A DNA stretch of 64,000 nucleotides. Source: Eubacterium sp. AB3007. GTDB lineage: Bacteria; Bacillota; Clostridia; Peptostreptococcales; Anaerovoracaceae. The first letter of the stretch is position 1; every line of letters begins with the position of its first letter. The translations under genes were made by a program, and so were the position numbers. The stretch lies in NCBI RefSeq assembly GCF_000688015.1, contig NZ_JIAD01000001.1, positions 682,001-746,000 of the forward strand, written 5' to 3'. Positions 1 to 64,000 of the stretch are shown here, one piece after another. The notes below the pieces were generated by a model, which saw only the letters and a list, made by a program, of their open reading frames with translations, made no database searches and was not told the DNA's origin.

Positions 1-988
1 GGTACCCAAGCCGGATGGTATCATGGACCCCCTGCATATCCTTCACCTTATAGCGGGAAGACACCGCCGGTACGATGCTGACAGCCACCGCTTGGGTAAA
101 GATCTGTGGAAAGGCGATGAGGGCGTTGCAAAATCCGCTAAACAGGCCGTACATGTACTCCGACTCCTCCGGTGTCCACCCGGTGTTCTGGAGTACTCTG
201 GTGATGATGCCCGTGTCTATGAGCGTCATGATGGGCATTATCTCACAGCCGATCACGATAGGAACGGCGATCCACAGAAGTTTCTTCGCCAGTGTGCGAA
301 GATCCTCCGTTGTCTGATCGTGTTCTTCCGCCTGTCGCCGGAAAACCTTGCGGTTGGCAAGGAAGATCAGGAAGATCACCAGAAGACCGCCTACTGCCCC
401 TGCGGAGGCTCCACCGGAAGCCCCGGCTGCTGCCTTTACCAGATCCCCTGCTTTGAAGAAGGTATAGGCGAGGACCAGTCCGGTCCCGCAGCGTACCAAC
501 TGTTCCACGATCTCGGAGAACGCCGTAGGCGCCATGTTCTGATGCCCGTTGAAATATCCCCGGAATGCCGAGAAGAAAGGCACCAGGAACAAGGCAGGCG
601 CCATGGCCCGGATGGCCAGCGATGCCTTTGGAATCTTGCAGAGCACAGCGATATAGTCCGCTCCGAAGAAGCAGACCACAAAACTGACGCCTCCAATGAT
701 CGTCATAATCATCAGCGCCGCCTTGAACACCTGATCCACATTGCGATACCGCTCCTGCGCGATGTTCTCAGAGACCATCTTGGATACCGCCACTGGGACA
801 CCGGCGGTACCGATCACCACCAGCAGCCCGTAGATGGCATAGGCGATTCCGTAATAACTCATGCCCTGGGCACCAAGCCAATTGGTCAGCGGTATGCGGA
901 ACACCGCTCCCAGCACCTTCATGAGTACGCCGGCGCCGGCCAGAATGGCCGTCCCCTTCAGAAATGTTCTCCCCTTCTCTACCTGCAT
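1..988 (-). CDS. SpoVB/MurJ-like polysaccharide flippase, partial (C-terminus outside window)
   Basis: The frame is open from an ATG at 988 to the window edge, giving about 329 residues with no stop. A GGGGGAG ribosome binding site precedes the ATG. The protein is a chain of hydrophobic segments with the start of the MOP/MATE-like SpoVB family: a basic N-terminus, then a GxxxKVLGAVFRIPL segment and a SMSYYGIAYAIYG-like loop. Family members flip lipid-linked wall or spore-cortex precursors across the membrane. The gene starts 18 bp after mtaD in the mfd-pth-prs run, and spoVB lies near mfd in Bacillus too. SpoVB and a MurJ-type lipid II flippase cannot be told apart here. Confidence 0.8.
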   Translation of the reverse strand, partial: MQVEKGRTFLKGTAILAGAGVLMKVLGAVFRIPLTNWLGAQGMSYYGIAYAIYGLLVVIGTAGVPVAVSKMVSENIAQERYRNVDQVFKAALMIMTIIGGVSFVVCFFGADYIAVLCKIPKASLAIRAMAPALFLVPFFSAFRGYFNGHQNMAPTAFSEIVEQLVRCGTGLVLAYTFFKAGDLVKAAAGASGGASAGAVGGLLVIFLIFLANRKVFRRQAEEHDQTTEDLRTLAKKLLWIAVPIVIGCEIMPIMTLIDTGIITRVLQNTGWTPEESEYMYGLFSGFCNALIAFPQIFTQAVAVSIVPAVSSRYKVKDMQGVHDTIRLGY

Positions 989-1006
989 GCACTCCCCCCT
1001 CTATCG

Positions 1007-2302
1007 TCAAAGCCTGGCGAGGATCCCCGCCGTTGCCTTCTCTGTTTCCGCGATGACGCGTTCTTTATCGATTGTAACATAATCCCCGTCTTTGTAAAGG
1101 ACCTTTCCGTCCACCATGGTCATCACCACATTACTGACATCTGTCGAATAGACCAGATTGGTCGCCATAGAGTGGATCGGATGCATATTGATTCCGCTGA
1201 TATCCAGTGCGATCAGGTCGGCTTTGTAGCCCTGTTTCATAAGACCGCAGTCCTCTCTGCCCTGGGCTAGCGCACCTGCTCTGGTGGCCGCATAGAGTAC
1301 TTCCTTTGGGGTGATCACCGTAGGGTCTGCCGACATGACCTTCCCGGCAAGAGCCATGATCTTCATCTCCTCCGGAAAGTTCAGGCTGTTGTTGGAGGCA
1401 ACGCTGTCCGTCCCGATGGCCAGGCGGATCCCCCGCCGCAGAATCTCCGGAGTGTTGGCCATACCACTGGCCAGTTTCATGTTGGAGCAGGGATTGGTTG
1501 CCACCGTAACGCCCTTCTCCCTCAGGATGTCGTAGTCTTCTCCCTCGATCCATACGCAATGCGCTGCGATGGACGGCACATCGAACACACCACAGTCCGA
1601 AAGATACTGCACCGGTGTCCGTCCCTGGTGGCGTCCCTGGCATTCCTGATGTTCTTTCTTTGTTTCAGAAACATGGATATGCATGCGCAGGCCATTCTCC
1701 TTCGCCCATGCGGCCACTTCCCGGGTCACGCGCTCCGTGTTGGTGTACTCCGCATGAAGGCTGGCATCCAGCAGGATCCTGCCATCCGCCTGCCCGTGAA
1801 TCGCGCGCAGGGCATGGTTCATCTCCAGGACTGATGGCATCTGCTCGAAGGGTGTATCGTCGAAACTTACGATGGACCGGGAGATATTGGCCTTGGCACC
1901 GCTGACTTTCACGGCCCGTGCCATATCTGTCACAAAGTAATACATGTCCGAACTGGATACGATTCCGCTGCGCAGGGACTCCGCCAGACAAAGCATGGTT
2001 CCCCAGTAGACTGCGTTCCCATCCAGTTTATCTTCAAAAGGAAAGATCCTGGTGTTAAGCCACGCATCAAGGGAGAGGTTCTCTCCATACCCACGCATCA
2101 GTGCCATGGGCGAGTGAGCATGGGCGTTGTAGAACCCGGGCATGAGCAATCTGCCCCGCCCATCATAGCCTTCGCCGTAGTCCGCCGCATTCGTCGGCAT
2201 AGTGTTTCCAATATACTCAATACGGTCATCTTTTGTTCCTACGAACATGTTCTCCTGCAGATCCAGGTTCTCGTCAAGAATGGTGATTCTCTGAAATAAC
2301 AT
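1007..2302 (-). CDS. mtaD: 5-methylthioadenosine/S-adenosylhomocysteine deaminase
   Basis: 431 residues of the amidohydrolase superfamily. The metal-binding set is visible: HAH at 61-63, H210 in HIHVSE, H248 in AAHCVW and D299 in GTDS. The HSPMALMRGYGENLSL stretch after the first histidines is typical of the MtaD/SAH deaminase subgroup. The enzyme is expected to deaminate S-adenosylhomocysteine or methylthioadenosine to the inosyl form in the cytosol, as part of methyl-cycle salvage. The ATG has a GGAGGAAG site just upstream and lies 29 bp inside the end of mfd, so the two are probably co-translated. Substrate choice within the family is inferred. Confidence 0.85.
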   Translation of the reverse strand: MLFQRITILDENLDLQENMFVGTKDDRIEYIGNTMPTNAADYGEGYDGRGRLLMPGFYNAHAHSPMALMRGYGENLSLDAWLNTRIFPFEDKLDGNAVYWGTMLCLAESLRSGIVSSSDMYYFVTDMARAVKVSGAKANISRSIVSFDDTPFEQMPSVLEMNHALRAIHGQADGRILLDASLHAEYTNTERVTREVAAWAKENGLRMHIHVSETKKEHQECQGRHQGRTPVQYLSDCGVFDVPSIAAHCVWIEGEDYDILREKGVTVATNPCSNMKLASGMANTPEILRRGIRLAIGTDSVASNNSLNFPEEMKIMALAGKVMSADPTVITPKEVLYAATRAGALAQGREDCGLMKQGYKADLIALDISGINMHPIHSMATNLVYSTDVSNVVMTMVDGKVLYKDGDYVTIDKERVIAETEKATAGILARL

Positions 2303-5300
2303 GTGCTTCCTCCATTATGCTGAGCATCTTAAGTGAATCAGTGATCCTCTGCCTTGGGATCAATGGAATCCTGATGAAAGGTTCCACACCGCCGTGGAAA
2401 AACGCCCGTCCGCCGAAAGCATCGCCCAGCTTTACTACAGCCAGCGGCGTCAGGCCGTTGTTCTCTCCAAATGTGAACAGGATGCGGTTTCCCTGCTCAT
2501 AGATCCTTAACACTCCCAGATCCTCTGCCAATGCCCGGATCTGCGAAATGCGGATCAGATCTTCGGTTTCCTTGGGGATGTCTCCGAACCTGTCGATGAG
2601 CTCGTCCAACACCTCCTCTGCATCCGCTTCCCGACGGATCCGTGAGATCTTGCGATACATGGAAAGCTTCTGCGATTCGTTCTCTATATAGTAATCGGGG
2701 ATGCCAGCTCTGACCTTCAGCTCAATGGAGATGTCAGGCTTCTCCTCCTCCGGATCCATGGGCGGCAGCTCTCCTTTCAGACGTCTGACCGCCTCATCTA
2801 CAAGTTTGCAGTAGAGCTCGTAGCCGATGTCCATAATATGCCCGGACTGCTCTCCTCCCAGAAGATTGCCGGCGCCCCTGATCTCCAGATCCCGCATGGC
2901 CACCTTGAACCCCGATCCAAACTCCGTAAACTCTCGAATGGCCCGGAGTCGTTTCTCTGCCACCTCAGACAAGACTTTCTCCCGCCTGTACATCAGGTAG
3001 GCATAAGCGATCCGGTTGGAACGTCCCACCCGGCCGCGGATCTGGTAGAGCTGTGCCAGGCCGTAACGATCCGCATCTACGACGATGAGGGTGTTGGCGT
3101 TGGGAATATCGATGCCCGACTCCACTATGGTGGTCGCCACCAGTACGTCGATCTCGTGATCCACAAAACTCAGCATCACGTCTTCCAACGCCTGCTCGCT
3201 CATTCTTCCGTGTCCCGTCGCCACCCTGGCTTCCGGCACCAGCTGCCGGATATGCTCTGCTACTTTGCTTATGCCGTTGACTCGATTGTAGATCACAAAG
3301 CACTGTCCGTCCCGGTCCAATTCCCGGCTGATGGCCTCACGGATGACTCGATCATCCTCTTCCATCACGTAGGTTTGCACCGGATACCGCTCCTCTGGAG
3401 GTTCCTCGATCAGACTCATGTCCTTGATCCCTGTCAGAGACATATTCAGCGTTCTGGGGATGGGGGTTGCTGACAGCGTCAGCACATCCACGCTCTTTCG
3501 GAGCTGCTTGATGGCTTCCTTGTGCTTGACACCGAACCGATGCTCTTCATCGATCACCAGCAACCCAAGATCCTTGAACACCACATCCTTCGACAGGATT
3601 CGATGTGTCCCTATGATCAGATCCACCTCGCCGCTGGCCAGTCCTTCAATGATCTCCTTCTCCTGTTTCCCCGTCCGAAAGCGAGACAGCATCTCCACAT
3701 GGAAGGGGAAATCGCTGAACCGATCCCGTAGGGTATAGAAATGCTGATTGGCCAGCACCGTGGTCGGCACCAGGATCGCCGCCTGCCTTCCTTCTGAAAT
3801 GCACTTGAAGATGGCTCTGGCCGCCACCTCCGTCTTTCCGAACCCCACGTCCCCACACAGGAGTCTGTCCATGGGGCGGGGTTTTTCCATATCCGCCTTG
3901 ATTTCCTCTATGCAACGCAGCTGATCTCCTGTCTCCTCATAAGGGAAACTGTCCTCAAAATCCTTCTGCCAGACAGTATCCTCTCCAAAGGCGTAGCCGG
4001 GTTCTGCCTCTCTGGCTGCATACAAGGCCACCAGCTCCTCTGTCATATCTGCGATGGCGCGTCGGGCCTTGGCCTTGGTAGCCTTCCACTCTGAACCGGA
4101 CAGCCGATTCAGTTTTGGAATCGTTCCGTCTGCCCCGATGTATTTCTGGACAACGGCGAACTTCTCTACCGGTACATAGAGCACGTCACTTCCGGCATAC
4201 CGGATCTTCAGGTAGTCGCTGGTGATGCCCTTGACATCAGGCCGCTGGATCCCCTCGAACCGGCCGATCCCGTAGCTCTCATGCACCACGTAGTCTCCGG
4301 TCTTCAGATCCGTAAAACTGTCGATGGTCTGACCCAGGTTGCTTTTCTGTACCTTCTTGCGACGCGTCTTCTTCTCAGAGAAAATATCGTTATCACTGAT
4401 ATAGCAGAGTTTCCTGTCCTGGAACACGAACCCCTGGCTCAGGCTTCCAAATCGGAAGGTCACATGGGAGAGGCCTCTCATCCGGTCCACAAACTCTACC
4501 AGGTTACTCTTCCGCTCCTGGCTGCTCACGGTCAGGGTAATGTCATATCCTTTGTTTATATAGGCGGTGAGTTCCTGTTCCAGCAGCTCCATGTGACCAC
4601 GGAAACTCATCATCTGTGAACTACGGACACTCAGAAGATCGTCGTACTTTTCAATCCCCTTGATCTGCCTCGGAAATGGCGAAAGCAACACCAGTGGTCT
4701 GTGCGCATAGGCCTTCTGCAGGTCCTCCCGACCGGGGATCCTCTCGTGATCCTGAGGGATCAGCTCCCCCCGCTCAAGCATCACCTGGAAATCGTCGTTC
4801 ATTTCCTTGGCGCGCGCTTCCAGCGTCTCCATGACTCTGGCGGGATCATCCACGTAGACTGTCCCTTGCCCCAGGTAGTTCCATAGGTGGTCTGGTTTAT
4901 CGTAAAAATATTGAATGTAGTTCTCCAGGATCTGGAGGTTTGCTTTGTTCTCGATGTACTCACACAGCTCGTCGCGCCGCGCCTCCAGCGTATGCACCAC
5001 CTCCGGGTCTGCGTCCTTCTTCAGGAGCCTGGTGGCCTGGGCAGTGTATGCCTTGCGGATCCGTTTCGCCGCCTCTTCGAAGAGCCGGTCATCCAGAGGC
5101 ATCTGGCCCGCCGGACCGATGACGATCTCTTTCAGCGCATGGAGGGATCGCTGCGTATCCAGGTGGAAGGTACGGATGGAATCCACCTCTGTGTCAAAGA
5201 ACTCGATCCGGCAGGGTTCGTCCATATCCGGCACAAAGATATCCACGATGCCTCCCCGGATGCTGAACTCCCCCTTCGCCTCTACCATAGGGACCCGTTC

Positions 5301-5717
5301 GTATCCCAGTTCTACCAAGGTGTTTCGGATATCCAAAAGGAAGTGCTCTTCCCCCAGCCGGATGTGTATCTCTTTCCCGGCAAAGACCGCATAGGGAACG
5401 GTCCTCTTGACGGCGGAGGTGACCGGCGCCACCACGATGCAGTCCTCCTCTGATGCCAGAGCTTTCATGGCGCTGATCCTTCGGAGCATCTGGTCCCGGT
5501 TCCTGGCCTCGTAGCGCAGGAACACCTGGTCATCCTCCGGGATCACATGAATAGTCCTCCCAGTAAAAAAAGAGAGATCATCCGCCAGCCTCCTTGCCCG
5601 CGGCTCGTTCGGCACGATGATCAGACTCTTTCCTTTCTGTTGTTCGATGATCTCGGCGATCTGGAAAGCGCTCCTGCTCTCCGATACACCCGAGATCCCT
5701 GTCACCCCTTTTTTCAT
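2274..5717 (-). CDS. mfd: Transcription-repair coupling factor Mfd
   Basis: About 1147 residues, the normal Mfd length. Order of domains: UvrB-like N-terminal module, the CarD-like RNA-polymerase interaction domain near residue 473 (GDYVVHESYGIG), then the RecG-like translocase with Walker A GDVGFGKTE near 622, DEEH box near 724 and the SATPIPRTL motif, and finally the TRCF C-terminal domain. Mfd removes stalled RNA polymerase at lesions and recruits UvrA. The ATG at 5717 shares a base with the pth stop (TGATG), so I prefer it over the GTG one codon upstream. Confidence 0.97.
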   Translation of the reverse strand: MKKGVTGISGVSESRSAFQIAEIIEQQKGKSLIIVPNEPRARRLADDLSFFTGRTIHVIPEDDQVFLRYEARNRDQMLRRISAMKALASEEDCIVVAPVTSAVKRTVPYAVFAGKEIHIRLGEEHFLLDIRNTLVELGYERVPMVEAKGEFSIRGGIVDIFVPDMDEPCRIEFFDTEVDSIRTFHLDTQRSLHALKEIVIGPAGQMPLDDRLFEEAAKRIRKAYTAQATRLLKKDADPEVVHTLEARRDELCEYIENKANLQILENYIQYFYDKPDHLWNYLGQGTVYVDDPARVMETLEARAKEMNDDFQVMLERGELIPQDHERIPGREDLQKAYAHRPLVLLSPFPRQIKGIEKYDDLLSVRSSQMMSFRGHMELLEQELTAYINKGYDITLTVSSQERKSNLVEFVDRMRGLSHVTFRFGSLSQGFVFQDRKLCYISDNDIFSEKKTRRKKVQKSNLGQTIDSFTDLKTGDYVVHESYGIGRFEGIQRPDVKGITSDYLKIRYAGSDVLYVPVEKFAVVQKYIGADGTIPKLNRLSGSEWKATKAKARRAIADMTEELVALYAAREAEPGYAFGEDTVWQKDFEDSFPYEETGDQLRCIEEIKADMEKPRPMDRLLCGDVGFGKTEVAARAIFKCISEGRQAAILVPTTVLANQHFYTLRDRFSDFPFHVEMLSRFRTGKQEKEIIEGLASGEVDLIIGTHRILSKDVVFKDLGLLVIDEEHRFGVKHKEAIKQLRKSVDVLTLSATPIPRTLNMSLTGIKDMSLIEEPPEERYPVQTYVMEEDDRVIREAISRELDRDGQCFVIYNRVNGISKVAEHIRQLVPEARVATGHGRMSEQALEDVMLSFVDHEIDVLVATTIVESGIDIPNANTLIVVDADRYGLAQLYQIRGRVGRSNRIAYAYLMYRREKVLSEVAEKRLRAIREFTEFGSGFKVAMRDLEIRGAGNLLGGEQSGHIMDIGYELYCKLVDEAVRRLKGELPPMDPEEEKPDISIELKVRAGIPDYYIENESQKLSMYRKISRIRREADAEEVLDELIDRFGDIPKETEDLIRISQIRALAEDLGVLRIYEQGNRILFTFGENNGLTPLAVVKLGDAFGGRAFFHGGVEPFIRIPLIPRQRITDSLKMLSIMEEAHVISENHHS

Positions 5718-6382
5718 CACTCTCTATGATCATCCCCCGAAGACTCTTCCCTCTGCGCTGCCGCTTCAGAGGCTGGAGTCTCCTGGTCTTTCTCCTTCTT
5801 TTGTTTGCGTTTCTTCTTGGTGTTGTAAAGATTCATGGCCTTGTCTGGGCCGTCTGTCACAAAGCATTTCGTCGCATCCACCGCCGTGCGCACCGCCTGC
5901 TCCAGAATCGGCACCTCGGATTTCTGGAATCCGCCTGTGACAAAACTGATCAGCTCTTCCTTGTTGCCTGTGCCCATGCCGATACGAATCCTGGGAAAGC
6001 GATCGGAATTGAGTTTCCGAACGATATCCCGCATGCCGTTGTGTGTACCGGCGGATCCAAACTTCCGCATGCGGATAGCCCCAACCTCCAGATCAAAATC
6101 GTCATAGATCACCAGAAGATTCTCGACTGGCACCTTGTAGAAATCCATGATCTGCCGCACCGCATCGCCGGACAGGTTCATATAGGTCTGGGGCTTCACC
6201 AGAAGTACCTTCCGGGTGCCGATCCGCCCCTCCCCAAGCAGGGACTTGAATTTCAGGCGGCTAACCCGTATGTCCAGATCCTCCGCCAGCTGATCGATGG
6301 TGATAAACCCCAGGTTGTGTCTTGTATTCTCATATTTACGGCCTGGGTTACCCAGGCCGACGATGATAAATAGATTGCTCAT
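5717..6382 (-). CDS. pth: Peptidyl-tRNA hydrolase with a charged C-terminal tail
   Basis: 221 residues. The N-terminus reads IIVGLGNPGRKYENTRHN, with the catalytic histidine in TRHN, and GSAGTHNGMR supplies the second signature. Pth releases peptides from prematurely dropped peptidyl-tRNA. I chose ATG 6382 over the TTG at 6400 because AAAGGA precedes it and it fits the usual Pth N-terminus; it lies 10 bp after the prs stop. The enzyme core ends near residue 190, and about 35 extra residues rich in Lys, Glu and Gln follow, beginning with a KKKRKQKK run. Most Pth proteins end at 185-200 residues, so this tail is unusual. Confidence 0.95.
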   Translation of the reverse strand: MSNLFIIVGLGNPGRKYENTRHNLGFITIDQLAEDLDIRVSRLKFKSLLGEGRIGTRKVLLVKPQTYMNLSGDAVRQIMDFYKVPVENLLVIYDDFDLEVGAIRMRKFGSAGTHNGMRDIVRKLNSDRFPRIRIGMGTGNKEELISFVTGGFQKSEVPILEQAVRTAVDATKCFVTDGPDKAMNLYNTKKKRKQKKEKDQETPASEAAAQREESSGDDHRE

Positions 6383-6392
6383 ATTCCTTTGC

Positions 6393-7343
6393 TTACTCAA
6401 ATAACTTGCTTACAGATCCGTTGGTGAAGACTCTCGTCATCGCCTCCGCAAACAGCGGAGCTACGGACAAGGTAGTAAACTTATCGAGTTTCTTCTCCTC
6501 CGGGAGAGGAATGGTGTTAAGCAGGACCAGCTCCTCAATAGCAGACTTCTCGATCCTCTCTACAGCAGGTCCCGAGAGAACCGCGTGGGTGGCGCCTGCA
6601 TAGACGGCCTTCGCACCCAGATCCTTGATGGCGTTGGCGGCGTTGGTGATGGTCCCGGCTGTGTCAATCATGTCATCCAGGATGATACAGTTCTTTCCTT
6701 CAATATCTCCGATGATGTTCATGATCTCGCTCTTGTTTGGCTCCGGTCGACGCTTATCCACGATGGCGATGGGACAGTTGAAGTATTCTGCCATGTTTCT
6801 GGCCCTCGGAACACTTCCGTGATCCGGAGAAACGATCACCACGTCTTCCATGTTCTTTTTCATGAAATAGTGGGCGATGATAGGCATACCGATCAGATGA
6901 TCCACTGGGATATCGAAGAATCCCTGGATCTGATTGGCATGGAGATCCATCGTCAGAACTCTGTCTGCACCTGCCGCCATCAGCAGATTAGCGACCAGTT
7001 TGGCTGTGATGGCATCTCTTGCCTTGGCCTTTCTGTCCTGCCTGGCGTATCCGTAGTAAGGAATGACCGCATTGATCCTGCCTGCCGAAGCGCGTTTCAC
7101 GGCATCGATCATAATCAAGAGTTCCATCAGGTTGTCATTGACCGGCTCACAGGTCGACTGAATGATGTATACGTCGACGCCTCTGACCGATTCCCAGATA
7201 TTCACAGAAACTTCTCCGTCGCTGAACTTGTTAACAGTGGCTTTCCCAAGCTGCTTGCCCATGATCGATGTGATCTCCTCAGCCAGTTCTCTGTGCGAGT
7301 TTCCGGCAAACACCTTATAATCTGTAAAAACTCCGTTTCTCAT
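6393..7343 (-). CDS. prs: Ribose-phosphate pyrophosphokinase
   Basis: 316 residues from the ATG at 7343, chosen over the ATG at 7355 because a GGAGGT site lies 4-5 bases before it and overlaps the upstream candidate. Class I PRPP synthetase features are complete: the [10 protein letters not shown] flexible loop, [14 protein letters not shown], and the ribose-5-phosphate site [11 protein letters not shown]. It makes PRPP for purine, pyrimidine, histidine and NAD synthesis. It lies between murC and pth; the prs-pth-mfd order is conserved in Bacillota. Confidence 0.97.
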
Positions 7344-7386
7344 AGCTACCTCCATGTTATAGAGCGATGCCTTGCGTGTCGATGAT

Positions 7387-8787
7387 CTATTCCTGTCCGA
7401 GGATCATCCTGCCAACCTTGAACACGTCACCCGCACCCATGGTGATGACCAGATCTCCATCTCCGGCTTCTCGATTGACAAACTCTGCGATCTCCCGGAA
7501 ATCACCCATATAGTAGACCGGTTTCTGCGGATGGGCTGCGCGGATCTTCTCTGCCAGCTTCTCCGAATTGATGTTGTATATATCCTTCTCTCTGGCTGCG
7601 TAGATATCTGCCAGAATGAGCACATCTGCCTGTTCAAAGGCCTCCGCAAACTCATCAAACAGCGCCAGTGTCCGAGTGTAGGTATGGGGCTGGAACACGC
7701 ACCACAGCGTCTCGTGGGGCAGCTTCTGGGCAGCTGACAGGGTAGCCTTGATCTCCGTTGGATGATGGGCGTAATCGTCCACGATCTTCACGTGGTTATC
7801 CGTGACGCCTACCGTATCGAATCGCCGCTGTGTTCCGCTATACTTGCTGAGTTCCCTGCAGATTAGCTCTGCCTCTACCCCCAGCACGTGACAGCAGGCA
7901 AAGGCCGCCGCCGCATTCAGAACGTTGTGCTCTCCCGGAACATTCAGTTTGACGTGCCCCAGATTCTTCGGCTCTTCCTGAGAACCTGCCTCCCTGTAAA
8001 GGACATCAAAGGAAGGCATGCCGTCTGTCTCGAATCGGATCCCGCTTATCTGATAGGTACAGGATTGGTTGTAGCCATAGGTGATGACGTTATCCCTGCC
8101 GCGAATGACTTCGCTGACAAAGGGGTTGGAATCGTAGGCGATGATCTTCCCTCCTTCGTGCACGTCCTCCGCAAATCTGCGGAAAGACTGTACGATATGG
8201 TCGAGATCCTTGAAATAGTCCAGATGATCGGAGTCGATGTTCAGGATGACCTCGATATCCGGTCTGAGTTCCAGGAAACTGTCTCTGTATTCACAGGCTT
8301 CAGTCACAAAGTAATCCGAACCGCCGATCCTGGCGTTGCCGCCGATCTCTGCCAGATTGCCGCCTACCAGGATGGTAGGATCCAGTTCCGCAGCATCCAG
8401 TACCAGAGAGACCATGGATGTGGTCGTGGTCTTGCCGTGCGTGCCGCTGATGGCAATGCCGGCCCCGTACTCCTCCATGAGTTCTCCCAGCACCTGCGCC
8501 CTGGAAGCGAGGGGAATCCCCTTCTCCCTCGCCCGGATGATCTCCGGGTTCTCCTCTGCGATGGCGGCGGAATAGATGATCAGTTCCGCTTCCTCCACGT
8601 TGGAGGCTTTGTGCCCAATATAGACCGTCGCGCCCATGCGCTCCAGCTTCTCAGTGATATCCGAAGCTTTCATGTCTGAGCCTGTCACGCGGTATCCCCT
8701 GGACAGCAGGATCTCCGCGATTCCAGAGAGACCGATGCCTCCGATACCAATGCAATGTACGTTCTTATATTTCTTTAAATCCATCAT
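7387..8787 (-). CDS. murC: UDP-N-acetylmuramate--L-alanine ligase
   Basis: 466 residues. The N-terminal UDP-binding motif [12 protein letters not shown], the ATP loop [10 protein letters not shown] near residue 115 and the C-terminal [10 protein letters not shown] motif identify MurC. It adds the first L-Ala of the peptidoglycan stem peptide in the cytosol. Two ATGs stand in tandem at 8787 and 8784; a GAGGGG site lies upstream. It is the first gene of the minus-strand run that continues through prs, pth, mfd, mtaD and the flippase gene, and it is divergent from spoVG. Confidence 0.97.
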
Positions 8788-8959
8788 ATAACATTACCCC
8801 TCATTCTCATGACACTTTAGTATACCATAACCTTTCATAAAATGCTTTACAAATTGCGATTTTTATTTTATAATTTCAAAATCCGGTACGAATAAACATT
8901 ATTCGTTCCGATTTCGATCATCTTTTTAAACATTTAGTCAAAAAAGATATCGATTTTCC

Positions 8960-8988
8960 TTGCACAATGGGTTCCGATTGTGTATAAT
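8960..8988 (+). promoter_or_regulatory. SigA-type promoter of spoVG
   Basis: TTGCAC at 8960-8965 and a perfect TATAAT at 8983-8988 are separated by 17 bp and lie 36 bp upstream of the spoVG start. Bacillus subtilis spoVG uses a SigH promoter; here the sequence fits the vegetative sigma factor. Confidence 0.8.
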
Positions 8989-9024
8989 AGACAAAACAGA
9001 ATATGGCCAGAAAGGTGGGCTGCT

Positions 9025-9318
9025 ATGAACATTACAGACGTAAGGGTTCGTAAAGTCACTTCCGAAGGCAAGATGAAAGCAATTGTTTCAGTTACTTTTG
9101 ATGATGAGTTCGTGGTACACGATATCAAAATAATCGAAGGTCAGAGTGGCCCGTTTATTGCGATGCCTAGTCGCAAAATGGGAGAGGGAGATTTCAGAGA
9201 TATCGCCCACCCGCTCACATCAGAGACACGTAACCGAATCAAAGAAGCGATTTTTGCCGAATACGAGCGCGTATTGGAAGAACAGGAAATCGAACCAGAC
9301 ACGACACCATTGGGGTAA
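9025..9318 (+). CDS. spoVG: SpoVG family regulator
   Basis: 97 residues starting [11 protein letters not shown], the standard SpoVG start, with an AAAGGTGG site before it. The family signature [10 protein letters not shown] and the DIAHP segment are present. SpoVG is a small nucleic-acid-binding regulator that affects septation, sporulation and expression of cell-surface genes in Bacillota. It stands alone, with a strong promoter upstream and a palindrome at its stop codon. Its presence does not prove that the organism sporulates. Confidence 0.95.
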
Positions 9319-9333
9319 TGACATCGTCATTAC
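9315..9333 (+). other. Perfect palindrome overlapping the spoVG stop codon
   Basis: GTAATGAC at 9315-9322 and GTCATTAC at 9326-9333 form an 8-bp perfect inverted repeat around ATC. The spoVG TAA lies inside the first arm. No T-run follows, so it is not a standard terminator; it could be a weak RNA hairpin or a dimeric repressor site for the CoA-transferase gene downstream. Confidence 0.45.
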
Positions 9334-9420
9334 ATGACATATCTATGGTGGCTGTTGTACAAGGGATCTCTTCGAGATTCATTCGGTATACAGCTACTTT
9401 TTTTTATACAAAAAATCATG

Positions 9421-9449
9421 TTGTTCCCTTCCTGCATTGGTGTTATCAT
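9421..9449 (+). promoter_or_regulatory. Probable promoter of the CoA-transferase gene
   Basis: TTGTTC at 9421-9426 and TATCAT at 9444-9449 with a 17-bp spacer, 45 bp before the ATG at 9495. Both boxes match SigA consensus at four or five of six positions. Confidence 0.6.
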
Positions 9450-9494
9450 GGAATTGAATTACGATCAAGAACGCTATTGATAGGAGGAATCATC

Positions 9495-11078
9495 ATGCAA
9501 GTGGATGCAAAAGTCAAAGAAAGACTCAGAAGTGACAGAGGATATGATCTGATCATGAGCGCGGAAGACGCCGCCGCCATGATCGAGGACAACATGGTGC
9601 TGGGCGTCAGCGGCTTCACCGCCTCCGGCTACCCCAAGGCCGTCCCCCACGCACTGGCAGAGCGCGGCAGAAACGGCGAGACACTGAAGGTCGACATCTA
9701 TTCCGGCGCCTCGCTCGGTCCGGAGATCGACACCGAGCTCACAGAAGCCGGCGTGCTCCGCTACCGCATGCCCTACATGACAGACAAAGCCTTCCGCACC
9801 GCTGTCAACAACGGCACCTGCGATTACGTGGACATGCATCTGTCTCAGTCCGCTCAGTATGTCAATTACGGGATCATGCCGGACATCGACATCGCCATCG
9901 TGGAAGCACTTGCGATCAACGAGGACGGCTCCATCGTTCCCACTACCTCCGTTGGAAATACCCCGGTATTCATCAAGAACGCCAAGAAGGTCATCGTGGA
10001 ACTGAACACGCTGCAGCCCATGGGTCTGGAAGGCATGCACGACTGCATCGTGCTGGACAACCCGCCGCACCGCAAGCCAATCGGCATCACCAACCCCGCC
10101 GATCTCATCGGCAAACCCTACATGGAATGCGGCTGGGACAAGATCTGTGCCATCGTCATCACGGACATCCAGGACAAGCTCCGTCCTCTGTCCGCCCCTG
10201 ACGAGAACTCGCAGAAGATCGCGAACAACATCATCCGGTTCCTGGAAGGCGAGGTGGAAGCAGGCCGCCTCACAGACACCCTGCTCCCCATCCAGTCCGG
10301 CGTCGGAAGCGTGGCCAATGCCGTCCTCTACGGACTGCTGGACTCCGATTTCCACGATCTGACCTGCTACACAGAGGTCGTTCAGGACTCCATGCTGGAG
10401 CTGGTCAAGTCCGGCAAGGCCGTCTGCGCCTCCACCACCGCCATCACCCCTTCTCCTGAGATGAAGGAGAAGTTCGACAAGGAATGCGACCTGTACAAGG
10501 GTAAGCTGATCTTCCGTCCGGAGGACATCAGCAACAACCCGGAGGTCATTCGCCGCCTGGGCGTGATCTCCATGAACACCGCCCTGGAGTTCGACATCTA
10601 TGGAAACGTCAACTCCACCCATGTCAACGGCAGCGGCATGATGAACGGAATCGGCGGTTCCGGTGACTTCTCCAGAAACGGCGGGATCACCATCTTCTCC
10701 ACCGTGTCCACCGCCAAGGGTGGCAAGATCAGTTCTGTCGTCCCCTTCTGCTCCCATGTGGATCACACGGAGCACGATGTACAGGTGGTGGTCACCGAGC
10801 AGGGCTACGCAGATCTCCGCGGCCTGACCCCCAAGCAGCGGGCCATGGCCATCATCGAGAACTGTGCCCATCCGGACTACAAGCCTATGCTGATGGATTA
10901 CTTCCAGAGAGCCTGCAAGGAAAGCAAGTTACAGACCCCGCACATCCTCTCTGAGGCCTTCTCCTGGCACATCCGGGCCATGGAGACCGGGAGCATGCTG
11001 CCGGAGAAATCCGCAGAAGAGAGAGTAGCCGAACTAGAAGCCAGAGTCGCTGAACTGGAAGCGAAACTTGAGAAATAG
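9495..11078 (+). CDS. Succinyl-CoA:acetate CoA-transferase / acetyl-CoA hydrolase family
   Basis: 527 residues from the ATG behind an AGGAGG site. The class I CoA-transferase glutamate is E294 in CYTEVVQD and the oxyanion glycine is G388 in NGIGGSGDF; both numbers equal those of Acetobacter AarC (family knowledge). The family moves CoA between succinyl- or acetyl-CoA and acetate, useful in fermentative acetate/succinate metabolism. The last 20 residues form a short heptad-like coiled coil of EELEA repeats. It is a single-gene unit with its own promoter and terminator. Its codon use is strongly biased to C/G third positions, suggesting high expression. Whether it acts as a transferase (Cat1) or hydrolase is not decided by sequence. 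Confidence 0.9.
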   Translation: MQVDAKVKERLRSDRGYDLIMSAEDAAAMIEDNMVLGVSGFTASGYPKAVPHALAERGRNGETLKVDIYSGASLGPEIDTELTEAGVLRYRMPYMTDKAFRTAVNNGTCDYVDMHLSQSAQYVNYGIMPDIDIAIVEALAINEDGSIVPTTSVGNTPVFIKNAKKVIVELNTLQPMGLEGMHDCIVLDNPPHRKPIGITNPADLIGKPYMECGWDKICAIVITDIQDKLRPLSAPDENSQKIANNIIRFLEGEVEAGRLTDTLLPIQSGVGSVANAVLYGLLDSDFHDLTCYTEVVQDSMLELVKSGKAVCASTTAITPSPEMKEKFDKECDLYKGKLIFRPEDISNNPEVIRRLGVISMNTALEFDIYGNVNSTHVNGSGMMNGIGGSGDFSRNGGITIFSTVSTAKGGKISSVVPFCSHVDHTEHDVQVVVTEQGYADLRGLTPKQRAMAIIENCAHPDYKPMLMDYFQRACKESKLQTPHILSEAFSWHIRAMETGSMLPEKSAEERVAELEARVAELEAKLEK

Positions 11079-11090
11079 CCATCACTGACA

Positions 11091-11138
11091 AAGGAGTGTC
11101 CCATCAGATCTCGAATCTGACCGGACACTCCTTTAATC
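11091..11138 (+). terminator. Intrinsic terminator after the CoA-transferase gene
   Basis: AAGGAGTGTCC at 11091-11101 pairs with GGACACTCCTT at 11123-11133, with a nested AGAT/ATCT stem, followed by a short T-containing tail. Confidence 0.75.
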
Positions 11139-11244
11139 ATTCTCAGCAGACCACAGGATTCCCCCTCTGCCCATCAATTCGTCGGATCAATTGACTCCAG
11201 CGGTATCTGCTCAGACTCCCACGAATTGTCTGCGTGTATGGTTT

Positions 11245-12227
11245 TCAGTTCCGCACCACGCTGTTTCGTTTCCTTTTCAATGCCCGGCATTGCAGGGCTC
11301 TGTCAAACATTTTGCTGGGGTAGTCGGAACAGCACACAAGATCATTGGTGATGCCGCCGTGATCGCCGGGGTTTTCTCCGTAGAAGTATTTCACCTTGTC
11401 GCTGCCGTCAGAATTACGTATCTCGATAAGCTGATTATTTCTGCCCATAATATCTGGCTGGATGTAAGGGTAGAGCAGATTGGCGGATGTTTTGAACGAC
11501 AGCGACTTGTAGATCTCGTCCAGTTCCCTCTTATTGCCGGAAGCCAGCGATTCTGGGTCGTGGTTGCCGTAGGTGAAGGCCCACGGAATACCTGTGTTAC
11601 GCATAAATGCCGCAAACTGTCCCACAGGTGCGGTGTTGTTCAACGACATTGACATGATACCGAGCGGAAAACACAGATCCCCTGTCACCACGACCAGGTC
11701 GGGATGTGTATGCTCGATTTCCGCAAAGCAGGCCTTCAGCGCTTTCAGGTCCTTGCGGTAGGAGTACAGACTTCCGCCGATATGGATATCCGTCAGATGA
11801 AGATCTTGAAATCGTCGGTGGACTTGGTAATGGTGTAAACTCCTGTATCGTCGTTATACTCTATCTTATGGGTGTTATGCGCAACAACGGGAACGGAGTT
11901 GATATAGCTCTGGGTATACCATGTATCCTGCTGTATAAACACAAAGCCTGATACCGCCACCGCCGTGTACACCGCTATCCTCGGCTTGTTGATAACGATA
12001 TTCCTGAATGTGATCCTGCGCCTTAATGTGAAGTCGTAGAGAATGACGAGCAGCCCGAAGAGCAACCCTGCAACCATGAACACATTTCCCGGATACGCTG
12101 TAGCCTTGCTCTCTATAACCGTAAACGCCGTCACCGACAGCCAGTAAACTGCCGAGAACAACGTCACCGCGATAATGTGCTTTGTATACTTCGCCTTATC
12201 AGGAAAATGAATCCTCCGACGTACCAT
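11245..12227 (-). pseudogene. Metallophosphoesterase, frameshifted and C-terminally truncated
   Basis: Two adjacent minus frames encode one calcineurin-like phosphoesterase. The first (12227 to about 11793) has transmembrane-like segments and ends in DDFKIFI then a stop. The second continues from about 11795 with HLTDIHIGG, VVTGDLCF and GNHDPES, the metal-binding motifs. A single missing base near 11795 (a CTTCATC context) would restore DDFKILHLTDIHIGG. The distal GHxH metal motif of the family is missing before the stop at 11245, so the 3' part is lost as well. The start at 12227 abuts a truncated YitT gene on the opposite strand, which points to a deletion or recombination junction. Confidence 0.75.
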
Positions 12228-12235
12228 TCTTCGAC

Positions 12236-12712
12236 CTTCCGATCGGACTCGCGACGATCCTGATCAACATACCCATCATATTGTTCACATACCGCATGCT
12301 CGGAAAGAAGTTCTTTCTGATATCGATCAAGACCATGCTGATCTGCTCTTTTATGATCGACTATGTGATCTGCTACTTCCCGGTATTTTATGGAAGCCGC
12401 CTTATAGCATCAGTACTGGCCGGCATCACCTCAGGCATCGGCTACTCCCTTCTGTTCAACGAAGGATCCTCCACAGGCGGTACAGACTTCATCATAGTCG
12501 CCGTCAAACAAAAAAAGCCAAATCTGTCCTTTGGCCTTCTGGTTGGAATAATCGACAGCTCTGTTGTGGCCCTGTCCATCCCTGTATTCCACGATGTCTG
12601 GTCCTTCGTATACGGCATGATCTACACCGTGATCTGCAGCCTGGCGCTTGATGCTACCACAAAGGTGCTTAACAGCGAGAAGATACGTCTCCCCTTAAAC
12701 AAAGCAGCGTAG
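12236..12712 (+). pseudogene. YitT-family membrane protein fragment
   Basis: About 158 residues match the middle of YitT/DUF161 transporters: PIGLATILINIPIILFTYRM, LGKKFF, then NEGSSTGGTDFIIVAVKQKKP and a final transmembrane segment. The usual first membrane segments are missing and so is the C-terminal DUF2179 domain, because the frame ends shortly after the last helix. No ribosome binding site fits the beginning. It is best read as a remnant joined to the metallophosphoesterase remnant at about 12227-12238. Confidence 0.7.
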
Positions 12713-12770
12713 GCAGTCTCATGCAAAGGCCTGCACACAAGGAATGCGCGTTCGCCGGGCGTACCACGAA

Positions 12771-12797
12771 AAAAACGGAAGGCTCCCTTCCGTTTTT
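12771..12797. terminator. Bidirectional intrinsic terminator
   Basis: ACGGAAGG at 12775-12782 pairs with CCTTCCGT at 12786-12793 around CTC. A-run on the left and T-run on the right allow function on both strands, after the YitT remnant and after the nitrilase gene. Confidence 0.8.
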
Positions 12798-12807
12798 GGT
12801 GTTGTTC

Positions 12808-12841
12808 ACTGCAGCTTGTTTTATACTGCAGCTTGTTTTAT
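12808..12841. repeat. 17-bp tandem direct duplication
   Basis: The unit ACTGCAGCTTGTTTTAT occurs twice head to tail (12808-12824 and 12825-12841) without mismatch, 28 bp before the nitrilase stop. Confidence 0.85.
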
Positions 12842-12869
12842 CAGGAATGCAGTTCCCCACAGGCTGGTA

Positions 12870-13970
12870 TTATTTATGGTTCCACTGACCAGGGGATACC
12901 TTCAGCAGATCGCTCTGCCCTACCTGCCCCTCACGCTCCACAGGATTTCCATTGTCGTTTTCAAATGCGTGATTTGCTCTCTCTACAGCCAGATCAGCGG
13001 AAGGATTTCCGGTAACTACTGTATGGGGGTTATCACCTTTGTTGATGTGAAGACAGAAGATATCTGGTCTGGAGTATTGTCCAACCGGATCGACCATGGC
13101 CTTCGCCTGAAGAATCTCATTCAGGTCAATGTCGGCGTAAACAATGCCGTCCTGATCATCTGGCAACCACTGGCAAAGGAAATCTCCCGAAGGGCTGATG
13201 ATCTGTGCCAACCCTCCTCCTTTACTCATGACCTTCAGTTTATCAGGATCGTTGCCGCAGAAATAGTCCAGACAATCCTGCCCCACCAGAGGCATGGCCA
13301 TCAGTACAAAGGTCTGCGTCTGCATGGCGTATACCCTGGAAAAATCGATCACATTTCCATACGCCTGGGTAAGGTAATACAGAGAATTGAAACGATTCCC
13401 CGGCCAGGCTGCAATGTGAATCTGCTCATGCATAGAACTCATTGCGTACGTGATCAGCGGCTGCACATGTTCCCAACACTCTGTGGTACCTATAATGCCT
13501 AAGGGCGTCTTCACGACCTTCAGATCCGCGCCTGTTCCATCTCCACAGACACACCGTTCCGCATCTGTCGGCTTCAGCTTTCGGCGATTCATCAGAATCC
13601 TGCCTTCATCGCTAATCACCACTTCGCTCATGTAACGACTGCCGCCATCGCGTTCAATATACCCGGTGACGACATAAATGCTGTTATCTTTTGCGGCCTG
13701 CATCAGACGACGCATCTCCGGCCCATCCAGCTCAAGGGAATTCTGCATGAGGAGGAGATCGTATTTGGAATGGCCGTCCCACATCCTCTCCGTCCAGACA
13801 TGATACATGTACCCCGGGATCATACACTCTCCAAAAGCAACCAGCTGCGCTCCGTTAGAAGCTGCCTCACGGATCATCTGGATCATCTTTGTGATGGTTT
13901 CATGGGCATTATACCAAACCGGCTCCATCTGCGTCGTCGCAACTCTTACTCTGATGTCATAATCAATCAT
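12870..13970 (-). CDS. Nitrilase (C-N hydrolase superfamily)
   Basis: 366 residues from the ATG at 13970, which has an AGAGGA site; the longer frame to 14081 lacks one. The catalytic triad is E48 (FGECMIPG), K131 (RRKLKPT) and C165 (TTECWEH), numbering that equals the well-known Rhodococcus nitrilase triad. The CWEH context and the length point to true nitrilases, which convert R-CN to acid and ammonia, rather than amidases or NAD synthetase domains. The last 40 residues are polar and without motif. It is an intact stand-alone gene between two decayed stretches, so it may have arrived by transfer. The natural nitrile is unknown. Confidence 0.88.
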   Translation of the reverse strand: MIDYDIRVRVATTQMEPVWYNAHETITKMIQMIREAASNGAQLVAFGECMIPGYMYHVWTERMWDGHSKYDLLLMQNSLELDGPEMRRLMQAAKDNSIYVVTGYIERDGGSRYMSEVVISDEGRILMNRRKLKPTDAERCVCGDGTGADLKVVKTPLGIIGTTECWEHVQPLITYAMSSMHEQIHIAAWPGNRFNSLYYLTQAYGNVIDFSRVYAMQTQTFVLMAMPLVGQDCLDYFCGNDPDKLKVMSKGGGLAQIISPSGDFLCQWLPDDQDGIVYADIDLNEILQAKAMVDPVGQYSRPDIFCLHINKGDNPHTVVTGNPSADLAVERANHAFENDNGNPVEREGQVGQSDLLKVSPGQWNHK

Positions 13971-14440
13971 AATCAGGTCCTCTCGAAAACCCGGTCCCCA
14001 TCCATGCGCCGCCAAACGACTACGAAAACGGAGGCCACTCTCCTTCATGAACATTGTAGCAGATTGCCAAACTATCGACAAGGTGTTTTTCAGACGCTTG
14101 ACGTGTTACGCGCCTGCAGCAGGCGCTTCTGAGGATGGGACCAAATGGACCAACGCCTGTAACAGCGAGTTCTATCCAGAAGAAGACAGCAGCATTGACC
14201 CGTTGTATGTAGCCCTGAGGGGGAAGCCTTGGACAGGGTACGGACTACTGCCTGGAAGGAGGCCCGCCAGAAGGTGTCCATTCTACCAAAGCACAGGGCC
14301 GGAAGATCAAGTACGAATGTCCTTACGATACTGCTCCGACGGAGAGATACTATAATACGCCAAAGAGAAAACTGATCAACCCACATGATGTGAATGGTAC
14401 CCCCGAGCGGTTTACTACTTATTCAAGATTCTACAGAGCC
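13971..14440. other. Gene-poor region, no recognisable gene
   Basis: Open frames here are short, overlap each other on both strands and lack ribosome binding sites. A plus-strand stretch around 14282-14400 reads KAQGRKIKYECPYD then NTPKRKLINPHDVNG, which has protein-like composition but an interrupted frame upstream. I take it as the remnant of an unidentified gene. Confidence 0.4.
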
Positions 14441-14935
14441 TCAATCCCTCGGTGGATAAAACGTTGTAGATCGCCCCAATTTCCCCACCAACTCTGCATT
14501 GGTGCAGCTAGCTCTTCTATCATTCTGGATAAAACAACTGCAATTCAGCCATTTTATCCATTTTGTATAGTCATCTATTTTCATACCACAAAAATCAGAA
14601 ACAAATATTACCCCCGCCGCCTTCTGTAAGGGACATTTTTCCACATTCCGTCGCAATTTCCTTCCTTCACCGCTTCATATCCTCCCACTTCGCCCTGTTC
14701 TAACCTCCATGTGCGTCATCCACAAAGCCCTACGTGGATAAAACGCTGTAAATCCGCACTCACCATCCACAGGCGCCAGTCGACAGGTCTTCCAGCCAAC
14801 CATTTTTCTGTATAATAATACAAATATCCTGTTTTTTCTGAGTAACACACATTTGACGCCCTAATCAGAATCGCACCACTCTCAAACGCCGCCTCCACAC
14901 ATCGAACCGGTTCATCCGCCTAATTACCATTCAAA
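14441..14935 (-). repeat. Two decayed copies of one short sequence
   Basis: GTGGATAAAACG(T/C)TGTA(G/A)ATC occurs at about 14451-14472 and 14733-14754. On the minus strand both encode DLQRFIH followed by V/R and G, preceded by a Trp-rich stretch, but in the first copy the surrounding frame is broken. A weaker GGATAAAAC match lies at about 14529. The second copy is the end of a 60-residue open frame (14716-14898) with no convincing start. The likely source is a duplicated, decayed small gene of unknown identity. Confidence 0.4.
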
Positions 14936-14947
14936 ATTACCCCCAGT

Positions 14948-15030
14948 TCAAATAAAAATTTATTCAAATCGTCCGCTTTGCGGACTCCACAGTGTGTGGA
15001 TCACTCGCTTCGGCGAGTTTTTTATTTGAT
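14948..15030. other. Cloverleaf-like inverted repeat with three inner hairpins
   Basis: An 11-bp outer stem (TCAAATAAAAA at 14948-14958 with TTTTTATTTGA ending at 15030) closes over three consecutive hairpins: GTCCGC-TTT-GCGGAC (14971-14985), CCACA-GTG-TGTGG (about 14987-14999) and ACTCGC-TTCG-GCGAGT (15003-15018). The last is followed by a T-run, so it can act as a plus-strand terminator; the A/T-rich outer arms could serve the ProX gene on the minus strand. The whole could be a structured RNA, a miniature mobile element or a composite terminator. Confidence 0.5.
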
Positions 15031-15127
15031 CAGCTCAATATCGGTTTATAACAACGTGCTCACAAGATGATTATATCACATTTTTACCAATATAAAACCC
15101 GCCGTACCAGCAGCGGGCGAATTGTCC

Positions 15128-15640
15128 TTATTCCTCTGTCTCCTCTTCTAAAATGATCTCGTTCCCCAGATACGCCAGGATCCGCATCACGTCCTTCTTG
15201 CGGATGCTGATGGTGGCCGTGTTTCGGCAAGGATGGAAGTTGATATTGGTGTCTTCCCCTGCCGTCACGATCTCATTACCGAGCACCACGGTGATCTGCT
15301 TGTCCACGTCGTTGAAGAGCGCATAGGGTGTCACGGAACCAGGCTTCAGCTTCAGCAGGTCCCACATCTCCTCCTCGTTTGCGAACCGGGTCTTGGTCCA
15401 CCCCGTTACCTCCTTGAAGTGTTTGGCCTCCATCCGGCGCATATCATCCAGAATGATCATATAGTAGCGCCCTGTCTTCTTGTCCTTCATCAACAGATTC
15501 TTCACGTTGAGTCCCGGGAACATGCAGTCCTGCGCTTCCTCCTGTTTCGCCGAGAACAACGCCACATGCTCGTGCACCTCGTACTCCCTGATGTTCAGCT
15601 CATCGAGTATCTCAAAGAAACGCTTCTCGTTCTGATCCAT
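15128..15640 (-). CDS. YbaK/ProX-type aminoacyl-tRNA deacylase domain protein
   Basis: 170 residues forming a single YbaK-like domain. LNVKNLLMKDKKTGRYYMI carries the lysine (KNLL context) used by ProX/YbaK enzymes; GSVTPYALFND and the NEIVTAG segment are further family signatures. Such proteins clear mischarged tRNAs, in the ProX/PrdX branch Ala-tRNA(Pro). The gene lies just after the tRNA cluster on the same strand but behind a terminator at 15661-15697. The substrate is inferred from family resemblance only. Confidence 0.85.
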   Translation of the reverse strand: MDQNEKRFFEILDELNIREYEVHEHVALFSAKQEEAQDCMFPGLNVKNLLMKDKKTGRYYMIILDDMRRMEAKHFKEVTGWTKTRFANEEEMWDLLKLKPGSVTPYALFNDVDKQITVVLGNEIVTAGEDTNINFHPCRNTATISIRKKDVMRILAYLGNEIILEEETEE

Positions 15641-15660
15641 TATATCCCTCCTGTCGAATT

Positions 15661-15697
15661 AAGAAAAACCGCTGGAACCCTATGATCCCAACGGTTT
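15661..15697 (-). terminator. Terminator of the tRNA operon
   Basis: On the minus strand AACCGTTGG pairs with CCAGCGGTT (one G-T pair) and a TTTTTCTT tail follows. It lies directly after tRNA-Cys. Confidence 0.8.
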
Positions 15698-15699
15698 AC

Positions 15700-15774
<75 letters not shown>

Positions 15775-15786
15775 ACTTTCGTGAAT

Positions 15787-15816
15787 ACTGAGATGCGACC
15801 GAAGTCACATCTCAGT
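15787..15816 (-). other. UUCG-capped hairpin between tRNA-Gln and tRNA-Cys
   Basis: On the transcribed minus strand a 13-bp stem (ACTGAGATGTGAC with GTCGCATCTCAGT, one G-U pair) is capped by TTCG inside a C/G closing pair, a very stable tetraloop. No T-run follows, so it probably marks processing or pausing rather than termination. Confidence 0.6.
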
Positions 15817-15820
15817 TAAT

Positions 15821-15895
15821 TGGCTAGGGTAGCAGGATTCGAACCTGCGCATGATGGAATCAGAATCCATTGCCTTACCACTTGGCGATACCCCA
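15821..15895 (-). tRNA. tRNA-Gln (CTG)
   Basis: Anticodon stem ATGGA/TCCAT with loop TTCTGAT gives anticodon CTG, reading CAG. CCA is encoded. Confidence 0.93.
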
Positions 15896-15901
15896 ACGTA
15901 A

Positions 15902-15978
15902 TGGGGTGGGTAGTGGGATTCGAACCCACGCATGCAGGAATCACAATCCTGTGTCTTAAACCCCTTGACTATACCCAC
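15902..15978 (-). tRNA. tRNA-His (GTG)
   Basis: Acceptor GTGGGTA/TACCCAC with the extra 5' G typical of tRNA-His, loop TTGTGAT, discriminator C and encoded CCA. Confidence 0.94.
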
Positions 15979-15995
15979 CATGTGTTGATATTTTA

Positions 15996-16027
15996 CCACT
16001 TCCCCTTACCCTTGTAAAGGGAAATGG
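15996..16027 (-). other. 14-bp hairpin between tRNA-Asp and tRNA-His
   Basis: On the minus strand CCATTTCCCTTTAC pairs with GTAAGGGGAAGTGG through 14 positions including two G-U pairs, loop AAGG. The G-U pairs form only on the transcribed strand, supporting an RNA role. Confidence 0.5.
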
Positions 16028-16046
16028 TCCGAGTTTTTTAAAAAAT

Positions 16047-16123
16047 TGGCGACCAAGACGGGGCTCGAACCCGTGACCTCCAGCGTGACAGGCTGGCATT
16101 CTAACCAACTGAACTACTTGGCC
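16047..16123 (-). tRNA. tRNA-Asp (GTC)
   Basis: Acceptor GGCCAAG, anticodon stem CCAGC/GCTGG with loop CTGTCAC, encoded CCA. Confidence 0.95.
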
Positions 16124-16128
16124 ATATG

Positions 16129-16204
16129 TGGTGGGCGCTACAGGGCTCGAACCTGTGACCCCCTGCTTGTAAGGCAGATGCTCTCCCAGCTGAGCTAAGC
16201 GCCC
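16129..16204 (-). tRNA. tRNA-Val (TAC)
   Basis: Acceptor GGGCGCT/AGCGCCC, anticodon loop CTTACAA, encoded CCA. Confidence 0.95.
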
Positions 16205-16209
16205 ACATA

Positions 16210-16286
16210 TGGTAGCGGCGAGTGGAGTCGAACCACCGACCTTCCGGGTATGAACCGGACGCTCTAGCCAACTAAGCTACACCGCC
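16210..16286 (-). tRNA. tRNA-Met (CAT), elongator type
   Basis: Anticodon stem TCCGG/CCGGA with loop TTCATAC. The paired G1-U72 end and the absence of three G-C pairs in the anticodon stem next to the loop argue for elongator rather than initiator tRNA; an Ile tRNA with modified C34 is not excluded. First gene of the operon. Confidence 0.9.
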
Positions 16287-16317
16287 ACACACAGTTGAAT
16301 TAATCACTGCAAGACTT

Positions 16318-16346
16318 ATATTACCAAACTCCAACCGCAATGTCAA
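16318..16346 (-). promoter_or_regulatory. Promoter of the tRNA operon
   Basis: On the minus strand a perfect TTGACA (16346-16341) is followed after 17 bp by TAATAT (16323-16318), 32 bp before tRNA-Met. Confidence 0.8.
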
Positions 16347-16383
16347 GGGGCATTTTATCAAAATTATAATTTCTTTTTGGTAG

Positions 16384-17325
16384 TTACTCCTTTTCTGCGG
16401 CCAGCGCCTCATGGAATGCCTTTGCCTCCTTGCAGTCCCGCACGATCTGATCGGCCAGTTCCTGGACATCATCGAACTTCACCTCGTCCCGGGTCTTCTT
16501 TAGGAACTCGACGATAATATTCTTCCCATAGAGTTCTTTGTCAAAGTTGAAGATGTGAGTCTCGACGTTCTTGTTGTACTTGCCGATGGTCGGCTTGTTC
16601 CCGACGTTTGTGACGCTCGGATAGCGCTTGCCATCATAGGTCACGTACGTCACGTACACGCCGTTGGGCGGTGTCACCATATTGGTGTCGATTACCAGAT
16701 TGGAAGTAGGAAACCCAAGTTTGCGGCCCAGGCGGTTTCCAACCACCACCTCTCCGCCGATCTCATAGTGGCGTCCCATGTAAGTCATGCACTTCTCCAC
16801 CTGCCCGGAAGCAATCAGTGTCCGGATCAGCGAGGAGCTGACTACGTTGTCATTGATCTTGAAAGGAGGAAGCTCAAACACGTCAAAACCTCGATCCATT
16901 CCGATGTTCCGCAGCACATCCGGATTACCTGCCGCTTCGTAACCGAACCGGTAGTTGAAACCACAGAAAGCCGCTTTCATGTTGAACCTGGTCAGCAGGA
17001 TCTTCTCTATGAATGCCACCGGATCCATGTTCATGATTGCCTTGGTGAAAGGCACCTCGAACATGTAGTCCACCCCCAGGGACTCGATGATCTCCGCTTT
17101 CTCGTTCTTATACAGGATGCACTTGACCTTTCTGGTCTTTGGGAGCAGGTCCTTCGGATGGTTGGAGAAGGTGAACACAGCAGCTTTCAGCCCGTGCTCC
17201 CGTGCGTGCTCCACCATCTCGCTGATCAGTTTCTGATGGCCAAGGTGTACTCCGTCGAAATTCCCAAGCGCAACTGCTGTTGGTTCGATGCCTGTTATGT
17301 CCTCAAGATTCGCAAAAACTCTCAC
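16384..17325 (-). CDS. ribF: Bifunctional riboflavin kinase/FAD synthetase
   Basis: 313 residues. The N-terminal FAD synthetase half has ALGNFDGVHLGHQ (nucleotidyltransferase HxGH-type site) and SSSLIR; the C-terminal flavokinase half begins near residue 185 with GRKLGFPTSNL and PPNGVYVT. It makes FMN and FAD from riboflavin. The start overlaps the truB stop by four bases (ATGA), so translation is coupled. Last gene of the rimP-nusA-infB operon. Confidence 0.97.
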   Translation of the reverse strand: MRVFANLEDITGIEPTAVALGNFDGVHLGHQKLISEMVEHAREHGLKAAVFTFSNHPKDLLPKTRKVKCILYKNEKAEIIESLGVDYMFEVPFTKAIMNMDPVAFIEKILLTRFNMKAAFCGFNYRFGYEAAGNPDVLRNIGMDRGFDVFELPPFKINDNVVSSSLIRTLIASGQVEKCMTYMGRHYEIGGEVVVGNRLGRKLGFPTSNLVIDTNMVTPPNGVYVTYVTYDGKRYPSVTNVGNKPTIGKYNKNVETHIFNFDKELYGKNIIVEFLKKTRDEVKFDDVQELADQIVRDCKEAKAFHEALAAEKE

Positions 17326-18398
17326 TTTCTATCTCCTTCTCTTCCGGCCAGGAGCCCCGTCCCGTCCGCAAATATCTTATCTGCCCGTATGTTTTCGCCG
17401 TCCTCATCCATGGTGACGATACCCAGGAATACATCCTCTGGTACCGCATACGCCAGATATGTCCGCCGAAACTCCTCTCTGATGGGAAGCGGGAACACTT
17501 CTGTCTTGAATGCCGGCTCCTCAACGATCTGAATATGCTTTGTCCACACCGGTAGCCCGGTCGTGATCCGCCGGATATCCAAAGGTCCGCTCAAATGCAC
17601 CCTTCCGAAGGCGGTCAGTGCCTCCTCAGGGGCCTTCATGATGGCACAGATCTCTTCCGGTGACATCTCCTCCAGTTGCGCAAGATCCACTGCTTCTTCC
17701 AGCACAAAGCCGCCTGTGCCGTTTCTCACCAGACTGGCCATGGCTCCACCGACTCCAAGCCTCTCCCCTGCTTCCTGACAGATAGTGCGGATATAGGTTC
17801 CCTTGGAGCATGTTACCGAGAAGACGATCTCGCTGTCATAGCCCTTCCCCAGAGACAAATCATCGATCGTCAGATCCCAGATATAGATCTGCCTGGGTTT
17901 TACTTTCTCCAGGATCTGGTCCCCCTGTCCATTGCGCGCATACTCGTAAAGCTTGCGCCCATCCACCTTACGGGCAGAATACATGGGAGGCAGTTGCCAG
18001 ATCACCCCCTGAAAAACCGAAAAGGCCTTTCTGACGTCCTCTTCTCTGATCAGGTCGATTCGGGATTCCTCTGCCTCACTGAGCACCGTGCCGGTCACGT
18101 CTTGGGTGTCGTACGTCCGCCCCAGCCGCATTGTACACCGATAGGTCTTGCGATCCATATCCAGATACTCCATGATGCGGGTAGCCCTCCCTACGCAGAT
18201 AGGGAGCACGCCCGTCGCCATTGGATCCAAGGTTCCTGTGTGTCCCACCTTCCTGACGGACAGGAGCCTGCGTAACCTCCCTACCACATCGTGGGAGGTG
18301 AGACCCGCAGGCTTGTTTACGTTGATGATACCGCCATGCTCCCGCAGCCATTGGTCACGGGAGGCCGTAGTGATTTCTGTTTTCTGGTTATTCCTCAT
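17322..18398 (-). CDS. truB: tRNA pseudouridine(55) synthase
   Basis: 358 residues from the ATG at 18398; the TTG at 18404 extends only two codons and has no better ribosome site. The catalytic aspartate lies in GHTGTLDPMATGVLP, preceded by NVNKPAGLTSHDVV. TruB makes pseudouridine 55 in the T-loop of tRNAs. The start overlaps the nrnA stop by 11 bp. The C-terminus carries a PUA-like region. Confidence 0.97.
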   Translation of the reverse strand: MRNNQKTEITTASRDQWLREHGGIINVNKPAGLTSHDVVGRLRRLLSVRKVGHTGTLDPMATGVLPICVGRATRIMEYLDMDRKTYRCTMRLGRTYDTQDVTGTVLSEAEESRIDLIREEDVRKAFSVFQGVIWQLPPMYSARKVDGRKLYEYARNGQGDQILEKVKPRQIYIWDLTIDDLSLGKGYDSEIVFSVTCSKGTYIRTICQEAGERLGVGGAMASLVRNGTGGFVLEEAVDLAQLEEMSPEEICAIMKAPEEALTAFGRVHLSGPLDIRRITTGLPVWTKHIQIVEEPAFKTEVFPLPIREEFRRTYLAYAVPEDVFLGIVTMDEDGENIRADKIFADGTGLLAGREGDRK

Positions 18399-19368
18399 CT
18401 GCAATACTCTTAAGTACCTTCTCGGTTACCGCATCTATCGCCTCCTGGAGACTCATAGTAAGAGTGGCTCCAGAAGCTTTCCTGTGCCCTCCGCCCCCGA
18501 AGGCCATTGCGATGGCTGCCACATCGCAGTTTCCTTTCGCCCGAAGACTGAGTTTGATCTCATCATCGGCTTTTTCCTTGAAGAATGCGGCAACTTCCAC
18601 ACCGCGGATGCTGCGCAAATTGGCCACCACTGCATCCGTATCGCCCGAACGCACATCGTTCTCCTCCATCATGGCCCGTGTCACATACGCCATTGCGAAC
18701 TTCCCATCTGCAGACAGTTTCATGTTGTTCATGACCTGTGCTTCTATGCGCATTCTCTCAGGACGCTGCGACTCATAGAGTTCTACGTTCATGCGATTCA
18801 CATCCACACCACAGTCGATCAGATCCGCAGCGATCCTGTGGGTCTGGGCTGTCGTATTGGAGTACTGGAACCTGCCGGTATCCGTGTTGATCCCTGTATA
18901 CAGTGCCTCTGCCGTCTCCCGATCGATGGGGTGATCCAGTGCGCGGATAAGATGGTAGATCAGCTCTGCCGCAGCAGCGGCAGAAGGATCGATGATGTTG
19001 TAGTCAAACACCGGCTCTGTAGTGGGATGATGGTCCACACAGATACTGATGGGGGCCTGGTGGAACCAATTTGCCCGCTTTGGATACCTTCCGTCCTCAC
19101 CACAGTCGATGCACATGGACACCGTCGGGACATCTGAGACCTCTCCGATGGGCATCGTGTATCCATGGTCCAGAAACTGCAGGTTCTCCGGAATCTCGTC
19201 CTCTGTCACCACATAGCAGGTCTTGCCGAGCTGTCTGAGGACCCTTGCCATCGCTACAGTTGAGCCAATGGCATCCCCGTCCGGACTTATATGGGGATAG
19301 AGCAACACGCTGGAGGCCTCTTTCAGGACTCCGGCGACTGTCTGAAAATTATCATTCTTCTTCGTCAT
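18388..19368 (-). CDS. nrnA: Bifunctional oligoribonuclease/PAP phosphatase
   Basis: 326 residues of the DHH/DHHA1 family. Metal motifs are HISPDGDAIGS near residue 26, CIDCGEDGR and DHHPTTEPVFD; the DHHA1 end contains FGGGGHRKASGAT. NrnA degrades short RNA and dephosphorylates 3',5'-pAp. It stands between rbfA and truB, its usual place in Bacillota, with a 17-bp overlap with rbfA. Confidence 0.95.
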   Translation of the reverse strand: MTKKNDNFQTVAGVLKEASSVLLYPHISPDGDAIGSTVAMARVLRQLGKTCYVVTEDEIPENLQFLDHGYTMPIGEVSDVPTVSMCIDCGEDGRYPKRANWFHQAPISICVDHHPTTEPVFDYNIIDPSAAAAAELIYHLIRALDHPIDRETAEALYTGINTDTGRFQYSNTTAQTHRIAADLIDCGVDVNRMNVELYESQRPERMRIEAQVMNNMKLSADGKFAMAYVTRAMMEENDVRSGDTDAVVANLRSIRGVEVAAFFKEKADDEIKLSLRAKGNCDVAAIAMAFGGGGHRKASGATLTMSLQEAIDAVTEKVLKSIADEE

Positions 19369-19735
19369 GAATATTCAGACCTTTCAATACTTCGTCCATA
19401 TGTCTGCCGTATTCCATAGATCGATCGATCTTGAACAGCAGCTCTGGCACGTGGCGCAGCTTGATCTCCCTTCCGATCTTGTGGCGGATCTTTCCTTCTG
19501 CGCTCTTCAATCCTTCCAGTACGTCCTTCTCCTTCTGTGCTTTCCTGTCCTCGTCACCGGCGAGATCCAGGATGGTGATGTAACAGGTGGCATAGCTGTT
19601 GTCCCCCGTCACATCCACATCCGTGATGCTGATCATGCCTTCCAGGCGAGGATCCTTGAGTTCCTTGAGGAGCATCTGGCTCAGGATCTTCTTGATCTCC
19701 TCTCCCAGACGCCCCTGTCTATATCCTTTTCCCAT
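19352..19735 (-). CDS. rbfA: Ribosome-binding factor A
   Basis: 127 residues of the KH-like RbfA family, beginning GYRQGRLGEEIKKILSQML and containing DPRLEGMISITDVDVTGD. It matures the 5' end of 16S rRNA in the 30S subunit. An AAAGGAAG site precedes the ATG; the gene starts 11 bp after infB. Confidence 0.95.
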   Translation of the reverse strand: MGKGYRQGRLGEEIKKILSQMLLKELKDPRLEGMISITDVDVTGDNSYATCYITILDLAGDEDRKAQKEKDVLEGLKSAEGKIRHKIGREIKLRHVPELLFKIDRSMEYGRHMDEVLKGLNIHDEEE

Positions 19736-19746
19736 TGGCTTCCTTT

Positions 19747-22524
19747 CTAATTACGTTCGATTTCCACCATGGTGAAGCACTCGATGATGTCACCTTCCTT
19801 GATATCGTTATAATCCTCGATGCCGATACCACACTCGTAGCCCTGGTTGACTTCTTTGGCATCGTCCTTGAAGCGCTTCAGGGATGAGATCTTGCCCTCG
19901 TGGACAACGATCCCGTCTCTGACCAGACGGATCTCCTTGTTTCTGGCCACCTTGCCCTCGGTGATGTAGGCACCGGCAACGATACCCACGCCCGGCACCT
20001 TGAAGGTATTTCTGACCTCTGCCTTTCCGAGAACTTCTTCCTTGAATTCCGGATCAAGCATGCCCTTCATGGCGGCTTCCACATCATTGATCACATCGTA
20101 GATGACACGGTACAGACGCAGTTCCACACCGTGCTGCTCTGCCATGGACGCGATCGCGGTGGACGGTCTGACATTGAACCCGATGATGACGGCATCGGAA
20201 GTCTCTGCCAGCATGATATCGGATTCGGATACGGTACCTACGCCGGAGTGGACCACATTCACCTTGACCTCGTCGTTGTTCAGTTTCTCCAGAGAGGAAA
20301 TCATGGCGCCAACAGAGCCCTGTACATCGGCCTTGATGACCAGGTTCAGTTCCTTGGTCTCTCCCTCCTGGATCTGGCTGAAGAGCTTATCCAGGGTCAT
20401 GCTGGAATTCTTGGCCAGGACCTCTTCGCGGAGCTTTTCTTTTCTGTTTTCGGCGATCTCTCTGGCCGTCTTATCGTCCCTGACGGCGTCGAACTCATCA
20501 CCCGCCTGAGGAACGTCTGTCAGTCCCAGGATTTCTACCGCTGTGGCCGGACCGGCTTTCTTCAGCACGTTACCCTTGTCGTCTGTCATGCGACGGATTC
20601 TTCCGGAACATGTACCGGCAACGATGCTTTGGCCAGCCTGCAGAGTACCGTTCAGGATCAACAGGGAGGCCACAGGCCCCTTGGCTTTGTCCAGTCTGGC
20701 CTCGATCACAGAACCGTGGGCAAGCCGGTTGGGGTTTGCCTTCAATTCCATCATCTCTGCCTGCAGCAGAATCATCTCCAGCAGGTTGGTGATTCCCTCG
20801 CCGGTCTTGGCAGATACGGGAACACTGATGACGTCTCCGCCCCAGTCCTCCACCAGGACACCCTGATCGGCCAGATCTTTCTTGACCATATCCGGATTGG
20901 CTCCGGGCTTGTCCATCTTGTTGATGGCGACGATGATCGGCACGCCGGCTGCCTTGGCATGGCTGATGGATTCGATGGTCTGCGGCTTGACGCTGTCATC
21001 GGCAGCGACAACCAGTACGGCGATATCTGTAATGTGGGCACCTCTGGCACGCATGGCGGTGAAGGCCTCGTGTCCCGGAGTGTCCAGGAAGACGATCTTC
21101 TGTCCGTTGATGCTGACCTCGGATGCACCGATGTGCTGCGTGATTCCTCCGGACTCAGAAGAGGTTACGTTGGTGTTGCGGATAGCATCCAACAGAGATG
21201 TCTTACCGTGGTCAACGTGGCCCATGACAGTGATGATCGGGGATCTGTCCTTCAGATCCTTCTCTCTGTCCTCGAAATGCTCGATCCCTTCCTCGATGAT
21301 CTCTTCCTCTACCTTGCCGATCACGACCTCCAGTCCCAGTTCCTCGGCCAGGACCATCAGTGTGTCCTCGTCGATGTTCTGGTTGATGTTGGCCATAACG
21401 CCCAGCTTCATCAGGGTCATGATGACCTTGGAGGTAGAGACCTCTGCCTGCTCACAGAAACCAGCCACCGTGATCGGAACGTTGATCTTGATGGTGCCCT
21501 CTGGCAGTACTTCTTCTTCGATCTCCGGCTCTACGTCCTTCGGCTTGTTGTACTTCTTGCGTTCCTTCTTCTCCAGCGACTTGCGATCGAACTTGGCGAA
21601 CTTGTTCCTGTCATCATGTCTGTGGTTGTTGTTTCCACGTCTCTCGGAACGGTTCTTGCCACCGGAGGTTCCTCCGGCAGGCGCTGCCTTCGGCACGCGG
21701 TTGCTGCCTCTGTTCTCGTTGACCGCCGGCTTTCTTCTGCCGCCGCTCTTGTTCTGCGCATTGGTTCCAGCAGAGGGACGTCCGCCACTGCGGCGCTCGT
21801 TTCTGTGCTCGTTTCTGGAACTGGTCCTGCTCCGCTTGTCGTCAGCATTCTTGCCTGTGGTGCTGTTCTTGCGCGTATTGTCGATCTCTCCGGCCTTCCG
21901 AATGATCCGCGGGCCCTGAGGACGCGGTGCATCGGCACCGGCTCTCTTGATACGGGAGCCGGCAGGCTTCCTGTCTTCTTTCTTCCCTGCACCGGTCTCC
22001 GTATGGGTCTTCACAGCAGGCTTCTTCTCTTCCATCTGCGGTTTCTTTTCTTCTTTCTTTGGTGTCGGCTTCGCGTCAGTCTTTTCGATGGCCTTGGAGG
22101 CAGGTTTCTCTACTGGCGTACGCTCCGTTTTCTTCGGTTCGGCTTTCGTAGCAGATGCCTTCTCTACGGGCTTGTCAGCAGGAGCCTGCTTTGTGACCGT
22201 TCTCTCCGCATCGTCCTCGGTCCTCTCCTTCTGGCGCCTGGCAAGCATCGCCTCATCGACTACGGGCTTACCCACCGGAGGTTTCTTCTTGTTGGCGAGA
22301 AAAGCCTCATCCACGATCGGCTTACCTACCGGAATCTTCTTGCCGGTAGCCGTCGTCTTGGTGGTCGCTTTCTTCTCCCCGTTTCCCCTGAGCTTTGCTT
22401 CCACGTCTGCCGTGACATTGCTCATATGGCTCTTCAGTTCGATCCCATTTTCAGCGGCCTTTGCGATCAGGTCCTTACTCGCGATCCCCATCTCTTTCGC
22501 AAGTTCATATACCTTTTTTGTCAT
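19747..22524 (-). CDS. infB: Translation initiation factor IF-2
   Basis: 925 residues. A long N-terminal region (to about 330) is rich in Lys, Glu, Pro and Ala and contains near-identical PVGKPxVDEAxLAxxKK repeats. The GTPase follows: GHVDHGKTS near 436, [14 protein letters not shown]. Domains II-IV complete the protein, ending in EIERN. IF-2 places fMet-tRNA on the 30S subunit. The start overlaps ylxQ by 20 bp. The antisense strand is open for 875 codons, a result of codon bias. Confidence 0.98.
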
Positions 22525-22852
22525 TAAACACCTCTCCTTCCGCTTGTATCTTGTCTATCTCGCTACGGATCACTCGGGCAAAGCCTGCATCTGTGACAGC
22601 GAAGATGTTGTTCCCCTGCCGTCCTGTGATCCTGGAAAGTTCCTCTCGTGTCCCGAAAATGCGATAGTCGACTTGCCCCGCCTCACATTTCCGTGTCATC
22701 TTCTCGATCGATCCTTCGGCGGTGTCCTCCGCGATGATCAGAAGTCTGACCTTTCTCTTCTCTACAAGCATAAGACATGTATTATATCCGGCGCTCAGCT
22801 TGCGGGCCTTCGCTGCAAAGCCCAGATATCCAAACAGCTTATCACTTATCAT
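22505..22852 (-). CDS. L7Ae-family RNA-binding protein YlxQ
   Basis: 115 residues from the ATG at 22852, which has a GAGGAG site; longer frames lie inside rnpM. The fold signature is [17 protein letters not shown] at the start and the [12 protein letters not shown] strand. L7Ae proteins bind kink-turn RNA; YlxQ sits in nearly all Bacillota nusA-infB operons. The ATG overlaps rnpM by 11 bp. Confidence 0.9.
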
Positions 22853-23120
22853 GCAACAACTCCTCAAAGATCGGATCCGTCTCCTCCGCGCTGAAGTTGG
22901 TCCGGAAGCTTCTGGACAAAGCCTTCTTCCGGCGCGCCTGTTCGATACAGGCACGGTCATCGCAGAGATACACGCCTCTCCCGTTCGCCTTGCCGGTCCG
23001 GTCAACAGACAGCTTCTCCTGGAACCAGGCGATGCGAATCATCTCTTGTTTTGGTTTTGATTCCATGCACCCGATGCACCGACGCATCGGCGGTTTTCCG
23101 TTATTCTTCCTCCGGCTCAC
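22842..23120 (-). CDS. rnpM: YlxR-family RNase P modulator
   Basis: 92 residues of the YlxR/DUF448 family: PMRRCIGCMESKPKQEM, then GRGVYLC and CIEQARRKKALSRSF. The family member RnpM binds the RNase P RNA and lowers its activity (established for Bacillus). Overlaps nusA by 20 bp and ylxQ by 11 bp. Confidence 0.92.
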   Translation of the reverse strand: MSRRKNNGKPPMRRCIGCMESKPKQEMIRIAWFQEKLSVDRTGKANGRGVYLCDDRACIEQARRKKALSRSFRTNFSAEETDPIFEELLHDK

Positions 23121-24225
23121 CTACAGCCTCCTCCGGTTCCTCGGTGATTTCCTCCGGCACGTCCATGATCTCATCCTCCTCATACTCGGAGTAGTACTGC
23201 GTATGACTCTTGATGTCGATCTTCCAGCCACTGACTCTGGCCGCCAGGCGTACGTTCTGTCCCTGCTTTCCGATGGCCAGCGACAGCTGATCATCCGGCA
23301 CGATGGCGGTGGCAATACGGGCTTCCTCATCCTCGATCACCACGTCTTCCACATCGGAAGGGCTTAGTACGTTGCAAATCAGTTCCTCAGGATCATCGCT
23401 CCAGAAAATGATATCGATCTTCTCTCCGCTGAGCTCGTCCACCACATTCTGTACGCGGGCACCTCTGGAACCGACGCATGCTCCCACCGGATCCACGTTC
23501 TCATCGTTGGACCATACGGCCATCTTGGTTCTGGAACCAGCCTCTCTGGACACACCGCGGATCTCCACGATCCCGTCCTGGATCTCTGGTACTTCCAGTT
23601 CAAACAGTCTCTCCACCAGTCCCGGATGGGATCTGGAGAGAAAGACCTGCGGACCCTTGGTGGCTTCCTTCACGTCCATGATATATACCTTCAGTCTGTC
23701 CCCAACACGGAAATGCTCGCCCGGAACCTGCTCACCGGCGGAGAGAATCCCCTCCGTTCTGCCGATGTTGACGAAGAGAGTGTTGTTGCTTCTTCTCTGT
23801 ACCACACCGGTGACGATCTCCCCCTGTCTGTCCACGTACTCGTCGTAGATCATCTTTCGCTCGGTCTCTCTCAGTCTCTGCACCACCACCTGTTTGGCTG
23901 TGGTAGCAGCGATCCGGCCGAAATCTCTCGGCTCCACCGCGAATTCGATGGCATCCCCGATCTCATAACGGGGATCGATCTCCATGGCTTCATCCAGGGA
24001 CATCTGTGTCATCTCGTCTTCCACTTCCTCCACGATATCCTTCCGCATCAGAACGGCGACATCCCCTGTGTCCGGATTGATGACTACACGAACATTCTGC
24101 GATGTCCCGTAGTTCTTCCTGTACGCGGATACCAGCGCGTTCTCAATGGTGTCAAGAAGAAGATCTTTGGAGATTCTTTTTTCTTTTTCGAGTTCATTGA
24201 GCGCTTCGATAAACTCTTTATTCAT
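23101..24225 (-). CDS. nusA: Transcription termination/antitermination protein NusA
   Basis: 374 residues: N-terminal RNA-polymerase-binding domain, S1 domain near 135-200, then two KH domains with VGACVGSRGARVQNV and SLAIGKQGQNVRLAA. The last 35 residues are acidic (Glu-rich), as is common in Clostridia; the proteobacterial AR repeats are absent. It controls pausing, termination and antitermination. A GGGAGG site precedes the ATG, 16 bp after rimP. Confidence 0.97.
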   Translation of the reverse strand: MNKEFIEALNELEKEKRISKDLLLDTIENALVSAYRKNYGTSQNVRVVINPDTGDVAVLMRKDIVEEVEDEMTQMSLDEAMEIDPRYEIGDAIEFAVEPRDFGRIAATTAKQVVVQRLRETERKMIYDEYVDRQGEIVTGVVQRRSNNTLFVNIGRTEGILSAGEQVPGEHFRVGDRLKVYIMDVKEATKGPQVFLSRSHPGLVERLFELEVPEIQDGIVEIRGVSREAGSRTKMAVWSNDENVDPVGACVGSRGARVQNVVDELSGEKIDIIFWSDDPEELICNVLSPSDVEDVVIEDEEARIATAIVPDDQLSLAIGKQGQNVRLAARVSGWKIDIKSHTQYYSEYEEDEIMDVPEEITEEPEEAVGEPEEE

Positions 24226-24241
24226 CTGGCTATTACCTCCC

Positions 24242-24721
24242 CTAAAAAATCACTGCAAGACGAACCCCTGCGGTCTCGTCCTCTCCGCATGCAACTGTCT
24301 GCCCATCCTCTGTCTCGATGGTGATCACACCATCCGTCCGTCCGATCAGCTTACCCTGGAACTCCTTCTGCCCGTCTCTGGCCTTGTAGAGCTTCAGGTC
24401 TACGATCTCGCCGGCATACCGATCAAAATGCTCCTGCGTCAGGAGCGGTCTGTCCATGCCCGGCGAACTGACTTCCAGATAGTAGTTCTGCTGGATCGGA
24501 TCCTCCCGGTCCAGTTCCTCTGAGAGGAATCGAGAGACCGCCTCACAGTCATCTGTACTTACATACTCTTCGTCCGTCCTGTCGATAAACACGCGCAGGT
24601 ACCAGTCCTTGCCTTCCTTCCGGAACTCTGTATGATAGAGCTCCAGTCCGTGCTCCTCCAGGAAAGATGTGAGGATTCTGCCGACCAGATCACGGATGTT
24701 GTTCTTCTGTGTCTTTGCCAT
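24242..24721 (-). CDS. rimP: Ribosome maturation factor RimP
   Basis: 159 residues from the ATG at 24721, chosen because GGAGGC lies just before it and because the longer frame runs through a terminator hairpin. LEVSSPGMDRPL is the family signature. RimP assists 30S maturation. First gene of the rimP-to-ribF operon. Confidence 0.95.
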   Translation of the reverse strand: MAKTQKNNIRDLVGRILTSFLEEHGLELYHTEFRKEGKDWYLRVFIDRTDEEYVSTDDCEAVSRFLSEELDREDPIQQNYYLEVSSPGMDRPLLTQEHFDRYAGEIVDLKLYKARDGQKEFQGKLIGRTDGVITIETEDGQTVACGEDETAGVRLAVIF

Positions 24722-24742
24722 TCTGCCTCCATACAAAACTGA

Positions 24743-24765
24743 AAGAGTGGGGTTTGCCCACTCTT
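24743..24765 (-). terminator. Hairpin between polC and rimP
   Basis: On the minus strand AAGAGTGGG and CCCACTCTT form a 9-bp stem followed by a T-rich stretch (TTTCAGTTTTG). It probably terminates the pyrH-polC operon; its place in front of rimP could also allow read-through control. Confidence 0.6.
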
Positions 24766-24858
24766 CTGCACCTTGTATTAACGATTCCATAGATTACTTT
24801 ACCATATATCCGGCAAACTGTCAAGGAAAACCTTTGGGCGCCAGCCTCAGATCTGGCT

Positions 24859-27800
24859 TCAGATCGCAAAGGTCAACTGATCGGTCTCTGGCATGCCGTC
24901 GAACACACCGTGCTCCCGCAATGTCTCGATCACAGACTTGGATACCTTGGAACGGTTCCTGGCTTCCTCCACGGTCCCAAAGGGTTTCTCCGCATAGGCA
25001 TCTGCCAGTGCTTCTGCCGCGGATGCTCCCACTCCAGGAAAAGCCACATAGGGCAGCACGAGCTGTCCATCGACCACCTTGAATCTCAGTGCATCCGACA
25101 GACCCAGCTCGGCATCCCGGAAGGTGAATCCACGGGCGTACATCTCATATACAAGTTCCAACACCGTGATCTGTCCTTCTTTCTTCTTACGCTCGTTCTT
25201 CTCCAGATGACTGTATTCCTCCAGTTTGCTGAGTATGGCCGCAGAGCCGGCCAGGATGGTAGCCACATCGAAATCATCCGCCGCATTGGTGAAGGTCGCC
25301 GCATAAAATTCCGCCGGGTAGTAGACTTTGTACCAGGCCAGACGAAAAGACATCATCACGTAAGCCACCGCATGCGCCCGGGGGAACATGTACTCGATCT
25401 TCCCGCAGGAGTCGATGTACCATTGGGGTACGTCATGCTCCCGCATGAGTTCTTTGTCCTCTTCCTTCAGGACTCGATTCTTCTTTCGGACATCCTCCAT
25501 GATCTGGAAAGCCTTCTCGTTCTCCAGACCCTTCAAGATCAGATAGTTCATGATATCATCACGGGTGGAGATGACCTCGCGCATGGTGGCCACGCCCTCC
25601 CGGATGTAGTCCTGAGCATTTCCAAGCCATACGGCTGTCCCGTGAGAGAAGCCTGACATACGCACCAGATCAGCGAACTTGTCCGGTTTGACATCGTCCA
25701 ACATCCCCCGCACAAAGGATGTTCCAAACTCCGGAATCCCGTAGCTTCCATGGGTGAACTGGTAGTCCGGATCCTGGATCTTCAGTGCCTCTGTACCATT
25801 GAATATGGACAGTACCGTCCGATCCGACAGATCCAGTTCCATGGGATCCACCCCGGTCATGTCCTGCAGATGACGGATCATGGAGGGGATGTTGTGCCCC
25901 AGGATATCCAGTTTCAGCAGGTTGGAGTCGATCTTGTGATAGTCGAAATGGGTGGTGATAATGTCCGAAGATGTATCGTTAGCCGGGCGCTGGATGGGAC
26001 AGAACTCGTATATCTCCCTGTCGTCCGGTACGATGACGATGCCCCCCGGATGCTGGCCCGTTGTCCGTTTGACACCGGTGCATCCGATGGCCAGCCGCTT
26101 CAGTTCGAACTCGTTGATGCTCCGTCCTGTCTCCTCGGCGAATTTCCGCACAAAGCCTTTCGCCGTTTTCTCCTGAATTGCGGACACGGTACCTGCCTTG
26201 TAAACGTTCTTCTCGCCGAAGATGACCCCCACATACTTATGGGCTCTGGCCTGATACTCACCCGCAAAGTTCAGGTCGATATCCGGTTCCTTGTTCCCCT
26301 CGAAACCCAGGAAGGTGGCAAAGGGAATGGTGAACCCATCCCGGTGCATCATGGTGCCGCAATGGGGACACGCCTTCTCCGGCATATCGATGCCGCAGTC
26401 ATAGAGGTTCATATCCCCCCACTCCAGGTGCTTGCAGTTGGGACAGATATAATGCGGATCCAGGGGGTTTACCTCCGTGATCCCTGCCATGGTGGCCGCA
26501 AAGGAGGATCCCACGGAACCTCGCGATCCCACCAGGTACCCATCCTCATTGGACTTGCGCACCAGCATCTGGGCCGACACGTACATCACCGCGTAGCCAT
26601 TGCTGATGATCGCATTCAGCTCTGTATCCAGCCTTGTCTGTATGATCTCCGGCAAAGGATCCCCGTAGATCTCATGTGCCCTTTCCATACAGGTGACTCG
26701 CAGCGTCTCCTCGGCCCCTTCGATCTTGGGAGGACACTTCTCCTTGGGAACCGGCCTGACATCGTCGATCATGTCCGCAATCTTGTTGGGATTTTCCACT
26801 ACCACCCGGTAGGCGTCTTCCTCTCCTAGATAGGCGAACTCCTCCATCATTTCCTCGGTGGTACGCAGATAGAGGCCTTCTCCGTTTTCCGCGTCCTTGA
26901 ACCCCTTTCCCATCATGATGATGTTGCGGAAGATCGCGGACTCCGGCTCGTTATAATGGGCGTCTGTGGTAGCCACCACCGGTTTCCCCAACCGGTCTGC
27001 CAGAGCAATGATCCTGCGGTTAAGTTCCCGCAGGTCGTCCCAGGAGTTTACCTCCGGGTACCGCTCATTCTCGATCATGAACCGGTTGTTGATCAACGGC
27101 TGGATCTCCAGATAGTCATAGAAGGAGGCGATCTCATCGATTTCCTCTTGCGGCCGATTCTCCCGTACTGCCCTGTATACCTCGCCAGCTTCACAGGCCG
27201 ATCCGATGATGATCCCCTCCCGGTACTGTCGGATCACCGACTTGGGAAGTCTGGGCCTGCGATAGAAATAGTGGAGATGCGAGATGGAGACCAGCTTGTA
27301 CAGGTTCTTCAACCCCTCCTGGCTGGCCGCCAGAAGGATGATGTGATTGGTCTTGACCGGATCCTTTCGGGTTCCCTTGTAGTCGATGCTTCCGTCCTCC
27401 TGGATGCGGTCCCTGTCTTCGAACACATATCCTTCCATGCCAAGGATGACCTTGATGCCGCGCTTCTGCCCCGCTCCGAATGCGTCCGGAAAACTCTGAA
27501 CGACACCGTGGTCCGTGATGGCAACCGCCGGCTGTCCCCAGTCTGCCGCTGTGTTCACCATCTGTGCCGGATCGTTCATTCCATCCATGTCGCTCATGAT
27601 GGTGTGGGCATGCAGTTCCACCCTGTGTATTCCCTGGTAGTGATCTTCCCGCCGGGGTGCCTGTCGCACCTCGATGTTACGAATCATCACATCCAGTAGG
27701 TTGTCAAATCGATTCAGTTCTGTGGTGCCCTCTGCAGCCACATAAGTACCTTCCTTATATGTATCTCCGATCTCCGCCCATTTTTCATTCTCGATGAAGA

Positions 27801-28608
27801 ACTTGAGCCGAGCGGAGGTGGCTTTGTCCGTAATGACAAGAGAGACCACCAGCCGATCGTCTCGGATCGGTTTCTCCTCTCGGTGGAAGATCATCCCCTC
27901 AACCACCACATCACCGCTTTCCGGGGACAACGAAGCCAAGGGCACCGAGTTCCCGGTCACCTTGTTCCCCAGACCGCCCCGTCGCCGCCTGTTTCGCTTG
28001 GGTGTGCCCACCGGTTTCCCGGCAGGTGCGCTTGACCTGGGCTTCGGAGCATCTCCCGCTGCAGGCTTGGGTGCCGCCGCCTGTTCAGCGATGATCCGGT
28101 TCTCCAGCTCCTTCTCGACCAGATCATACTGCTCCGCGTCATTGCGGAACATGACACGGATAGGCCGCTTAAGGAGTCCGGATAGCCCCTCGTCCACAAA
28201 CCTGGCCGCACTATGGTTCAGAGTCTCACTCATGGTCTGCCCCACTGTGAAGATGGTGACCTGCTCCCCTTCTACGACGACCTTCCCGGGATCGATCCGG
28301 CCAAAGTAGTAGCCGTTGTGGCGTCGCAGCACCCGTTCTGTTTCCAGAGCCACTGCAATCGTTTCCTCTATGGCCAAATCCTCTCTAACGAAATGCATAC
28401 GCACGCGGCTGACGCCGGGGATTTCCACAGAGATCCTGTCCGCGATCTGCTCCTCTGCCTCTTGCGGCAACACAAAATCCAGGCTGACCTTCAGTTCCAG
28501 GAGTCCGGTATGCTCGCTAAGGATCGCATCCAGGATCTCACACTGAAGATCATCCGGTCCTTTTCCGACTCTCTTCCAATCTATATTGTCAACAAATACT
28601 TTGTTCAT
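24859..28608 (-). CDS. polC: DNA polymerase III, PolC type, without the exonuclease domain
   Basis: 1249 residues; usual PolC proteins have about 1430-1450. Order seen: N-terminal domains (1-170), a linker rich in Ala, Pro and Arg (175-215), an OB fold (230-320), PHP part one (HAHTIMSDMDG from 333 to about 392), PHP part two from about 421, the palm with zinc motif C722-C725-C747-C750, and the catalytic PDIDLNF at 775-781. In ordinary PolC the DEDD 3'-5' exonuclease (VVFDxETTG) sits between the two PHP parts. Here only about 30 residues (EDRDRIQEDGSIDYKG...) link them and no DEDD motif is present anywhere. Start overlaps ispG by four bases. Polymerase call is certain; loss of proofreading is an inference from the missing domain. 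Confidence 0.96.
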   Translation of the reverse strand: MNKVFVDNIDWKRVGKGPDDLQCEILDAILSEHTGLLELKVSLDFVLPQEAEEQIADRISVEIPGVSRVRMHFVREDLAIEETIAVALETERVLRRHNGYYFGRIDPGKVVVEGEQVTIFTVGQTMSETLNHSAARFVDEGLSGLLKRPIRVMFRNDAEQYDLVEKELENRIIAEQAAAPKPAAGDAPKPRSSAPAGKPVGTPKRNRRRRGGLGNKVTGNSVPLASLSPESGDVVVEGMIFHREEKPIRDDRLVVSLVITDKATSARLKFFIENEKWAEIGDTYKEGTYVAAEGTTELNRFDNLLDVMIRNIEVRQAPRREDHYQGIHRVELHAHTIMSDMDGMNDPAQMVNTAADWGQPAVAITDHGVVQSFPDAFGAGQKRGIKVILGMEGYVFEDRDRIQEDGSIDYKGTRKDPVKTNHIILLAASQEGLKNLYKLVSISHLHYFYRRPRLPKSVIRQYREGIIIGSACEAGEVYRAVRENRPQEEIDEIASFYDYLEIQPLINNRFMIENERYPEVNSWDDLRELNRRIIALADRLGKPVVATTDAHYNEPESAIFRNIIMMGKGFKDAENGEGLYLRTTEEMMEEFAYLGEEDAYRVVVENPNKIADMIDDVRPVPKEKCPPKIEGAEETLRVTCMERAHEIYGDPLPEIIQTRLDTELNAIISNGYAVMYVSAQMLVRKSNEDGYLVGSRGSVGSSFAATMAGITEVNPLDPHYICPNCKHLEWGDMNLYDCGIDMPEKACPHCGTMMHRDGFTIPFATFLGFEGNKEPDIDLNFAGEYQARAHKYVGVIFGEKNVYKAGTVSAIQEKTAKGFVRKFAEETGRSINEFELKRLAIGCTGVKRTTGQHPGGIVIVPDDREIYEFCPIQRPANDTSSDIITTHFDYHKIDSNLLKLDILGHNIPSMIRHLQDMTGVDPMELDLSDRTVLSIFNGTEALKIQDPDYQFTHGSYGIPEFGTSFVRGMLDDVKPDKFADLVRMSGFSHGTAVWLGNAQDYIREGVATMREVISTRDDIMNYLILKGLENEKAFQIMEDVRKKNRVLKEEDKELMREHDVPQWYIDSCGKIEYMFPRAHAVAYVMMSFRLAWYKVYYPAEFYAATFTNAADDFDVATILAGSAAILSKLEEYSHLEKNERKKKEGQITVLELVYEMYARGFTFRDAELGLSDALRFKVVDGQLVLPYVAFPGVGASAAEALADAYAEKPFGTVEEARNRSKVSKSVIETLREHGVFDGMPETDQLTFAI

Positions 28609-29651
28609 GCGTTTCTAATCGTCCGGATCAGCTCTTCTGCAAGATCCTCTTCCTTCACTGTCTTGATGACTTCCCCTCTGGCGATGATCATCCCCTTGCC
28701 GTCGCCGCCGCAGCAGCCGAAGTCAGCAGATGCTCCCTCGCCGGGGCCGTTTACCACGCATCCCATGACTGCGACCTTCAGTCCTGGTGGAAGGTCGGTC
28801 ATAGCAGCAAGCCGCCGATCCACATCTTCTGCCAGAGCCGCGAGATCGATCCGTGTGCGCCCGCAGGTGGGACAGGACACCAGATCGTACCTGGGTTCTC
28901 TCATTCCGATCACTTCCAGAATCTCTCTGGCCGCATAGATCTCCTCTACCGGATCTGCGGTCAGGGACACACGAATGGTATCGCCGATGCCAGCCAGCAG
29001 CAATGCGCCCAGCCCTGCAGCGGATTTCAGTTTCCCCCGGCGGACTGTACCGGCTTCCGTGATCCCGATATGAAAGGGATGCTCTGTGTTCTGGGCGGCC
29101 AGCCTGTGCGCCTGATAGGTCATGGCCACATCTGATGACTTGATGGAGATCACCAGATTGTCGTAGCCCATATCCTCGATGCGTCTTACATTCCGAAGGG
29201 CACTCTCTGCCAGTCCCTCCGCAGTGACACCACCGTTTTTCTCCAGGATATCCTTCTCAAGAGAACCGGAATTGACACCGACGCGGATGGGGATCTGCCG
29301 TTCTCTTGCCGCATCGACCACAGCACATACACGCTCATCGGAGCCGATGTTGCCAGGGTTGATACGTATCTTGTCCGCACCGGCTTCCATAGCGCCGATG
29401 GCCAGGCGATAATCAAAATGAATGTCTGCCACCATGGGCATATCTGTATGCTGCCGCACGCGGCGGAACACCTCCAGACCTTCCTGATCCGGTACCGCCA
29501 GCCGGACGATATCACACCCGGCATCCTGCAGCCTGGCGATCTGTTCGGTGATCCCTTTCTCGTCTCTGGAATCCGCATTGGTCATGGACTGGATTGCCAC
29601 CGGTGCCCCACCGCCGATGGGAATATCTCTGATCATTACCTGTTTACTCAT
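28605..29651 (-). CDS. ispG: 4-hydroxy-3-methylbut-2-enyl diphosphate synthase
   Basis: 348 residues from the ATG at 29651, which has a GAGGAG site. SMTNADSRD at the start, the TIM-barrel part with KIRINPGNIG, and the 4Fe-4S cysteines in CPTCGR and GCVVNGPGE identify IspG. It performs the penultimate step of the MEP pathway, working with dxr in the same operon. Confidence 0.97.
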   Translation of the reverse strand: MSKQVMIRDIPIGGGAPVAIQSMTNADSRDEKGITEQIARLQDAGCDIVRLAVPDQEGLEVFRRVRQHTDMPMVADIHFDYRLAIGAMEAGADKIRINPGNIGSDERVCAVVDAARERQIPIRVGVNSGSLEKDILEKNGGVTAEGLAESALRNVRRIEDMGYDNLVISIKSSDVAMTYQAHRLAAQNTEHPFHIGITEAGTVRRGKLKSAAGLGALLLAGIGDTIRVSLTADPVEEIYAAREILEVIGMREPRYDLVSCPTCGRTRIDLAALAEDVDRRLAAMTDLPPGLKVAVMGCVVNGPGEGASADFGCCGGDGKGMIIARGEVIKTVKEEDLAEELIRTIRNA

Positions 29652-29685
29652 CGTCTTACTCCTCTTGCTACGCTGCCCGGATTGA

Positions 29686-30678
29686 TCATTGCAGCAGCCT
29701 GCTGATGTCATTCCAGGTGACCAGCACCACCAGAAGCAGCAACAGAATCATTCCCGCTGCATGCACCATAGCCTCTTGCCGGTCTGTGATCTTTTCTCCT
29801 GTGATCTGCCGTATGATGACGAATACGATGCGACCTCCATCCAGGGCTGGAAACGGAAGCAGGTTTAGAATGGCCAGGTTCCAGCTGATGAGTGCCAGCA
29901 GCATCAGGAAGGAGGTTAATCCCCTGGACTCTGTCTGATGCACCAGCGACACCATCCCCACAGGACCTGCTACATCGTCCGCCTTCACTCCGCCGGTAAA
30001 CAACTGATGGAATGCATCGATCATCATCCCGCCCAGATTCTTCGTGGCGATGGCACCGTAGCCAAGTGACTTCAGAACACTTCTTTCTCTTCCCCAGGTG
30101 ATACCGATCTTGTAACCTTGGTCTTGTTTTTCGGGAGTCACGGTAAGGTCTTGATTCTTCCCCTCCCGTTCAACGGTCACGGTCATGGGCTTCCCCCTGA
30201 CGATGACCTCTGCCACATCGTCCACATCACGAGTACGCTGTCCATCGATGGCCACGATGGTATCTCCCGGCTGCATCCCGGCGATGGCTGCCGGACTTTC
30301 CGGCACCACCTCCTGCACCTGAAGACTGGCGAACCCCAGGATCCCCAACATCACCGTCAGTGCCAGATACGCGATGAGCACGTTCATTGCCGCACCGGAC
30401 ACCAGAATGATGATGCGCGCCCACCATGGCTTGTTGCAGAATGCACGGTCATCCTCTGAGTCGCCATCCTCCCCCTCCAGGGCATTGTAACCGCCGATGG
30501 GAAGGATCCTAATGGAATACAGTGTCTCCCGGCCTTGTTTTTTCCAGATTGCCGGACCCATCCCAAAGGCAAACTCGTTGACTCTGACTCCCAGCAATCT
30601 CGCCGCAAGAAAATGCCCCAGCTCGTGGGGAAAGATCATCAAGGCAAACAACAGGATCGCAAGTATCGCTGTCTTCAT
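29686..30678 (-). CDS. rseP: RIP site-2 metalloprotease RseP
   Basis: 330 residues. HELGH at 18-22 in the first transmembrane helix is the zinc site, a PDZ domain lies at about 105-185, and NLLPFPALDGGR near the end gives the third ligand. In Bacillota this protease (RasP) cuts anti-sigma factors and leftover signal peptides. The gene overlaps dxr by four bases, the standard dxr-rseP-ispG arrangement. Confidence 0.96.
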   Translation of the reverse strand: MKTAILAILLFALMIFPHELGHFLAARLLGVRVNEFAFGMGPAIWKKQGRETLYSIRILPIGGYNALEGEDGDSEDDRAFCNKPWWARIIILVSGAAMNVLIAYLALTVMLGILGFASLQVQEVVPESPAAIAGMQPGDTIVAIDGQRTRDVDDVAEVIVRGKPMTVTVEREGKNQDLTVTPEKQDQGYKIGITWGRERSVLKSLGYGAIATKNLGGMMIDAFHQLFTGGVKADDVAGPVGMVSLVHQTESRGLTSFLMLLALISWNLAILNLLPFPALDGGRIVFVIIRQITGEKITDRQEAMVHAAGMILLLLLVVLVTWNDISRLLQ

Positions 30679-31817
30679 AGCAATATCCTCTCTGTCTTTT
30701 CTCTGGTCTCTCGGTCGATGGCAACGATGGTCTCAAGATCCGGATCCTCCACCTTGTCGTGGGACTCCATCATCTGACGGATTCCCTCCGCGATCTGGGT
30801 AAACCCGATCCGCTTGTCCAAAAAGGCCTGCACCAGGATCTCATTGGCCGCGTTCATGACCACTGGATAGCTGCCTCCTTCTCTGGAGGCCTCGATTGCC
30901 AGACCCATACACCGAAACACATCCATGTCGGGTTTCTGGAAGGTGAGACTTGCTGCCTTTCCAAAGAAGTCCAGACTCTCATAACCAGTCTCCAGCCTGT
31001 CCGGATACGCCAGCGCCACCTCGATGGGAACACGCATATCCGGAACGCCCAGCTGGGCAAGAATCGACGAATCGCAGAACTCCACCCCGGAGTGCATCAC
31101 GCTCTGGGGATGTACCAGTACCTGAATATCATCGATATCTACATCGAACAGCCATCTGGCCTCGATCATCTCCAATCCTTTGTTCATCATGGTGGCAGAG
31201 TCGATAGTGATCTTCTGCCCCATGCTCCAATTGGGGTGTTTCAGCGCCATCTCCGGGGTCACGCTCTCCAGCTGTTTCCTGGACCAGCCCCGGAAAGGCC
31301 CACCGGACGCGGTGAGCAGGATCCTTCGGATCTTCTTACCCTGGTTCCCCATGAGACACTGGAAGATCGCGCTGTGTTCGGAATCCACGGGGAGCATTTG
31401 CACGCCCTCCTCCCGGACGGCCTTCATGACCACACTGCCGCCGGCCACCAGGGTCTCCTTGTTGGCTAGGGCGATGTCATGCCCGGCACGGATAGCCTTG
31501 TAGGTTGGCACCAGTCCACGCATACCCATCAGGGAATTCAGTAGCACATCACAGTCCTCTGTGGCAACGTGATCGATTCCCTCTTCCCCATAGAAGAAAG
31601 CCACCCCGGGGAACTCCCAGGCCAGCCGTTCGCAGTCTTCCTTCCGAAGACACGCCGCATAACGGGGCCGAAACTCTGCCAGCTGCTGCCGGAAAAGCTC
31701 AATATTACGGCCACAGGTCATTCCTACGGCCACAAACCGTGCAGGGTTGTCTCTAATGACGGAAAGCGCCTGCGTTCCAATGGAACCGGTGCTTCCCAGA
31801 ATAGTAATCTTCTTCAT
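30675..31817 (-). CDS. dxr: 1-deoxy-D-xylulose 5-phosphate reductoisomerase
   Basis: 380 residues. NADPH-binding ILGSTGSIGTQAL at the start, ALANKETLVAGG and the VDSEHSAIFQCL active-site motif are all present. It catalyses the first committed MEP step. Located between cdsA and rseP. Confidence 0.97.
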   Translation of the reverse strand: MKKITILGSTGSIGTQALSVIRDNPARFVAVGMTCGRNIELFRQQLAEFRPRYAACLRKEDCERLAWEFPGVAFFYGEEGIDHVATEDCDVLLNSLMGMRGLVPTYKAIRAGHDIALANKETLVAGGSVVMKAVREEGVQMLPVDSEHSAIFQCLMGNQGKKIRRILLTASGGPFRGWSRKQLESVTPEMALKHPNWSMGQKITIDSATMMNKGLEMIEARWLFDVDIDDIQVLVHPQSVMHSGVEFCDSSILAQLGVPDMRVPIEVALAYPDRLETGYESLDFFGKAASLTFQKPDMDVFRCMGLAIEASREGGSYPVVMNAANEILVQAFLDKRIGFTQIAEGIRQMMESHDKVEDPDLETIVAIDRETREKTERILL

Positions 31818-31829
31818 GTTGCTTCCTGT

Positions 31830-32630
31830 CTATCCCAGCTGAAAATGCTGCATCACGATAGCGATATAGTAGTAAACAAACGGTCCGGTGAACAGAACAC
31901 TGTCAAACCGATCCATGATCCCGCCGTGTCCCGGAATGAGGTTCCCGTAGTCCTTGATCCCCATCTTCCGCTTGTAGGCGGAGGCGGTCAGGTCACCGCA
32001 CATGGAGATCGGAGAACCGATGACCCCGATGATGATACAGTGGACCAGGTACTGCGGGCAGAGAAAGTATCCGAACAATCCGCAGACCAGGGCGCTTCCA
32101 AGCACGCCGCCCACAGCACCCTCCCAGGTCTTCTTGGGACTCAGGTGCGGACACATCTTGTGCTTTCCCAGGAACACGCCTGAGAAATAGGCGAATATAT
32201 CTGATCCGAACGCACAAAGCAGTACCAGCCAGATCATGATCCGGTATTCTCCGGTACCGTCCACCAACACCACGTGGTACGAGAAGAAGATGATATATAC
32301 GATGCCGACGATGGTGGCCATGGCATCCATGGGGGTGTGATGCTCTACGTCGAACATCACCAGGGACCCTGCCATCACGGAAAGTACCAGCCAGCCCGCC
32401 AGCAAGACCGGTTCTCCCGGCCACAGTCCATGGATCAGGTAAAGCAGAAACAGCGAGCCCACTGCCACTGGAAAGGAAGGTTGCACTTTCATGGCATTGA
32501 AGCCGTTGTAGAACTCCTTCACTCCCATGAACCCGATCAATATGCAGAGCGCCGCAAGCAGATAGCCGCCGAAATACACCACTGCCAGAAGGGGGACCAT
32601 ACAGATCCCGGATATGATTCTTGTCTTCAT
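31830..32630 (-). CDS. cdsA: Phosphatidate cytidylyltransferase
   Basis: 266 residues from the ATG at 32630. Around seven hydrophobic segments and the C-terminal signature GHGGIMDRFDSVLF, preceded by SPKKTWEGAVGG, mark CdsA. It makes CDP-diacylglycerol for phospholipid synthesis in the membrane. Starts one base after the uppS stop. An in-frame ATG 18 bases upstream is possible but lies inside uppS. Confidence 0.95.
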   Translation of the reverse strand: MKTRIISGICMVPLLAVVYFGGYLLAALCILIGFMGVKEFYNGFNAMKVQPSFPVAVGSLFLLYLIHGLWPGEPVLLAGWLVLSVMAGSLVMFDVEHHTPMDAMATIVGIVYIIFFSYHVVLVDGTGEYRIMIWLVLLCAFGSDIFAYFSGVFLGKHKMCPHLSPKKTWEGAVGGVLGSALVCGLFGYFLCPQYLVHCIIIGVIGSPISMCGDLTASAYKRKMGIKDYGNLIPGHGGIMDRFDSVLFTGPFVYYYIAIVMQHFQLG

Positions 32631-32631
32631 G

Positions 32632-33354
32632 TTACTTTCTCCCTCCATATCGCCTGTCACGATTCTGATAGATTTGGATCATCTCCTCGAACACCTCCGG
32701 TGTGAAGTCTGGCCAGAGCTTATCTGTAAACACAAACTCAGAGTAAGCGCACTGCCATAGCAAGAAGTTGGAAAGCCGTTCTTCTCCGCTGGTGCGGATG
32801 ATCAGATCCGGATCCGGCACATTCCCACACTCGTCTCCGGTATACAGATAACGACTTATGGTCTCCTCATCGATCTCCCCTTCCAGGCTGCCTGTACGTA
32901 TCTCTTCTGCGATGCGGTTCACCGCCCTTGTGATCTCGTCACGTCCTCCATAGTTGATCGCAATGTTAAACTGCAGTCCGGTGTTGTTTGCCGTCTGGGC
33001 CAATGTTTTCTCCAGGCTCTTGCGGGCGGCCGAAGGGATCACACTGTAGTCTCCCAGGGTCATGACCTTGACGTTTTTCTCGTCCAGTTCGTCCAGATCC
33101 AGCTTGACGAACTTCACCAGGAGCTTGAATATCCCGGAGACTTCCTCCTGGCTTCGCTTCCAGTTCTCTGTAGAAAAGGCGTATACCGTCAGATACCTGA
33201 TCCCAAGATCCGAAGCACGCCTGACGATCTCTTTCATGGCCTCCATGCCGGCGTTGTGACCGGCCAGCCTTGGGACGCCGTGTTGTTTGGCCCATCTGCC
33301 ATTTCCATCCATTATGATGGCTACATGTGTGGGCATTCTGTCTAAATCCAGCAT
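32632..33354 (-). CDS. uppS: Isoprenyl transferase (undecaprenyl diphosphate synthase)
   Basis: 240 residues. HVAIIMDGNGRWAKQ with the catalytic Asp near residue 16, and the late RTSGEERLSNFLLWQ motif. It makes the C55 lipid carrier for wall synthesis from products of the MEP pathway encoded downstream. A hairpin at 33371-33401 lies between frr and this gene. Confidence 0.96.
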   Translation of the reverse strand: MLDLDRMPTHVAIIMDGNGRWAKQHGVPRLAGHNAGMEAMKEIVRRASDLGIRYLTVYAFSTENWKRSQEEVSGIFKLLVKFVKLDLDELDEKNVKVMTLGDYSVIPSAARKSLEKTLAQTANNTGLQFNIAINYGGRDEITRAVNRIAEEIRTGSLEGEIDEETISRYLYTGDECGNVPDPDLIIRTSGEERLSNFLLWQCAYSEFVFTDKLWPDFTPEVFEEMIQIYQNRDRRYGGRK

Positions 33355-33370
33355 TTTCTCTCCATACGCA

Positions 33371-33401
33371 AGAACAAAACCCGTCCTGCAGGTTTTGTTC
33401 T
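33371..33401. other. 11-bp hairpin between frr and uppS
   Basis: AGAACAAAACC and GGTTTTGTTCT form a perfect 11-bp stem with a 9-base loop. No clear T-run follows on the minus strand, so it may be a partial attenuator or an mRNA processing site inside the operon. Confidence 0.5.
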
Positions 33402-33409
33402 GATGTGCG

Positions 33410-33964
33410 TTAAACTTCCATGATCTCCTTATCCTTATCTGCGATCATCTCATCGATGTCCTTGACTGCCTGGTCGACCTTCTTCTGGATCTCGTCCAGG
33501 TCTTCCTTCAGGTCATCCTCGGTGATCTCGCCCGCCTTCTGCTGTTTCTTCAGACTGTCATTCGCCTCTCTTCTGAGGTTCCGGACGGCCACCTTGGCCT
33601 CCTCTCCCATCTTCTTGGTGGACTTGGTAAGTTCCTTACGTCTCTCCTCTGTCAGCTGAGGGATGACCAGACGGATGTTCTTCCCGTCATTGCTGGGTGT
33701 GATCCCCACGTTCGCTGCATTGATGGCTCTCTCGATATCTCCCAGAGATTTGGGATCGAAGGGGGTGATCAGCAGCTGACGCGGATCAGGAACGGAAATA
33801 TTGGTCAGGTTCTTCAGCGGGGTCGGTGTCCCGTAGTAGTCGACCATGACCTTATCCAGGAGCGCCGGATTGGCTCTGCCGGCTCTGACTGTATTCAGAT
33901 TCTCTTTCAGGACTGCCTTGGTCCTGTCGATTCTCTCGTCGATGCTTTTGGTGGAATGGCTCAT
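33410..33964 (-). CDS. frr: Ribosome recycling factor
   Basis: 184 residues with LNTVRAGRANPALLDKV near the start and the long coiled-coil helices of RRF. With EF-G it splits the post-termination ribosome. Located between pyrH and uppS, the conserved order. Confidence 0.97.
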   Translation of the reverse strand: MSHSTKSIDERIDRTKAVLKENLNTVRAGRANPALLDKVMVDYYGTPTPLKNLTNISVPDPRQLLITPFDPKSLGDIERAINAANVGITPSNDGKNIRLVIPQLTEERRKELTKSTKKMGEEAKVAVRNLRREANDSLKKQQKAGEITEDDLKEDLDEIQKKVDQAVKDIDEMIADKDKEIMEV

Positions 33965-33985
33965 TGTGTTACCTCCTGCAATTTG

Positions 33986-34690
33986 CTATTTGATCAAAGT
34001 TCCAATCTTCTCTCCACAGACAGCACGCAACATGCTGTCTTCCTCGGCCAGGCCAAACACCTGTATCGTCATGTTGTTCTCCATACAGATGGTAGCTGCC
34101 GTCAGATCCATGACCTTCAGTTCCTTCTCTACCACCTCCTTGGTGGTAAGCTGCTCGTACCGGACAGCGTCCGGGTTGGTCTTGGGATCATCAGAGTACA
34201 CCGCGTCGATGTTCTTCGCAAGCAGGATCATGTCTGCCGCGATGTTCACCGCTCTGAGTGCAGCCGCCGTATCGGTGGAGAAATGAGGTTCCCCGATGCC
34301 TCCTCCGAATATGACTACTTCCCCTCTGCTGAGTTCCTTCAGGGCCCTTCTCCAGATGTACGGTTCTGCGATCTCCCTCATCTCGATGGAGGTCTGCACT
34401 CTCGCCGGTACATCATGAGCCAGCAGCGCATCCTGCAGAGCCAGAGAATTCATGACCGTGGCCAGCATGCCGATGTAGTCTGCCGTCTCCCGGTTCATAT
34501 CCTGGCTGCTTCTTCCTCTCCAGAAGTTGCCTCCCCCGACAACGACCGCCACCTCAACGCCCAGATCTACAAGTTTCTTGATCTGCTCGGCTACGTTGTT
34601 GGTCATCTCCTCAGCGATTCCTCTGCCGCTTTCTCCTGCCAATGCCTCTCCACTGATTTTCAGGAGAACTCGCTTATATTTTGGTTCCAT
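33986..34690 (-). CDS. pyrH: UMP kinase
   Basis: 234 residues of the amino-acid kinase family: [23 protein letters not shown] and the late [12 protein letters not shown] segment. Converts UMP to UDP. First gene of the operon that runs to polC, with a promoter-like -10 box 38 bp upstream. Confidence 0.97.
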
Positions 34691-34727
34691 AGTCTCTCTC
34701 CATTACTTTTCAATACCTAGCAGATTC

Positions 34728-34756
34728 ATTATATCATACTCCGGCCACGGATGGTA
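34728..34756 (-). promoter_or_regulatory. Candidate promoter of the pyrH-polC operon
   Basis: A perfect TATAAT (34733-34728, minus strand) lies 17 bp after a weak TACCAT -35 box. Position fits, the -35 box is poor. Confidence 0.5.
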
Positions 34757-34767
34757 TATCTTTTTCC

Positions 34768-35682
34768 TTATTGGTGTTCGTTGACGTACTCCACTGCGGC
34801 CAGTGCTGCTACCGCGCCATCTGCTGCCGCGGTGGTGAGCTGACGTACCTTCTTGGTGCGGCAGTCGCCTGCCACAAAGATTCCCGGCTTGGAAGTCCTG
34901 CAATCCTCACTGCCCACGATGTAGCCGGCTTTGTCCAGGTCCAGAAGCGCCGCGAAGGCTTTGTTGTCGGGGTCCTGCCCCACCGCAACGAATACACCGC
35001 TGACCGGGAGCACTGTGTAAGCACCGGTCACCTGGTTCTGCACCCGCAGTCCTTCAACCACGGATTCCCCTTCGATGCGCACCGGCAGCGTCGACAACAC
35101 GAACTCTACGTTCTCCATCTTCTTCAGACGCTCTACTGTGGTGGCGCTGCCGCGGAACTGATCTCTGCGATGGACCAGGTACACTTTCTCGCAGAGGCCA
35201 GCCAGCGTCTCTGCATCCTCCAGAGCGGTATCGCCGCCGCCCACCACGGCTACCTGCTGACCTCGGAAGAAGTTTCCGTCACAGGTGGCGCAGAAGGACA
35301 CCCCGGATCCGGTCAGCCGTGTTTCTCCATCCACGTTCATCTTGCGATTCTTGACACCAGTAGCCAGGATCACCGCCTTCACGTTTCTGGTCTCAGATCC
35401 GCTGATCACATCGAAAGTCCCGTCCTCCTGGGGCTGGATCCCTGTCACCTTCTCCACTCTGATGGTGGCGCCCAGCGAGGATGCCTGTTCGAACAACCCC
35501 CGGGCGAACTCAGGGCCGGATACGCTCTTCACGCCCGGATAGTTCTCCACCTCTCTCGTATTAACGATCTGTCCTCCGTATCCTTTCTCATCCAGAACGA
35601 TGGAGGACTTGCCTGCTCTCTGTACGTAGATTGCGGCCGACATTCCCGCCGGTCCTGCGCCTACGATCAAAACATCATACAT
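34768..35682 (-). CDS. trxB: Thioredoxin reductase
   Basis: 304 residues. GAGPAGMSAA (FAD), the redox pair in FCATCDGNFF near residue 135, a GGGDTALEDA NADPH site and GIFVAGDCR at the end. It reduces thioredoxin with NADPH. The ATG shares a base with the nudC stop. No thioredoxin gene is next to it. Confidence 0.93.
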   Translation of the reverse strand: MYDVLIVGAGPAGMSAAIYVQRAGKSSIVLDEKGYGGQIVNTREVENYPGVKSVSGPEFARGLFEQASSLGATIRVEKVTGIQPQEDGTFDVISGSETRNVKAVILATGVKNRKMNVDGETRLTGSGVSFCATCDGNFFRGQQVAVVGGGDTALEDAETLAGLCEKVYLVHRRDQFRGSATTVERLKKMENVEFVLSTLPVRIEGESVVEGLRVQNQVTGAYTVLPVSGVFVAVGQDPDNKAFAALLDLDKAGYIVGSEDCRTSKPGIFVAGDCRTKKVRQLTTAAADGAVAALAAVEYVNEHQ

Positions 35683-36500
35683 CAGAATTCTCCTTTCTTG
35701 AACGACTCCACCATGGCTCTGGTGAGACTGATGTAGTCATCTCCAATGGGTATTTCTTCACGGCGGAACCATTCTGCCACAGCCAGTTCTTCCTCGTCGA
35801 TGCGCACCCGGTCCGGCCCGGCCAGCTGAGCAGTGTAGCCCAGAAGCAGGTTCTGATCCACACCCCAGGGCTGGCTGCCCCAGTAGCGGATATGATCCAC
35901 CGTCAATCCTACTTCTTCCAGCACCTCTCGTTTCACTGTTTCTTCAGGGGTCTCCCCGATCTCTGTGAACCCGGCGATCAGTGCGTAAAGTTTGTATGCA
36001 CGTCCGGTGTACTTGGTCAGAAGCAGCCGGTCTCTATCATAGACTGCAACGATGATGGCTGGCGCAATCACCGGATAGTGCTCCATCCCGCAGGAAGGAC
36101 ACCGGAGCATACGCATTCTCTCATCGTGGACCAGCGGCGCGCCGCAACGACCGCAGAACTTGTGATCCCGGTACCAGCTATAGAGATGGAATCCGGTAGC
36201 TGCCGCCATGCACTTGTCCCTGTCTTCTCTCTGCCGAAGCATCCTGACCAGCTCCTGGGGCATTCCTTCTGGCTTCTCTCCATCATACAGGTAGTAGTGG
36301 TCCTCATCGATGGAGAACAGATAGCGAAAATGCGTATCTGACGCCGAAAACTCTCTCCGCATCGGAAATGTCAGATGCTCCATCCCGTCTCTGCGGACTG
36401 CCACAGCTTCCCCGTCATAGCAGAGCACAGGGTCCTCTGCCTCTGGATGCATGGGACGGTAAGTATTATCCAGAACTTTGGGGGCGATCTCCTGTATCAT
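35682..36500 (-). CDS. nudC: NAD(+) diphosphatase / NAD-cap hydrolase NudC
   Basis: 272 residues. Zinc ribbon CGRCGAP...CPSCG near 115-137, then a complete Nudix box (GFTEIGETPEETVKREV then LEEVGL). The SQPWGVDQNLLLGY segment after the box is a variant of the NudC SQPWPFP signature, so the last positions of that array differ. Family members hydrolyse NADH or remove NAD caps from RNA. Overlaps the M18 peptidase gene by four bases. Confidence 0.88.
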   Translation of the reverse strand: MIQEIAPKVLDNTYRPMHPEAEDPVLCYDGEAVAVRRDGMEHLTFPMRREFSASDTHFRYLFSIDEDHYYLYDGEKPEGMPQELVRMLRQREDRDKCMAAATGFHLYSWYRDHKFCGRCGAPLVHDERMRMLRCPSCGMEHYPVIAPAIIVAVYDRDRLLLTKYTGRAYKLYALIAGFTEIGETPEETVKREVLEEVGLTVDHIRYWGSQPWGVDQNLLLGYTAQLAGPDRVRIDEEELAVAEWFRREEIPIGDDYISLTRAMVESFKKGEF

Positions 36501-37921
36501 AACCCGATCCTCTCCGCCCTGTTCAGGAAGGCGACATAGCCCCGCTTGGTCTCATAGACGTCTGCTTTGCTGGTGGCTTCCCAGGGGGCATGCATATTCA
36601 GCACTGCCACGCCGCTGTCGATGACGTTCATACCATACAGCGCCAGAATGTAGGCGATGGTGCCGCCTCCTCCCAGATCCACCCGGCCCAGCTCTGCCGT
36701 CTGGAAATTCACATCCTCTTCCGCAAAGATCCGGCGCAGGTGTGCCAGATACTCGGCGTTAGCATCGTTGGAACCGCTCTTCCCACGTGCTCCCGTAAAC
36801 TTGTTGAACACCATACCGTTCCCCAGCATAGCTACGTTTTTCTTGTCGAAGCTGGCGGCGTAGGTCGGATCAAAGGCACTGCTCACGTCTGAGCTGAGCA
36901 TGGTGCAGTTGGCCAGGCAACGCTTCAGCCGAAGCTCACTGTATTCCCCTGTCAGCGACAGTACCTCTGCCACTGTGTTTTCAAAGAACCGAGACTCCAT
37001 GCCGGTTGCCCCCACACTGCCGATCTCTTCCTTGTCTACCAGGATGCAGCAGGCGGTCCTCTTCACTTCCGGAACCTCCAGCATGGCCTGGTAGGAGGTA
37101 TAGGCACAGACGCGATCATCCTGCCCGTAGGAGAGGATCATGCTCCGATCCAGTCCCGCCTCTCTGGCCGGACCCGCCGGCACCACCTCCAGCTCCGCAG
37201 ACACAAAGTCTTCCTCTTCCACGCCGTGATCTCTCTTCAGGATCTCCAGCACTGCCTGCTTCACCGGATCTTTCTTCTCTTCTGTCTTATCCTTCTCGTC
37301 TTTCTTCTCCACCTTCAGGGGCCGGTTGCCCACGATGATGTCCAGCGCCTCGCCGGTGATCACCTCTGTCGCCTTCTTGGCCATCTGCTCCTGCGCCAGA
37401 TGGATCAGCAGGTCTGATACGAAGAACACGGGATCTGACGGGTCTTCCCCGATACAGATGTCGATAGTCTTGCCTTCTTTGGTGATGACCACTCCGTGTA
37501 GAGCAAGAGGCAGCGCCACCCACTGGTATTTCTTGATGCCTCCATAGTAATGAGTATCCAGCATCGCGAATCCACCATCCTCATAGAGTGGATTCTGTTT
37601 CACATCCATTCTCGGCGAATCTATGTGGGCCCCCAGAATGTTCATACCTTGTTCCATCGGGTCCTGGCCGATGTGGAACATGACCAGGGCTTTGTGCATA
37701 TTGACGGCATAGACCTTGTCACCAGGCACAAGTTTTCTCCCTGTATCGATGTACTCTGTCAGCGGACGATAGCCGGCCGCCTCGATATCTGCCTTGATCA
37801 GCCGCACGCACTCCCGCTCGGTCTTCCCCTTCGACAGGAAATCGATATAGCCCGCACAGAATGCGTTGCAGGCCTCAACCTGTTCTTCTGTGTATTTCTG
37901 CCATGTGTTGTCTGTTTGCAT
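36497..37921 (-). CDS. M18 family aminopeptidase
   Basis: 474 residues from the ATG at 37921 behind GGAGGAAG. ILGAHIDSPRMD carries the first metal ligands, DKEEIGSVGATG the catalytic Glu, and LNMHAPWEATSK the final His. These are the signs of the aspartyl/lysyl aminopeptidase I family, large cytosolic oligomers. A Lys/Glu-rich loop near 215-235 interrupts the domain. Function in peptide turnover is inferred. Confidence 0.92.
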   Translation of the reverse strand: MQTDNTWQKYTEEQVEACNAFCAGYIDFLSKGKTERECVRLIKADIEAAGYRPLTEYIDTGRKLVPGDKVYAVNMHKALVMFHIGQDPMEQGMNILGAHIDSPRMDVKQNPLYEDGGFAMLDTHYYGGIKKYQWVALPLALHGVVITKEGKTIDICIGEDPSDPVFFVSDLLIHLAQEQMAKKATEVITGEALDIIVGNRPLKVEKKDEKDKTEEKKDPVKQAVLEILKRDHGVEEEDFVSAELEVVPAGPAREAGLDRSMILSYGQDDRVCAYTSYQAMLEVPEVKRTACCILVDKEEIGSVGATGMESRFFENTVAEVLSLTGEYSELRLKRCLANCTMLSSDVSSAFDPTYAASFDKKNVAMLGNGMVFNKFTGARGKSGSNDANAEYLAHLRRIFAEEDVNFQTAELGRVDLGGGGTIAYILALYGMNVIDSGVAVLNMHAPWEATSKADVYETKRGYVAFLNRAERIGL

Positions 37922-37951
37922 AAGTCTTCCTCCTATCACTGTGTGTCAAAA

Positions 37952-37982
37952 TGTGTCAAAAAGAACCGTCCCTTTTGACACA
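37952..37982. repeat. REP-like inverted repeat at the 3' end of the GTPase-nuclease gene
   Basis: Arms TGTGTCAAAA(A)G and CTTTTGACACA flank an AACCGTCC-type centre. A partial extra copy of the left arm (TGTGTCAAAA) starts at 37942. This arm/centre pattern is one I recall as a dispersed repeat in Clostridia genomes. The last codons (RDGSF) and stop of the gene lie inside it, and it may act as terminator. Confidence 0.6.
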
Positions 37983-40550
37983 TTCTCGGATCGCGTCCTC
38001 GATGCGGTGGACTTCTTCTATGAACTCCCTTGAGGAGATTCTCAGCGCCCCGTGTCCCAGGATGATCAACTGCTCCAGTCCATCGGAGGTCACCACCCGC
38101 ACATCGTGCTTCCTGGCGATCTCGTGGGTCACCTTTTCTATGTACATGTCCGCCGTCTCTGCCTCCCGGGTGTAGACCACGTCCACGTTTCGGATCCGCT
38201 CCTGAGAGCCCACACCGCCTTTGACCTTATAGGCGTCGAACACTACGATCACCTCGTACTCTGTGAACCCCCGATAGTTGCACAGGATGTCCACCAGTTT
38301 ATCCCGGGCTGCCCCAAAATCCCTCTGGGACAGGTCGTCCAGCTCTTCCCATGCGTGAATCAGATTGTATCCGTCGATGAGTACAAAAGTCCGGCCGCTC
38401 TTAGGGGCGTTCTTTCGCCTGGGAGCGGTCCAGTCTCTCGGTGGAACAAAGCCTTGCCGGCCCGGATTGGTCCGCTTCTTCCTGCCCGACTCCAAGCCGG
38501 ATCGCACAGGGCCATAGGTCCTTTCGAAGATTTTCATGAGCTCTGCATCACTGACCATCTCCTCCACGTAACGGGTGGCTCGATTCTTCAGGCTGGAATC
38601 CTCAGAAGGATCGTATTCGCCCCGCTCTGAAAGCGCAAGGGGCAGATGCATGTATTCCTCAATCTCTTTCCAGCTCACCAGATCTCCACTTCCGTGATCA
38701 CAGAACACAGAGTCCGCCGGGTTTTCGATATCCCGCTGAGGATCATAGCCGGTTTCTGCCAGTACTTCTTCTTCGTTGTGACAGCGGTCATAGCCATCCA
38801 TCTGGAAAGAGATGTGTCCACGCCCTCCCGTAAAGGACGCGATCTCAACCGGGTAATCCATCAGTTCTGATGCCGGTGCCCGTCCAAGTAGCAACGTGGA
38901 TTCCCCCAATGTCTCCGGAGTCTGGAAAGTTCCCTTCATTTTCTGGACATCCGCCATCACCCGGCCCACCTGCTCCGAGGGAACCTCGATCCGGAAAGCG
39001 AACCAGGGTTCCAGTAGAATATTCTGCCCTCGCATGAGACCGCACCGGATCGCTCTATAGGTGGCCTGGCGGAAATCTCCGCCTTCGGTATGTTTCTTGT
39101 GGGCCCGGCCGGATGCCAGCGTAATCTTCATATCTGTAATAGGCGCCCCGGTCAAAACACCTGGGTGCTCCCGTTCTTCCAGGTGGGTCAGGATCAGTCG
39201 CTGCCAGTTCCGGTCCAGATCGTCTTCGCTGACACAGGTGGAGAACACCAGACCCGAATCCCGTTCTCCCGGCGTGAGGAGCAGGTGCACCTCCGCATAA
39301 TGCTTCAGCGGTTCAAAATGACCGATCCCTTCCACCGTTCCAGCCGCAGGATCCAGCGTCTCCTTATACAGGATCCGCCCCTCCCCAAAGGCTACCGAAT
39401 ACCCGAACCGTTCCTGCACGATACGGCTCAGGATCTCCAGCTGGACTCTTCCCATCAGCTGCAGTTCGATACAGCCTCCTGCCTCGTTCCAACGGACATG
39501 GAGCTTGGGATCTTCCTCGGAAAGCTGACGGAAATTCTCCAGCGCCCGGTGTGCTGCGATCTCCTCCGGAAGAAGCACACGGTAGGTCATGTACGGCTCG
39601 AGCACCTCAGGAGGTGCATCCACCTCTGCACCCAGCCCGTCCCCGCAGGACACGGCGGTCAGCCCGGTGAGCGCGCAGACCATACCGGCCTCTGCCTCCT
39701 CGACCGTCTTGTATTTCAATCCGGAATAGATCCGGATCTGGTTGATCTTCTCTTCCCCAATCTCGTCTTTCACTGCCAGTGTTCCCCCTGTGAGTTTCAC
39801 GAACACCAAACGTTCTCCACGGTCATCCCGGGAGATCTTGAACACCCTGGCGCCGAACGCCTGCATCTGGGAGCAAGGCTTTGTGTATCTCCGCAGCCCC
39901 TCCAGAAGAGCCTCAACGCCCTGATCCTTCAACGCCGCACCGAAGTACACCGGCACCACCTCTCGGGCAGCTACCGCACCTGCGATGTCCTCGTCAGAAA
40001 GATGTCCCCGTTCCAGCAGCTGTTCAGTCAACCTCTCACTGTGCAGGCTCACTGCTTCCCAGAAGGATTCTTCATCAGTTTCACCGAAATCGCAGAATCC
40101 GCCGGGAAGCCTGGCCTCGATCCTCTTCAGGATCTCCCCTCGCTTATGGATAGCCAGATCCATCTTATTTACGAACAGAAACGTCGGGATCTGATACCTT
40201 CGCAGCAGCTTCCAAAGCGTCTCTGTATGGCTCTGCACCCCGTCGCTGGCGCTGATCACAAGCACCGCGTAATCCAGCACGGACAGCGTACGCTCCATCT
40301 CCGCAGAGAAGTCCACGTGCCCCGGGGTATCCAGCAGCGCCACTGACATATCTGGAAACTCCAGCATGGCCTGCTTGGAAAAGATGGTGATCCCTCTGCT
40401 CTTCTCAATCTGATCTGTGTCCAGAAAGGCATCCCCGTGGTCCACCCTCCCCATCCGCCTGATCTCACCTGTATGATACAGCATGGCCTCCGACAGGGTC
40501 GTCTTACCTGCATCCACATGGGCGAGGATCCCGATTGCCAGTCTCTTCAT
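37956..40550 (-). CDS. TetM/EF-G-like ribosomal GTPase fused to a Rae1/YacP-type NYN nuclease
   Basis: 864 residues from the ATG at 40550 (GGAG eight bases before). Residues 1-660 form a translational GTPase of the TetM/EF-G group: G1 AHVDAGKT (10-17), RGIT (52-55), DTPGH (74-78), NKMD (128-131), then domains II to V. After a basic linker (680-718) a complete Rae1/YacP domain follows: LIDGYNLIHAW with D726, VIVVFDAY with D772, ETAD with D801 and TSDGLEQ with D823. Rae1 of Bacillus enters the ribosomal A site and cuts mRNA; TetM-like factors act at the same site. The fusion suggests a GTPase that brings its own nuclease to ribosomes. Gene lies 10 bp after mnmA. No tetracycline context is present, so I do not call it a resistance gene. 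Confidence 0.9.
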   Translation of the reverse strand: MKRLAIGILAHVDAGKTTLSEAMLYHTGEIRRMGRVDHGDAFLDTDQIEKSRGITIFSKQAMLEFPDMSVALLDTPGHVDFSAEMERTLSVLDYAVLVISASDGVQSHTETLWKLLRRYQIPTFLFVNKMDLAIHKRGEILKRIEARLPGGFCDFGETDEESFWEAVSLHSERLTEQLLERGHLSDEDIAGAVAAREVVPVYFGAALKDQGVEALLEGLRRYTKPCSQMQAFGARVFKISRDDRGERLVFVKLTGGTLAVKDEIGEEKINQIRIYSGLKYKTVEEAEAGMVCALTGLTAVSCGDGLGAEVDAPPEVLEPYMTYRVLLPEEIAAHRALENFRQLSEEDPKLHVRWNEAGGCIELQLMGRVQLEILSRIVQERFGYSVAFGEGRILYKETLDPAAGTVEGIGHFEPLKHYAEVHLLLTPGERDSGLVFSTCVSEDDLDRNWQRLILTHLEEREHPGVLTGAPITDMKITLASGRAHKKHTEGGDFRQATYRAIRCGLMRGQNILLEPWFAFRIEVPSEQVGRVMADVQKMKGTFQTPETLGESTLLLGRAPASELMDYPVEIASFTGGRGHISFQMDGYDRCHNEEEVLAETGYDPQRDIENPADSVFCDHGSGDLVSWKEIEEYMHLPLALSERGEYDPSEDSSLKNRATRYVEEMVSDAELMKIFERTYGPVRSGLESGRKKRTNPGRQGFVPPRDWTAPRRKNAPKSGRTFVLIDGYNLIHAWEELDDLSQRDFGAARDKLVDILCNYRGFTEYEVIVVFDAYKVKGGVGSQERIRNVDVVYTREAETADMYIEKVTHEIARKHDVRVVTSDGLEQLIILGHGALRISSREFIEEVHRIEDAIRECVKRDGSF

Positions 40551-40560
40551 CCCTTTACTC

Positions 40561-41625
40561 CTATATGATCGTGCCGCCTCCCAGCACGTCCTCTCCATCG
40601 TATAGCACCACTGCCTGCCCCGGTGTCACCGCCCGCTGCGGTTCGTCGAACTGTAGTCGGAACCCCTCTTCCGTAGGCCATACCGTGGCCGGCTGTTCCT
40701 TCTGGTTGTAGCGGATCCGGGCACAGGCCCGGAATTCCTTCGGCGGCTCGTCCCAGGCGATCCAGTTCACATCCCCTGCGACGACATCCCTGCCAAAGAG
40801 AGCCTCGTTGGGACCCAGGATCACCCTGTTTCCGGCAACGTCCTTCTCCAGTACGTAGGCCGGCGCCGGCAGCGCCAGCCCCAATCCCTTCCGCTGACCG
40901 ATGGTGTAGCATATGATGCCCTTGTGTTCTCCCAGGACATGTCCCTCCCGGTCCACAAAAGGTCCGCAAGGGTATTCCTTCCCCGTGAAACGGCGGATCG
41001 CCTCTGCGTATTTCCCATCCGGCACAAAGCATATGTCCTGACTTTCCTTCTTCTGTGCGTTCACAAAACCCTGTTCTTCTGCGATCTTTCTGACCTCGGA
41101 CTTCTGCAGACCTCCCAGAGGAAACAGGGTGTGCGCCAACTGCGCCTGGGTGAGAGTGTACAGCACATAGCTCTGATCCTTGGCGGGATCCAGCGCCTTC
41201 TTCAGCCGGTAGCGGCCCTCCACCTCTTCGATCCGGGCATAATGCCCCGTGACGATGTACTGACAGCCCAGCGCCTGACCCCGTTCGTAGAGGGCCTGGA
41301 ACTTCAGAAACCGGTTGCAGTCGATGCAGGGATTGGGTGTGTCCCCATGTTCGTAGGCCCGGACGAAACGGTCGATGACACAGCGGCGAAAAACGTCCTT
41401 GAAGTTCAGCGTGTAGTGGGGAAACCCCAGGTCTCTGGCGACTCTCCAGGCATCCTGACTGTCGTCCAGACTGCAGCAGGATTTCTCTGTGGTGAGCCCG
41501 GCATCCTCGTTATCAAAGAGCCGCATGGTCGCCCCCATACATTCGTAGCCCTGTTCTCGTATGATATAGGCGGCTACACTGGAATCCACCCCGCCACTCA
41601 TGGCGATCAATGCTTTCTTTGTCAT
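40561..41625 (-). CDS. mnmA: tRNA-specific 2-thiouridylase
   Basis: 354 residues. SGGVDSSVAAY is the PP-loop; catalytic cysteines lie in NPCIDCNR and SQDICFVPDG. The clostridial form has a CCSLDD segment near residue 50, also seen here. MnmA thiolates U34 of Lys, Glu and Gln tRNAs. GGAGGG precedes the ATG. Confidence 0.95.
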   Translation of the reverse strand: MTKKALIAMSGGVDSSVAAYIIREQGYECMGATMRLFDNEDAGLTTEKSCCSLDDSQDAWRVARDLGFPHYTLNFKDVFRRCVIDRFVRAYEHGDTPNPCIDCNRFLKFQALYERGQALGCQYIVTGHYARIEEVEGRYRLKKALDPAKDQSYVLYTLTQAQLAHTLFPLGGLQKSEVRKIAEEQGFVNAQKKESQDICFVPDGKYAEAIRRFTGKEYPCGPFVDREGHVLGEHKGIICYTIGQRKGLGLALPAPAYVLEKDVAGNRVILGPNEALFGRDVVAGDVNWIAWDEPPKEFRACARIRYNQKEQPATVWPTEEGFRLQFDEPQRAVTPGQAVVLYDGEDVLGGGTII

Positions 41626-41732
41626 TATATACCCTCCAAGCGTTCTTCTTATTCTACCATCATCTTATTTTTTTTTCTACCGCAAGTCGACATTATTTCA
41701 CAGGTCTGCCATGATCTCCACAGGCAATTCAG

Positions 41733-41764
41733 AAAAAAGGCTGCCGCATCTCTGCAGCAGCCTT
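41733..41764 (-). terminator. Terminator of the FN3-amidase gene
   Basis: On the minus strand AAGGCTGC pairs with GCAGCCTT, followed by TTTTTC. Confidence 0.85.
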
Positions 41765-41791
41765 CTGTGGCTCTCCTATTCTGCTATCGAA

Positions 41792-42991
41792 TCATCCGGC
41801 GAAGGGAACACCCAGGTAATTGCAAAGTCCCATCGCAAGACCTCTTCCGTAGAGGTTGTATTTCTGACGGAAAATGAGATTGTCGTGTTTGATGCTGCCT
41901 GTCTCGAAGATGCAGGCTGTCGTCTTAGGCATGTTCAACTCATAGAGATCAGATCTCTTGCTGAGTCCTCTGGTCGCAATGCTGACCTGAGAGCGTACGC
42001 CTTCGTTCAGCTTGGTAGCCAGCACCTTGTCTTTGGCGGTCTTGTACAAAGGCAGCGTACCTGTCGGCGCCTTCTTATAATCACAGTGCACACTGATGTA
42101 CGCGCTGATCTTATGCTTGTTTGCCTCACGGACACAAGCGATCATGTTCTTGTTATTATTGGCGTCGGCATCCGTGTAAACATAGACACCGGATTTCCGC
42201 ATGTAGTTGACGAAGGACTTGGTGATAGGGAGCATCAGGCCCGCCTCTGACATGTTCTTGTAGGTGCAACCTGAATCCCAGTGTCCGACGATATCGGTCC
42301 CGTGCCCGCACGCCAGAAATACTCTGGGGATCGTCGTAATGCTCTCACGAGTGGAATAGGCGGTGAAATCCTTGAAGATCAGCCCCTTGTATCCCCGTAC
42401 CTTGTAGTAACACTTGCGACCAGATGCAGCCGTGTTATCAAAGTATGTAGTGGTGTTTGCGTTCACCTGCTTGATGTTGGTGTATTTCCCGTTCTCGTAG
42501 GCTCTGTACACCCGGTAGCCGTCCACATCCTTCAGTCTGGACCAGCTGATAATGGTCCCATCTCTGTAGGTGGACACGTTCACGGTAGGCTTCGATTCCT
42601 CAAATGTCGCCTTGTCTGTCCTCGCAGAAACGACCGCGGAGAACTTGGCCGAGTTGATGGCCTTCACCTTATAATAGTAGACAGCGTTGTCCTTAAGTTT
42701 CTTGTTTTTCCAGGTGTGTTTGTTTCTCTTGGTGATGGTCTTCACCAACTTGAACCCATTCTGGTTGCCTGCAGAACGATAGACCTGATAGCCTGTCGCG
42801 TTCTTCTTAAGTTTCCAGGACAGCTTGATATAATTATAAGACTTGGCCGCGACTCTGACTTTCTTGACCTTCCCGACTTTCTTGACAACAGTCGGTGCAG
42901 GCTTGGTGGTGCCGGTCGCTGCAAAAATCGGCATAGCGGCTAAAGAAAAGCACAAAAAAACTACGATTGTAAGCACACTTCCTCTTCTCAT
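41792..42991 (-). CDS. Secreted N-acetylmuramoyl-L-alanine amidase with two FN3 repeats
   Basis: 399 residues from the ATG at 42991 (AAAGGAG upstream). A signal peptide (about 1-24, ending AAMPIFAA) is followed by two fibronectin-III-like repeats (about 35-125 and 130-215, each with the GYxVYR strand) and an Amidase_3 domain. The zinc and catalytic residues are in LACGHGTD, NMSEAG, ISVHCDY and IFETGS. It should cleave the MurNAc-L-Ala bond outside the cell. The Lys-rich FN3 repeats resemble the one at the N-terminus of the protein at 57740-59890. Confidence 0.88.
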   Translation of the reverse strand: MRRGSVLTIVVFLCFSLAAMPIFAATGTTKPAPTVVKKVGKVKKVRVAAKSYNYIKLSWKLKKNATGYQVYRSAGNQNGFKLVKTITKRNKHTWKNKKLKDNAVYYYKVKAINSAKFSAVVSARTDKATFEESKPTVNVSTYRDGTIISWSRLKDVDGYRVYRAYENGKYTNIKQVNANTTTYFDNTAASGRKCYYKVRGYKGLIFKDFTAYSTRESITTIPRVFLACGHGTDIVGHWDSGCTYKNMSEAGLMLPITKSFVNYMRKSGVYVYTDADANNNKNMIACVREANKHKISAYISVHCDYKKAPTGTLPLYKTAKDKVLATKLNEGVRSQVSIATRGLSKRSDLYELNMPKTTACIFETGSIKHDNLIFRQKYNLYGRGLAMGLCNYLGVPFAG

Positions 42992-43165
42992 ACTAAAAAC
43001 TCCTTTAAAAAATCCCCTGTAGTTCATAGTTCAGCCAAAGTGCAAATCGTATCAAATAATCAATACCTTATGCCTACTATAGCATAAAACTTTTTGAAAA
43101 AAAAGGGATTTTATATATTTTAATCTAAATTTAAGAAACTACAGACCGGAATAATAGATTTCTCA

Positions 43166-43193
43166 TTGCGATTTTTCGGCTTTGTAGTATAAT
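43166..43193 (+). promoter_or_regulatory. Promoter of the nucleobase permease gene
   Basis: TTGCGA at 43166-43171 and perfect TATAAT at 43188-43193 with a 16-bp spacer, 57 bp before the ATG. The AT-rich DNA before it (43028-43160) shows a TTATGC/GCATAA inverted repeat at about 43070-43087 and no riboswitch that I recognise. Confidence 0.7.
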
Positions 43194-43250
43194 ACTAAAG
43201 AATGCAATCAAAACAATCATCATAATGTATAAGTACTGAAGGAGATAGTC

Positions 43251-44525
43251 ATGAGTAATTCCAGAATCATTCAGGTCAACGAGAAGGTACCCCTCGGAAA
43301 AGGGATCCCTCTCAGCATCCAGCACACCTTCGCTATGTTCAGCGCCTCGGTACTGGTGCCCTACATCCTGGGGATCAGCCCTTCCATTGCTCTTCTGATG
43401 AACGGCATCGGCACGCTGATCTTCATCCTGGTCACCAAGGGGACCTCCCCTGCCTACCTGGGGTCCAGTTTCGCATTCATCGCGCCAGCCCTCCTTGTCA
43501 TTGACAAGATGGGGTATGAATACGCTCTGGGCGGATTTGTGATTACCGGCCTGATCTTCAGCGCAGTGGCGGTCCTGATATACTTTGTGGGTATTGAGTG
43601 GATCGATCTGCTCCTGCCCCCCGCCGCCATGGGACCGATCGTAGCGCTGATCGGCCTGGAACTGGCTGGCAGTGCCGCCCAGAACGGCGGGATCGTCCTG
43701 AGCGACACCTACACCAAGATCGACCCCAAGTTCGTCATCGTCTTCCTGATCACCCTGGTCATGGCCGTGTTAGGACAGATTCTGTTCAGAGGTTTTGCTG
43801 CCGCCATCGCCATCCTGATCGCCATCATCGTGGGCTATGTGGTTGCACTGTTCATGGGCATCGTGGACTTCAGCAAGGTCACCGAAGCATCTCTGTTCGC
43901 GCTTCCCAACTTCTGCGCCCCCAAGTTCAGTCTGGATGCGATCCTGATCATCGTACCGGCTTCACTGGTGGTCATCAGTGAACACATCGGGCACCAGGTG
44001 GTCACCTCGGAGATCGTGGGACGCGACCTCCTGAAGGATCCGGGACTTCACCGCACCCTGCTGTCCGACGGCATTTCCACCACCCTCTCCGGGCTATGTG
44101 GATCCGTTCCGACAACGACCTACGGCGAGAACATCGGCGTCATGGCCATCACCAAGGTCTATTCCGTATGGGTCATCGGTGGCGCAGCTGTGTTCTCCAT
44201 CTTCCTGTCCTTCATCGGCAAGGCATCCGGACTGATCCAGACCATCCCCGCACCTGTCATGGGCGGCGTCAGCTTCCTGCTTTACGGTATGATCGCTGCC
44301 TCCGGCATACGCCTGATGGTGGACTCCAGGATCGACTACTCCCGGCCACGGAACCTGGCCCTGACCTCTGTGGTCTTTATCACCGGCCTCTCCGGCGCCT
44401 TCATCAAGATCGGCAATGTAGAACTGAAGGGTATGTGCCTGGCCACCATCGTCGGTATCGTGCTGGGGCTTGCCTTCTACATCTTGGACAAAGCAAAGCT
44501 CACCAACGATTACGAAGAGGAATAA
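43251..44525 (+). CDS. Uracil/xanthine permease family (NCS2)
   Basis: 424 residues with 12-14 hydrophobic segments. SIQHTFAMFSASVLVP at the start and the substrate-site stretch VISEHIGHQVV, followed by GLCGSVPTTTYGENIGV, are typical of UraA/uracil permeases; this last motif favours uracil over purines. It imports the base with protons. GAAGGAGA precedes the ATG. It is a single-gene unit between its own promoter and terminator. Confidence 0.9.
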   Translation: MSNSRIIQVNEKVPLGKGIPLSIQHTFAMFSASVLVPYILGISPSIALLMNGIGTLIFILVTKGTSPAYLGSSFAFIAPALLVIDKMGYEYALGGFVITGLIFSAVAVLIYFVGIEWIDLLLPPAAMGPIVALIGLELAGSAAQNGGIVLSDTYTKIDPKFVIVFLITLVMAVLGQILFRGFAAAIAILIAIIVGYVVALFMGIVDFSKVTEASLFALPNFCAPKFSLDAILIIVPASLVVISEHIGHQVVTSEIVGRDLLKDPGLHRTLLSDGISTTLSGLCGSVPTTTYGENIGVMAITKVYSVWVIGGAAVFSIFLSFIGKASGLIQTIPAPVMGGVSFLLYGMIAASGIRLMVDSRIDYSRPRNLALTSVVFITGLSGAFIKIGNVELKGMCLATIVGIVLGLAFYILDKAKLTNDYEEE

Positions 44526-44535
44526 CGGAATCCTG

Positions 44536-44564
44536 CAGGTCCCTTTCAACAGGGACCTGTTTTC
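44536..44564 (+). terminator. Terminator of the permease gene
   Basis: CAGGTCCCT (44536-44544) pairs with AGGGACCTG (44551-44559), then TTTTC. Confidence 0.85.
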
Positions 44565-44599
44565 ATATTGAACTCCCCTTCCAGGCACGCATTAAACGA

Positions 44600-44628
44600 T
44601 TGACGCGGCGCCGATTCTAAGATATAAT
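44600..44628 (+). promoter_or_regulatory. Strong SigA-type promoter
   Basis: TTGACG at 44600-44605, 17-bp spacer, TATAAT at 44623-44628. A leader of about 110 bases separates it from the amidase-like ATG at 44746. Confidence 0.8.
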
Positions 44629-44745
44629 TAACATAGGTTGACTATAATCAGGGGAATATTTAAGGTCAGCCTGAGAGGGATCGGTCGGGTCTTCCGACTT
44701 CATGAGGGGTATTTGGCGAGGGATCGCCAGGAATCGGAGTTAGAG

Positions 44746-45528
44746 ATGCGTGCAAGAGAATACACAACTGAGTTAAGCGATGCCCAAATTGCCGACATCA
44801 TCCGCAGACGCAAGCGAAAACAGCGTATGATTCGGCGTGTCACCACGCGTGTGGGCATTCTTTTATTTGTTTTGTGCCTGCTCGTGTTCGGTGTCGCCAC
44901 CTGCATCCAGCAGTTCTTCATGACGGACACCCTGGCAGCCGACCTCTACCCCACCAGTGAGGACGTGAAGGGAATCATCTTCCTGGATCCGGGGCACGGC
45001 GGCTACGATGCCGGGTACACCCACAAGCGCCGCGCGGAGAAGTACGACACGCTGGCACTTGGACTTCTGGTCCGGCAGGAGTTGGAGAACAGAGGCTACA
45101 AGGTCGTGATGTCCAGGACCAGGGACACTTCCCTTTCCGGAAAGGAACGTGCCCGACTCGCCAACGAGGTCAGCGCCGGGATCATGGTCTCCCTCCACAG
45201 AAGCAAGGGGCCGAACGGTCAGGGCTTTGACGCATATATTTCTACAGAGAACCGCAAGCGGGATCGCAAGCTCGGCAAGCGGATCCTGAAGGCACTTCAG
45301 CAGGAGGGGATCTCCTTCAACAACGGCGTGCATCGGGGCACCGACCAGAGTCCCAAGGAGGATTACCCGGAGAACAAGTATTCCAACATGCCCTCTGTGC
45401 TGATCATGTATGGTTATATCAACGACCGGGAGGACAACAAGTTCTTCGACAAGCACAAGGAATCCTATGCCAGTGCTACTGCAGAAGCCATCGACACGAC
45501 TTACACCAAGCTTTACATCAGGAAATAG
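44746..45528 (+). CDS. Membrane-anchored Amidase_3 homologue without the catalytic glutamate
   Basis: 260 residues from the ATG at 44746 (GGAG six bases before); a TTG at 44638 would give 296 but lies at the transcription start. A basic cytoplasmic part (1-35), one transmembrane helix (36-53) and an extracellular Amidase_3 domain follow. The zinc ligands H84 (DPGHGG), E98 and H151 (SLHRS) are kept. The catalytic Glu of the family, normally in a VLVExGF context, is replaced by Met221 in SVLIMYGYIND. It may be an inactive regulator or wall-binding protein, or it may use another residue. Confidence 0.85.
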   Translation: MRAREYTTELSDAQIADIIRRRKRKQRMIRRVTTRVGILLFVLCLLVFGVATCIQQFFMTDTLAADLYPTSEDVKGIIFLDPGHGGYDAGYTHKRRAEKYDTLALGLLVRQELENRGYKVVMSRTRDTSLSGKERARLANEVSAGIMVSLHRSKGPNGQGFDAYISTENRKRDRKLGKRILKALQQEGISFNNGVHRGTDQSPKEDYPENKYSNMPSVLIMYGYINDREDNKFFDKHKESYASATAEAIDTTYTKLYIRK

Positions 45529-45530
45529 CA

Positions 45531-45566
45531 AAACGCTGCCAACATTACGCTGGCAGCGTTTTTTTC
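45531..45566. terminator. Bidirectional terminator between convergent genes
   Basis: AACGCTGCCA pairs with TGGCAGCGTT, then a run of seven T. The stop codon and last residues (KTLPA) of the convergent antiporter gene are encoded inside the stem. Confidence 0.88.
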
Positions 45567-46879
45567 TTGCCGTCCGGGTACCATCTCCTCTTGGCAAACA
45601 GATACCAGATCGGCGTAACATACATAAAGAAAGCAAAGACCATGCACCGTGCATCCACGTTGAAGAAAGACAGCGGCACCGTGCATCCGATGGCCCAGGG
45701 CACAAAGCATGCAATGAGGATCACCGAGTTCTCCATATCTATGGCCAACTCCTCCTTGCTCCCTCCGTCTTTCTCGTAGGATCTTTCCATCAGATCGTTG
45801 CACATCAGTGTGGCGATGGTCTGGTTGCAGAACATGGCTGCGGACACCAGGCTGATGATCACCATGACAGCGAATCTGCCTATGCGGCTGCAGGCTTTGT
45901 CCAATCTGTTCTGCAAAGAGAGCAGCATCCCCGTTCCATTGAAGATCCCCGAGTAGGTGCAAGAGATCAGAAGGATGATGATGATCTCCACCATAGAGAT
46001 CAGACCGCCCCCGGCCAGAATGGCTGCCAGTCCCGCCGAAGTGGGATGATACCCCATCAGGCAGACCTTCAGCACTTCCATGAGAGGCATCTTCTGGACA
46101 AGGACCGCCACCCCGATCCCGCTGACCACGCTCAGCCCCATGCAGATCATGACGTCTACATGGAACAAAGGAAGGATGAGCAGCATCACTGCCGGCAGAA
46201 ACGCCCACAGAGAGAGATGGAAGGTCTCCTCAAACGTCCTCACCAGTTCCGGATCCACATGGCTGATGGGATGGCTAAATGACAGAATGGCATAGACCAC
46301 GGTACAGAGGAGCAGTGGAACCAGCCCTGTCTTCATCATGATCTTCACGTTATCAAAGATCCTGGTGCCGGTGATCCCTGCCACCATATTGGCACTGGAG
46401 GAGATCGGAGAACCCCGGTCCCCAAAGTACACTCCTGACATCAGCACCCCTGCAGTCAGGATCGGATCCACGCCCCCGCTTCGGGCAAGCGCCATGAAGA
46501 TGACGCCTACTGTACCGGCCACACCGAAGGAGGTGCCGATGGCGTAACTGAGCAGACAGCTCAACAGAAAGGCGATCAGAAGAAACAGGGACGGCGTGAT
46601 GAACTTGATACCATAATATATGAAGATGGTGATGGTGCCGGACACACGCCAGACGGCGGTGATAAGGCCGATGATCGCCATGACCTCGATGACGATGATG
46701 GAGTCCTTCGCCCCTACCGAGCCCATCCGACACAGCTCCTTCAGTGAGTATCCGCGGCGCATACCTACCAGCGTAAACCCCACAAGACCTACCAGGAGCG
46801 CGATGGTCATAGTGAAGCCCTTGAGGATGGCGGCGATCATTACCGCCAAAAATAACAAAAAAGCAATCAGTAAATCCAT
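45545..46879 (-). CDS. NhaC-family Na+/H+ antiporter
   Basis: 444 residues from the ATG at 46879 (GAGAGG upstream). About 11 transmembrane segments; SYAIGTSFGVAGTVGVIF and GVYFGDRGSPISSSANMVAGI are the conserved NhaC/ArsB-like helical hairpin motifs. It likely exchanges Na+ for H+, or a carboxylate such as malate/lactate in related branches. The last residues overlap the terminator at 45531-45566. A second, different NhaC-type gene is divergent 148 bp away. Confidence 0.88.
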   Translation of the reverse strand: MDLLIAFLLFLAVMIAAILKGFTMTIALLVGLVGFTLVGMRRGYSLKELCRMGSVGAKDSIIVIEVMAIIGLITAVWRVSGTITIFIYYGIKFITPSLFLLIAFLLSCLLSYAIGTSFGVAGTVGVIFMALARSGGVDPILTAGVLMSGVYFGDRGSPISSSANMVAGITGTRIFDNVKIMMKTGLVPLLLCTVVYAILSFSHPISHVDPELVRTFEETFHLSLWAFLPAVMLLILPLFHVDVMICMGLSVVSGIGVAVLVQKMPLMEVLKVCLMGYHPTSAGLAAILAGGGLISMVEIIIILLISCTYSGIFNGTGMLLSLQNRLDKACSRIGRFAVMVIISLVSAAMFCNQTIATLMCNDLMERSYEKDGGSKEELAIDMENSVILIACFVPWAIGCTVPLSFFNVDARCMVFAFFMYVTPIWYLFAKRRWYPDGKKKTLPA

Positions 46880-46962
46880 ACTCACCTCTCAACAGTCATG
46901 ATACCGTTTATCAGTATAGCATTTCCTTTTTCTTTTGTAAATCCAACTTTCCCTTTATCCTC

Positions 46963-46992
46963 TTGCTCTTGGCGTTGTTTCTGTGCTATAAT
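46963..46992 (+). promoter_or_regulatory. Promoter of the second antiporter gene
   Basis: TTGCTC at 46963-46968, 18-bp spacer, TATAAT at 46987-46992. Confidence 0.6.
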
Positions 46993-47027
46993 TATCGATA
47001 GCATTTTTGTATTATGGAGGAGTTGCT

Positions 47028-48353
47028 ATGAACAAAACACCAAGAGCCAAGGCCCTGCTCCCGATCCTTATCTTTTTGATCCTGTATCTGGGCAGCGGCA
47101 TTTATTACGAATACATCAGCCCGCAGATGGATGATGATGGTAACAAGATGATGGGATTCTACATCATGAGTGTCGTGGTATCCTTCGTGATCGCCCTGAT
47201 CGTGGCCTTTCTGCAGAACAGAGAGCTCAGTTTTGATCAGAAGATCCACGCCTGCGCCAAGGGCATCGGCGACGACAACATCACCATCATGCTGTTCATC
47301 TTCCTGATGGCCGGCATGTTCAGCGGTGTCGCCAAGGCATCCGGTGGTGCGGATTCTACCGCCTACATGCTTCTGGACGTCATTCCGGCGAACTTCGCCA
47401 TCCCCTGCCTGTTCCTCATCGCCTGCCTGATCTCCATGGCCATGGGAACCAGCGTGGGCACCATCTCGGTACTGGTCCCGATCGCGGCTGCCGTGGCGAG
47501 CAGCGCCCATCTGAACCTGCCCTTCTGCGTGGCCACAGTGGTCGGCGGCGCTATGTTCGGGGATAATCTTTCTTTTATTTCCGACACCACCATCGCTGCC
47601 ACCAAGACCCAGGGCTGTGAGATGAAGGACAAGTTCCGGGTGAACTTCAAGATCGCCCTGCCTGCTGCCGCCATCACCCTGGGGATCCTGATCGTGAAGG
47701 CTTTGTCCGCAGAACCGGCTGCCATCGAACACTTTGACTACAACGTGATCCAGGCACTGCCCTACTTCGCGGTACTCATTGCCTCCCTGTGCGGCATCAA
47801 CGTGTTCATCGTACTTGGTTGCGGCACCATTCTCAGCTTCATCGCAGGGCTGGCCACCGGTACTCTTACCGTGCCTTCTGCCTTCAGTGCAATGGGCGCA
47901 GGTACCAGCGGCATGTTCGAGACCATGATCGTCACCATCCTGGTGGCCTCCATGGGCGCCCTCATGAAGGAATACGGCGGGTTTGAGTTCATCCTGCAGA
48001 CCATCAAGAAAGCCTTTAACAGCCGCAAGGGCGGTATGCTGGGCATCGGCCTGCTGACTGGTCTGATGGACATCGCCACCGCCAACAACACCGTAGCCAT
48101 CGTTATGTCTGCGCCTATCGCCAAGGACATCGCGGAGGAATTTGGAATCGAACCCAAGCGGACCGCTTCTCTGATGGACACCTTCTCCTGTGTATTCCAG
48201 GGACTGATCCCCTATGGTGCGCAGCTCCTGATCGCTGCCAGCCTGGCGGGGATCACCAGCGTTGCCATCATGCCGTTCCTGTATTATCAGTTCCTTCTGC
48301 TGCTCTGTGTCCTGGTCGCTATCTTCCTGGACAAAGGTAGCGAAAAGGCTTGA
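47028..48353 (+). CDS. NhaC-type Na+/H+ antiporter family protein
   Basis: 441 residues from the ATG at 47028 with GGAGGAG before it. About 11-12 helices; MAMGTSVGTISVLVPIA and GGAMFGDNLSFISDTTIAAT are the paired signature loops of the YuiF/NhaC-like group. It differs clearly from the divergent antiporter at 45545-46879 (GDNLSFISDTT against GDRGSPISSSAN), so the two are not a recent duplication. Ion or amino-acid selectivity is not readable from sequence. Confidence 0.86.
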   Translation: MNKTPRAKALLPILIFLILYLGSGIYYEYISPQMDDDGNKMMGFYIMSVVVSFVIALIVAFLQNRELSFDQKIHACAKGIGDDNITIMLFIFLMAGMFSGVAKASGGADSTAYMLLDVIPANFAIPCLFLIACLISMAMGTSVGTISVLVPIAAAVASSAHLNLPFCVATVVGGAMFGDNLSFISDTTIAATKTQGCEMKDKFRVNFKIALPAAAITLGILIVKALSAEPAAIEHFDYNVIQALPYFAVLIASLCGINVFIVLGCGTILSFIAGLATGTLTVPSAFSAMGAGTSGMFETMIVTILVASMGALMKEYGGFEFILQTIKKAFNSRKGGMLGIGLLTGLMDIATANNTVAIVMSAPIAKDIAEEFGIEPKRTASLMDTFSCVFQGLIPYGAQLLIAASLAGITSVAIMPFLYYQFLLLLCVLVAIFLDKGSEKA

Positions 48354-48386
48354 TCTCGCAGACCCTCTAAATATACGATATTTTTC

Positions 48387-48400
48387 CGAACAGGTGTTTA
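48387..48400 (+). promoter_or_regulatory. LexA (SOS) box of lexA
   Basis: CGAACAGGTGTTTA fits the Bacillus/Clostridium consensus CGAAC-N4-GTTYG at most positions. It overlaps the -35 box of the lexA promoter, as expected for self-repression. Confidence 0.8.
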
Positions 48401-48425
48401 CTTTCCGTTTCTGATATGATATAAT
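48397..48425 (+). promoter_or_regulatory. lexA promoter
   Basis: TTTACT at 48397-48402, 17-bp spacer, TATAAT at 48420-48425. Confidence 0.7.
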
Positions 48426-48515
48426 CAGACCGTGTAAGAAGCACCTGTTTTGTTGCGGTTCAGGGGATGTCAGAGGCCGCAACAGATGTGAAGACAGAAC
48501 ATTTGGGAGGTAATC

Positions 48516-49166
48516 ATGAAATCCACCAAGGAAAGAGAACAGAAGATCCTTGCTTTTATGAAATCCGAAATCAAGACCAAGGGCTATCCCCCTACTGTCC
48601 GGGAGATCTGCAACGCTCTGGACATCAAGTCCACCTCCACCGCTCACAAGGCCATTGCCAATCTGGTCCGAGACGGGTATCTGAAGAAGGACCCGGCCAA
48701 ACCACGGGCGCTGATGCTGGTACCTCAGGAGGGAGATGAGCCGGAGACCGCGGATGCCTCGCTTCCCCCGGCAGAGCGGGAGGATATCGTGGATGTTCCC
48801 CTGGTGGGTCGTGTAGCCGCAGGCTCCCCCATCACCGCCGAGGAGAATCTGGAGGGCACCTTCCCTATTCCCGCTCAGTATGCCGCCGGCAACTGCTTCA
48901 TGCTCCGGGTCAAGGGAGAATCCATGATCAACGTTGGCATCATGGACGGAGATCTGATCCTGGTTGAGCAGCAGAACACCGCCAGCAACGGTGACATCGT
49001 GGTGGCCATGATCGACGGATTTGAGAGCGAGGCCACGGTGAAGACCTTCTACAGAGAGAAGGATCATATACGCCTTCAGCCGGAGAATGACACCATGAGC
49101 CCTATCATCGTCCGTGATGTGAGCATCCAGGGCAAGGTGAAAGGCGTATTCCGTTATTTCAGCTGA
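48516..49166 (+). CDS. lexA: SOS repressor LexA
   Basis: 216 residues. Winged-helix DNA-binding domain (1-70, YPPTVREICNALDIKSTST), cleavage site A102-G103 in GRVAAGSP, catalytic S136 (GESM) and K176 (ATVKTF). RecA-stimulated self-cleavage derepresses DNA repair genes. TTTGGGAGG precedes the ATG. The SOS box upstream shows autoregulation; the PIN-like gene follows on the same strand. Confidence 0.97.
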   Translation: MKSTKEREQKILAFMKSEIKTKGYPPTVREICNALDIKSTSTAHKAIANLVRDGYLKKDPAKPRALMLVPQEGDEPETADASLPPAEREDIVDVPLVGRVAAGSPITAEENLEGTFPIPAQYAAGNCFMLRVKGESMINVGIMDGDLILVEQQNTASNGDIVVAMIDGFESEATVKTFYREKDHIRLQPENDTMSPIIVRDVSIQGKVKGVFRYFS

Positions 49167-49181
49167 CACGAGCATATTGTA

Positions 49182-49207
49182 GGGCGCCCGCAGAACGCCG
49201 GGCGCCC
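49182..49207 (+). other. GC-rich hairpin between lexA and the PIN-like gene
   Basis: GGGCGCCCG (49182-49190) pairs with CGGGCGCCC (49199-49207). The tail ACTTTCTATTCTT has no solid T-run, so it is a weak terminator at best and partial read-through from lexA is plausible. Confidence 0.6.
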
Positions 49208-49236
49208 ACTTTCTATTCTTATGAGGTAATAATTCT

Positions 49237-49818
49237 ATGAGCACATATCTGATCGACTATGAGAACACCAAGGGCGCCGGCCTGGAAGGAATCGAGGAAC
49301 TGACCGCAGAGGATACGGTCTACCTGTTCTACAGTGAAAACGCCAACACCCTGACATTCAAGATGCACGACCGCATCAGCGCCGCCAAGGCACACTTCCA
49401 TTTCGTGGACGTGGGTGTAGGCAGCCGAAACGCACTGGACTTCCAACTCTCCACCTGGCTTGGTTATCTGATCTGCAAGGGCCTCGGCCACCGGCAGTAC
49501 TTCTATATTGTAAGCCAGGATAAGGGTTTCGGCAGTGTCTGCCGTTTCTGGAAGGAGCGCAGTGTTTCGGTGGAGTTGGTGCAGGATCTCAGCGGCCGAC
49601 GCGCTGAGGAACTGAAGAATCAGCTCCAGCACCAGGTATTTGACGTGATCCACGACCAGGAGGTGGCCCGCAAGATCGCGGCCATCATCCTCAAATACAA
49701 GACCAAACAGGGCATCAACAACGCCCTGATGCGAGAGTTCCCGAGCCAGGACAATCAGCGTTCCAGCGAGTACTACAAGCTGATCAAGCCCCTTCTGAAG
49801 GACAAGAAGGGCAAGTAA
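49237..49818 (+). CDS. PIN-like nuclease domain protein
   Basis: 193 residues. The start YLIDYENTKG supplies D7, E9 and N10, followed by D68 (NALDFQ) and D95 (SQDKGFG): an acidic array as in PIN/NYN ribonucleases. The C-terminal 60 residues form basic helices ending in KKGK. ATGAGG lies before the start. No signal peptide, so it acts in the cytosol. It follows lexA by 70 bp and may share its SOS control if the hairpin at 49182 is leaky. Target RNA unknown; no antitoxin-like partner is adjacent. Confidence 0.8.
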   Translation: MSTYLIDYENTKGAGLEGIEELTAEDTVYLFYSENANTLTFKMHDRISAAKAHFHFVDVGVGSRNALDFQLSTWLGYLICKGLGHRQYFYIVSQDKGFGSVCRFWKERSVSVELVQDLSGRRAEELKNQLQHQVFDVIHDQEVARKIAAIILKYKTKQGINNALMREFPSQDNQRSSEYYKLIKPLLKDKKGK

Positions 49819-49827
49819 TGCCAAACC

Positions 49828-49874
49828 AAAGGGCTGTCTCAAACGGCGATATATACCGTCTGAGACAGCCCTTT
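49828..49874. terminator. Strong bidirectional terminator
   Basis: A long stem (AAAGGGCTGTCTCA pairs with TGAGACAGCCCTTT, extended by ACGG/CCGT) with A- and T-runs outside, between the PIN-like gene and the convergent barstar gene. Confidence 0.9.
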
Positions 49875-49910
49875 TGAAATCTGTTACCAACAAACGGTTG
49901 GCTTTGTTCA

Positions 49911-50183
49911 TCAGTCGCGGTCCCACTTCTGAAACAGGTGTATATGTTCGTTTTCTGTGGACGCATCCACAACTGTATCCATGAGATCTTCGAACCAGTC
50001 TTCGGTAGGCTCAGCCGGCACCAGAGCGAGATTTGTGTCCTCACCCAGATCACAAAGACAGTCATACAGAGCGTCAAGGTTCATTCCGTAATCTGCCGGA
50101 AAGAACAGCGCCTCCGCGATGTGCTGCAGAGCTTCTTCCTTCTCCCAGAAATCCTCTTCCCTGATGATCAGTATCTCTTCCAT
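49911..50183 (-). CDS. Barstar-family ribonuclease inhibitor
   Basis: 90 residues, the size of barstar. NLDALYDCL contains D37 and D41, corresponding to barstar D35 and D39 that fill the barnase active site. GAGGAG precedes the ATG. It lies 12 bp after the barnase-like gene and should protect the cytosol from it. The fold and partner are clear; binding strength is inferred. Confidence 0.92.
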   Translation of the reverse strand: MEEILIIREEDFWEKEEALQHIAEALFFPADYGMNLDALYDCLCDLGEDTNLALVPAEPTEDWFEDLMDTVVDASTENEHIHLFQKWDRD

Positions 50184-50195
50184 TTGTCACTCTCC

Positions 50196-50663
50196 TCAGT
50201 AAAGCTGTTCAAAACTGTTATAGTGATCGCCTGTATAGTAGACGATTCCATTCTCTGTGTAGACCAGGCGCTTGACGCCTCTGGCGTGGCCATCGTAATC
50301 CACATCACATTCATAATACCGGTTCTTTGGCAGGTGCCCCTCCCGGTTACCAAACCTTCGGCCACCGATCATGAAACCGTAGTCTGCGGGACACTCCGAT
50401 CGTTTCCAGCCCCGATCCATCGCCTCGTTCTGAGTGATGTAGTTGTGGGGAAGCTTGTGGTACGTATGGATATATATCGCCACCTCGTCTTTGGTGGTGT
50501 ACGCCCCCTCCTCTGTGACCTCGGAAGAGGTCGTATCCTCCACTGCCGTTTTATTGCCCGGGTCGCTGTCCGGGGTACTCACTGCCCCATGGAACAAGCA
50601 GGCCGACATAGTGAGTGCAAGGCTTATGAGAAGGAGAAGAAGAAGTCCTTTTTTCTTTTTCAT
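50196..50663 (-). CDS. Barnase-like ribonuclease with a lipoprotein signal
   Basis: 155 residues. Residues 1-21 form a Lys-rich, Leu-rich signal ending LTMSAC, with C22 as the likely lipidated cysteine. A Thr/Ser/Glu-rich linker leads to the barnase domain from about 52. Catalytic E118, R132 and H147 match barnase E73, R87 and H102 with a constant offset of 45, and HKLPHNYIT and FGNREGHLP are kept. Barnase Lys27 is Gln here. Ordinary barnases are freely secreted; this one would be tethered outside the membrane. AAAGGA precedes the ATG. Follows the VWA gene by 11 bp and precedes barstar. Confidence 0.92.
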   Translation of the reverse strand: MKKKKGLLLLLLISLALTMSACLFHGAVSTPDSDPGNKTAVEDTTSSEVTEEGAYTTKDEVAIYIHTYHKLPHNYITQNEAMDRGWKRSECPADYGFMIGGRRFGNREGHLPKNRYYECDVDYDGHARGVKRLVYTENGIVYYTGDHYNSFEQLY

Positions 50664-50674
50664 GGCATTTCCTT

Positions 50675-51865
50675 TCAGTTAGACAGAAGCTTCTGGATCC
50701 CCTGATCGATACCGTTCAGTGTCAACTCGTACATGGGAAACACGTTTCGGATCATGGCGATGGTGTAAGATCCCCATGCCCTGTCCCAGCGTGCTTCCTT
50801 GATCGGATTCAGCCAGATCACCTTCCGGTAGTGACGTGCAAACCGCTCCAGCCACTGGATACCCGGATCCTGATTCCACGCATACCAGTTGAGGTTCCCG
50901 CCTCTTGCCATCAACTCGTAGTGGGACATGGCCGCATCTCCCACGATGATGACCTTGTAGTCAGCGTCCAGGTTCTGGAACACCCAGTTGGTCTCAATCC
51001 ACCGACCGTCTACGATATAAGGATCTGTATAGAGAAAGTCATAGATGCAGTTGTGAAAATAGTAAGACTTCAGATCCTTCAGATGGGTGCTCTGATGCAC
51101 CGCCTGAAACAGTTGGCTGCAGAGCTTGCTGTAACTTCTCATGGATCCGTCAGAATCCATCAGAAGGAGGAGCTTCACCGTGTTCTTCCGGGGCTTCTCG
51201 TAGACCAGTTTCAACATCCCTGCGTTCTCACAGGTCGCATCGATGGTCTGGTCGATGTCCAGCTCTGTTTTCGCCGTATCCACGCGGGTGGAGAACTGAC
51301 GAAGCTTTCGAAACGCCATCTGGAATTGACGGGTGTCCAGCTCGTTGTCCTGCCGGAAATCACGAAAGTTCCTCTCCCCTGCCACCTGAATCGCGCTCTG
51401 ATGCCGGCTGTATCCGCCAACCCGTACACCTGCCGGGTTGTATCCACCGTGGCCAAAGGGCGAGGTTCCTCCCGTACCCACCCAGTAGTTGCCGCCATCG
51501 TGCTTCTCTGTCTGTTCTGCCAGACGCTCCCGGAACATCTGGCGAAGCGTATCCAGATCGTATGCCTTCGCCCAGTCCGGCATATCCTCGAGAAGACGCT
51601 CCCGCTCCCCTTCCGACAGCCAGTTCCAAAGTTCTTCCGGGATGTCATCCACCGACTCGATCCCCTGAAAGAAAGCTGCAAATGCCTGATCGAATTTGTC
51701 GTATTCCGTCTCAGACTTGATCAGGATATTCCGGCAGAGATAGTAAAACTCCATCAGTGAGTTCTCTGCCATGCCCTGGTCCAAGGCTTCCATCAACGTC
51801 AGCCATTCGTCCAACGACACGTCCAACCCATGCAGCCTAAGCATATGGAAGAAATTGATAAACAT
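50675..51865 (-). CDS. VWA domain protein (CoxE/YehP-like), partner of MoxR
   Basis: 396 residues, no signal peptide. An acidic helical N-terminal part (1-120), a Gly-rich stretch (124-152) and a von Willebrand A domain with MIDAS LLMDSDGS (D237, D239, S241). MoxR ATPases and such VWA proteins work as pairs to remodel or activate a client protein (family knowledge). The ATG is 2 bp after the MoxR stop, with the ribosome site AGGAGA inside the MoxR end. The client may be encoded in the same operon; the neighbours downstream are barnase and barstar. Confidence 0.88.
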   Translation of the reverse strand: MFINFFHMLRLHGLDVSLDEWLTLMEALDQGMAENSLMEFYYLCRNILIKSETEYDKFDQAFAAFFQGIESVDDIPEELWNWLSEGERERLLEDMPDWAKAYDLDTLRQMFRERLAEQTEKHDGGNYWVGTGGTSPFGHGGYNPAGVRVGGYSRHQSAIQVAGERNFRDFRQDNELDTRQFQMAFRKLRQFSTRVDTAKTELDIDQTIDATCENAGMLKLVYEKPRKNTVKLLLLMDSDGSMRSYSKLCSQLFQAVHQSTHLKDLKSYYFHNCIYDFLYTDPYIVDGRWIETNWVFQNLDADYKVIIVGDAAMSHYELMARGGNLNWYAWNQDPGIQWLERFARHYRKVIWLNPIKEARWDRAWGSYTIAMIRNVFPMYELTLNGIDQGIQKLLSN

Positions 51866-51867
51866 GG

Positions 51868-52686
51868 CTATCTCCTGTAACGCCGGTCCGCGCTCACAGT
51901 GTCGATATCCTGGTTCTTTTTTAGAAGCACACCGATGTACGGCACCTCCTCAGCGATGCTGCTCGCGTCACAACCGGCGATCTGCAGCGCCTGAATCCAG
52001 TCCAGAAGTTCCGAGGTGCTGGGCTTTTTCTGAATGTCCCGCATCTCCCGTATATCGTAGAAGGCTTTCATAGCGTTCTTGACAAGTTTCTTGTCCACAT
52101 CTCCGTAATGCACCCGGATGATCTCCCGCATCTTGTCCTCGCTGGGGAACTCGATATAGTGGAAAATGCACCGGCGCAAGAACGCATCCGGCAGTTCCTT
52201 CTCCGCATTGGAAGTGATGATCACCACCGGCCGGTGAATGGTGCGGATCGTCTCTCTGGTCTCATTGATGTAGAACTCCATCCGGTCAAGTTCCCACAGA
52301 AGATCGTTAGGGAATTCCAGATCGGCTTTGTCGATCTCATCGATGAGGAGCACCACCTGCTCCTGCGAAGTGAACGCCTCGCCCAGTTTTCCTAGCTTGA
52401 TGTAACGCTTGATATCCGACACGTCGCCCTCTCCGAACTGACTGTCATAGAGGCGCTGGACGGTATCATACACATAAAGCCCCTCCTGGGCCTTGGTAGT
52501 GGACTTGATTCCCCAGACTATCAGTGGCATATCCAGCGACTGCGCAATAGACTGTGCAAGCATGGTCTTTCCGGTGCCCGGCTCTCCCTTGATCAGCAGC
52601 GGTTTCTCCAGCGCCATGGCCACATTCACAGCGTTCTTCAGTTCGTCAGAGGCTACGTAGCCCGCACTGCCTTTGAATTTTCTCAT
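51868..52686 (-). CDS. MoxR-type AAA+ ATPase
   Basis: 272 residues. Walker A GEPGTGKT (34-41), Walker B VVLLIDEIDKAD, sensor SNAEKELPDAFLRRC. MoxR proteins are chaperone-like ATPases that work with VWA proteins. It lies directly before its VWA partner (2-bp gap) and 33 bp after the lysO-like gene, so all may be one transcript. Confidence 0.92.
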   Translation of the reverse strand: MRKFKGSAGYVASDELKNAVNVAMALEKPLLIKGEPGTGKTMLAQSIAQSLDMPLIVWGIKSTTKAQEGLYVYDTVQRLYDSQFGEGDVSDIKRYIKLGKLGEAFTSQEQVVLLIDEIDKADLEFPNDLLWELDRMEFYINETRETIRTIHRPVVIITSNAEKELPDAFLRRCIFHYIEFPSEDKMREIIRVHYGDVDKKLVKNAMKAFYDIREMRDIQKKPSTSELLDWIQALQIAGCDASSIAEEVPYIGVLLKKNQDIDTVSADRRYRR

Positions 52687-52719
52687 GTATGTCCTTTCTT
52701 TTACACAAAGCCTTGACGG

Positions 52720-53715
52720 TCAGGCGATCACCATGGGGATCACCACCGTGGTCACCAGCTCCTCCACAAGGCCTACCGCAAACGCGTAGACGATCATCTC
52801 GGTGCGTGTGGATTTCACTATGATGGGAAGTCCCACATCCATGCAGGCGATCCCCGGTACGCTGACACACTCGATGTATCCGATCTTCCTGGCCACCATA
52901 GGCATGATGACGATCCCTACCAGTTCCCTGATCACGTTGTGAAGAAAGGAGATGGCACCCGCCACGCTGTGCCCCGCCGCCGTGATGATCCCCGGTGCAA
53001 AGCTGTACCAGCCATACCCGAAGCTGATAGCCAGAGACTCCCTCACCGTGATCTGAGGGAGCGCCAGCCCCATCCCAAGGGCCAGAATACCTGTAGCCGC
53101 GATGATCACTGCCGGAAAAAGCAGGATTCCCAATCCTGCTTTCCGAAACTCACGGAATATCTTTCCTTCCAATCCAACCCCATAGCCGATCACCAGTACC
53201 AGCAGACAGAGCACTCCCATCATTGCATCGGAGGATATCCCGTCGAACAGGTCCAGTTCTGCTACGGTAAAATGCGTACGGATATAGAAGCAACCGATGA
53301 GAACACCCACCAGCGTCCCTGCCAGGATCAGGACCGTCATGAGATCGGTCGATCCCTCTGCCGGCGATTCCGCCGTTTCCGATATCTCGTCGCCTGCCAC
53401 TTCCATGACTGGCGTAGCATTCAGCCGTTGGCCGTACCGGTCCATGCGGATCACCTTTCGGGTGATCCAGATGGCCAAAAATGTTCCGACCCACAAGACA
53501 ACGCTTATGAGCACAGAGAGCACTCCGATATCTCCGATACTGTCGACGACTTGCTGATCCGATCCCATGCGCATCCCCATGATAAACACCAGGACCACCA
53601 CCACGGCCACCAAAAGTTTTTCTGCCAATGCTGTTCCGTCGTAATATTTTTTTGTTTTCGTGGCCACGTAATAGGCGATCGCCATCAGGCCCCAGAAAAG
53701 CAGCACGTATTTCAT
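52720..53715 (-). CDS. lysO: LysO-family amino acid exporter
   Basis: 331 residues from the ATG at 53715, which shares a base with the stop of the racemase gene (TAATG). About nine transmembrane helices; the C-terminal half has the DUF340/LysO signature: GYGWYSFAPGIITAAG, RELVGIVIMP and GIACMDVGLPIIVKS. LysO exports L-lysine (and thialysine) in Escherichia. Its coupling to a PLP racemase suggests that the substrate here is a basic amino acid, possibly as D-form. Confidence 0.85.
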   Translation of the reverse strand: MKYVLLFWGLMAIAYYVATKTKKYYDGTALAEKLLVAVVVVLVFIMGMRMGSDQQVVDSIGDIGVLSVLISVVLWVGTFLAIWITRKVIRMDRYGQRLNATPVMEVAGDEISETAESPAEGSTDLMTVLILAGTLVGVLIGCFYIRTHFTVAELDLFDGISSDAMMGVLCLLVLVIGYGVGLEGKIFREFRKAGLGILLFPAVIIAATGILALGMGLALPQITVRESLAISFGYGWYSFAPGIITAAGHSVAGAISFLHNVIRELVGIVIMPMVARKIGYIECVSVPGIACMDVGLPIIVKSTRTEMIVYAFAVGLVEELVTTVVIPMVIA

Positions 53716-54809
53716 TAGTCGATAAACTCTACATTCACATTCCGGCAATTGGTTACATATACCAGAGAGGCGTAGTTGATGTCGAAAGCGATGACATCAC
53801 CTGGCTTGTACTCCCTCTCTGCATCTTCCACGTCCAGGATGGTATGGTCACTGGACGCACCCAAAACCTCGACCCCCTTGTCTCTCGGGAAGATCTCCTC
53901 GATGCTGCCGTAGTCCACTTTGCCGAAGCCCAGCAATGCACGCTTTCGGATTCCACGATCCTCATATACCTGCTTCTGACCAAACGCGTCTACACCGATC
54001 TCTCCCACCGGGTGGCTGGGCTTGTCCTTCACCTCCAGCACCTCTGCCTTCAGTGTGTAGACATCCCGGTGCATGTAAGGCATGTCATAACCATAATAGA
54101 GAGGCAGATCCACCGACAACAGGATCGCCTCACCGATGCGCAGGTGGTTGATCCGCTCCGGCACATTGCCATCCAGCACCCGCATGACCGTGCTGGTAGC
54201 GCCGCCAGAGATGTAGTCCAGTTTCCTTCCCAGCGCTTCTTCCATACGCTCTGCCAATGCCACCAGTTCCTCCAGTTTCTCCACGGTAGGGAGAATCGAG
54301 CCGTAGCACCCAACATTGGTACCAATGCCCGCCAGATCGATGTACTCCATTTCCTTGTCGATGGTCATCGCAGCGCGGATCATCTCGTCCTTGTCCCAGA
54401 AGCCTTCCCGCAGATCACCCATGTCCGCCATCAGGATGATGTGATGGGTCTTCCCTTGCTTTCCGGCTTCTTCATTCAGTGCCTGGATTACGGTCATCTC
54501 ACTCTGCAGACTCCAATCACAAAGCCGGATCACCTCAGGCACCTCGCTGAGCATAGACACGCGGAGCATCAATGTCGGCAGTGTGATTCCCGCATTGATC
54601 AGATCCTCGATCTGCTCCAGCCGGGAGCTGGCGATCCACTTGGCACCCGCTGCAACGAACTGTTCCGCACAGCGGGGAAATCCTGTGGTGCCCTTCACGA
54701 CACCTGCTACATCGATCCCCTTCTCCGCACAGCGACTGATCACGTTCTGGGCGTTTTCTCTCAAATAGCTCAGGTTGACTTCCAGTTTCGGATAGACTTG
54801 GTTCACCAT
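53715..54809 (-). CDS. PLP-dependent amino-acid racemase, ornithine/alanine racemase family
   Basis: 364 residues. LEVNLSYLRENA and the PLP lysine in AGVVKGTTG (near residue 39) mark the fold-type III N-terminal barrel; the FDINYASLVYVTNCRNV end is typical of the Orr/YhfX-like branch rather than classic Alr. In Clostridia, Orr interconverts L- and D-ornithine for fermentation. AAAGGAG precedes the ATG. It is translationally coupled to the LysO-like exporter gene. Confidence 0.82.
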   Translation of the reverse strand: MVNQVYPKLEVNLSYLRENAQNVISRCAEKGIDVAGVVKGTTGFPRCAEQFVAAGAKWIASSRLEQIEDLINAGITLPTLMLRVSMLSEVPEVIRLCDWSLQSEMTVIQALNEEAGKQGKTHHIILMADMGDLREGFWDKDEMIRAAMTIDKEMEYIDLAGIGTNVGCYGSILPTVEKLEELVALAERMEEALGRKLDYISGGATSTVMRVLDGNVPERINHLRIGEAILLSVDLPLYYGYDMPYMHRDVYTLKAEVLEVKDKPSHPVGEIGVDAFGQKQVYEDRGIRKRALLGFGKVDYGSIEEIFPRDKGVEVLGASSDHTILDVEDAEREYKPGDVIAFDINYASLVYVTNCRNVNVEFID

Positions 54810-54868
54810 CTTGTTACTCCTTTGTTATAGTCTTAGCCTTCATGTTACGTTTATTCTCATAGGTACCC

Positions 54869-55375
54869 CTATTCCAACTTGCCCACAATCTTGGACATTT
54901 TCAGTTCGTCCGGCAGTTCCAGCTCATCAATGGGCACTTCAACACCTTCCTCCTGATACCCGTCCAAATAAATCCGCAAAGCGGTATACTCATTCTTCCC
55001 TTTGAACTTGAAGCTCACTGCGTTGCCACTACCCTTTCCGGTCATGTAGGGGTTAACATCGTCGGCCTCCACTCTGTTTCCGGACGCATCCACCATGTCG
55101 AGCCCGATATGGATCTTCCAAGCATACCCGTGCTTTCCCATTTTATAATCGCATACGCTAAAGCCAGAAGTCCCTCGAATATATACAGTGGTGGACTTTT
55201 TGGCCTTGTGGATCTCCGCGATCTGCACAGGATGACTGCTGTTCTCCCCATCCCTTAGGGTAACGGCCCCTTCTCTGGTGTATGCAACACCGCTGCAGGC
55301 TGTCATAAGCAACATCGCTACAAGCATCACCAAAACTCCAATATATCTTCCTCGGATCGTTTTCCTTCTTGTCAT
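54869..55375 (-). CDS. Putative lipoprotein of unknown function
   Basis: 168 residues from the ATG at 55375 (AGGAGGG just upstream). A basic start, a hydrophobic stretch and LLMTAC give a lipobox with Cys near 27. The rest is a soluble beta-rich domain of about 130 residues (TTVYIRGTSGFSVCDYKMGK, NAVSFKFKGKNEY) without a family I can name. It faces outward if lipidated. Stand-alone gene; no operon partner. Confidence 0.75.
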   Translation of the reverse strand: MTRRKTIRGRYIGVLVMLVAMLLMTACSGVAYTREGAVTLRDGENSSHPVQIAEIHKAKKSTTVYIRGTSGFSVCDYKMGKHGYAWKIHIGLDMVDASGNRVEADDVNPYMTGKGSGNAVSFKFKGKNEYTALRIYLDGYQEEGVEVPIDELELPDELKMSKIVGKLE

Positions 55376-55709
55376 CGTTTCCCTCCTAAATTTAATACAG
55401 AGTAATTCTACCACAATTCGCGTTTCTGCGCCATATTCTCCTCCATTTCCGGATGTTTTTCTTCCTGTGCAGTTGCGGATGTGGGTCGTGGATGGGTCGT
55501 GGGTGCGCATGGACGGGTCGTAGATGGCGCGTGAGGGCGTCATGGATATTTTGCGCGATTTAGTGATGAAATACCCACTTTTCCAAGCCATACATAAAAG
55601 TGTATGTTTTTTCAGCCCCCTGATGCACCTGTATCCCAGAAAGGAGCGCATGAGTGGTTGCAAATTCCCGAGAAAAACAGGAATCTCTGTCATTTTTTTA
55701 TCTCAAAGC
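55376..55709. other. Intergenic DNA with short degenerate tandem repeats
   Basis: No gene seen. Between about 55479 and 55527 a GATGGGTCGTGG-like unit recurs three to four times with changes. The lipoprotein gene promoter should lie near 55390-55440 but I see no good pair of boxes. Confidence 0.5.
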
Positions 55710-57168
55710 TTAACGAGAAAACCCCCACTTCTGCAAGTGGAGGGATGAATCGTTCGGTATGGGCCAAAGAATGCTATACGGCTATACCCTCGAGTGTCGC
55801 TCTGCAGGAGAGCCATTTCTGAGTAAAATGCCAGGAACTTCTTGTTTCGATATTGCATAAAAGGATGACATATGATACAATAAGAACATACGTTCGGAGG
55901 TGTATCATGAAGCGTATCAGAGGATACCGGTATCGCGCATATCCAGACCGGAAACAGCAGGCGTTCTTCGCACGGACCTTTGGGGCCTGTCGTTTTGTAT
56001 ATAACTACTATCTTGAACAGAAGAAAACGCTTTGGGAGGAGTGTCATGACACGCTGAAATACACAGAAGAAAGCAGAGATCTGTCCCATCACCTGAAAAA
56101 GGAGGCACCATGGCTGAAAGAAGCTGACAGCATCGCGCTGCAGCAAGCCCTGAGACACCTGGAACAAGCATATGAGAACTTCTTTCAGAAGCGAGGAGGG
56201 TATCCGAAGTTCAAAAGCAAACGGCATGCTCAGAGTTACCGAACGATGAATGTAAATGGCAGCATCCGGATCGGAGGAGACCGGATCCGGGTACCGAAAG
56301 CGGGAGAAGTTAAGATCCGAAATACTAGAGTCTTTGACGGAAGGATCCTGTCGGCCACGGTATCCATGACAGCCAGCGGGAGGTATTACATCACGCTGCA
56401 GGTAGAGGAGGAGGCAGAAGTGCTTCCGAACAAAGGAGGAGAAACGGGGCTGGATGCTGGGCTGACGGTCCTGTATACTGATTCATCCGGGAAGAGCGTT
56501 CCGAACCCAAGGACACAGAAGAAGCACGAGAAGAAGATCGCAAGACTTGCGAAGAAGCTGTCGAGAAAGAAGAGAGGATCGAAGAACCGGGAGAAGGCAA
56601 GGAAGAAACTTGCGAGAGAACAGGAGAAGGTAGCAGACATCAGAAGAGACTATTTGCATAAGGAGACCTGTCGGCTGGCGAACGAGAACCAAGTCGTCTG
56701 CGTAGAGGATCTGAATGTAAAAGGGATGATGAAAAACCACAGGCTCGCCAGGTCCATCGGAGACGCGTCGTGGGGGGAGTTCTACCGGATGCTGGAATAC
56801 AAGCTGGCAGATCATGGCGGGGTACTGGTGAATGTACCGCGGACATTCCCGTCAAGCCAGCAATGTTCGTGCTGTGGAAAGAGAAACACGGGGGTCAAGG
56901 ATCTTTCGGTCAGGAGATGGAAGTGCCCGGTGTGTGGAGCGCTGCATGACAGAGATGTGAATGCAGCGATCAATATACTGAAGAAAGGGAAGGAGATCCT
57001 GGCGGCATAGAGCCTCTGGGACGAAATATCGTACCGTGGGTCGCACGGGAAGTAACGCCTGTGGAGAGAGTGTAAGACGGAGTTCCCAAGGGAACCTGCA
57101 GTTCTCGATGAAGCAGGAATCCCCCACTTCAAATACGCGTCAGTGTATTAAGTGGTGGGAGCGTTCAA
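55710..57168 (+). mobile_element. IS1341-type element (IS200/IS605 family, tnpB only)
   Basis: Left end: TTAAC (55710-55714) followed by GAGAAAA and a hairpin CCCCCACTT-CTGC-AAGTGGAGGG (55722-55744). Right end: a second hairpin starting CCCCCACTT at 57121 and returning with AAGTGGTGGGA to 57160, then GCGTTCAA ending at 57168. Both ends and tnpB are intact; tnpA is missing, so movement would need a transposase in trans. The exact borders, including the role of TTAAC as TAM, are inferred from family pattern. Confidence 0.75.
55907..57010 (+). CDS. tnpB: RNA-guided nuclease TnpB
   Basis: 367 residues from the ATG at 55907 behind GGAGG. Helix-turn-helix-like start ([13 protein letters not shown]), WED/REC region, RuvC residues D183 (GLDAGL), E267 (CVEDLN) and D348/D350 ([10 protein letters not shown]), and a zinc finger C320-C323...C340-C343. 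All catalytic positions are present, so the protein looks active. TnpB cuts DNA next to a short TAM under guidance of an RNA made from the element's right end, which preserves the element at its site. Size is in the compact IS1341 range. Confidence 0.93.
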
Positions 57169-57184
57169 AGCAAAGCAAAGGAAA
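57000..57184 (+). ncRNA. Probable TnpB guide RNA (omega RNA) plus guide
   Basis: The DNA after the tnpB stop to 57168 is rich in stem-loops and ends in a long hairpin and TTCAA, the usual 3' end of the scaffold. About 16 bases after 57168 (AGCAAAGCAAAGGAAA) would be the guide. The 5' border is a guess; in known elements the RNA begins inside or just after tnpB. Confidence 0.6.
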
Positions 57185-57260
57185 GATAGAATGCAAAAAT
57201 GCTGAACGGAACTCACAGGGTTCATACGGGGGGGCAAATCAACCGTATTATGATCACGAA

Positions 57261-57289
57261 TTGACAGAGTGTCTCACCGAGTGGATAAT
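57261..57289 (+). promoter_or_regulatory. Promoter-like sequence without an evident gene
   Basis: A perfect TTGACA (57261-57266), 17-bp spacer and GATAAT (57284-57289). Downstream, until tRNA-Ala at 57486, no good reading frame follows. It may start a short RNA or a longer tRNA-Ala precursor. Confidence 0.45.
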
Positions 57290-57443
57290 ATGGACCTTGA
57301 CAGCGTGAAATATCCATTTCAATAGTGTGCAAAAGAAACACGGTATGGACGCGGCGAATATTTATAATGAGCGCCAGATATCCCCCACTGCCATAGATGT
57401 GGGTTGCCGACTCCACAACTCAGCGATTTTCGTCATAAAGCAC

Positions 57444-57472
57444 TTGCTTTTTTGTAAGCAAAGTGGTATAAT
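57444..57472 (+). promoter_or_regulatory. tRNA-Ala promoter
   Basis: TTGCTT (57444-57449), 17-bp spacer, TATAAT (57467-57472), 13 bp before the tRNA. Confidence 0.8.
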
Positions 57473-57485
57473 GAGCCAGTGTTTT

Positions 57486-57561
57486 GGGGCATTAGCTCAG
57501 CTGGGAGAGCGCCAGGTTCGCAATCTGGAGGTCAGGGGTTCGATCCCCCTATGCTCCACCA
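57486..57561 (+). tRNA. tRNA-Ala (CGC)
   Basis: Acceptor GGGGCAT/ATGCTCC, anticodon stem CCAGG/TCTGG with loop TTCGCAA, so the anticodon is CGC. CCA is encoded. Confidence 0.95.
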
Positions 57562-57562
57562 T

Positions 57563-57605
57563 AAGCCACAGGAGATGGGTATATCCCGTCTCTTGTGGCT
57601 TTTTT
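57563..57605 (+). terminator. Terminator of tRNA-Ala
   Basis: AAGCCACA pairs with TGTGGCTT through an extended stem with GAGA/TCTC, followed by six T. Confidence 0.9.
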
Positions 57606-57648
57606 GAATGCTCACTAAACAGGCGTGGAGATTCACCGCGCATACGTT

Positions 57649-57697
57649 GAGCCCCTCGGAAAGTCGGTTCATCCCGCCCTTCCGAGGGGCTCGTTTT
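57649..57697. terminator. Second hairpin between tRNA-Ala and the transglutaminase-like gene
   Basis: GAGCCCCTCGGAA (57649-57661) pairs with TTCCGAGGGGCTC (57680-57692), then GTTTTG. Thirteen perfect pairs; it can act as plus-strand terminator and may also stop the convergent minus gene. Confidence 0.7.
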
Positions 57698-57739
57698 GAT
57701 CAATCCCTTGATGGTAAACTGAATCAAAAGACAGAGTCA

Positions 57740-59890
57740 TCAATAGAACTCCAGACTATCGCCATAACGAGCATTATAAGCCTCCCACCTGCATATGCGG
57801 CAGCCGTTTCTGGCATCCTGCAATGTTTCGCCTGGTTCATCCTGAAGCCAGTACTCAGCTTCTTCTTCTGTATAGACATGGTCGCTGGGAGTCCCATCCG
57901 CCACATACTTCGAGCCATCGCTGAGAATGACCGCGTTATTGACATGTTCATTAGGCTGACCACTTACTTCTTTTGCGCCTCGTACATATGCCTCAATTCC
58001 ACTGTATCTCAGCACGCGCTCCATGAAGGTGGCAGCCGCTCCACAGTCACCGCAGCCATTGTCATAATAATTGCCGGATCTACTGTAGTAATAGTGAGTA
58101 TATATGTATTTTATGCAGTTTCTGACGATCATTATTTCGTTGCTGTCCTTGCATTGCGCGGCTACATCCTTCAGATGATTATGATAGCCAAGCATATAAT
58201 CGCCTTTGCCGGAAAGGTTGAACCATATATCTTTATCATAACGGTCAGAATGAAGTTTGAATTTCCCGGCCTGAATCAGAAAGATTTTCCCCCAATGCTT
58301 TTCCATCAATAGAATACTATTGCAGTCTGCTTCCGGTGTCTTCAGATCAAAGTCAGAATTGACTCTCAGACCAACGTTATCGCGATCCCCGTTCCATCTT
58401 GCGATATCGATATTGACTGTGGCGTTCGGAGGCAGCTCACTGAACACACTCAATGATCTGGAGGAATCATCAGCAACGCCTCTGTTGAACACTTCGTAGT
58501 CATATACCGGGGCACTGACCGACCCCATCATCGGATATACTGTGTTAGTCACAATAAATGATTGTGTCATTTTACTTTCATCATAGTACTTATATCCAGG
58601 TTCCATTTCAAGTGTGCCAGTAAATTTGACCTGCCCCAATGTGCCTTTGTTACTCAGAGCCTTCTCTGCTTTAAGGGTAAGTCTTCTCCCCCTATCAGCC
58701 GTTGTAAAGGAAACAGTATCCAGACCAACAGCCAATCCTGCATTGCTCTTTTTCCAGGTAATATTGGCAACATGTGGAGGAATAACCATAGGAACGGCGA
58801 CCTCTCCCATCCCAGAATCGATGATGCAGACATTTCCGTTTTTATACTCATAGTTAACCGCAAACGGATCTCTGATAACTATATCTTCAGCCTCTTTTTC
58901 CCAAACCGCATAGAGTGTAACAGTTGTACTTGTCGCTTCGTACAGCGCAAAGGCCCCCTTATCAAAATAGCTTGGAGAAGAAGAATTCGAATCCTGGCTC
59001 CACCCCTTAAAGGAAAAGCCATCACGTGTAAACTGGTTTGCATCAAGCGTACCAGATCCATGGGAAAGCGTCTGGTCAGTCATGGACCCTGTGCCTCCAT
59101 TCCCATCAAACCGAATGGTCACTCTCGCCGAGTCCACTCTGATCGTAGCAATCCTTTCTGCCGGAGAGTAAGCAGCGTTGCCCTCTTGTCTGACATGTAT
59201 ACTGGTTGTCCCATATCCATTGGCAGTCACAAGGCCTGTGCTGTCTACGCTGGCAATACCAGGATCCTCCGAAATATATGTAAGTGGAAGACCGCTGGAA
59301 GCGCTGGCCCCTAGTTTATACTTCTGTCCAACCTTGAGGGTTTTGTCGCCATAATAATTGATCGTCTGCTGTTTTCTATCTATGGTAGTATGTTGTTTTT
59401 CGGGCTTATTGACAGGCGACTGCGTTCCACCTTTGGTCGTTGTGATATAAACGTTCGCTGCAGCGCTGTATTTAATTATTTTTCTGGACTTTCCTCTGAA
59501 TCCTTTTGCAGGCTTTTTCTTCTGCCACTTCTGAGTCTTCTTATTGAACCATTCTTTTTTCTTTGTTTTCTTATAAGTCTTTACTGAATAAGAATAACTG
59601 GTTCCGGCCTTGAGACCAGTATCTGTATACGAGCCTGTCTTCTTACCAACATTTCTTATGAAAGAACCGTTCCTGTAGATTGCGATCCCTTTGACCTTTT
59701 TCAGTTGTTTTTTATTCAGTTTTTTCCATGAAATGGTCACGGCCGTCTGCCTGACATTGGCTCTCAAAGAAGCCACTTTCGGCAATCCAGAGGCGGCAGT
59801 TACCTCCTCCGGTAACACGACGAAAAAGGCTGTCACGATCATTGTGATCATGACCAACACAGGTAGTAGTCTTCTTGATCTATTCGGCAT
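57740..59890 (-). CDS. Large secreted multidomain protein with transglutaminase-like C-terminus
   Basis: 716 residues from the ATG at 59890 (AAAGGG six bases before). A signal peptide ends near VTAAS. Then a Lys-rich FN3-like repeat (about 35-145), a Big-type bacterial Ig-like repeat (about 175-245), an InlB/Listeria-Bacteroides repeat (DGNGGTGSM, FKGWSQDSN, 255-330), another beta region, and a papain-like/transglutaminase fold with Cys near 615 (GDCGAAATF), His near 646 (EHVNNAV) and Asp near 662 (VADGT). Such proteins sit on the cell surface or in the wall and act on peptides or crosslinks. No sortase motif at the end. Target unknown. Confidence 0.82.
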   Translation of the reverse strand: MPNRSRRLLPVLVMITMIVTAFFVVLPEEVTAASGLPKVASLRANVRQTAVTISWKKLNKKQLKKVKGIAIYRNGSFIRNVGKKTGSYTDTGLKAGTSYSYSVKTYKKTKKKEWFNKKTQKWQKKKPAKGFRGKSRKIIKYSAAANVYITTTKGGTQSPVNKPEKQHTTIDRKQQTINYYGDKTLKVGQKYKLGASASSGLPLTYISEDPGIASVDSTGLVTANGYGTTSIHVRQEGNAAYSPAERIATIRVDSARVTIRFDGNGGTGSMTDQTLSHGSGTLDANQFTRDGFSFKGWSQDSNSSSPSYFDKGAFALYEATSTTVTLYAVWEKEAEDIVIRDPFAVNYEYKNGNVCIIDSGMGEVAVPMVIPPHVANITWKKSNAGLAVGLDTVSFTTADRGRRLTLKAEKALSNKGTLGQVKFTGTLEMEPGYKYYDESKMTQSFIVTNTVYPMMGSVSAPVYDYEVFNRGVADDSSRSLSVFSELPPNATVNIDIARWNGDRDNVGLRVNSDFDLKTPEADCNSILLMEKHWGKIFLIQAGKFKLHSDRYDKDIWFNLSGKGDYMLGYHNHLKDVAAQCKDSNEIMIVRNCIKYIYTHYYYSRSGNYYDNGCGDCGAAATFMERVLRYSGIEAYVRGAKEVSGQPNEHVNNAVILSDGSKYVADGTPSDHVYTEEEAEYWLQDEPGETLQDARNGCRICRWEAYNARYGDSLEFY

Positions 59891-60080
59891 GATGATCCCT
59901 TTCATTCCCTACAAGCGAATCTGACGTAAATTATTTCAATTCATATATAATCATTATATATGCAAATTATACCTCTTTCAACAAAAAGATGTTTTCTGCT
60001 GTTCACTTCCCCATTATATGAAATTGAAAATCGGTCCTATCACACCACCGGCCAGGTATATCTGTATTTTTACCCGGTTA

Positions 60081-60109
60081 TTGCATAAAAATACACCCAA
60101 TGCTATAAT
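60081..60109 (+). promoter_or_regulatory. Promoter of the YfcC-family gene
   Basis: TTGCAT (60081-60086), 17-bp spacer, TATAAT (60104-60109), 44 bp before the ATG. Confidence 0.75.
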
Positions 60110-60153
60110 ACTCCCATTAAGTCAATTTTTTACTTACATGGCAGGAGGAGTTT

Positions 60154-61587
60154 ATGCCTATATTCAAGAAACCAAAAGAAGGCGCTGCGCTTCAGGAGAT
60201 GCACGAGGTCAAAACCATCAATCCAATGATCATCCTGGCCTTCATCATTATCCTGGCCGCCATCGCCACCTATGTCGTACCGGCCGGACAGTTCGACCGG
60301 GTACCGATCGAAGGTACCGAGTACGAAGGGATCGTACAGGGTTCCTATCACCATGTGGATAACAAGCCGATTGCCCCCTTCGATGTTCTCGTATCCTTCA
60401 CCAAGGGCCTGCAGGATGCCGCCTATATTATTTTCTTTCTTCTGATCCTTGGTGGCGTGTTCAAGATAGTGGAAGCCACCGGTGCTCTACATGCAGGGAT
60501 CAGCAACATGATCAAAGCAACGGCAGGCAAGGAGATCATCCTCGTCCCCATCTGCCTGATCATCTTTTCTCTGATCTCTGCCACAGCAGCCTGTTGCGAA
60601 GAATACCTGGCCTTTCTTCCACTGATGTATATGGTCTGCATGGCCTGTGGATTTGATTCCATTTTATCCGTTGCGCTCCTGTTCTGCGCCTCTGCTGTAG
60701 GGTATGCAGGCGGCATGACACAAGCGTTCTCCGTCGGTGTCGCACAGACGATCTCCGGACTCCCCATGTTCTCAGGTATTGGATTCCGTGTTGTTAGTTG
60801 GGCAGTTCTGGTAATAGCGACCATTATCTACATGATGCTGTATGCCCACCGGATCAGAAAGGACCCCAGCCAGGCCTATAATTTTGAAGTAGACAAAAAG
60901 TATCGGGCGGAGATGGATTTCAATCCAGAAAGTATTACCAGGATGACGAAGAGTCAGGGCCTCATTCTGGCCATCTTCTTCGGGGGATTTGTCTTTGCTG
61001 CGTTCTCTGTCATCAAACTGGGCTTCTATATCGACGAGATGTCAGGGGTTTTCCTGATCGTGGGCATCCTCTGCGCACTCATCGGCCGCCTATCACCTGG
61101 GAAGACGGCAGATGCTTTTGTGGAAGGTGCCAAGGATCTGCTATGGGCCGGCCTGATCATTGGGCTGTGTTATGCAGCGACTAACATCCTCTCGGACGCG
61201 CAGATCATGGACACCATCGTCAACAGTATGGGCAAGGCACTGGGTGGACTGCACTCCTCCGTTGCCGCGGTCGGAATGTTCGTCATGCAGGACATCCTGA
61301 ACTTCCTGGTCCCCTCTGGTTCCGGGCAGGCAGCGATCACCATGCCGTTCATGGCACCGCTGTCAGACGTTCTGGGGGTAACCAGACAGACCGCTGTGCT
61401 GGCTTTCCAGTATGGAGACGCATTCACCAATGTCATCTCTCCCACCAGCGGCGAGATCATGGCCGCACTGGCCATCTGCCACGTCCCTTACGGGAAATGG
61501 TTCAAATTCATGTGGAAGCTGTGGATTCTGTGGGCGATCCTTGCCTGCATCCTTCTGGTCATAGCAACGGCCATCGGCTACCATTGA
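60154..61587 (+). CDS. YfcC-family transporter (C4-dicarboxylate/basic amino acid type)
   Basis: 477 residues with 11-12 transmembrane helices. Family signs: TYVVPAGQFDR near the start, a periplasmic loop to residue 75, ATAACCEEYLAFLPLMYMV and the C-terminal NFLVPSGSGQAAITMPFMAPL and SPTSGEIMAALA. YfcC proteins import or exchange amino acids or dicarboxylates; the substrate is not known from sequence. AGGAGG precedes the ATG. Single-gene unit with promoter and terminator. Confidence 0.88.
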   Translation: MPIFKKPKEGAALQEMHEVKTINPMIILAFIIILAAIATYVVPAGQFDRVPIEGTEYEGIVQGSYHHVDNKPIAPFDVLVSFTKGLQDAAYIIFFLLILGGVFKIVEATGALHAGISNMIKATAGKEIILVPICLIIFSLISATAACCEEYLAFLPLMYMVCMACGFDSILSVALLFCASAVGYAGGMTQAFSVGVAQTISGLPMFSGIGFRVVSWAVLVIATIIYMMLYAHRIRKDPSQAYNFEVDKKYRAEMDFNPESITRMTKSQGLILAIFFGGFVFAAFSVIKLGFYIDEMSGVFLIVGILCALIGRLSPGKTADAFVEGAKDLLWAGLIIGLCYAATNILSDAQIMDTIVNSMGKALGGLHSSVAAVGMFVMQDILNFLVPSGSGQAAITMPFMAPLSDVLGVTRQTAVLAFQYGDAFTNVISPTSGEIMAALAICHVPYGKWFKFMWKLWILWAILACILLVIATAIGYH

Positions 61588-61604
61588 ACACCTGTGACAG
61601 ACAC

Positions 61605-61639
61605 AAGGGGATGTCTCAATATGAGACATCCCCTTTTTT
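61605..61639. terminator. Terminator between convergent genes
   Basis: AAGGGGATGTCTCA pairs with TGAGACATCCCCTT around ATA, then six T. The stop of the SseB-HD gene abuts its T-run. Confidence 0.9.
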
Positions 61640-62820
61640 CAGGATAACTTATCGGTACCACCGGTTTCTGACATGGTACGCCAACTGTCTTCTATCTCCT
61701 CCGCCTGGTAGCGGTCAATGAGGATGCTCCCCTGTGGGATCTCCTCCTCCCAAAGGTAGTAGTCACTGCTGCTGCTATCCAGAACATAGGCCTCTCCATG
61801 GGCAGCCATCTGGAAGATCCGCTTGCTGGCTGCATCATAGTAAAAACTAACGAACAGATCCTTGAAAAGATCCACCATCTCCCAGTATACCGGCCGGCTC
61901 TCATCGTAATCCCGGAACTCCGCCAGGGCGTTTACTGCACCACTGTAATACCAGGATTGCTGCTCCCTTGGAGCATTGAACTTGTCCCAGAAAGAAGCGC
62001 CCTCATATTGAAAGTCGTACATCATGCTCCGCAGGTTGGAGACTTTGTCCGCCATGACCAAAAGCTTTGTGCGGAAATCGGCCTGCTGCAGAGACGCGAT
62101 CGCCCGCGACTTGCGCTCCTCCCAGCTCTTTGATTTATCCTCGCTGTGAGCCATCACCAGGTGTGCCACGTCAAACCCAAACTCGCTGACCAGTTCATAC
62201 TCCGTCACACCTGCATCCTCCTTCACATCGTGAAGGAGGCCCGCGATCACAAGATCCGGATCCGCCCGCATTCGGCTGAGAATGCCCATTACTTCCATGG
62301 GATGTGTGATATAGGGGATCTGCGTGCCTTTCCGCAACTGGCCCGCATGGCACTCGGTGGCGAAGTGGATAGCTTTGTCGATCATGGAGTTCTTCCACTC
62401 ATAATCGACCTGCTCTCCTTCGCTGCTCTCGATGATATGCCAGAGCAAGGGCTTGTCCATTTGGCAGGAATGACCCCATGCGTCGATCACCATTCCGTTT
62501 ACTTCCGGACTGGCCAGGGTGTACTTGATGACTCTCTCCAGAGAGATCGTCTCCATGCCGGTTTCTTCCCCTCTCCTGCATTCCTCCTCGCTTGTAAAGA
62601 CTGGGATATACGTGCTCCCTTCTTCGTCGGTAATCATAGGGATCACACTTTCCTTCAGATCGTTCTCCCCGGTAAGTTCCACCGGGAGCACGCATCGCCC
62701 TTTCTCTGCGATCCGTTCCTGCAGTACCTGTGTAAGCGACTCCAGCATCACCTCATTGTTATGTTCGATTCCTTCCCGGATCAGTGCTCTGATCCGCTCG
62801 TTTCCCTGCAATCGATCCAT
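61639..62820 (-). CDS. SseB-like domain fused to an HD phosphohydrolase domain
   Basis: 393 residues. Residues about 20-130 form an SseB-like module (GRCVLPVELTG, STYIPVFTSEEE, VNGMVIDAWGH). From 145 an HD hydrolase of the SpoT/MESH1 type follows: ECHAGQLRKGTQIPYITHP (H158, H173), LLHDVKED (H197, D198) and MADKVSNLR (D258). No synthetase or TGS domain is present. Such HD domains hydrolyse (p)ppGpp or related nucleotides; alarmone hydrolysis is inferred. The C-terminal 90 residues are acidic and unassigned. It ends 12 bp before the start side of the macrodomain gene's stop, so the two are probably co-transcribed with the macrodomain gene first. Confidence 0.82.
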   Translation of the reverse strand: MDRLQGNERIRALIREGIEHNNEVMLESLTQVLQERIAEKGRCVLPVELTGENDLKESVIPMITDEEGSTYIPVFTSEEECRRGEETGMETISLERVIKYTLASPEVNGMVIDAWGHSCQMDKPLLWHIIESSEGEQVDYEWKNSMIDKAIHFATECHAGQLRKGTQIPYITHPMEVMGILSRMRADPDLVIAGLLHDVKEDAGVTEYELVSEFGFDVAHLVMAHSEDKSKSWEERKSRAIASLQQADFRTKLLVMADKVSNLRSMMYDFQYEGASFWDKFNAPREQQSWYYSGAVNALAEFRDYDESRPVYWEMVDLFKDLFVSFYYDAASKRIFQMAAHGEAYVLDSSSSDYYLWEEEIPQGSILIDRYQAEEIEDSWRTMSETGGTDKLS

Positions 62821-62832
62821 GTCCTCCCCTTC

Positions 62833-63369
62833 CTAATGACCTTCCTCAGCCGCAAGGGCTTTGTCGTAAGCGGACTTGGTGTGCGTATCAAAGAGCACCC
62901 ACATCACCTCATCCAGCGCCTGTGGATTCTCCTGCACAAAGCCGATTACCGTGCGCACTGCTATCTCTGCCGCCTGCTCCACTGGATAGGCGTATATCCC
63001 CGTTGAAATAGAAGGGAATGCCACTGTGCGGATCCCATTCTCCATCGCGACCCGCAGAGAATTCCGATAGCAGTTGGCCAAAAGTGCCGGCTCTCCCTGC
63101 CCGCCTCCGCGCCAGATGGGCCCCACCGTATGGATCACTGCGCCACAGGGCAATCTGTAGGCTCCTGTGATCTTGGCTTCTCCAGTCTCACAGCCATGCA
63201 GTGTGCGGCACTCCTCCAGCAGCTGGCTTCCGGCGGCCCGGTGGATCGCGCCATCCACACCACCACCCCCCAGCAGTGAACGGTTGGCAGCGTTGACGAT
63301 GGCATCCACCCCAAGGTCTCTCGTAATATCCCCAAGCTTCGTACAGATAACTGTGTTGCCTTGTTTCAT
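62833..63369 (-). CDS. Macrodomain protein (ADP-ribose/O-acetyl-ADP-ribose hydrolase type)
   Basis: 178 residues from the ATG at 63369 (GGAG eight bases before). One macrodomain: [35 protein letters not shown], the last part being the ADP-ribose-binding loop, and [13 protein letters not shown]. The Asn and Asp of the VNAAN and GGVDGAIH motifs are those of MacroD-type enzymes, which remove ADP-ribose from proteins or deacetylate O-acetyl-ADP-ribose. It precedes the SseB-HD gene by 12 bp, so both could act on nucleotide signals. Confidence 0.92.
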
Positions 63370-63465
63370 GACGATGCTCCTTTCCCCGGTACTCATATTC
63401 TGACACCTCTCTTTGCCACTTATTCTACCACCATTCTACAAAGAAATACAGCCCGTATTCCCAAA

Positions 63466-63495
63466 GAAAAAAAGAGCAGACCATTCGGTCTGCTC
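63466..63495 (-). terminator. Terminator of the PepSY-like gene
   Basis: On the minus strand AGAGCAGACC pairs with GGTCTGCTCT around GAAT, followed by seven T. Confidence 0.9.
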
Positions 63496-63510
63496 TGCAA
63501 ACTATGATAT

Positions 63511-64000
63511 CTAATCCAGTTCTTTATTTTTTGATAGGATCTTTCCATCGGTGGCGCGTATATCATACTCATACTCGTATTTTCCACTTTCAAATTCCAC
63601 CTCATAGACCCGGACACCTTTCTCCCAGTCCAGTTCCACATGGGTATCCCTCACCTGTGCCTTCTTCAGGCCGGCATCCTTGAGGGCGATGGCAAGTGCT
63701 GCCTTCTTACCAATGTAACCGTTCTTCTTTGGGATGGTGACAGATCCCTTCACCTTGCCGTACTTGGTGGTATTCTGCTGCCGTACGCCCTTGATGGTGA
63801 ATCGGTAGGTCTTGCCTGCCTTGTGTTTACGGAGAACAAAGGTGATGTCATCGTCATCCTTCTTAACGATCTTAGCCTTGTATTTCTTGCCACCAGGATT
63901 CTTTACGATGACCTTTACGTTTTTATATTCTACGTCTCCGTGGAAGTCAACCTCGACCTTTTTCTTACCTTTGAGTTCCACTTCATCGATGGACGGTGCA
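63511..64000 (-). CDS. PepSY-like domain protein, partial (N-terminus outside window)
   Basis: The frame is open to the window edge (163 residues seen). A Lys/Asp-rich beta domain (VEVDFHGDVEYKNVKVIVK) is followed by a PepSY-type repeat: IGKKAALAIALKDAGL, VRDTHVELDWEKGVRVYEVEF and EYEYDIRATDGKIL. PepSY domains occur in secreted or membrane proteins as inhibitors or calcium-binding modules. A GTG at 63981 would be an internal start without ribosome site, so the real start lies beyond the window. Confidence 0.8.
   Translation of the reverse strand, partial: APSIDEVELKGKKKVEVDFHGDVEYKNVKVIVKNPGGKKYKAKIVKKDDDDITFVLRKHKAGKTYRFTIKGVRQQNTTKYGKVKGSVTIPKKNGYIGKKAALAIALKDAGLKKAQVRDTHVELDWEKGVRVYEVEFESGKYEYEYDIRATDGKILSKNKELD

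Follow-up and report, generated by a model that had tools for sequence, protein, structure and literature searches.

Which activity, if any, proofreads for a PolC-type replicase that lacks the DEDDh exonuclease is the question raised by the polC gene of the window, i.e., the whole stretch of 64,000 nucleotides analyzed here. The gene begins with an ATG codon, and it and its surroundings comprise the following features, given in window coordinates:

24859..28608, minus strand: polC, exonuclease-less PolC-type DNA polymerase III alpha, an open frame of 1249 aa
27712..27909, minus strand: OB-fold, residues 234-299 (Pfam PF01336, 20.3 bits, under the cut-off of 27)
26929..27618, minus strand: PHP domain, approximately residues 331-560 (Pfam PF02811 matches residues 331-503 with 120.7 bits; we set the end at residue 560 so that D549 and H551 fall inside)
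27346..27432, minus strand: junction loop, residues 393-421 (29 aa), the site of the DEDDh exonuclease in other PolCs, by alignment with exonuclease-bearing PolCs
26962..26964, minus strand: codon of D549 (phmmer alignments with 7pu7, 3f2b and 9qpc)
25444..26706, minus strand: polymerase core and fingers, residues 635-1055, with the PDIDLNF motif (Pfam PF07733 and PF17657, above cut-off)
24889..25089, minus strand: helix-hairpin-helix (HhH) region, residues 1174-1240 (Pfam PF14579, 24.2 bits, cut-off 25.6)
28605..29711, minus strand: ispG (NCBIfam NF001540 and TIGR00612, above cut-off), overlapping polC by 4 bases
24242..24790, minus strand: rimP-like gene downstream of polC (NCBIfam RimP models, best 143.1 bits, under their cut-offs)
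23101..24225, minus strand: nusA (NCBIfam TIGR01953, above cut-off)

The order ispG-polC-rimP-nusA is the normal operon that a reading of the sequence alone (hereafter the sequence-only reading) had reported. The product passes both PolC equivalog models (NF001688, 1396.1 bits, cut-off 873; TIGR01405, 1299.3 bits, cut-off 1043.45), keeps both polymerase aspartates in alignment and groups with Anaerovoracaceae (Clostridia), its nearest named neighbors being Hornefia, Aminicella and Emergencia. The OB and HhH matches, though under cut-off, sit at their expected places, and the AF2 model aligns with OB-fold chains in the former region.

The window PolC lacks the DEDDh exonuclease that is inserted in the PHP domain of canonical PolC. 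Between the PHP ligands E392 and H422 it has 29 residues, against 208-237 in 30 PolCs with a complete DEDDh set, and is consequently about 180-210 aa short; the sequence-only reading, which had described PHP segments joined by about 30 residues in a protein lacking some 190, was accurate on both counts. No RNase_T/exonuclease match was obtained with Pfam in the protein, even at E-values up to 1. Scanning the 64-kb window with a degenerate nucleotide pattern of the exonuclease I motif gave three matches at two mismatches, where 2.4 are expected by chance, and none inside polC, in agreement with the earlier claim that the protein has no exonuclease motif. The structure prediction that had been proposed as a check was carried out with AF2 on residues 225-645 (mean pLDDT 91.2). 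Its best fits in the PDB are PolC and DnaE-type alpha subunits, and the four 10-residue blocks containing the junction loop have pLDDT values of 91-95, i.e., the joint is well ordered.

A short joint of this kind might reflect an assembly artefact or a sequencing gap of about 550 bp, a prospect to which we attach next to no probability. The frame is open and the genome is a single contig of 2.30 Mb. Moreover, the best 80 of 353 relatives, which come from other assemblies (genome_contigs), share a short joint, 19-39 residues long, without exception (80 of 80), which rules out a gap and excludes a local assembly error. Hornefia butyriciproducens, Aminicella lysinilytica, Emergencia timonensis and Mogibacterium kristiansenii are named among these 80; in one relative (L025) the joint measures 24 residues by alignment. 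Since the best 80 of 353 are the nearest relatives, they establish that the clade is exonuclease-less and say nothing of the frequency of the state. Loss of the DEDDh exonuclease by clean domain excision, as the sequence-only reading had it, is thus supported.

Exonuclease-less PolC is a variant described since 2013, and the excision should therefore not surprise a specialist. According to Timinskas et al. (2013), 6% of PolCs are devoid of the Exo insertion, all of them from Clostridia or Negativicutes except for a single additional copy in Thermotogae; in both classes PolC has DnaE1 as its partner, and Table 2 of that paper gives 16% of Exo-less proteins in the PolC + DnaE1 group (PMC3919608). 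The window protein is such an orthologue, a clostridial PolC without the Exo insertion. The earlier premise that PolC carries its exonuclease in cis thus has known exceptions. The part seen of another paper (PMC3774996) does not treat exonuclease-less PolC, and a literature search on PolC, the exonuclease domain and Anaerovoracaceae returned nothing combining all three among the matches listed; further searches contributed nothing on this family among theirs. While the excision itself was already known, the genome-wide exonuclease, mismatch-repair and phylogeny data given below are additions.

The sequence-only reading had also proposed a survey of related genomes for the same deletion. A tool-drawn sample of 100 genomes of the window's family, each at least 90% complete, was scored for PolC (E<=1e-80) and for RNase_T (absence meaning that no hit reached E<=0.001 in genomes called at least 90% complete). 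PolC was found in 86 genomes, 12 of which have an RNase_T match within the PolC frame, all 12 confirmed by sequence; the remaining 74 were scored exonuclease-less by the RNase_T test, the counts being joined by hand, and in 14 PolC was undetected. The exonuclease-less status of seven of the 74 (G293, G299, G307, G323, G344, G348, and G356) is less sure because their PolC frames are broken or truncated. By the RNase_T and PolC tests the state is common to 40 of 48 PolC-bearing genera of the family, in genomes of 1.1 to 4.8 Mb. One family thus holds exonuclease-bearing PolC, exonuclease-less PolC and no detectable PolC side by side, which makes it a natural experiment on the identity of the proofreader in PolC + DnaE1 bacteria.

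Loss of the exonuclease has occurred repeatedly across the class, in several lineages. A quick tree (LG+G4, SH-aLRT only; insert columns omitted) was built from 86 PolCs, namely the window protein, 22 hand-picked among the best 80 relatives and 63 of 70 whole-genome loci, seven having been dropped for want of a frame with the polymerase motif (G059, G115, and G210) or as partial (G113, G126, G221, and G281). At least seven changes are required to account for the 51 excised rows on this tree, five of them forced by well-supported branches, and a single clade for all excised rows is rejected (p-AU 1.5e-68). The 70 loci were picked to include many exonuclease-less lineages, so proportions on the tree are not frequencies. 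More than one loss within the family alone has weak support (p-AU 0.025, for a group named after the tree was viewed). When six PolCs from the same-order families f2-f6 serve as outgroup, the earliest-diverging branches in the window's family bear the exonuclease, as do f2-f6 themselves as sampled, and loss is therefore the natural reading in this family. Five PolCs keep the insert without its full catalytic set, i.e., G083 of family f38, G050, G119, and G207 of f41, and G190 of f26, a family in which the DEDDh set of G021 is intact by its catalytic columns. The exonuclease domain may therefore decay ahead of, or instead of, being excised.

What edits in its place? The sequence-only reading offered two options, a separate DnaQ-like protein or replication of low fidelity, and left a third unconsidered, namely a PHP domain with all the ligands of a proofreading exonuclease. 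All nine PHP ligands (H333, H335, D342, H367, E392, H422, C472, D549, and H551) are present in the window PolC by alignment, in agreement with the pattern HHDHEH[C/H]DH of the PHP proofreading exonuclease. The set HHDHEHCDH recurs in 79 of the best 80 of 353 relatives, the 80th sequence being truncated before the first ligand. D549 aligns in phmmer with D226 of M. tuberculosis DnaE1 (7pu7; residue number counted by hand along the chain). According to PMC5636811, D226 is essential for PHP exonuclease activity in M. tuberculosis, its change to N abolishes that activity, and the PHP domain is the essential replicative exonuclease of mycobacteria. Gka PolC, in which one PHP ligand is changed, had no exonuclease activity according to the same paper, and none of the literature passages seen, those of PMC5636811 included, describes a PolC PHP domain shown to proofread. 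In the 86-row set the nine ligands are complete in 51 of 51 exonuclease-less, 30 of 30 exonuclease-bearing and 5 of 5 exonuclease-degenerate PolCs, so that PHP integrity does not separate rows with the exonuclease from rows without it. Intact ligands, being also present in the exonuclease-bearing clostridial PolCs (30 of 30), are therefore a permissive background, not a response to loss.

We regard proofreading by PolC's own PHP exonuclease, rather than by a DnaQ protein or not at all, as the most likely explanation, with fairly good confidence. The window protein is an ordinary PolC working within a PolC + DnaE replication system (DnaE1 by the literature), from whose PHP loop the lineage excised the DEDDh exonuclease. 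In the sampled clostridial PolCs the PHP domain still forms a complete nine-ligand metal site, so that the inserted exonuclease was probably dispensable beside it and its loss could recur many times; such redundancy would be the reason that loss is tolerated. The PHP site would be catalytically active and edit mismatches, with the intact PHP domain of DnaE and MutS/MutL as a backup. A testable rule follows, that PolC can lose its exonuclease where the PHP site is intact, and PHP proofreading in PolC can be put to a direct test in this family.

The rest of the genome bears on both options of the sequence-only reading. Two C-family polymerases were found in it, PolC and one DnaE. The latter scores 1655.9 bits against NF005298 (cut-off 1260) and has 9 of 9 PHP ligands, as do all 28 fetched DnaEs that cover the PHP domain (30 fetched). 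The papers give an intact PHP for DnaE1 and not for DnaE3, and solely by analogy with them the DnaE of this genome may be called DnaE1. Proofreading in trans by a stand-alone DnaQ-like DEDDh exonuclease, which we consider improbable, would draw on the one DEDDh-family protein of the genome, L001 (190 aa; G000:C1:1910763-1911275), and on the 21 of 74 exonuclease-less family genomes with one or more RNase_T matches outside PolC. L001, however, scores best against KapD (65.7 bits, cut-off 169) and poorly against the epsilon models (dnaq, 28.9 bits, cut-off 71.5; dnaQ_proteo, 26.4 bits, cut-off 222.7), all under cut-off, and no RNase_T match was found in the three further genomes sampled from the genus or in 53 of the 74 exonuclease-less genomes. 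The search suggested earlier for a separate DEDD exonuclease or a second polC or dnaE thus ended with this KapD-like protein as the sole RNase_T match of the whole genome, so that relocation of the exonuclease elsewhere was rejected on the searches with RNase_T and PF01612.

L001 was also compared with a choice of 20 RNase_T regions, 11 from 10 PolC-less genomes and nine from exonuclease-less genomes, leaving aside the PolC-less G375 and 11 of the 21 exonuclease-less genomes with matches. The 21 proteins fall into a group of 10 that includes L001, a group of seven with a closer resemblance to the PolC exonuclease, and three sets with one or two members each. None of these groups holds all 21 proteins, and a stand-alone exonuclease common to exonuclease-less genomes was rejected. 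The group of L001 also contains proteins of genomes without PolC, which further speaks against a role as the PolC proofreader.

Replication of low fidelity in a lineage that has lost proofreading altogether is still less probable, indeed very much so. PolC has lost its DEDDh exonuclease, and the only match in a search of the genome with PF01612 is a weak one to Pol I, which reaches just 19.1 bits against its exonuclease family (cut-off 23.6). Against this, the PHP ligands are intact in both replicases, and the exonuclease-less state is shared by most PolC-bearing genera of the family. Loss of mismatch repair was not seen either: mutS (1024.7 bits, cut-off 641.7) adjoins mutL in the window genome, and MutL is above cut-off there and in 97 of the 100 family genomes. 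Nor does PolC diverge faster relative to DnaE. In a coarse test on pairwise distances among 17 hand-chosen genomes, the median PolC/DnaE distance ratio was 0.95 in exonuclease-less genomes (55 pairs, 11 genomes), 1.04 in exonuclease-bearing ones (15 pairs, 6 genomes) and 1.02 across the two (66 pairs). As the ranges overlap widely, the ratios give no indication that constraint on PolC relaxed after the exonuclease was lost.

The same ratios weigh on another possibility, which we hold to be unlikely and yet the strongest competitor of PHP proofreading by PolC: that PolC has been demoted, DnaE replicating with its own PHP proofreading and PolC playing a minor part, so that exonuclease loss would be a step toward loss of PolC. 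A minor role of PolC was raised in the discussion of Timinskas et al. (2013; PMC3919608). In line with it, 13 of the 14 family genomes without PolC carry DnaE (G297 has no DnaE match either), and none gave a PolC-type match to the DnaE query, which recovered one in all 18 PolC-bearing genomes that this search included. Four genera (g199, g200, g206, and g217) are without PolC in both or all three of their sampled genomes. PolC therefore seems dispensable over evolutionary time in this family, and the idea of demotion accordingly stays alive. It is countered by the retention of the polymerase aspartates and PHP ligands, by the absence of faster PolC divergence, and by the weakness of some PolC absences, i.e., those of G297, G375 (480 contigs, with PolC in its genus mates G303 and G348) and G380 (320 contigs). 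RNase_T matches occur in 11 of the 14 PolC-less genomes as against 21 of the 74 exonuclease-less ones, kinship being uncorrected, and six of 11 inspected RNase_T proteins from PolC-less genomes group with the KapD-like L001.

PHP proofreading by PolC may be combined with these observations into a broader account, for which our belief and our doubt are in even balance. Clostridia would have arrived repeatedly at a replisome devoid of DEDD exonucleases, where PolC and DnaE are each proofread only by their own PHP domain. PHP redundancy, which clostridial PolCs would have kept and a D-to-N change would have abolished in the two structurally solved PolCs, would permit the excision; the decayed exonucleases of f41, f26, and f38 would be halfway stages, and PolC loss in some genera of the family the end point.

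A 2026 survey counts three candidate proofreaders in most Clostridia (PMC12926913), and Timinskas et al. stated that experiments are needed on proofreading in PolC + DnaE1 bacteria (PMC3919608). Canonical PolC (of the B. subtilis type, with 3f2b of Geobacillus kaustophilus and 9qpc as solved examples) shares with the window protein the PHP domain, polymerase core, HhH, N-terminal OB and equivalog scores, whereas the window protein is without the DEDDh exonuclease; both solved PolCs have N where it has D549. According to PMC3656037, 3f2b is an engineered deletion of the N-domain and exonuclease, and S. aureus PolC engineered without these same parts polymerizes fast in vitro. M. tuberculosis DnaE1 (5lew, 7pu7) has, like the window PolC, all nine PHP ligands. 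It also has a short loop at the position of the PolC exonuclease (residues 77-105, against 29 residues between ligands in the window protein, the two being counted differently). On the one hand, it is a DnaE-type enzyme whose PHP activity is proven (PMC5636811); on the other hand, the window protein is a PolC for which such activity is inferred. The window protein also resembles the Exo-less PolC variant of PMC3919608, a PolC without Exo in a genome that pairs it with a DnaE-type polymerase. No architectural difference from that variant was seen, and the window lineage is an additional example of it.

In five PolCs the PHP loop, the stretch that carries the DEDDh exonuclease in exonuclease-positive PolCs, still has an insert (161-327 residues), yet the DEDDh catalytic residues are incomplete; the PHP ligands of all five are intact.

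PolCs with an insert but an incomplete DEDDh set:
family f41: loci L159, L162, L163
family f26: locus L161
family f38: locus L155

The C-terminus of the window's exonuclease-less PolC (window 24862-24888) has DQLTFAI as its last residues, a putative clamp-binding motif by resemblance.

A PolC match was absent from 14 of the 100 genomes surveyed in the window's family, including every sampled genome of genera g199, g200, g206 and g217 (two or three per genus), and DnaE was present in 13 of these 14. One of them, G327, has two full-length DnaE genes, on contigs C55 and C12.

PolC-less genomes:
G300, G311, G312, G318, G327, G329, G351, G352, G355, G360, G377, G380
weaker cases: G297, G375

Strong RNase_T scores (113-149 bits), about as high as those of PolC's own exonuclease domain, were obtained for five stand-alone frames of 246-348 aa in scattered genomes, four of which were included in the RNase_T protein comparison. 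These frames could be copies of the PolC exonuclease set free, or could belong to a different family.

Strong stand-alone RNase_T frames (genome):
L086 (G309), L220 (G356), L221 (G362), L222 (G383), L223 (G379)

The window genome (G000; single contig, C1) also holds two additional MutS-like frames, both under the MutS1 cut-off.

G000:C1:914653-915513, MutS-like match, 805-aa frame
G000:C1:1957033-1957722, MutS-like match, 556-aa frame
G000:C1:421378-421632, DEDDy exonuclease-family match in Pol I (locus L085, 895-aa frame)

This Pol I scores 19.1 bits against the DEDDy exonuclease family, under the cut-off of 23.6, and its DxE motif, inspected by eye, seems gone. Loss of the DxE motif from Pol I is common among Firmicutes according to a 2026 survey (PMC12926913).
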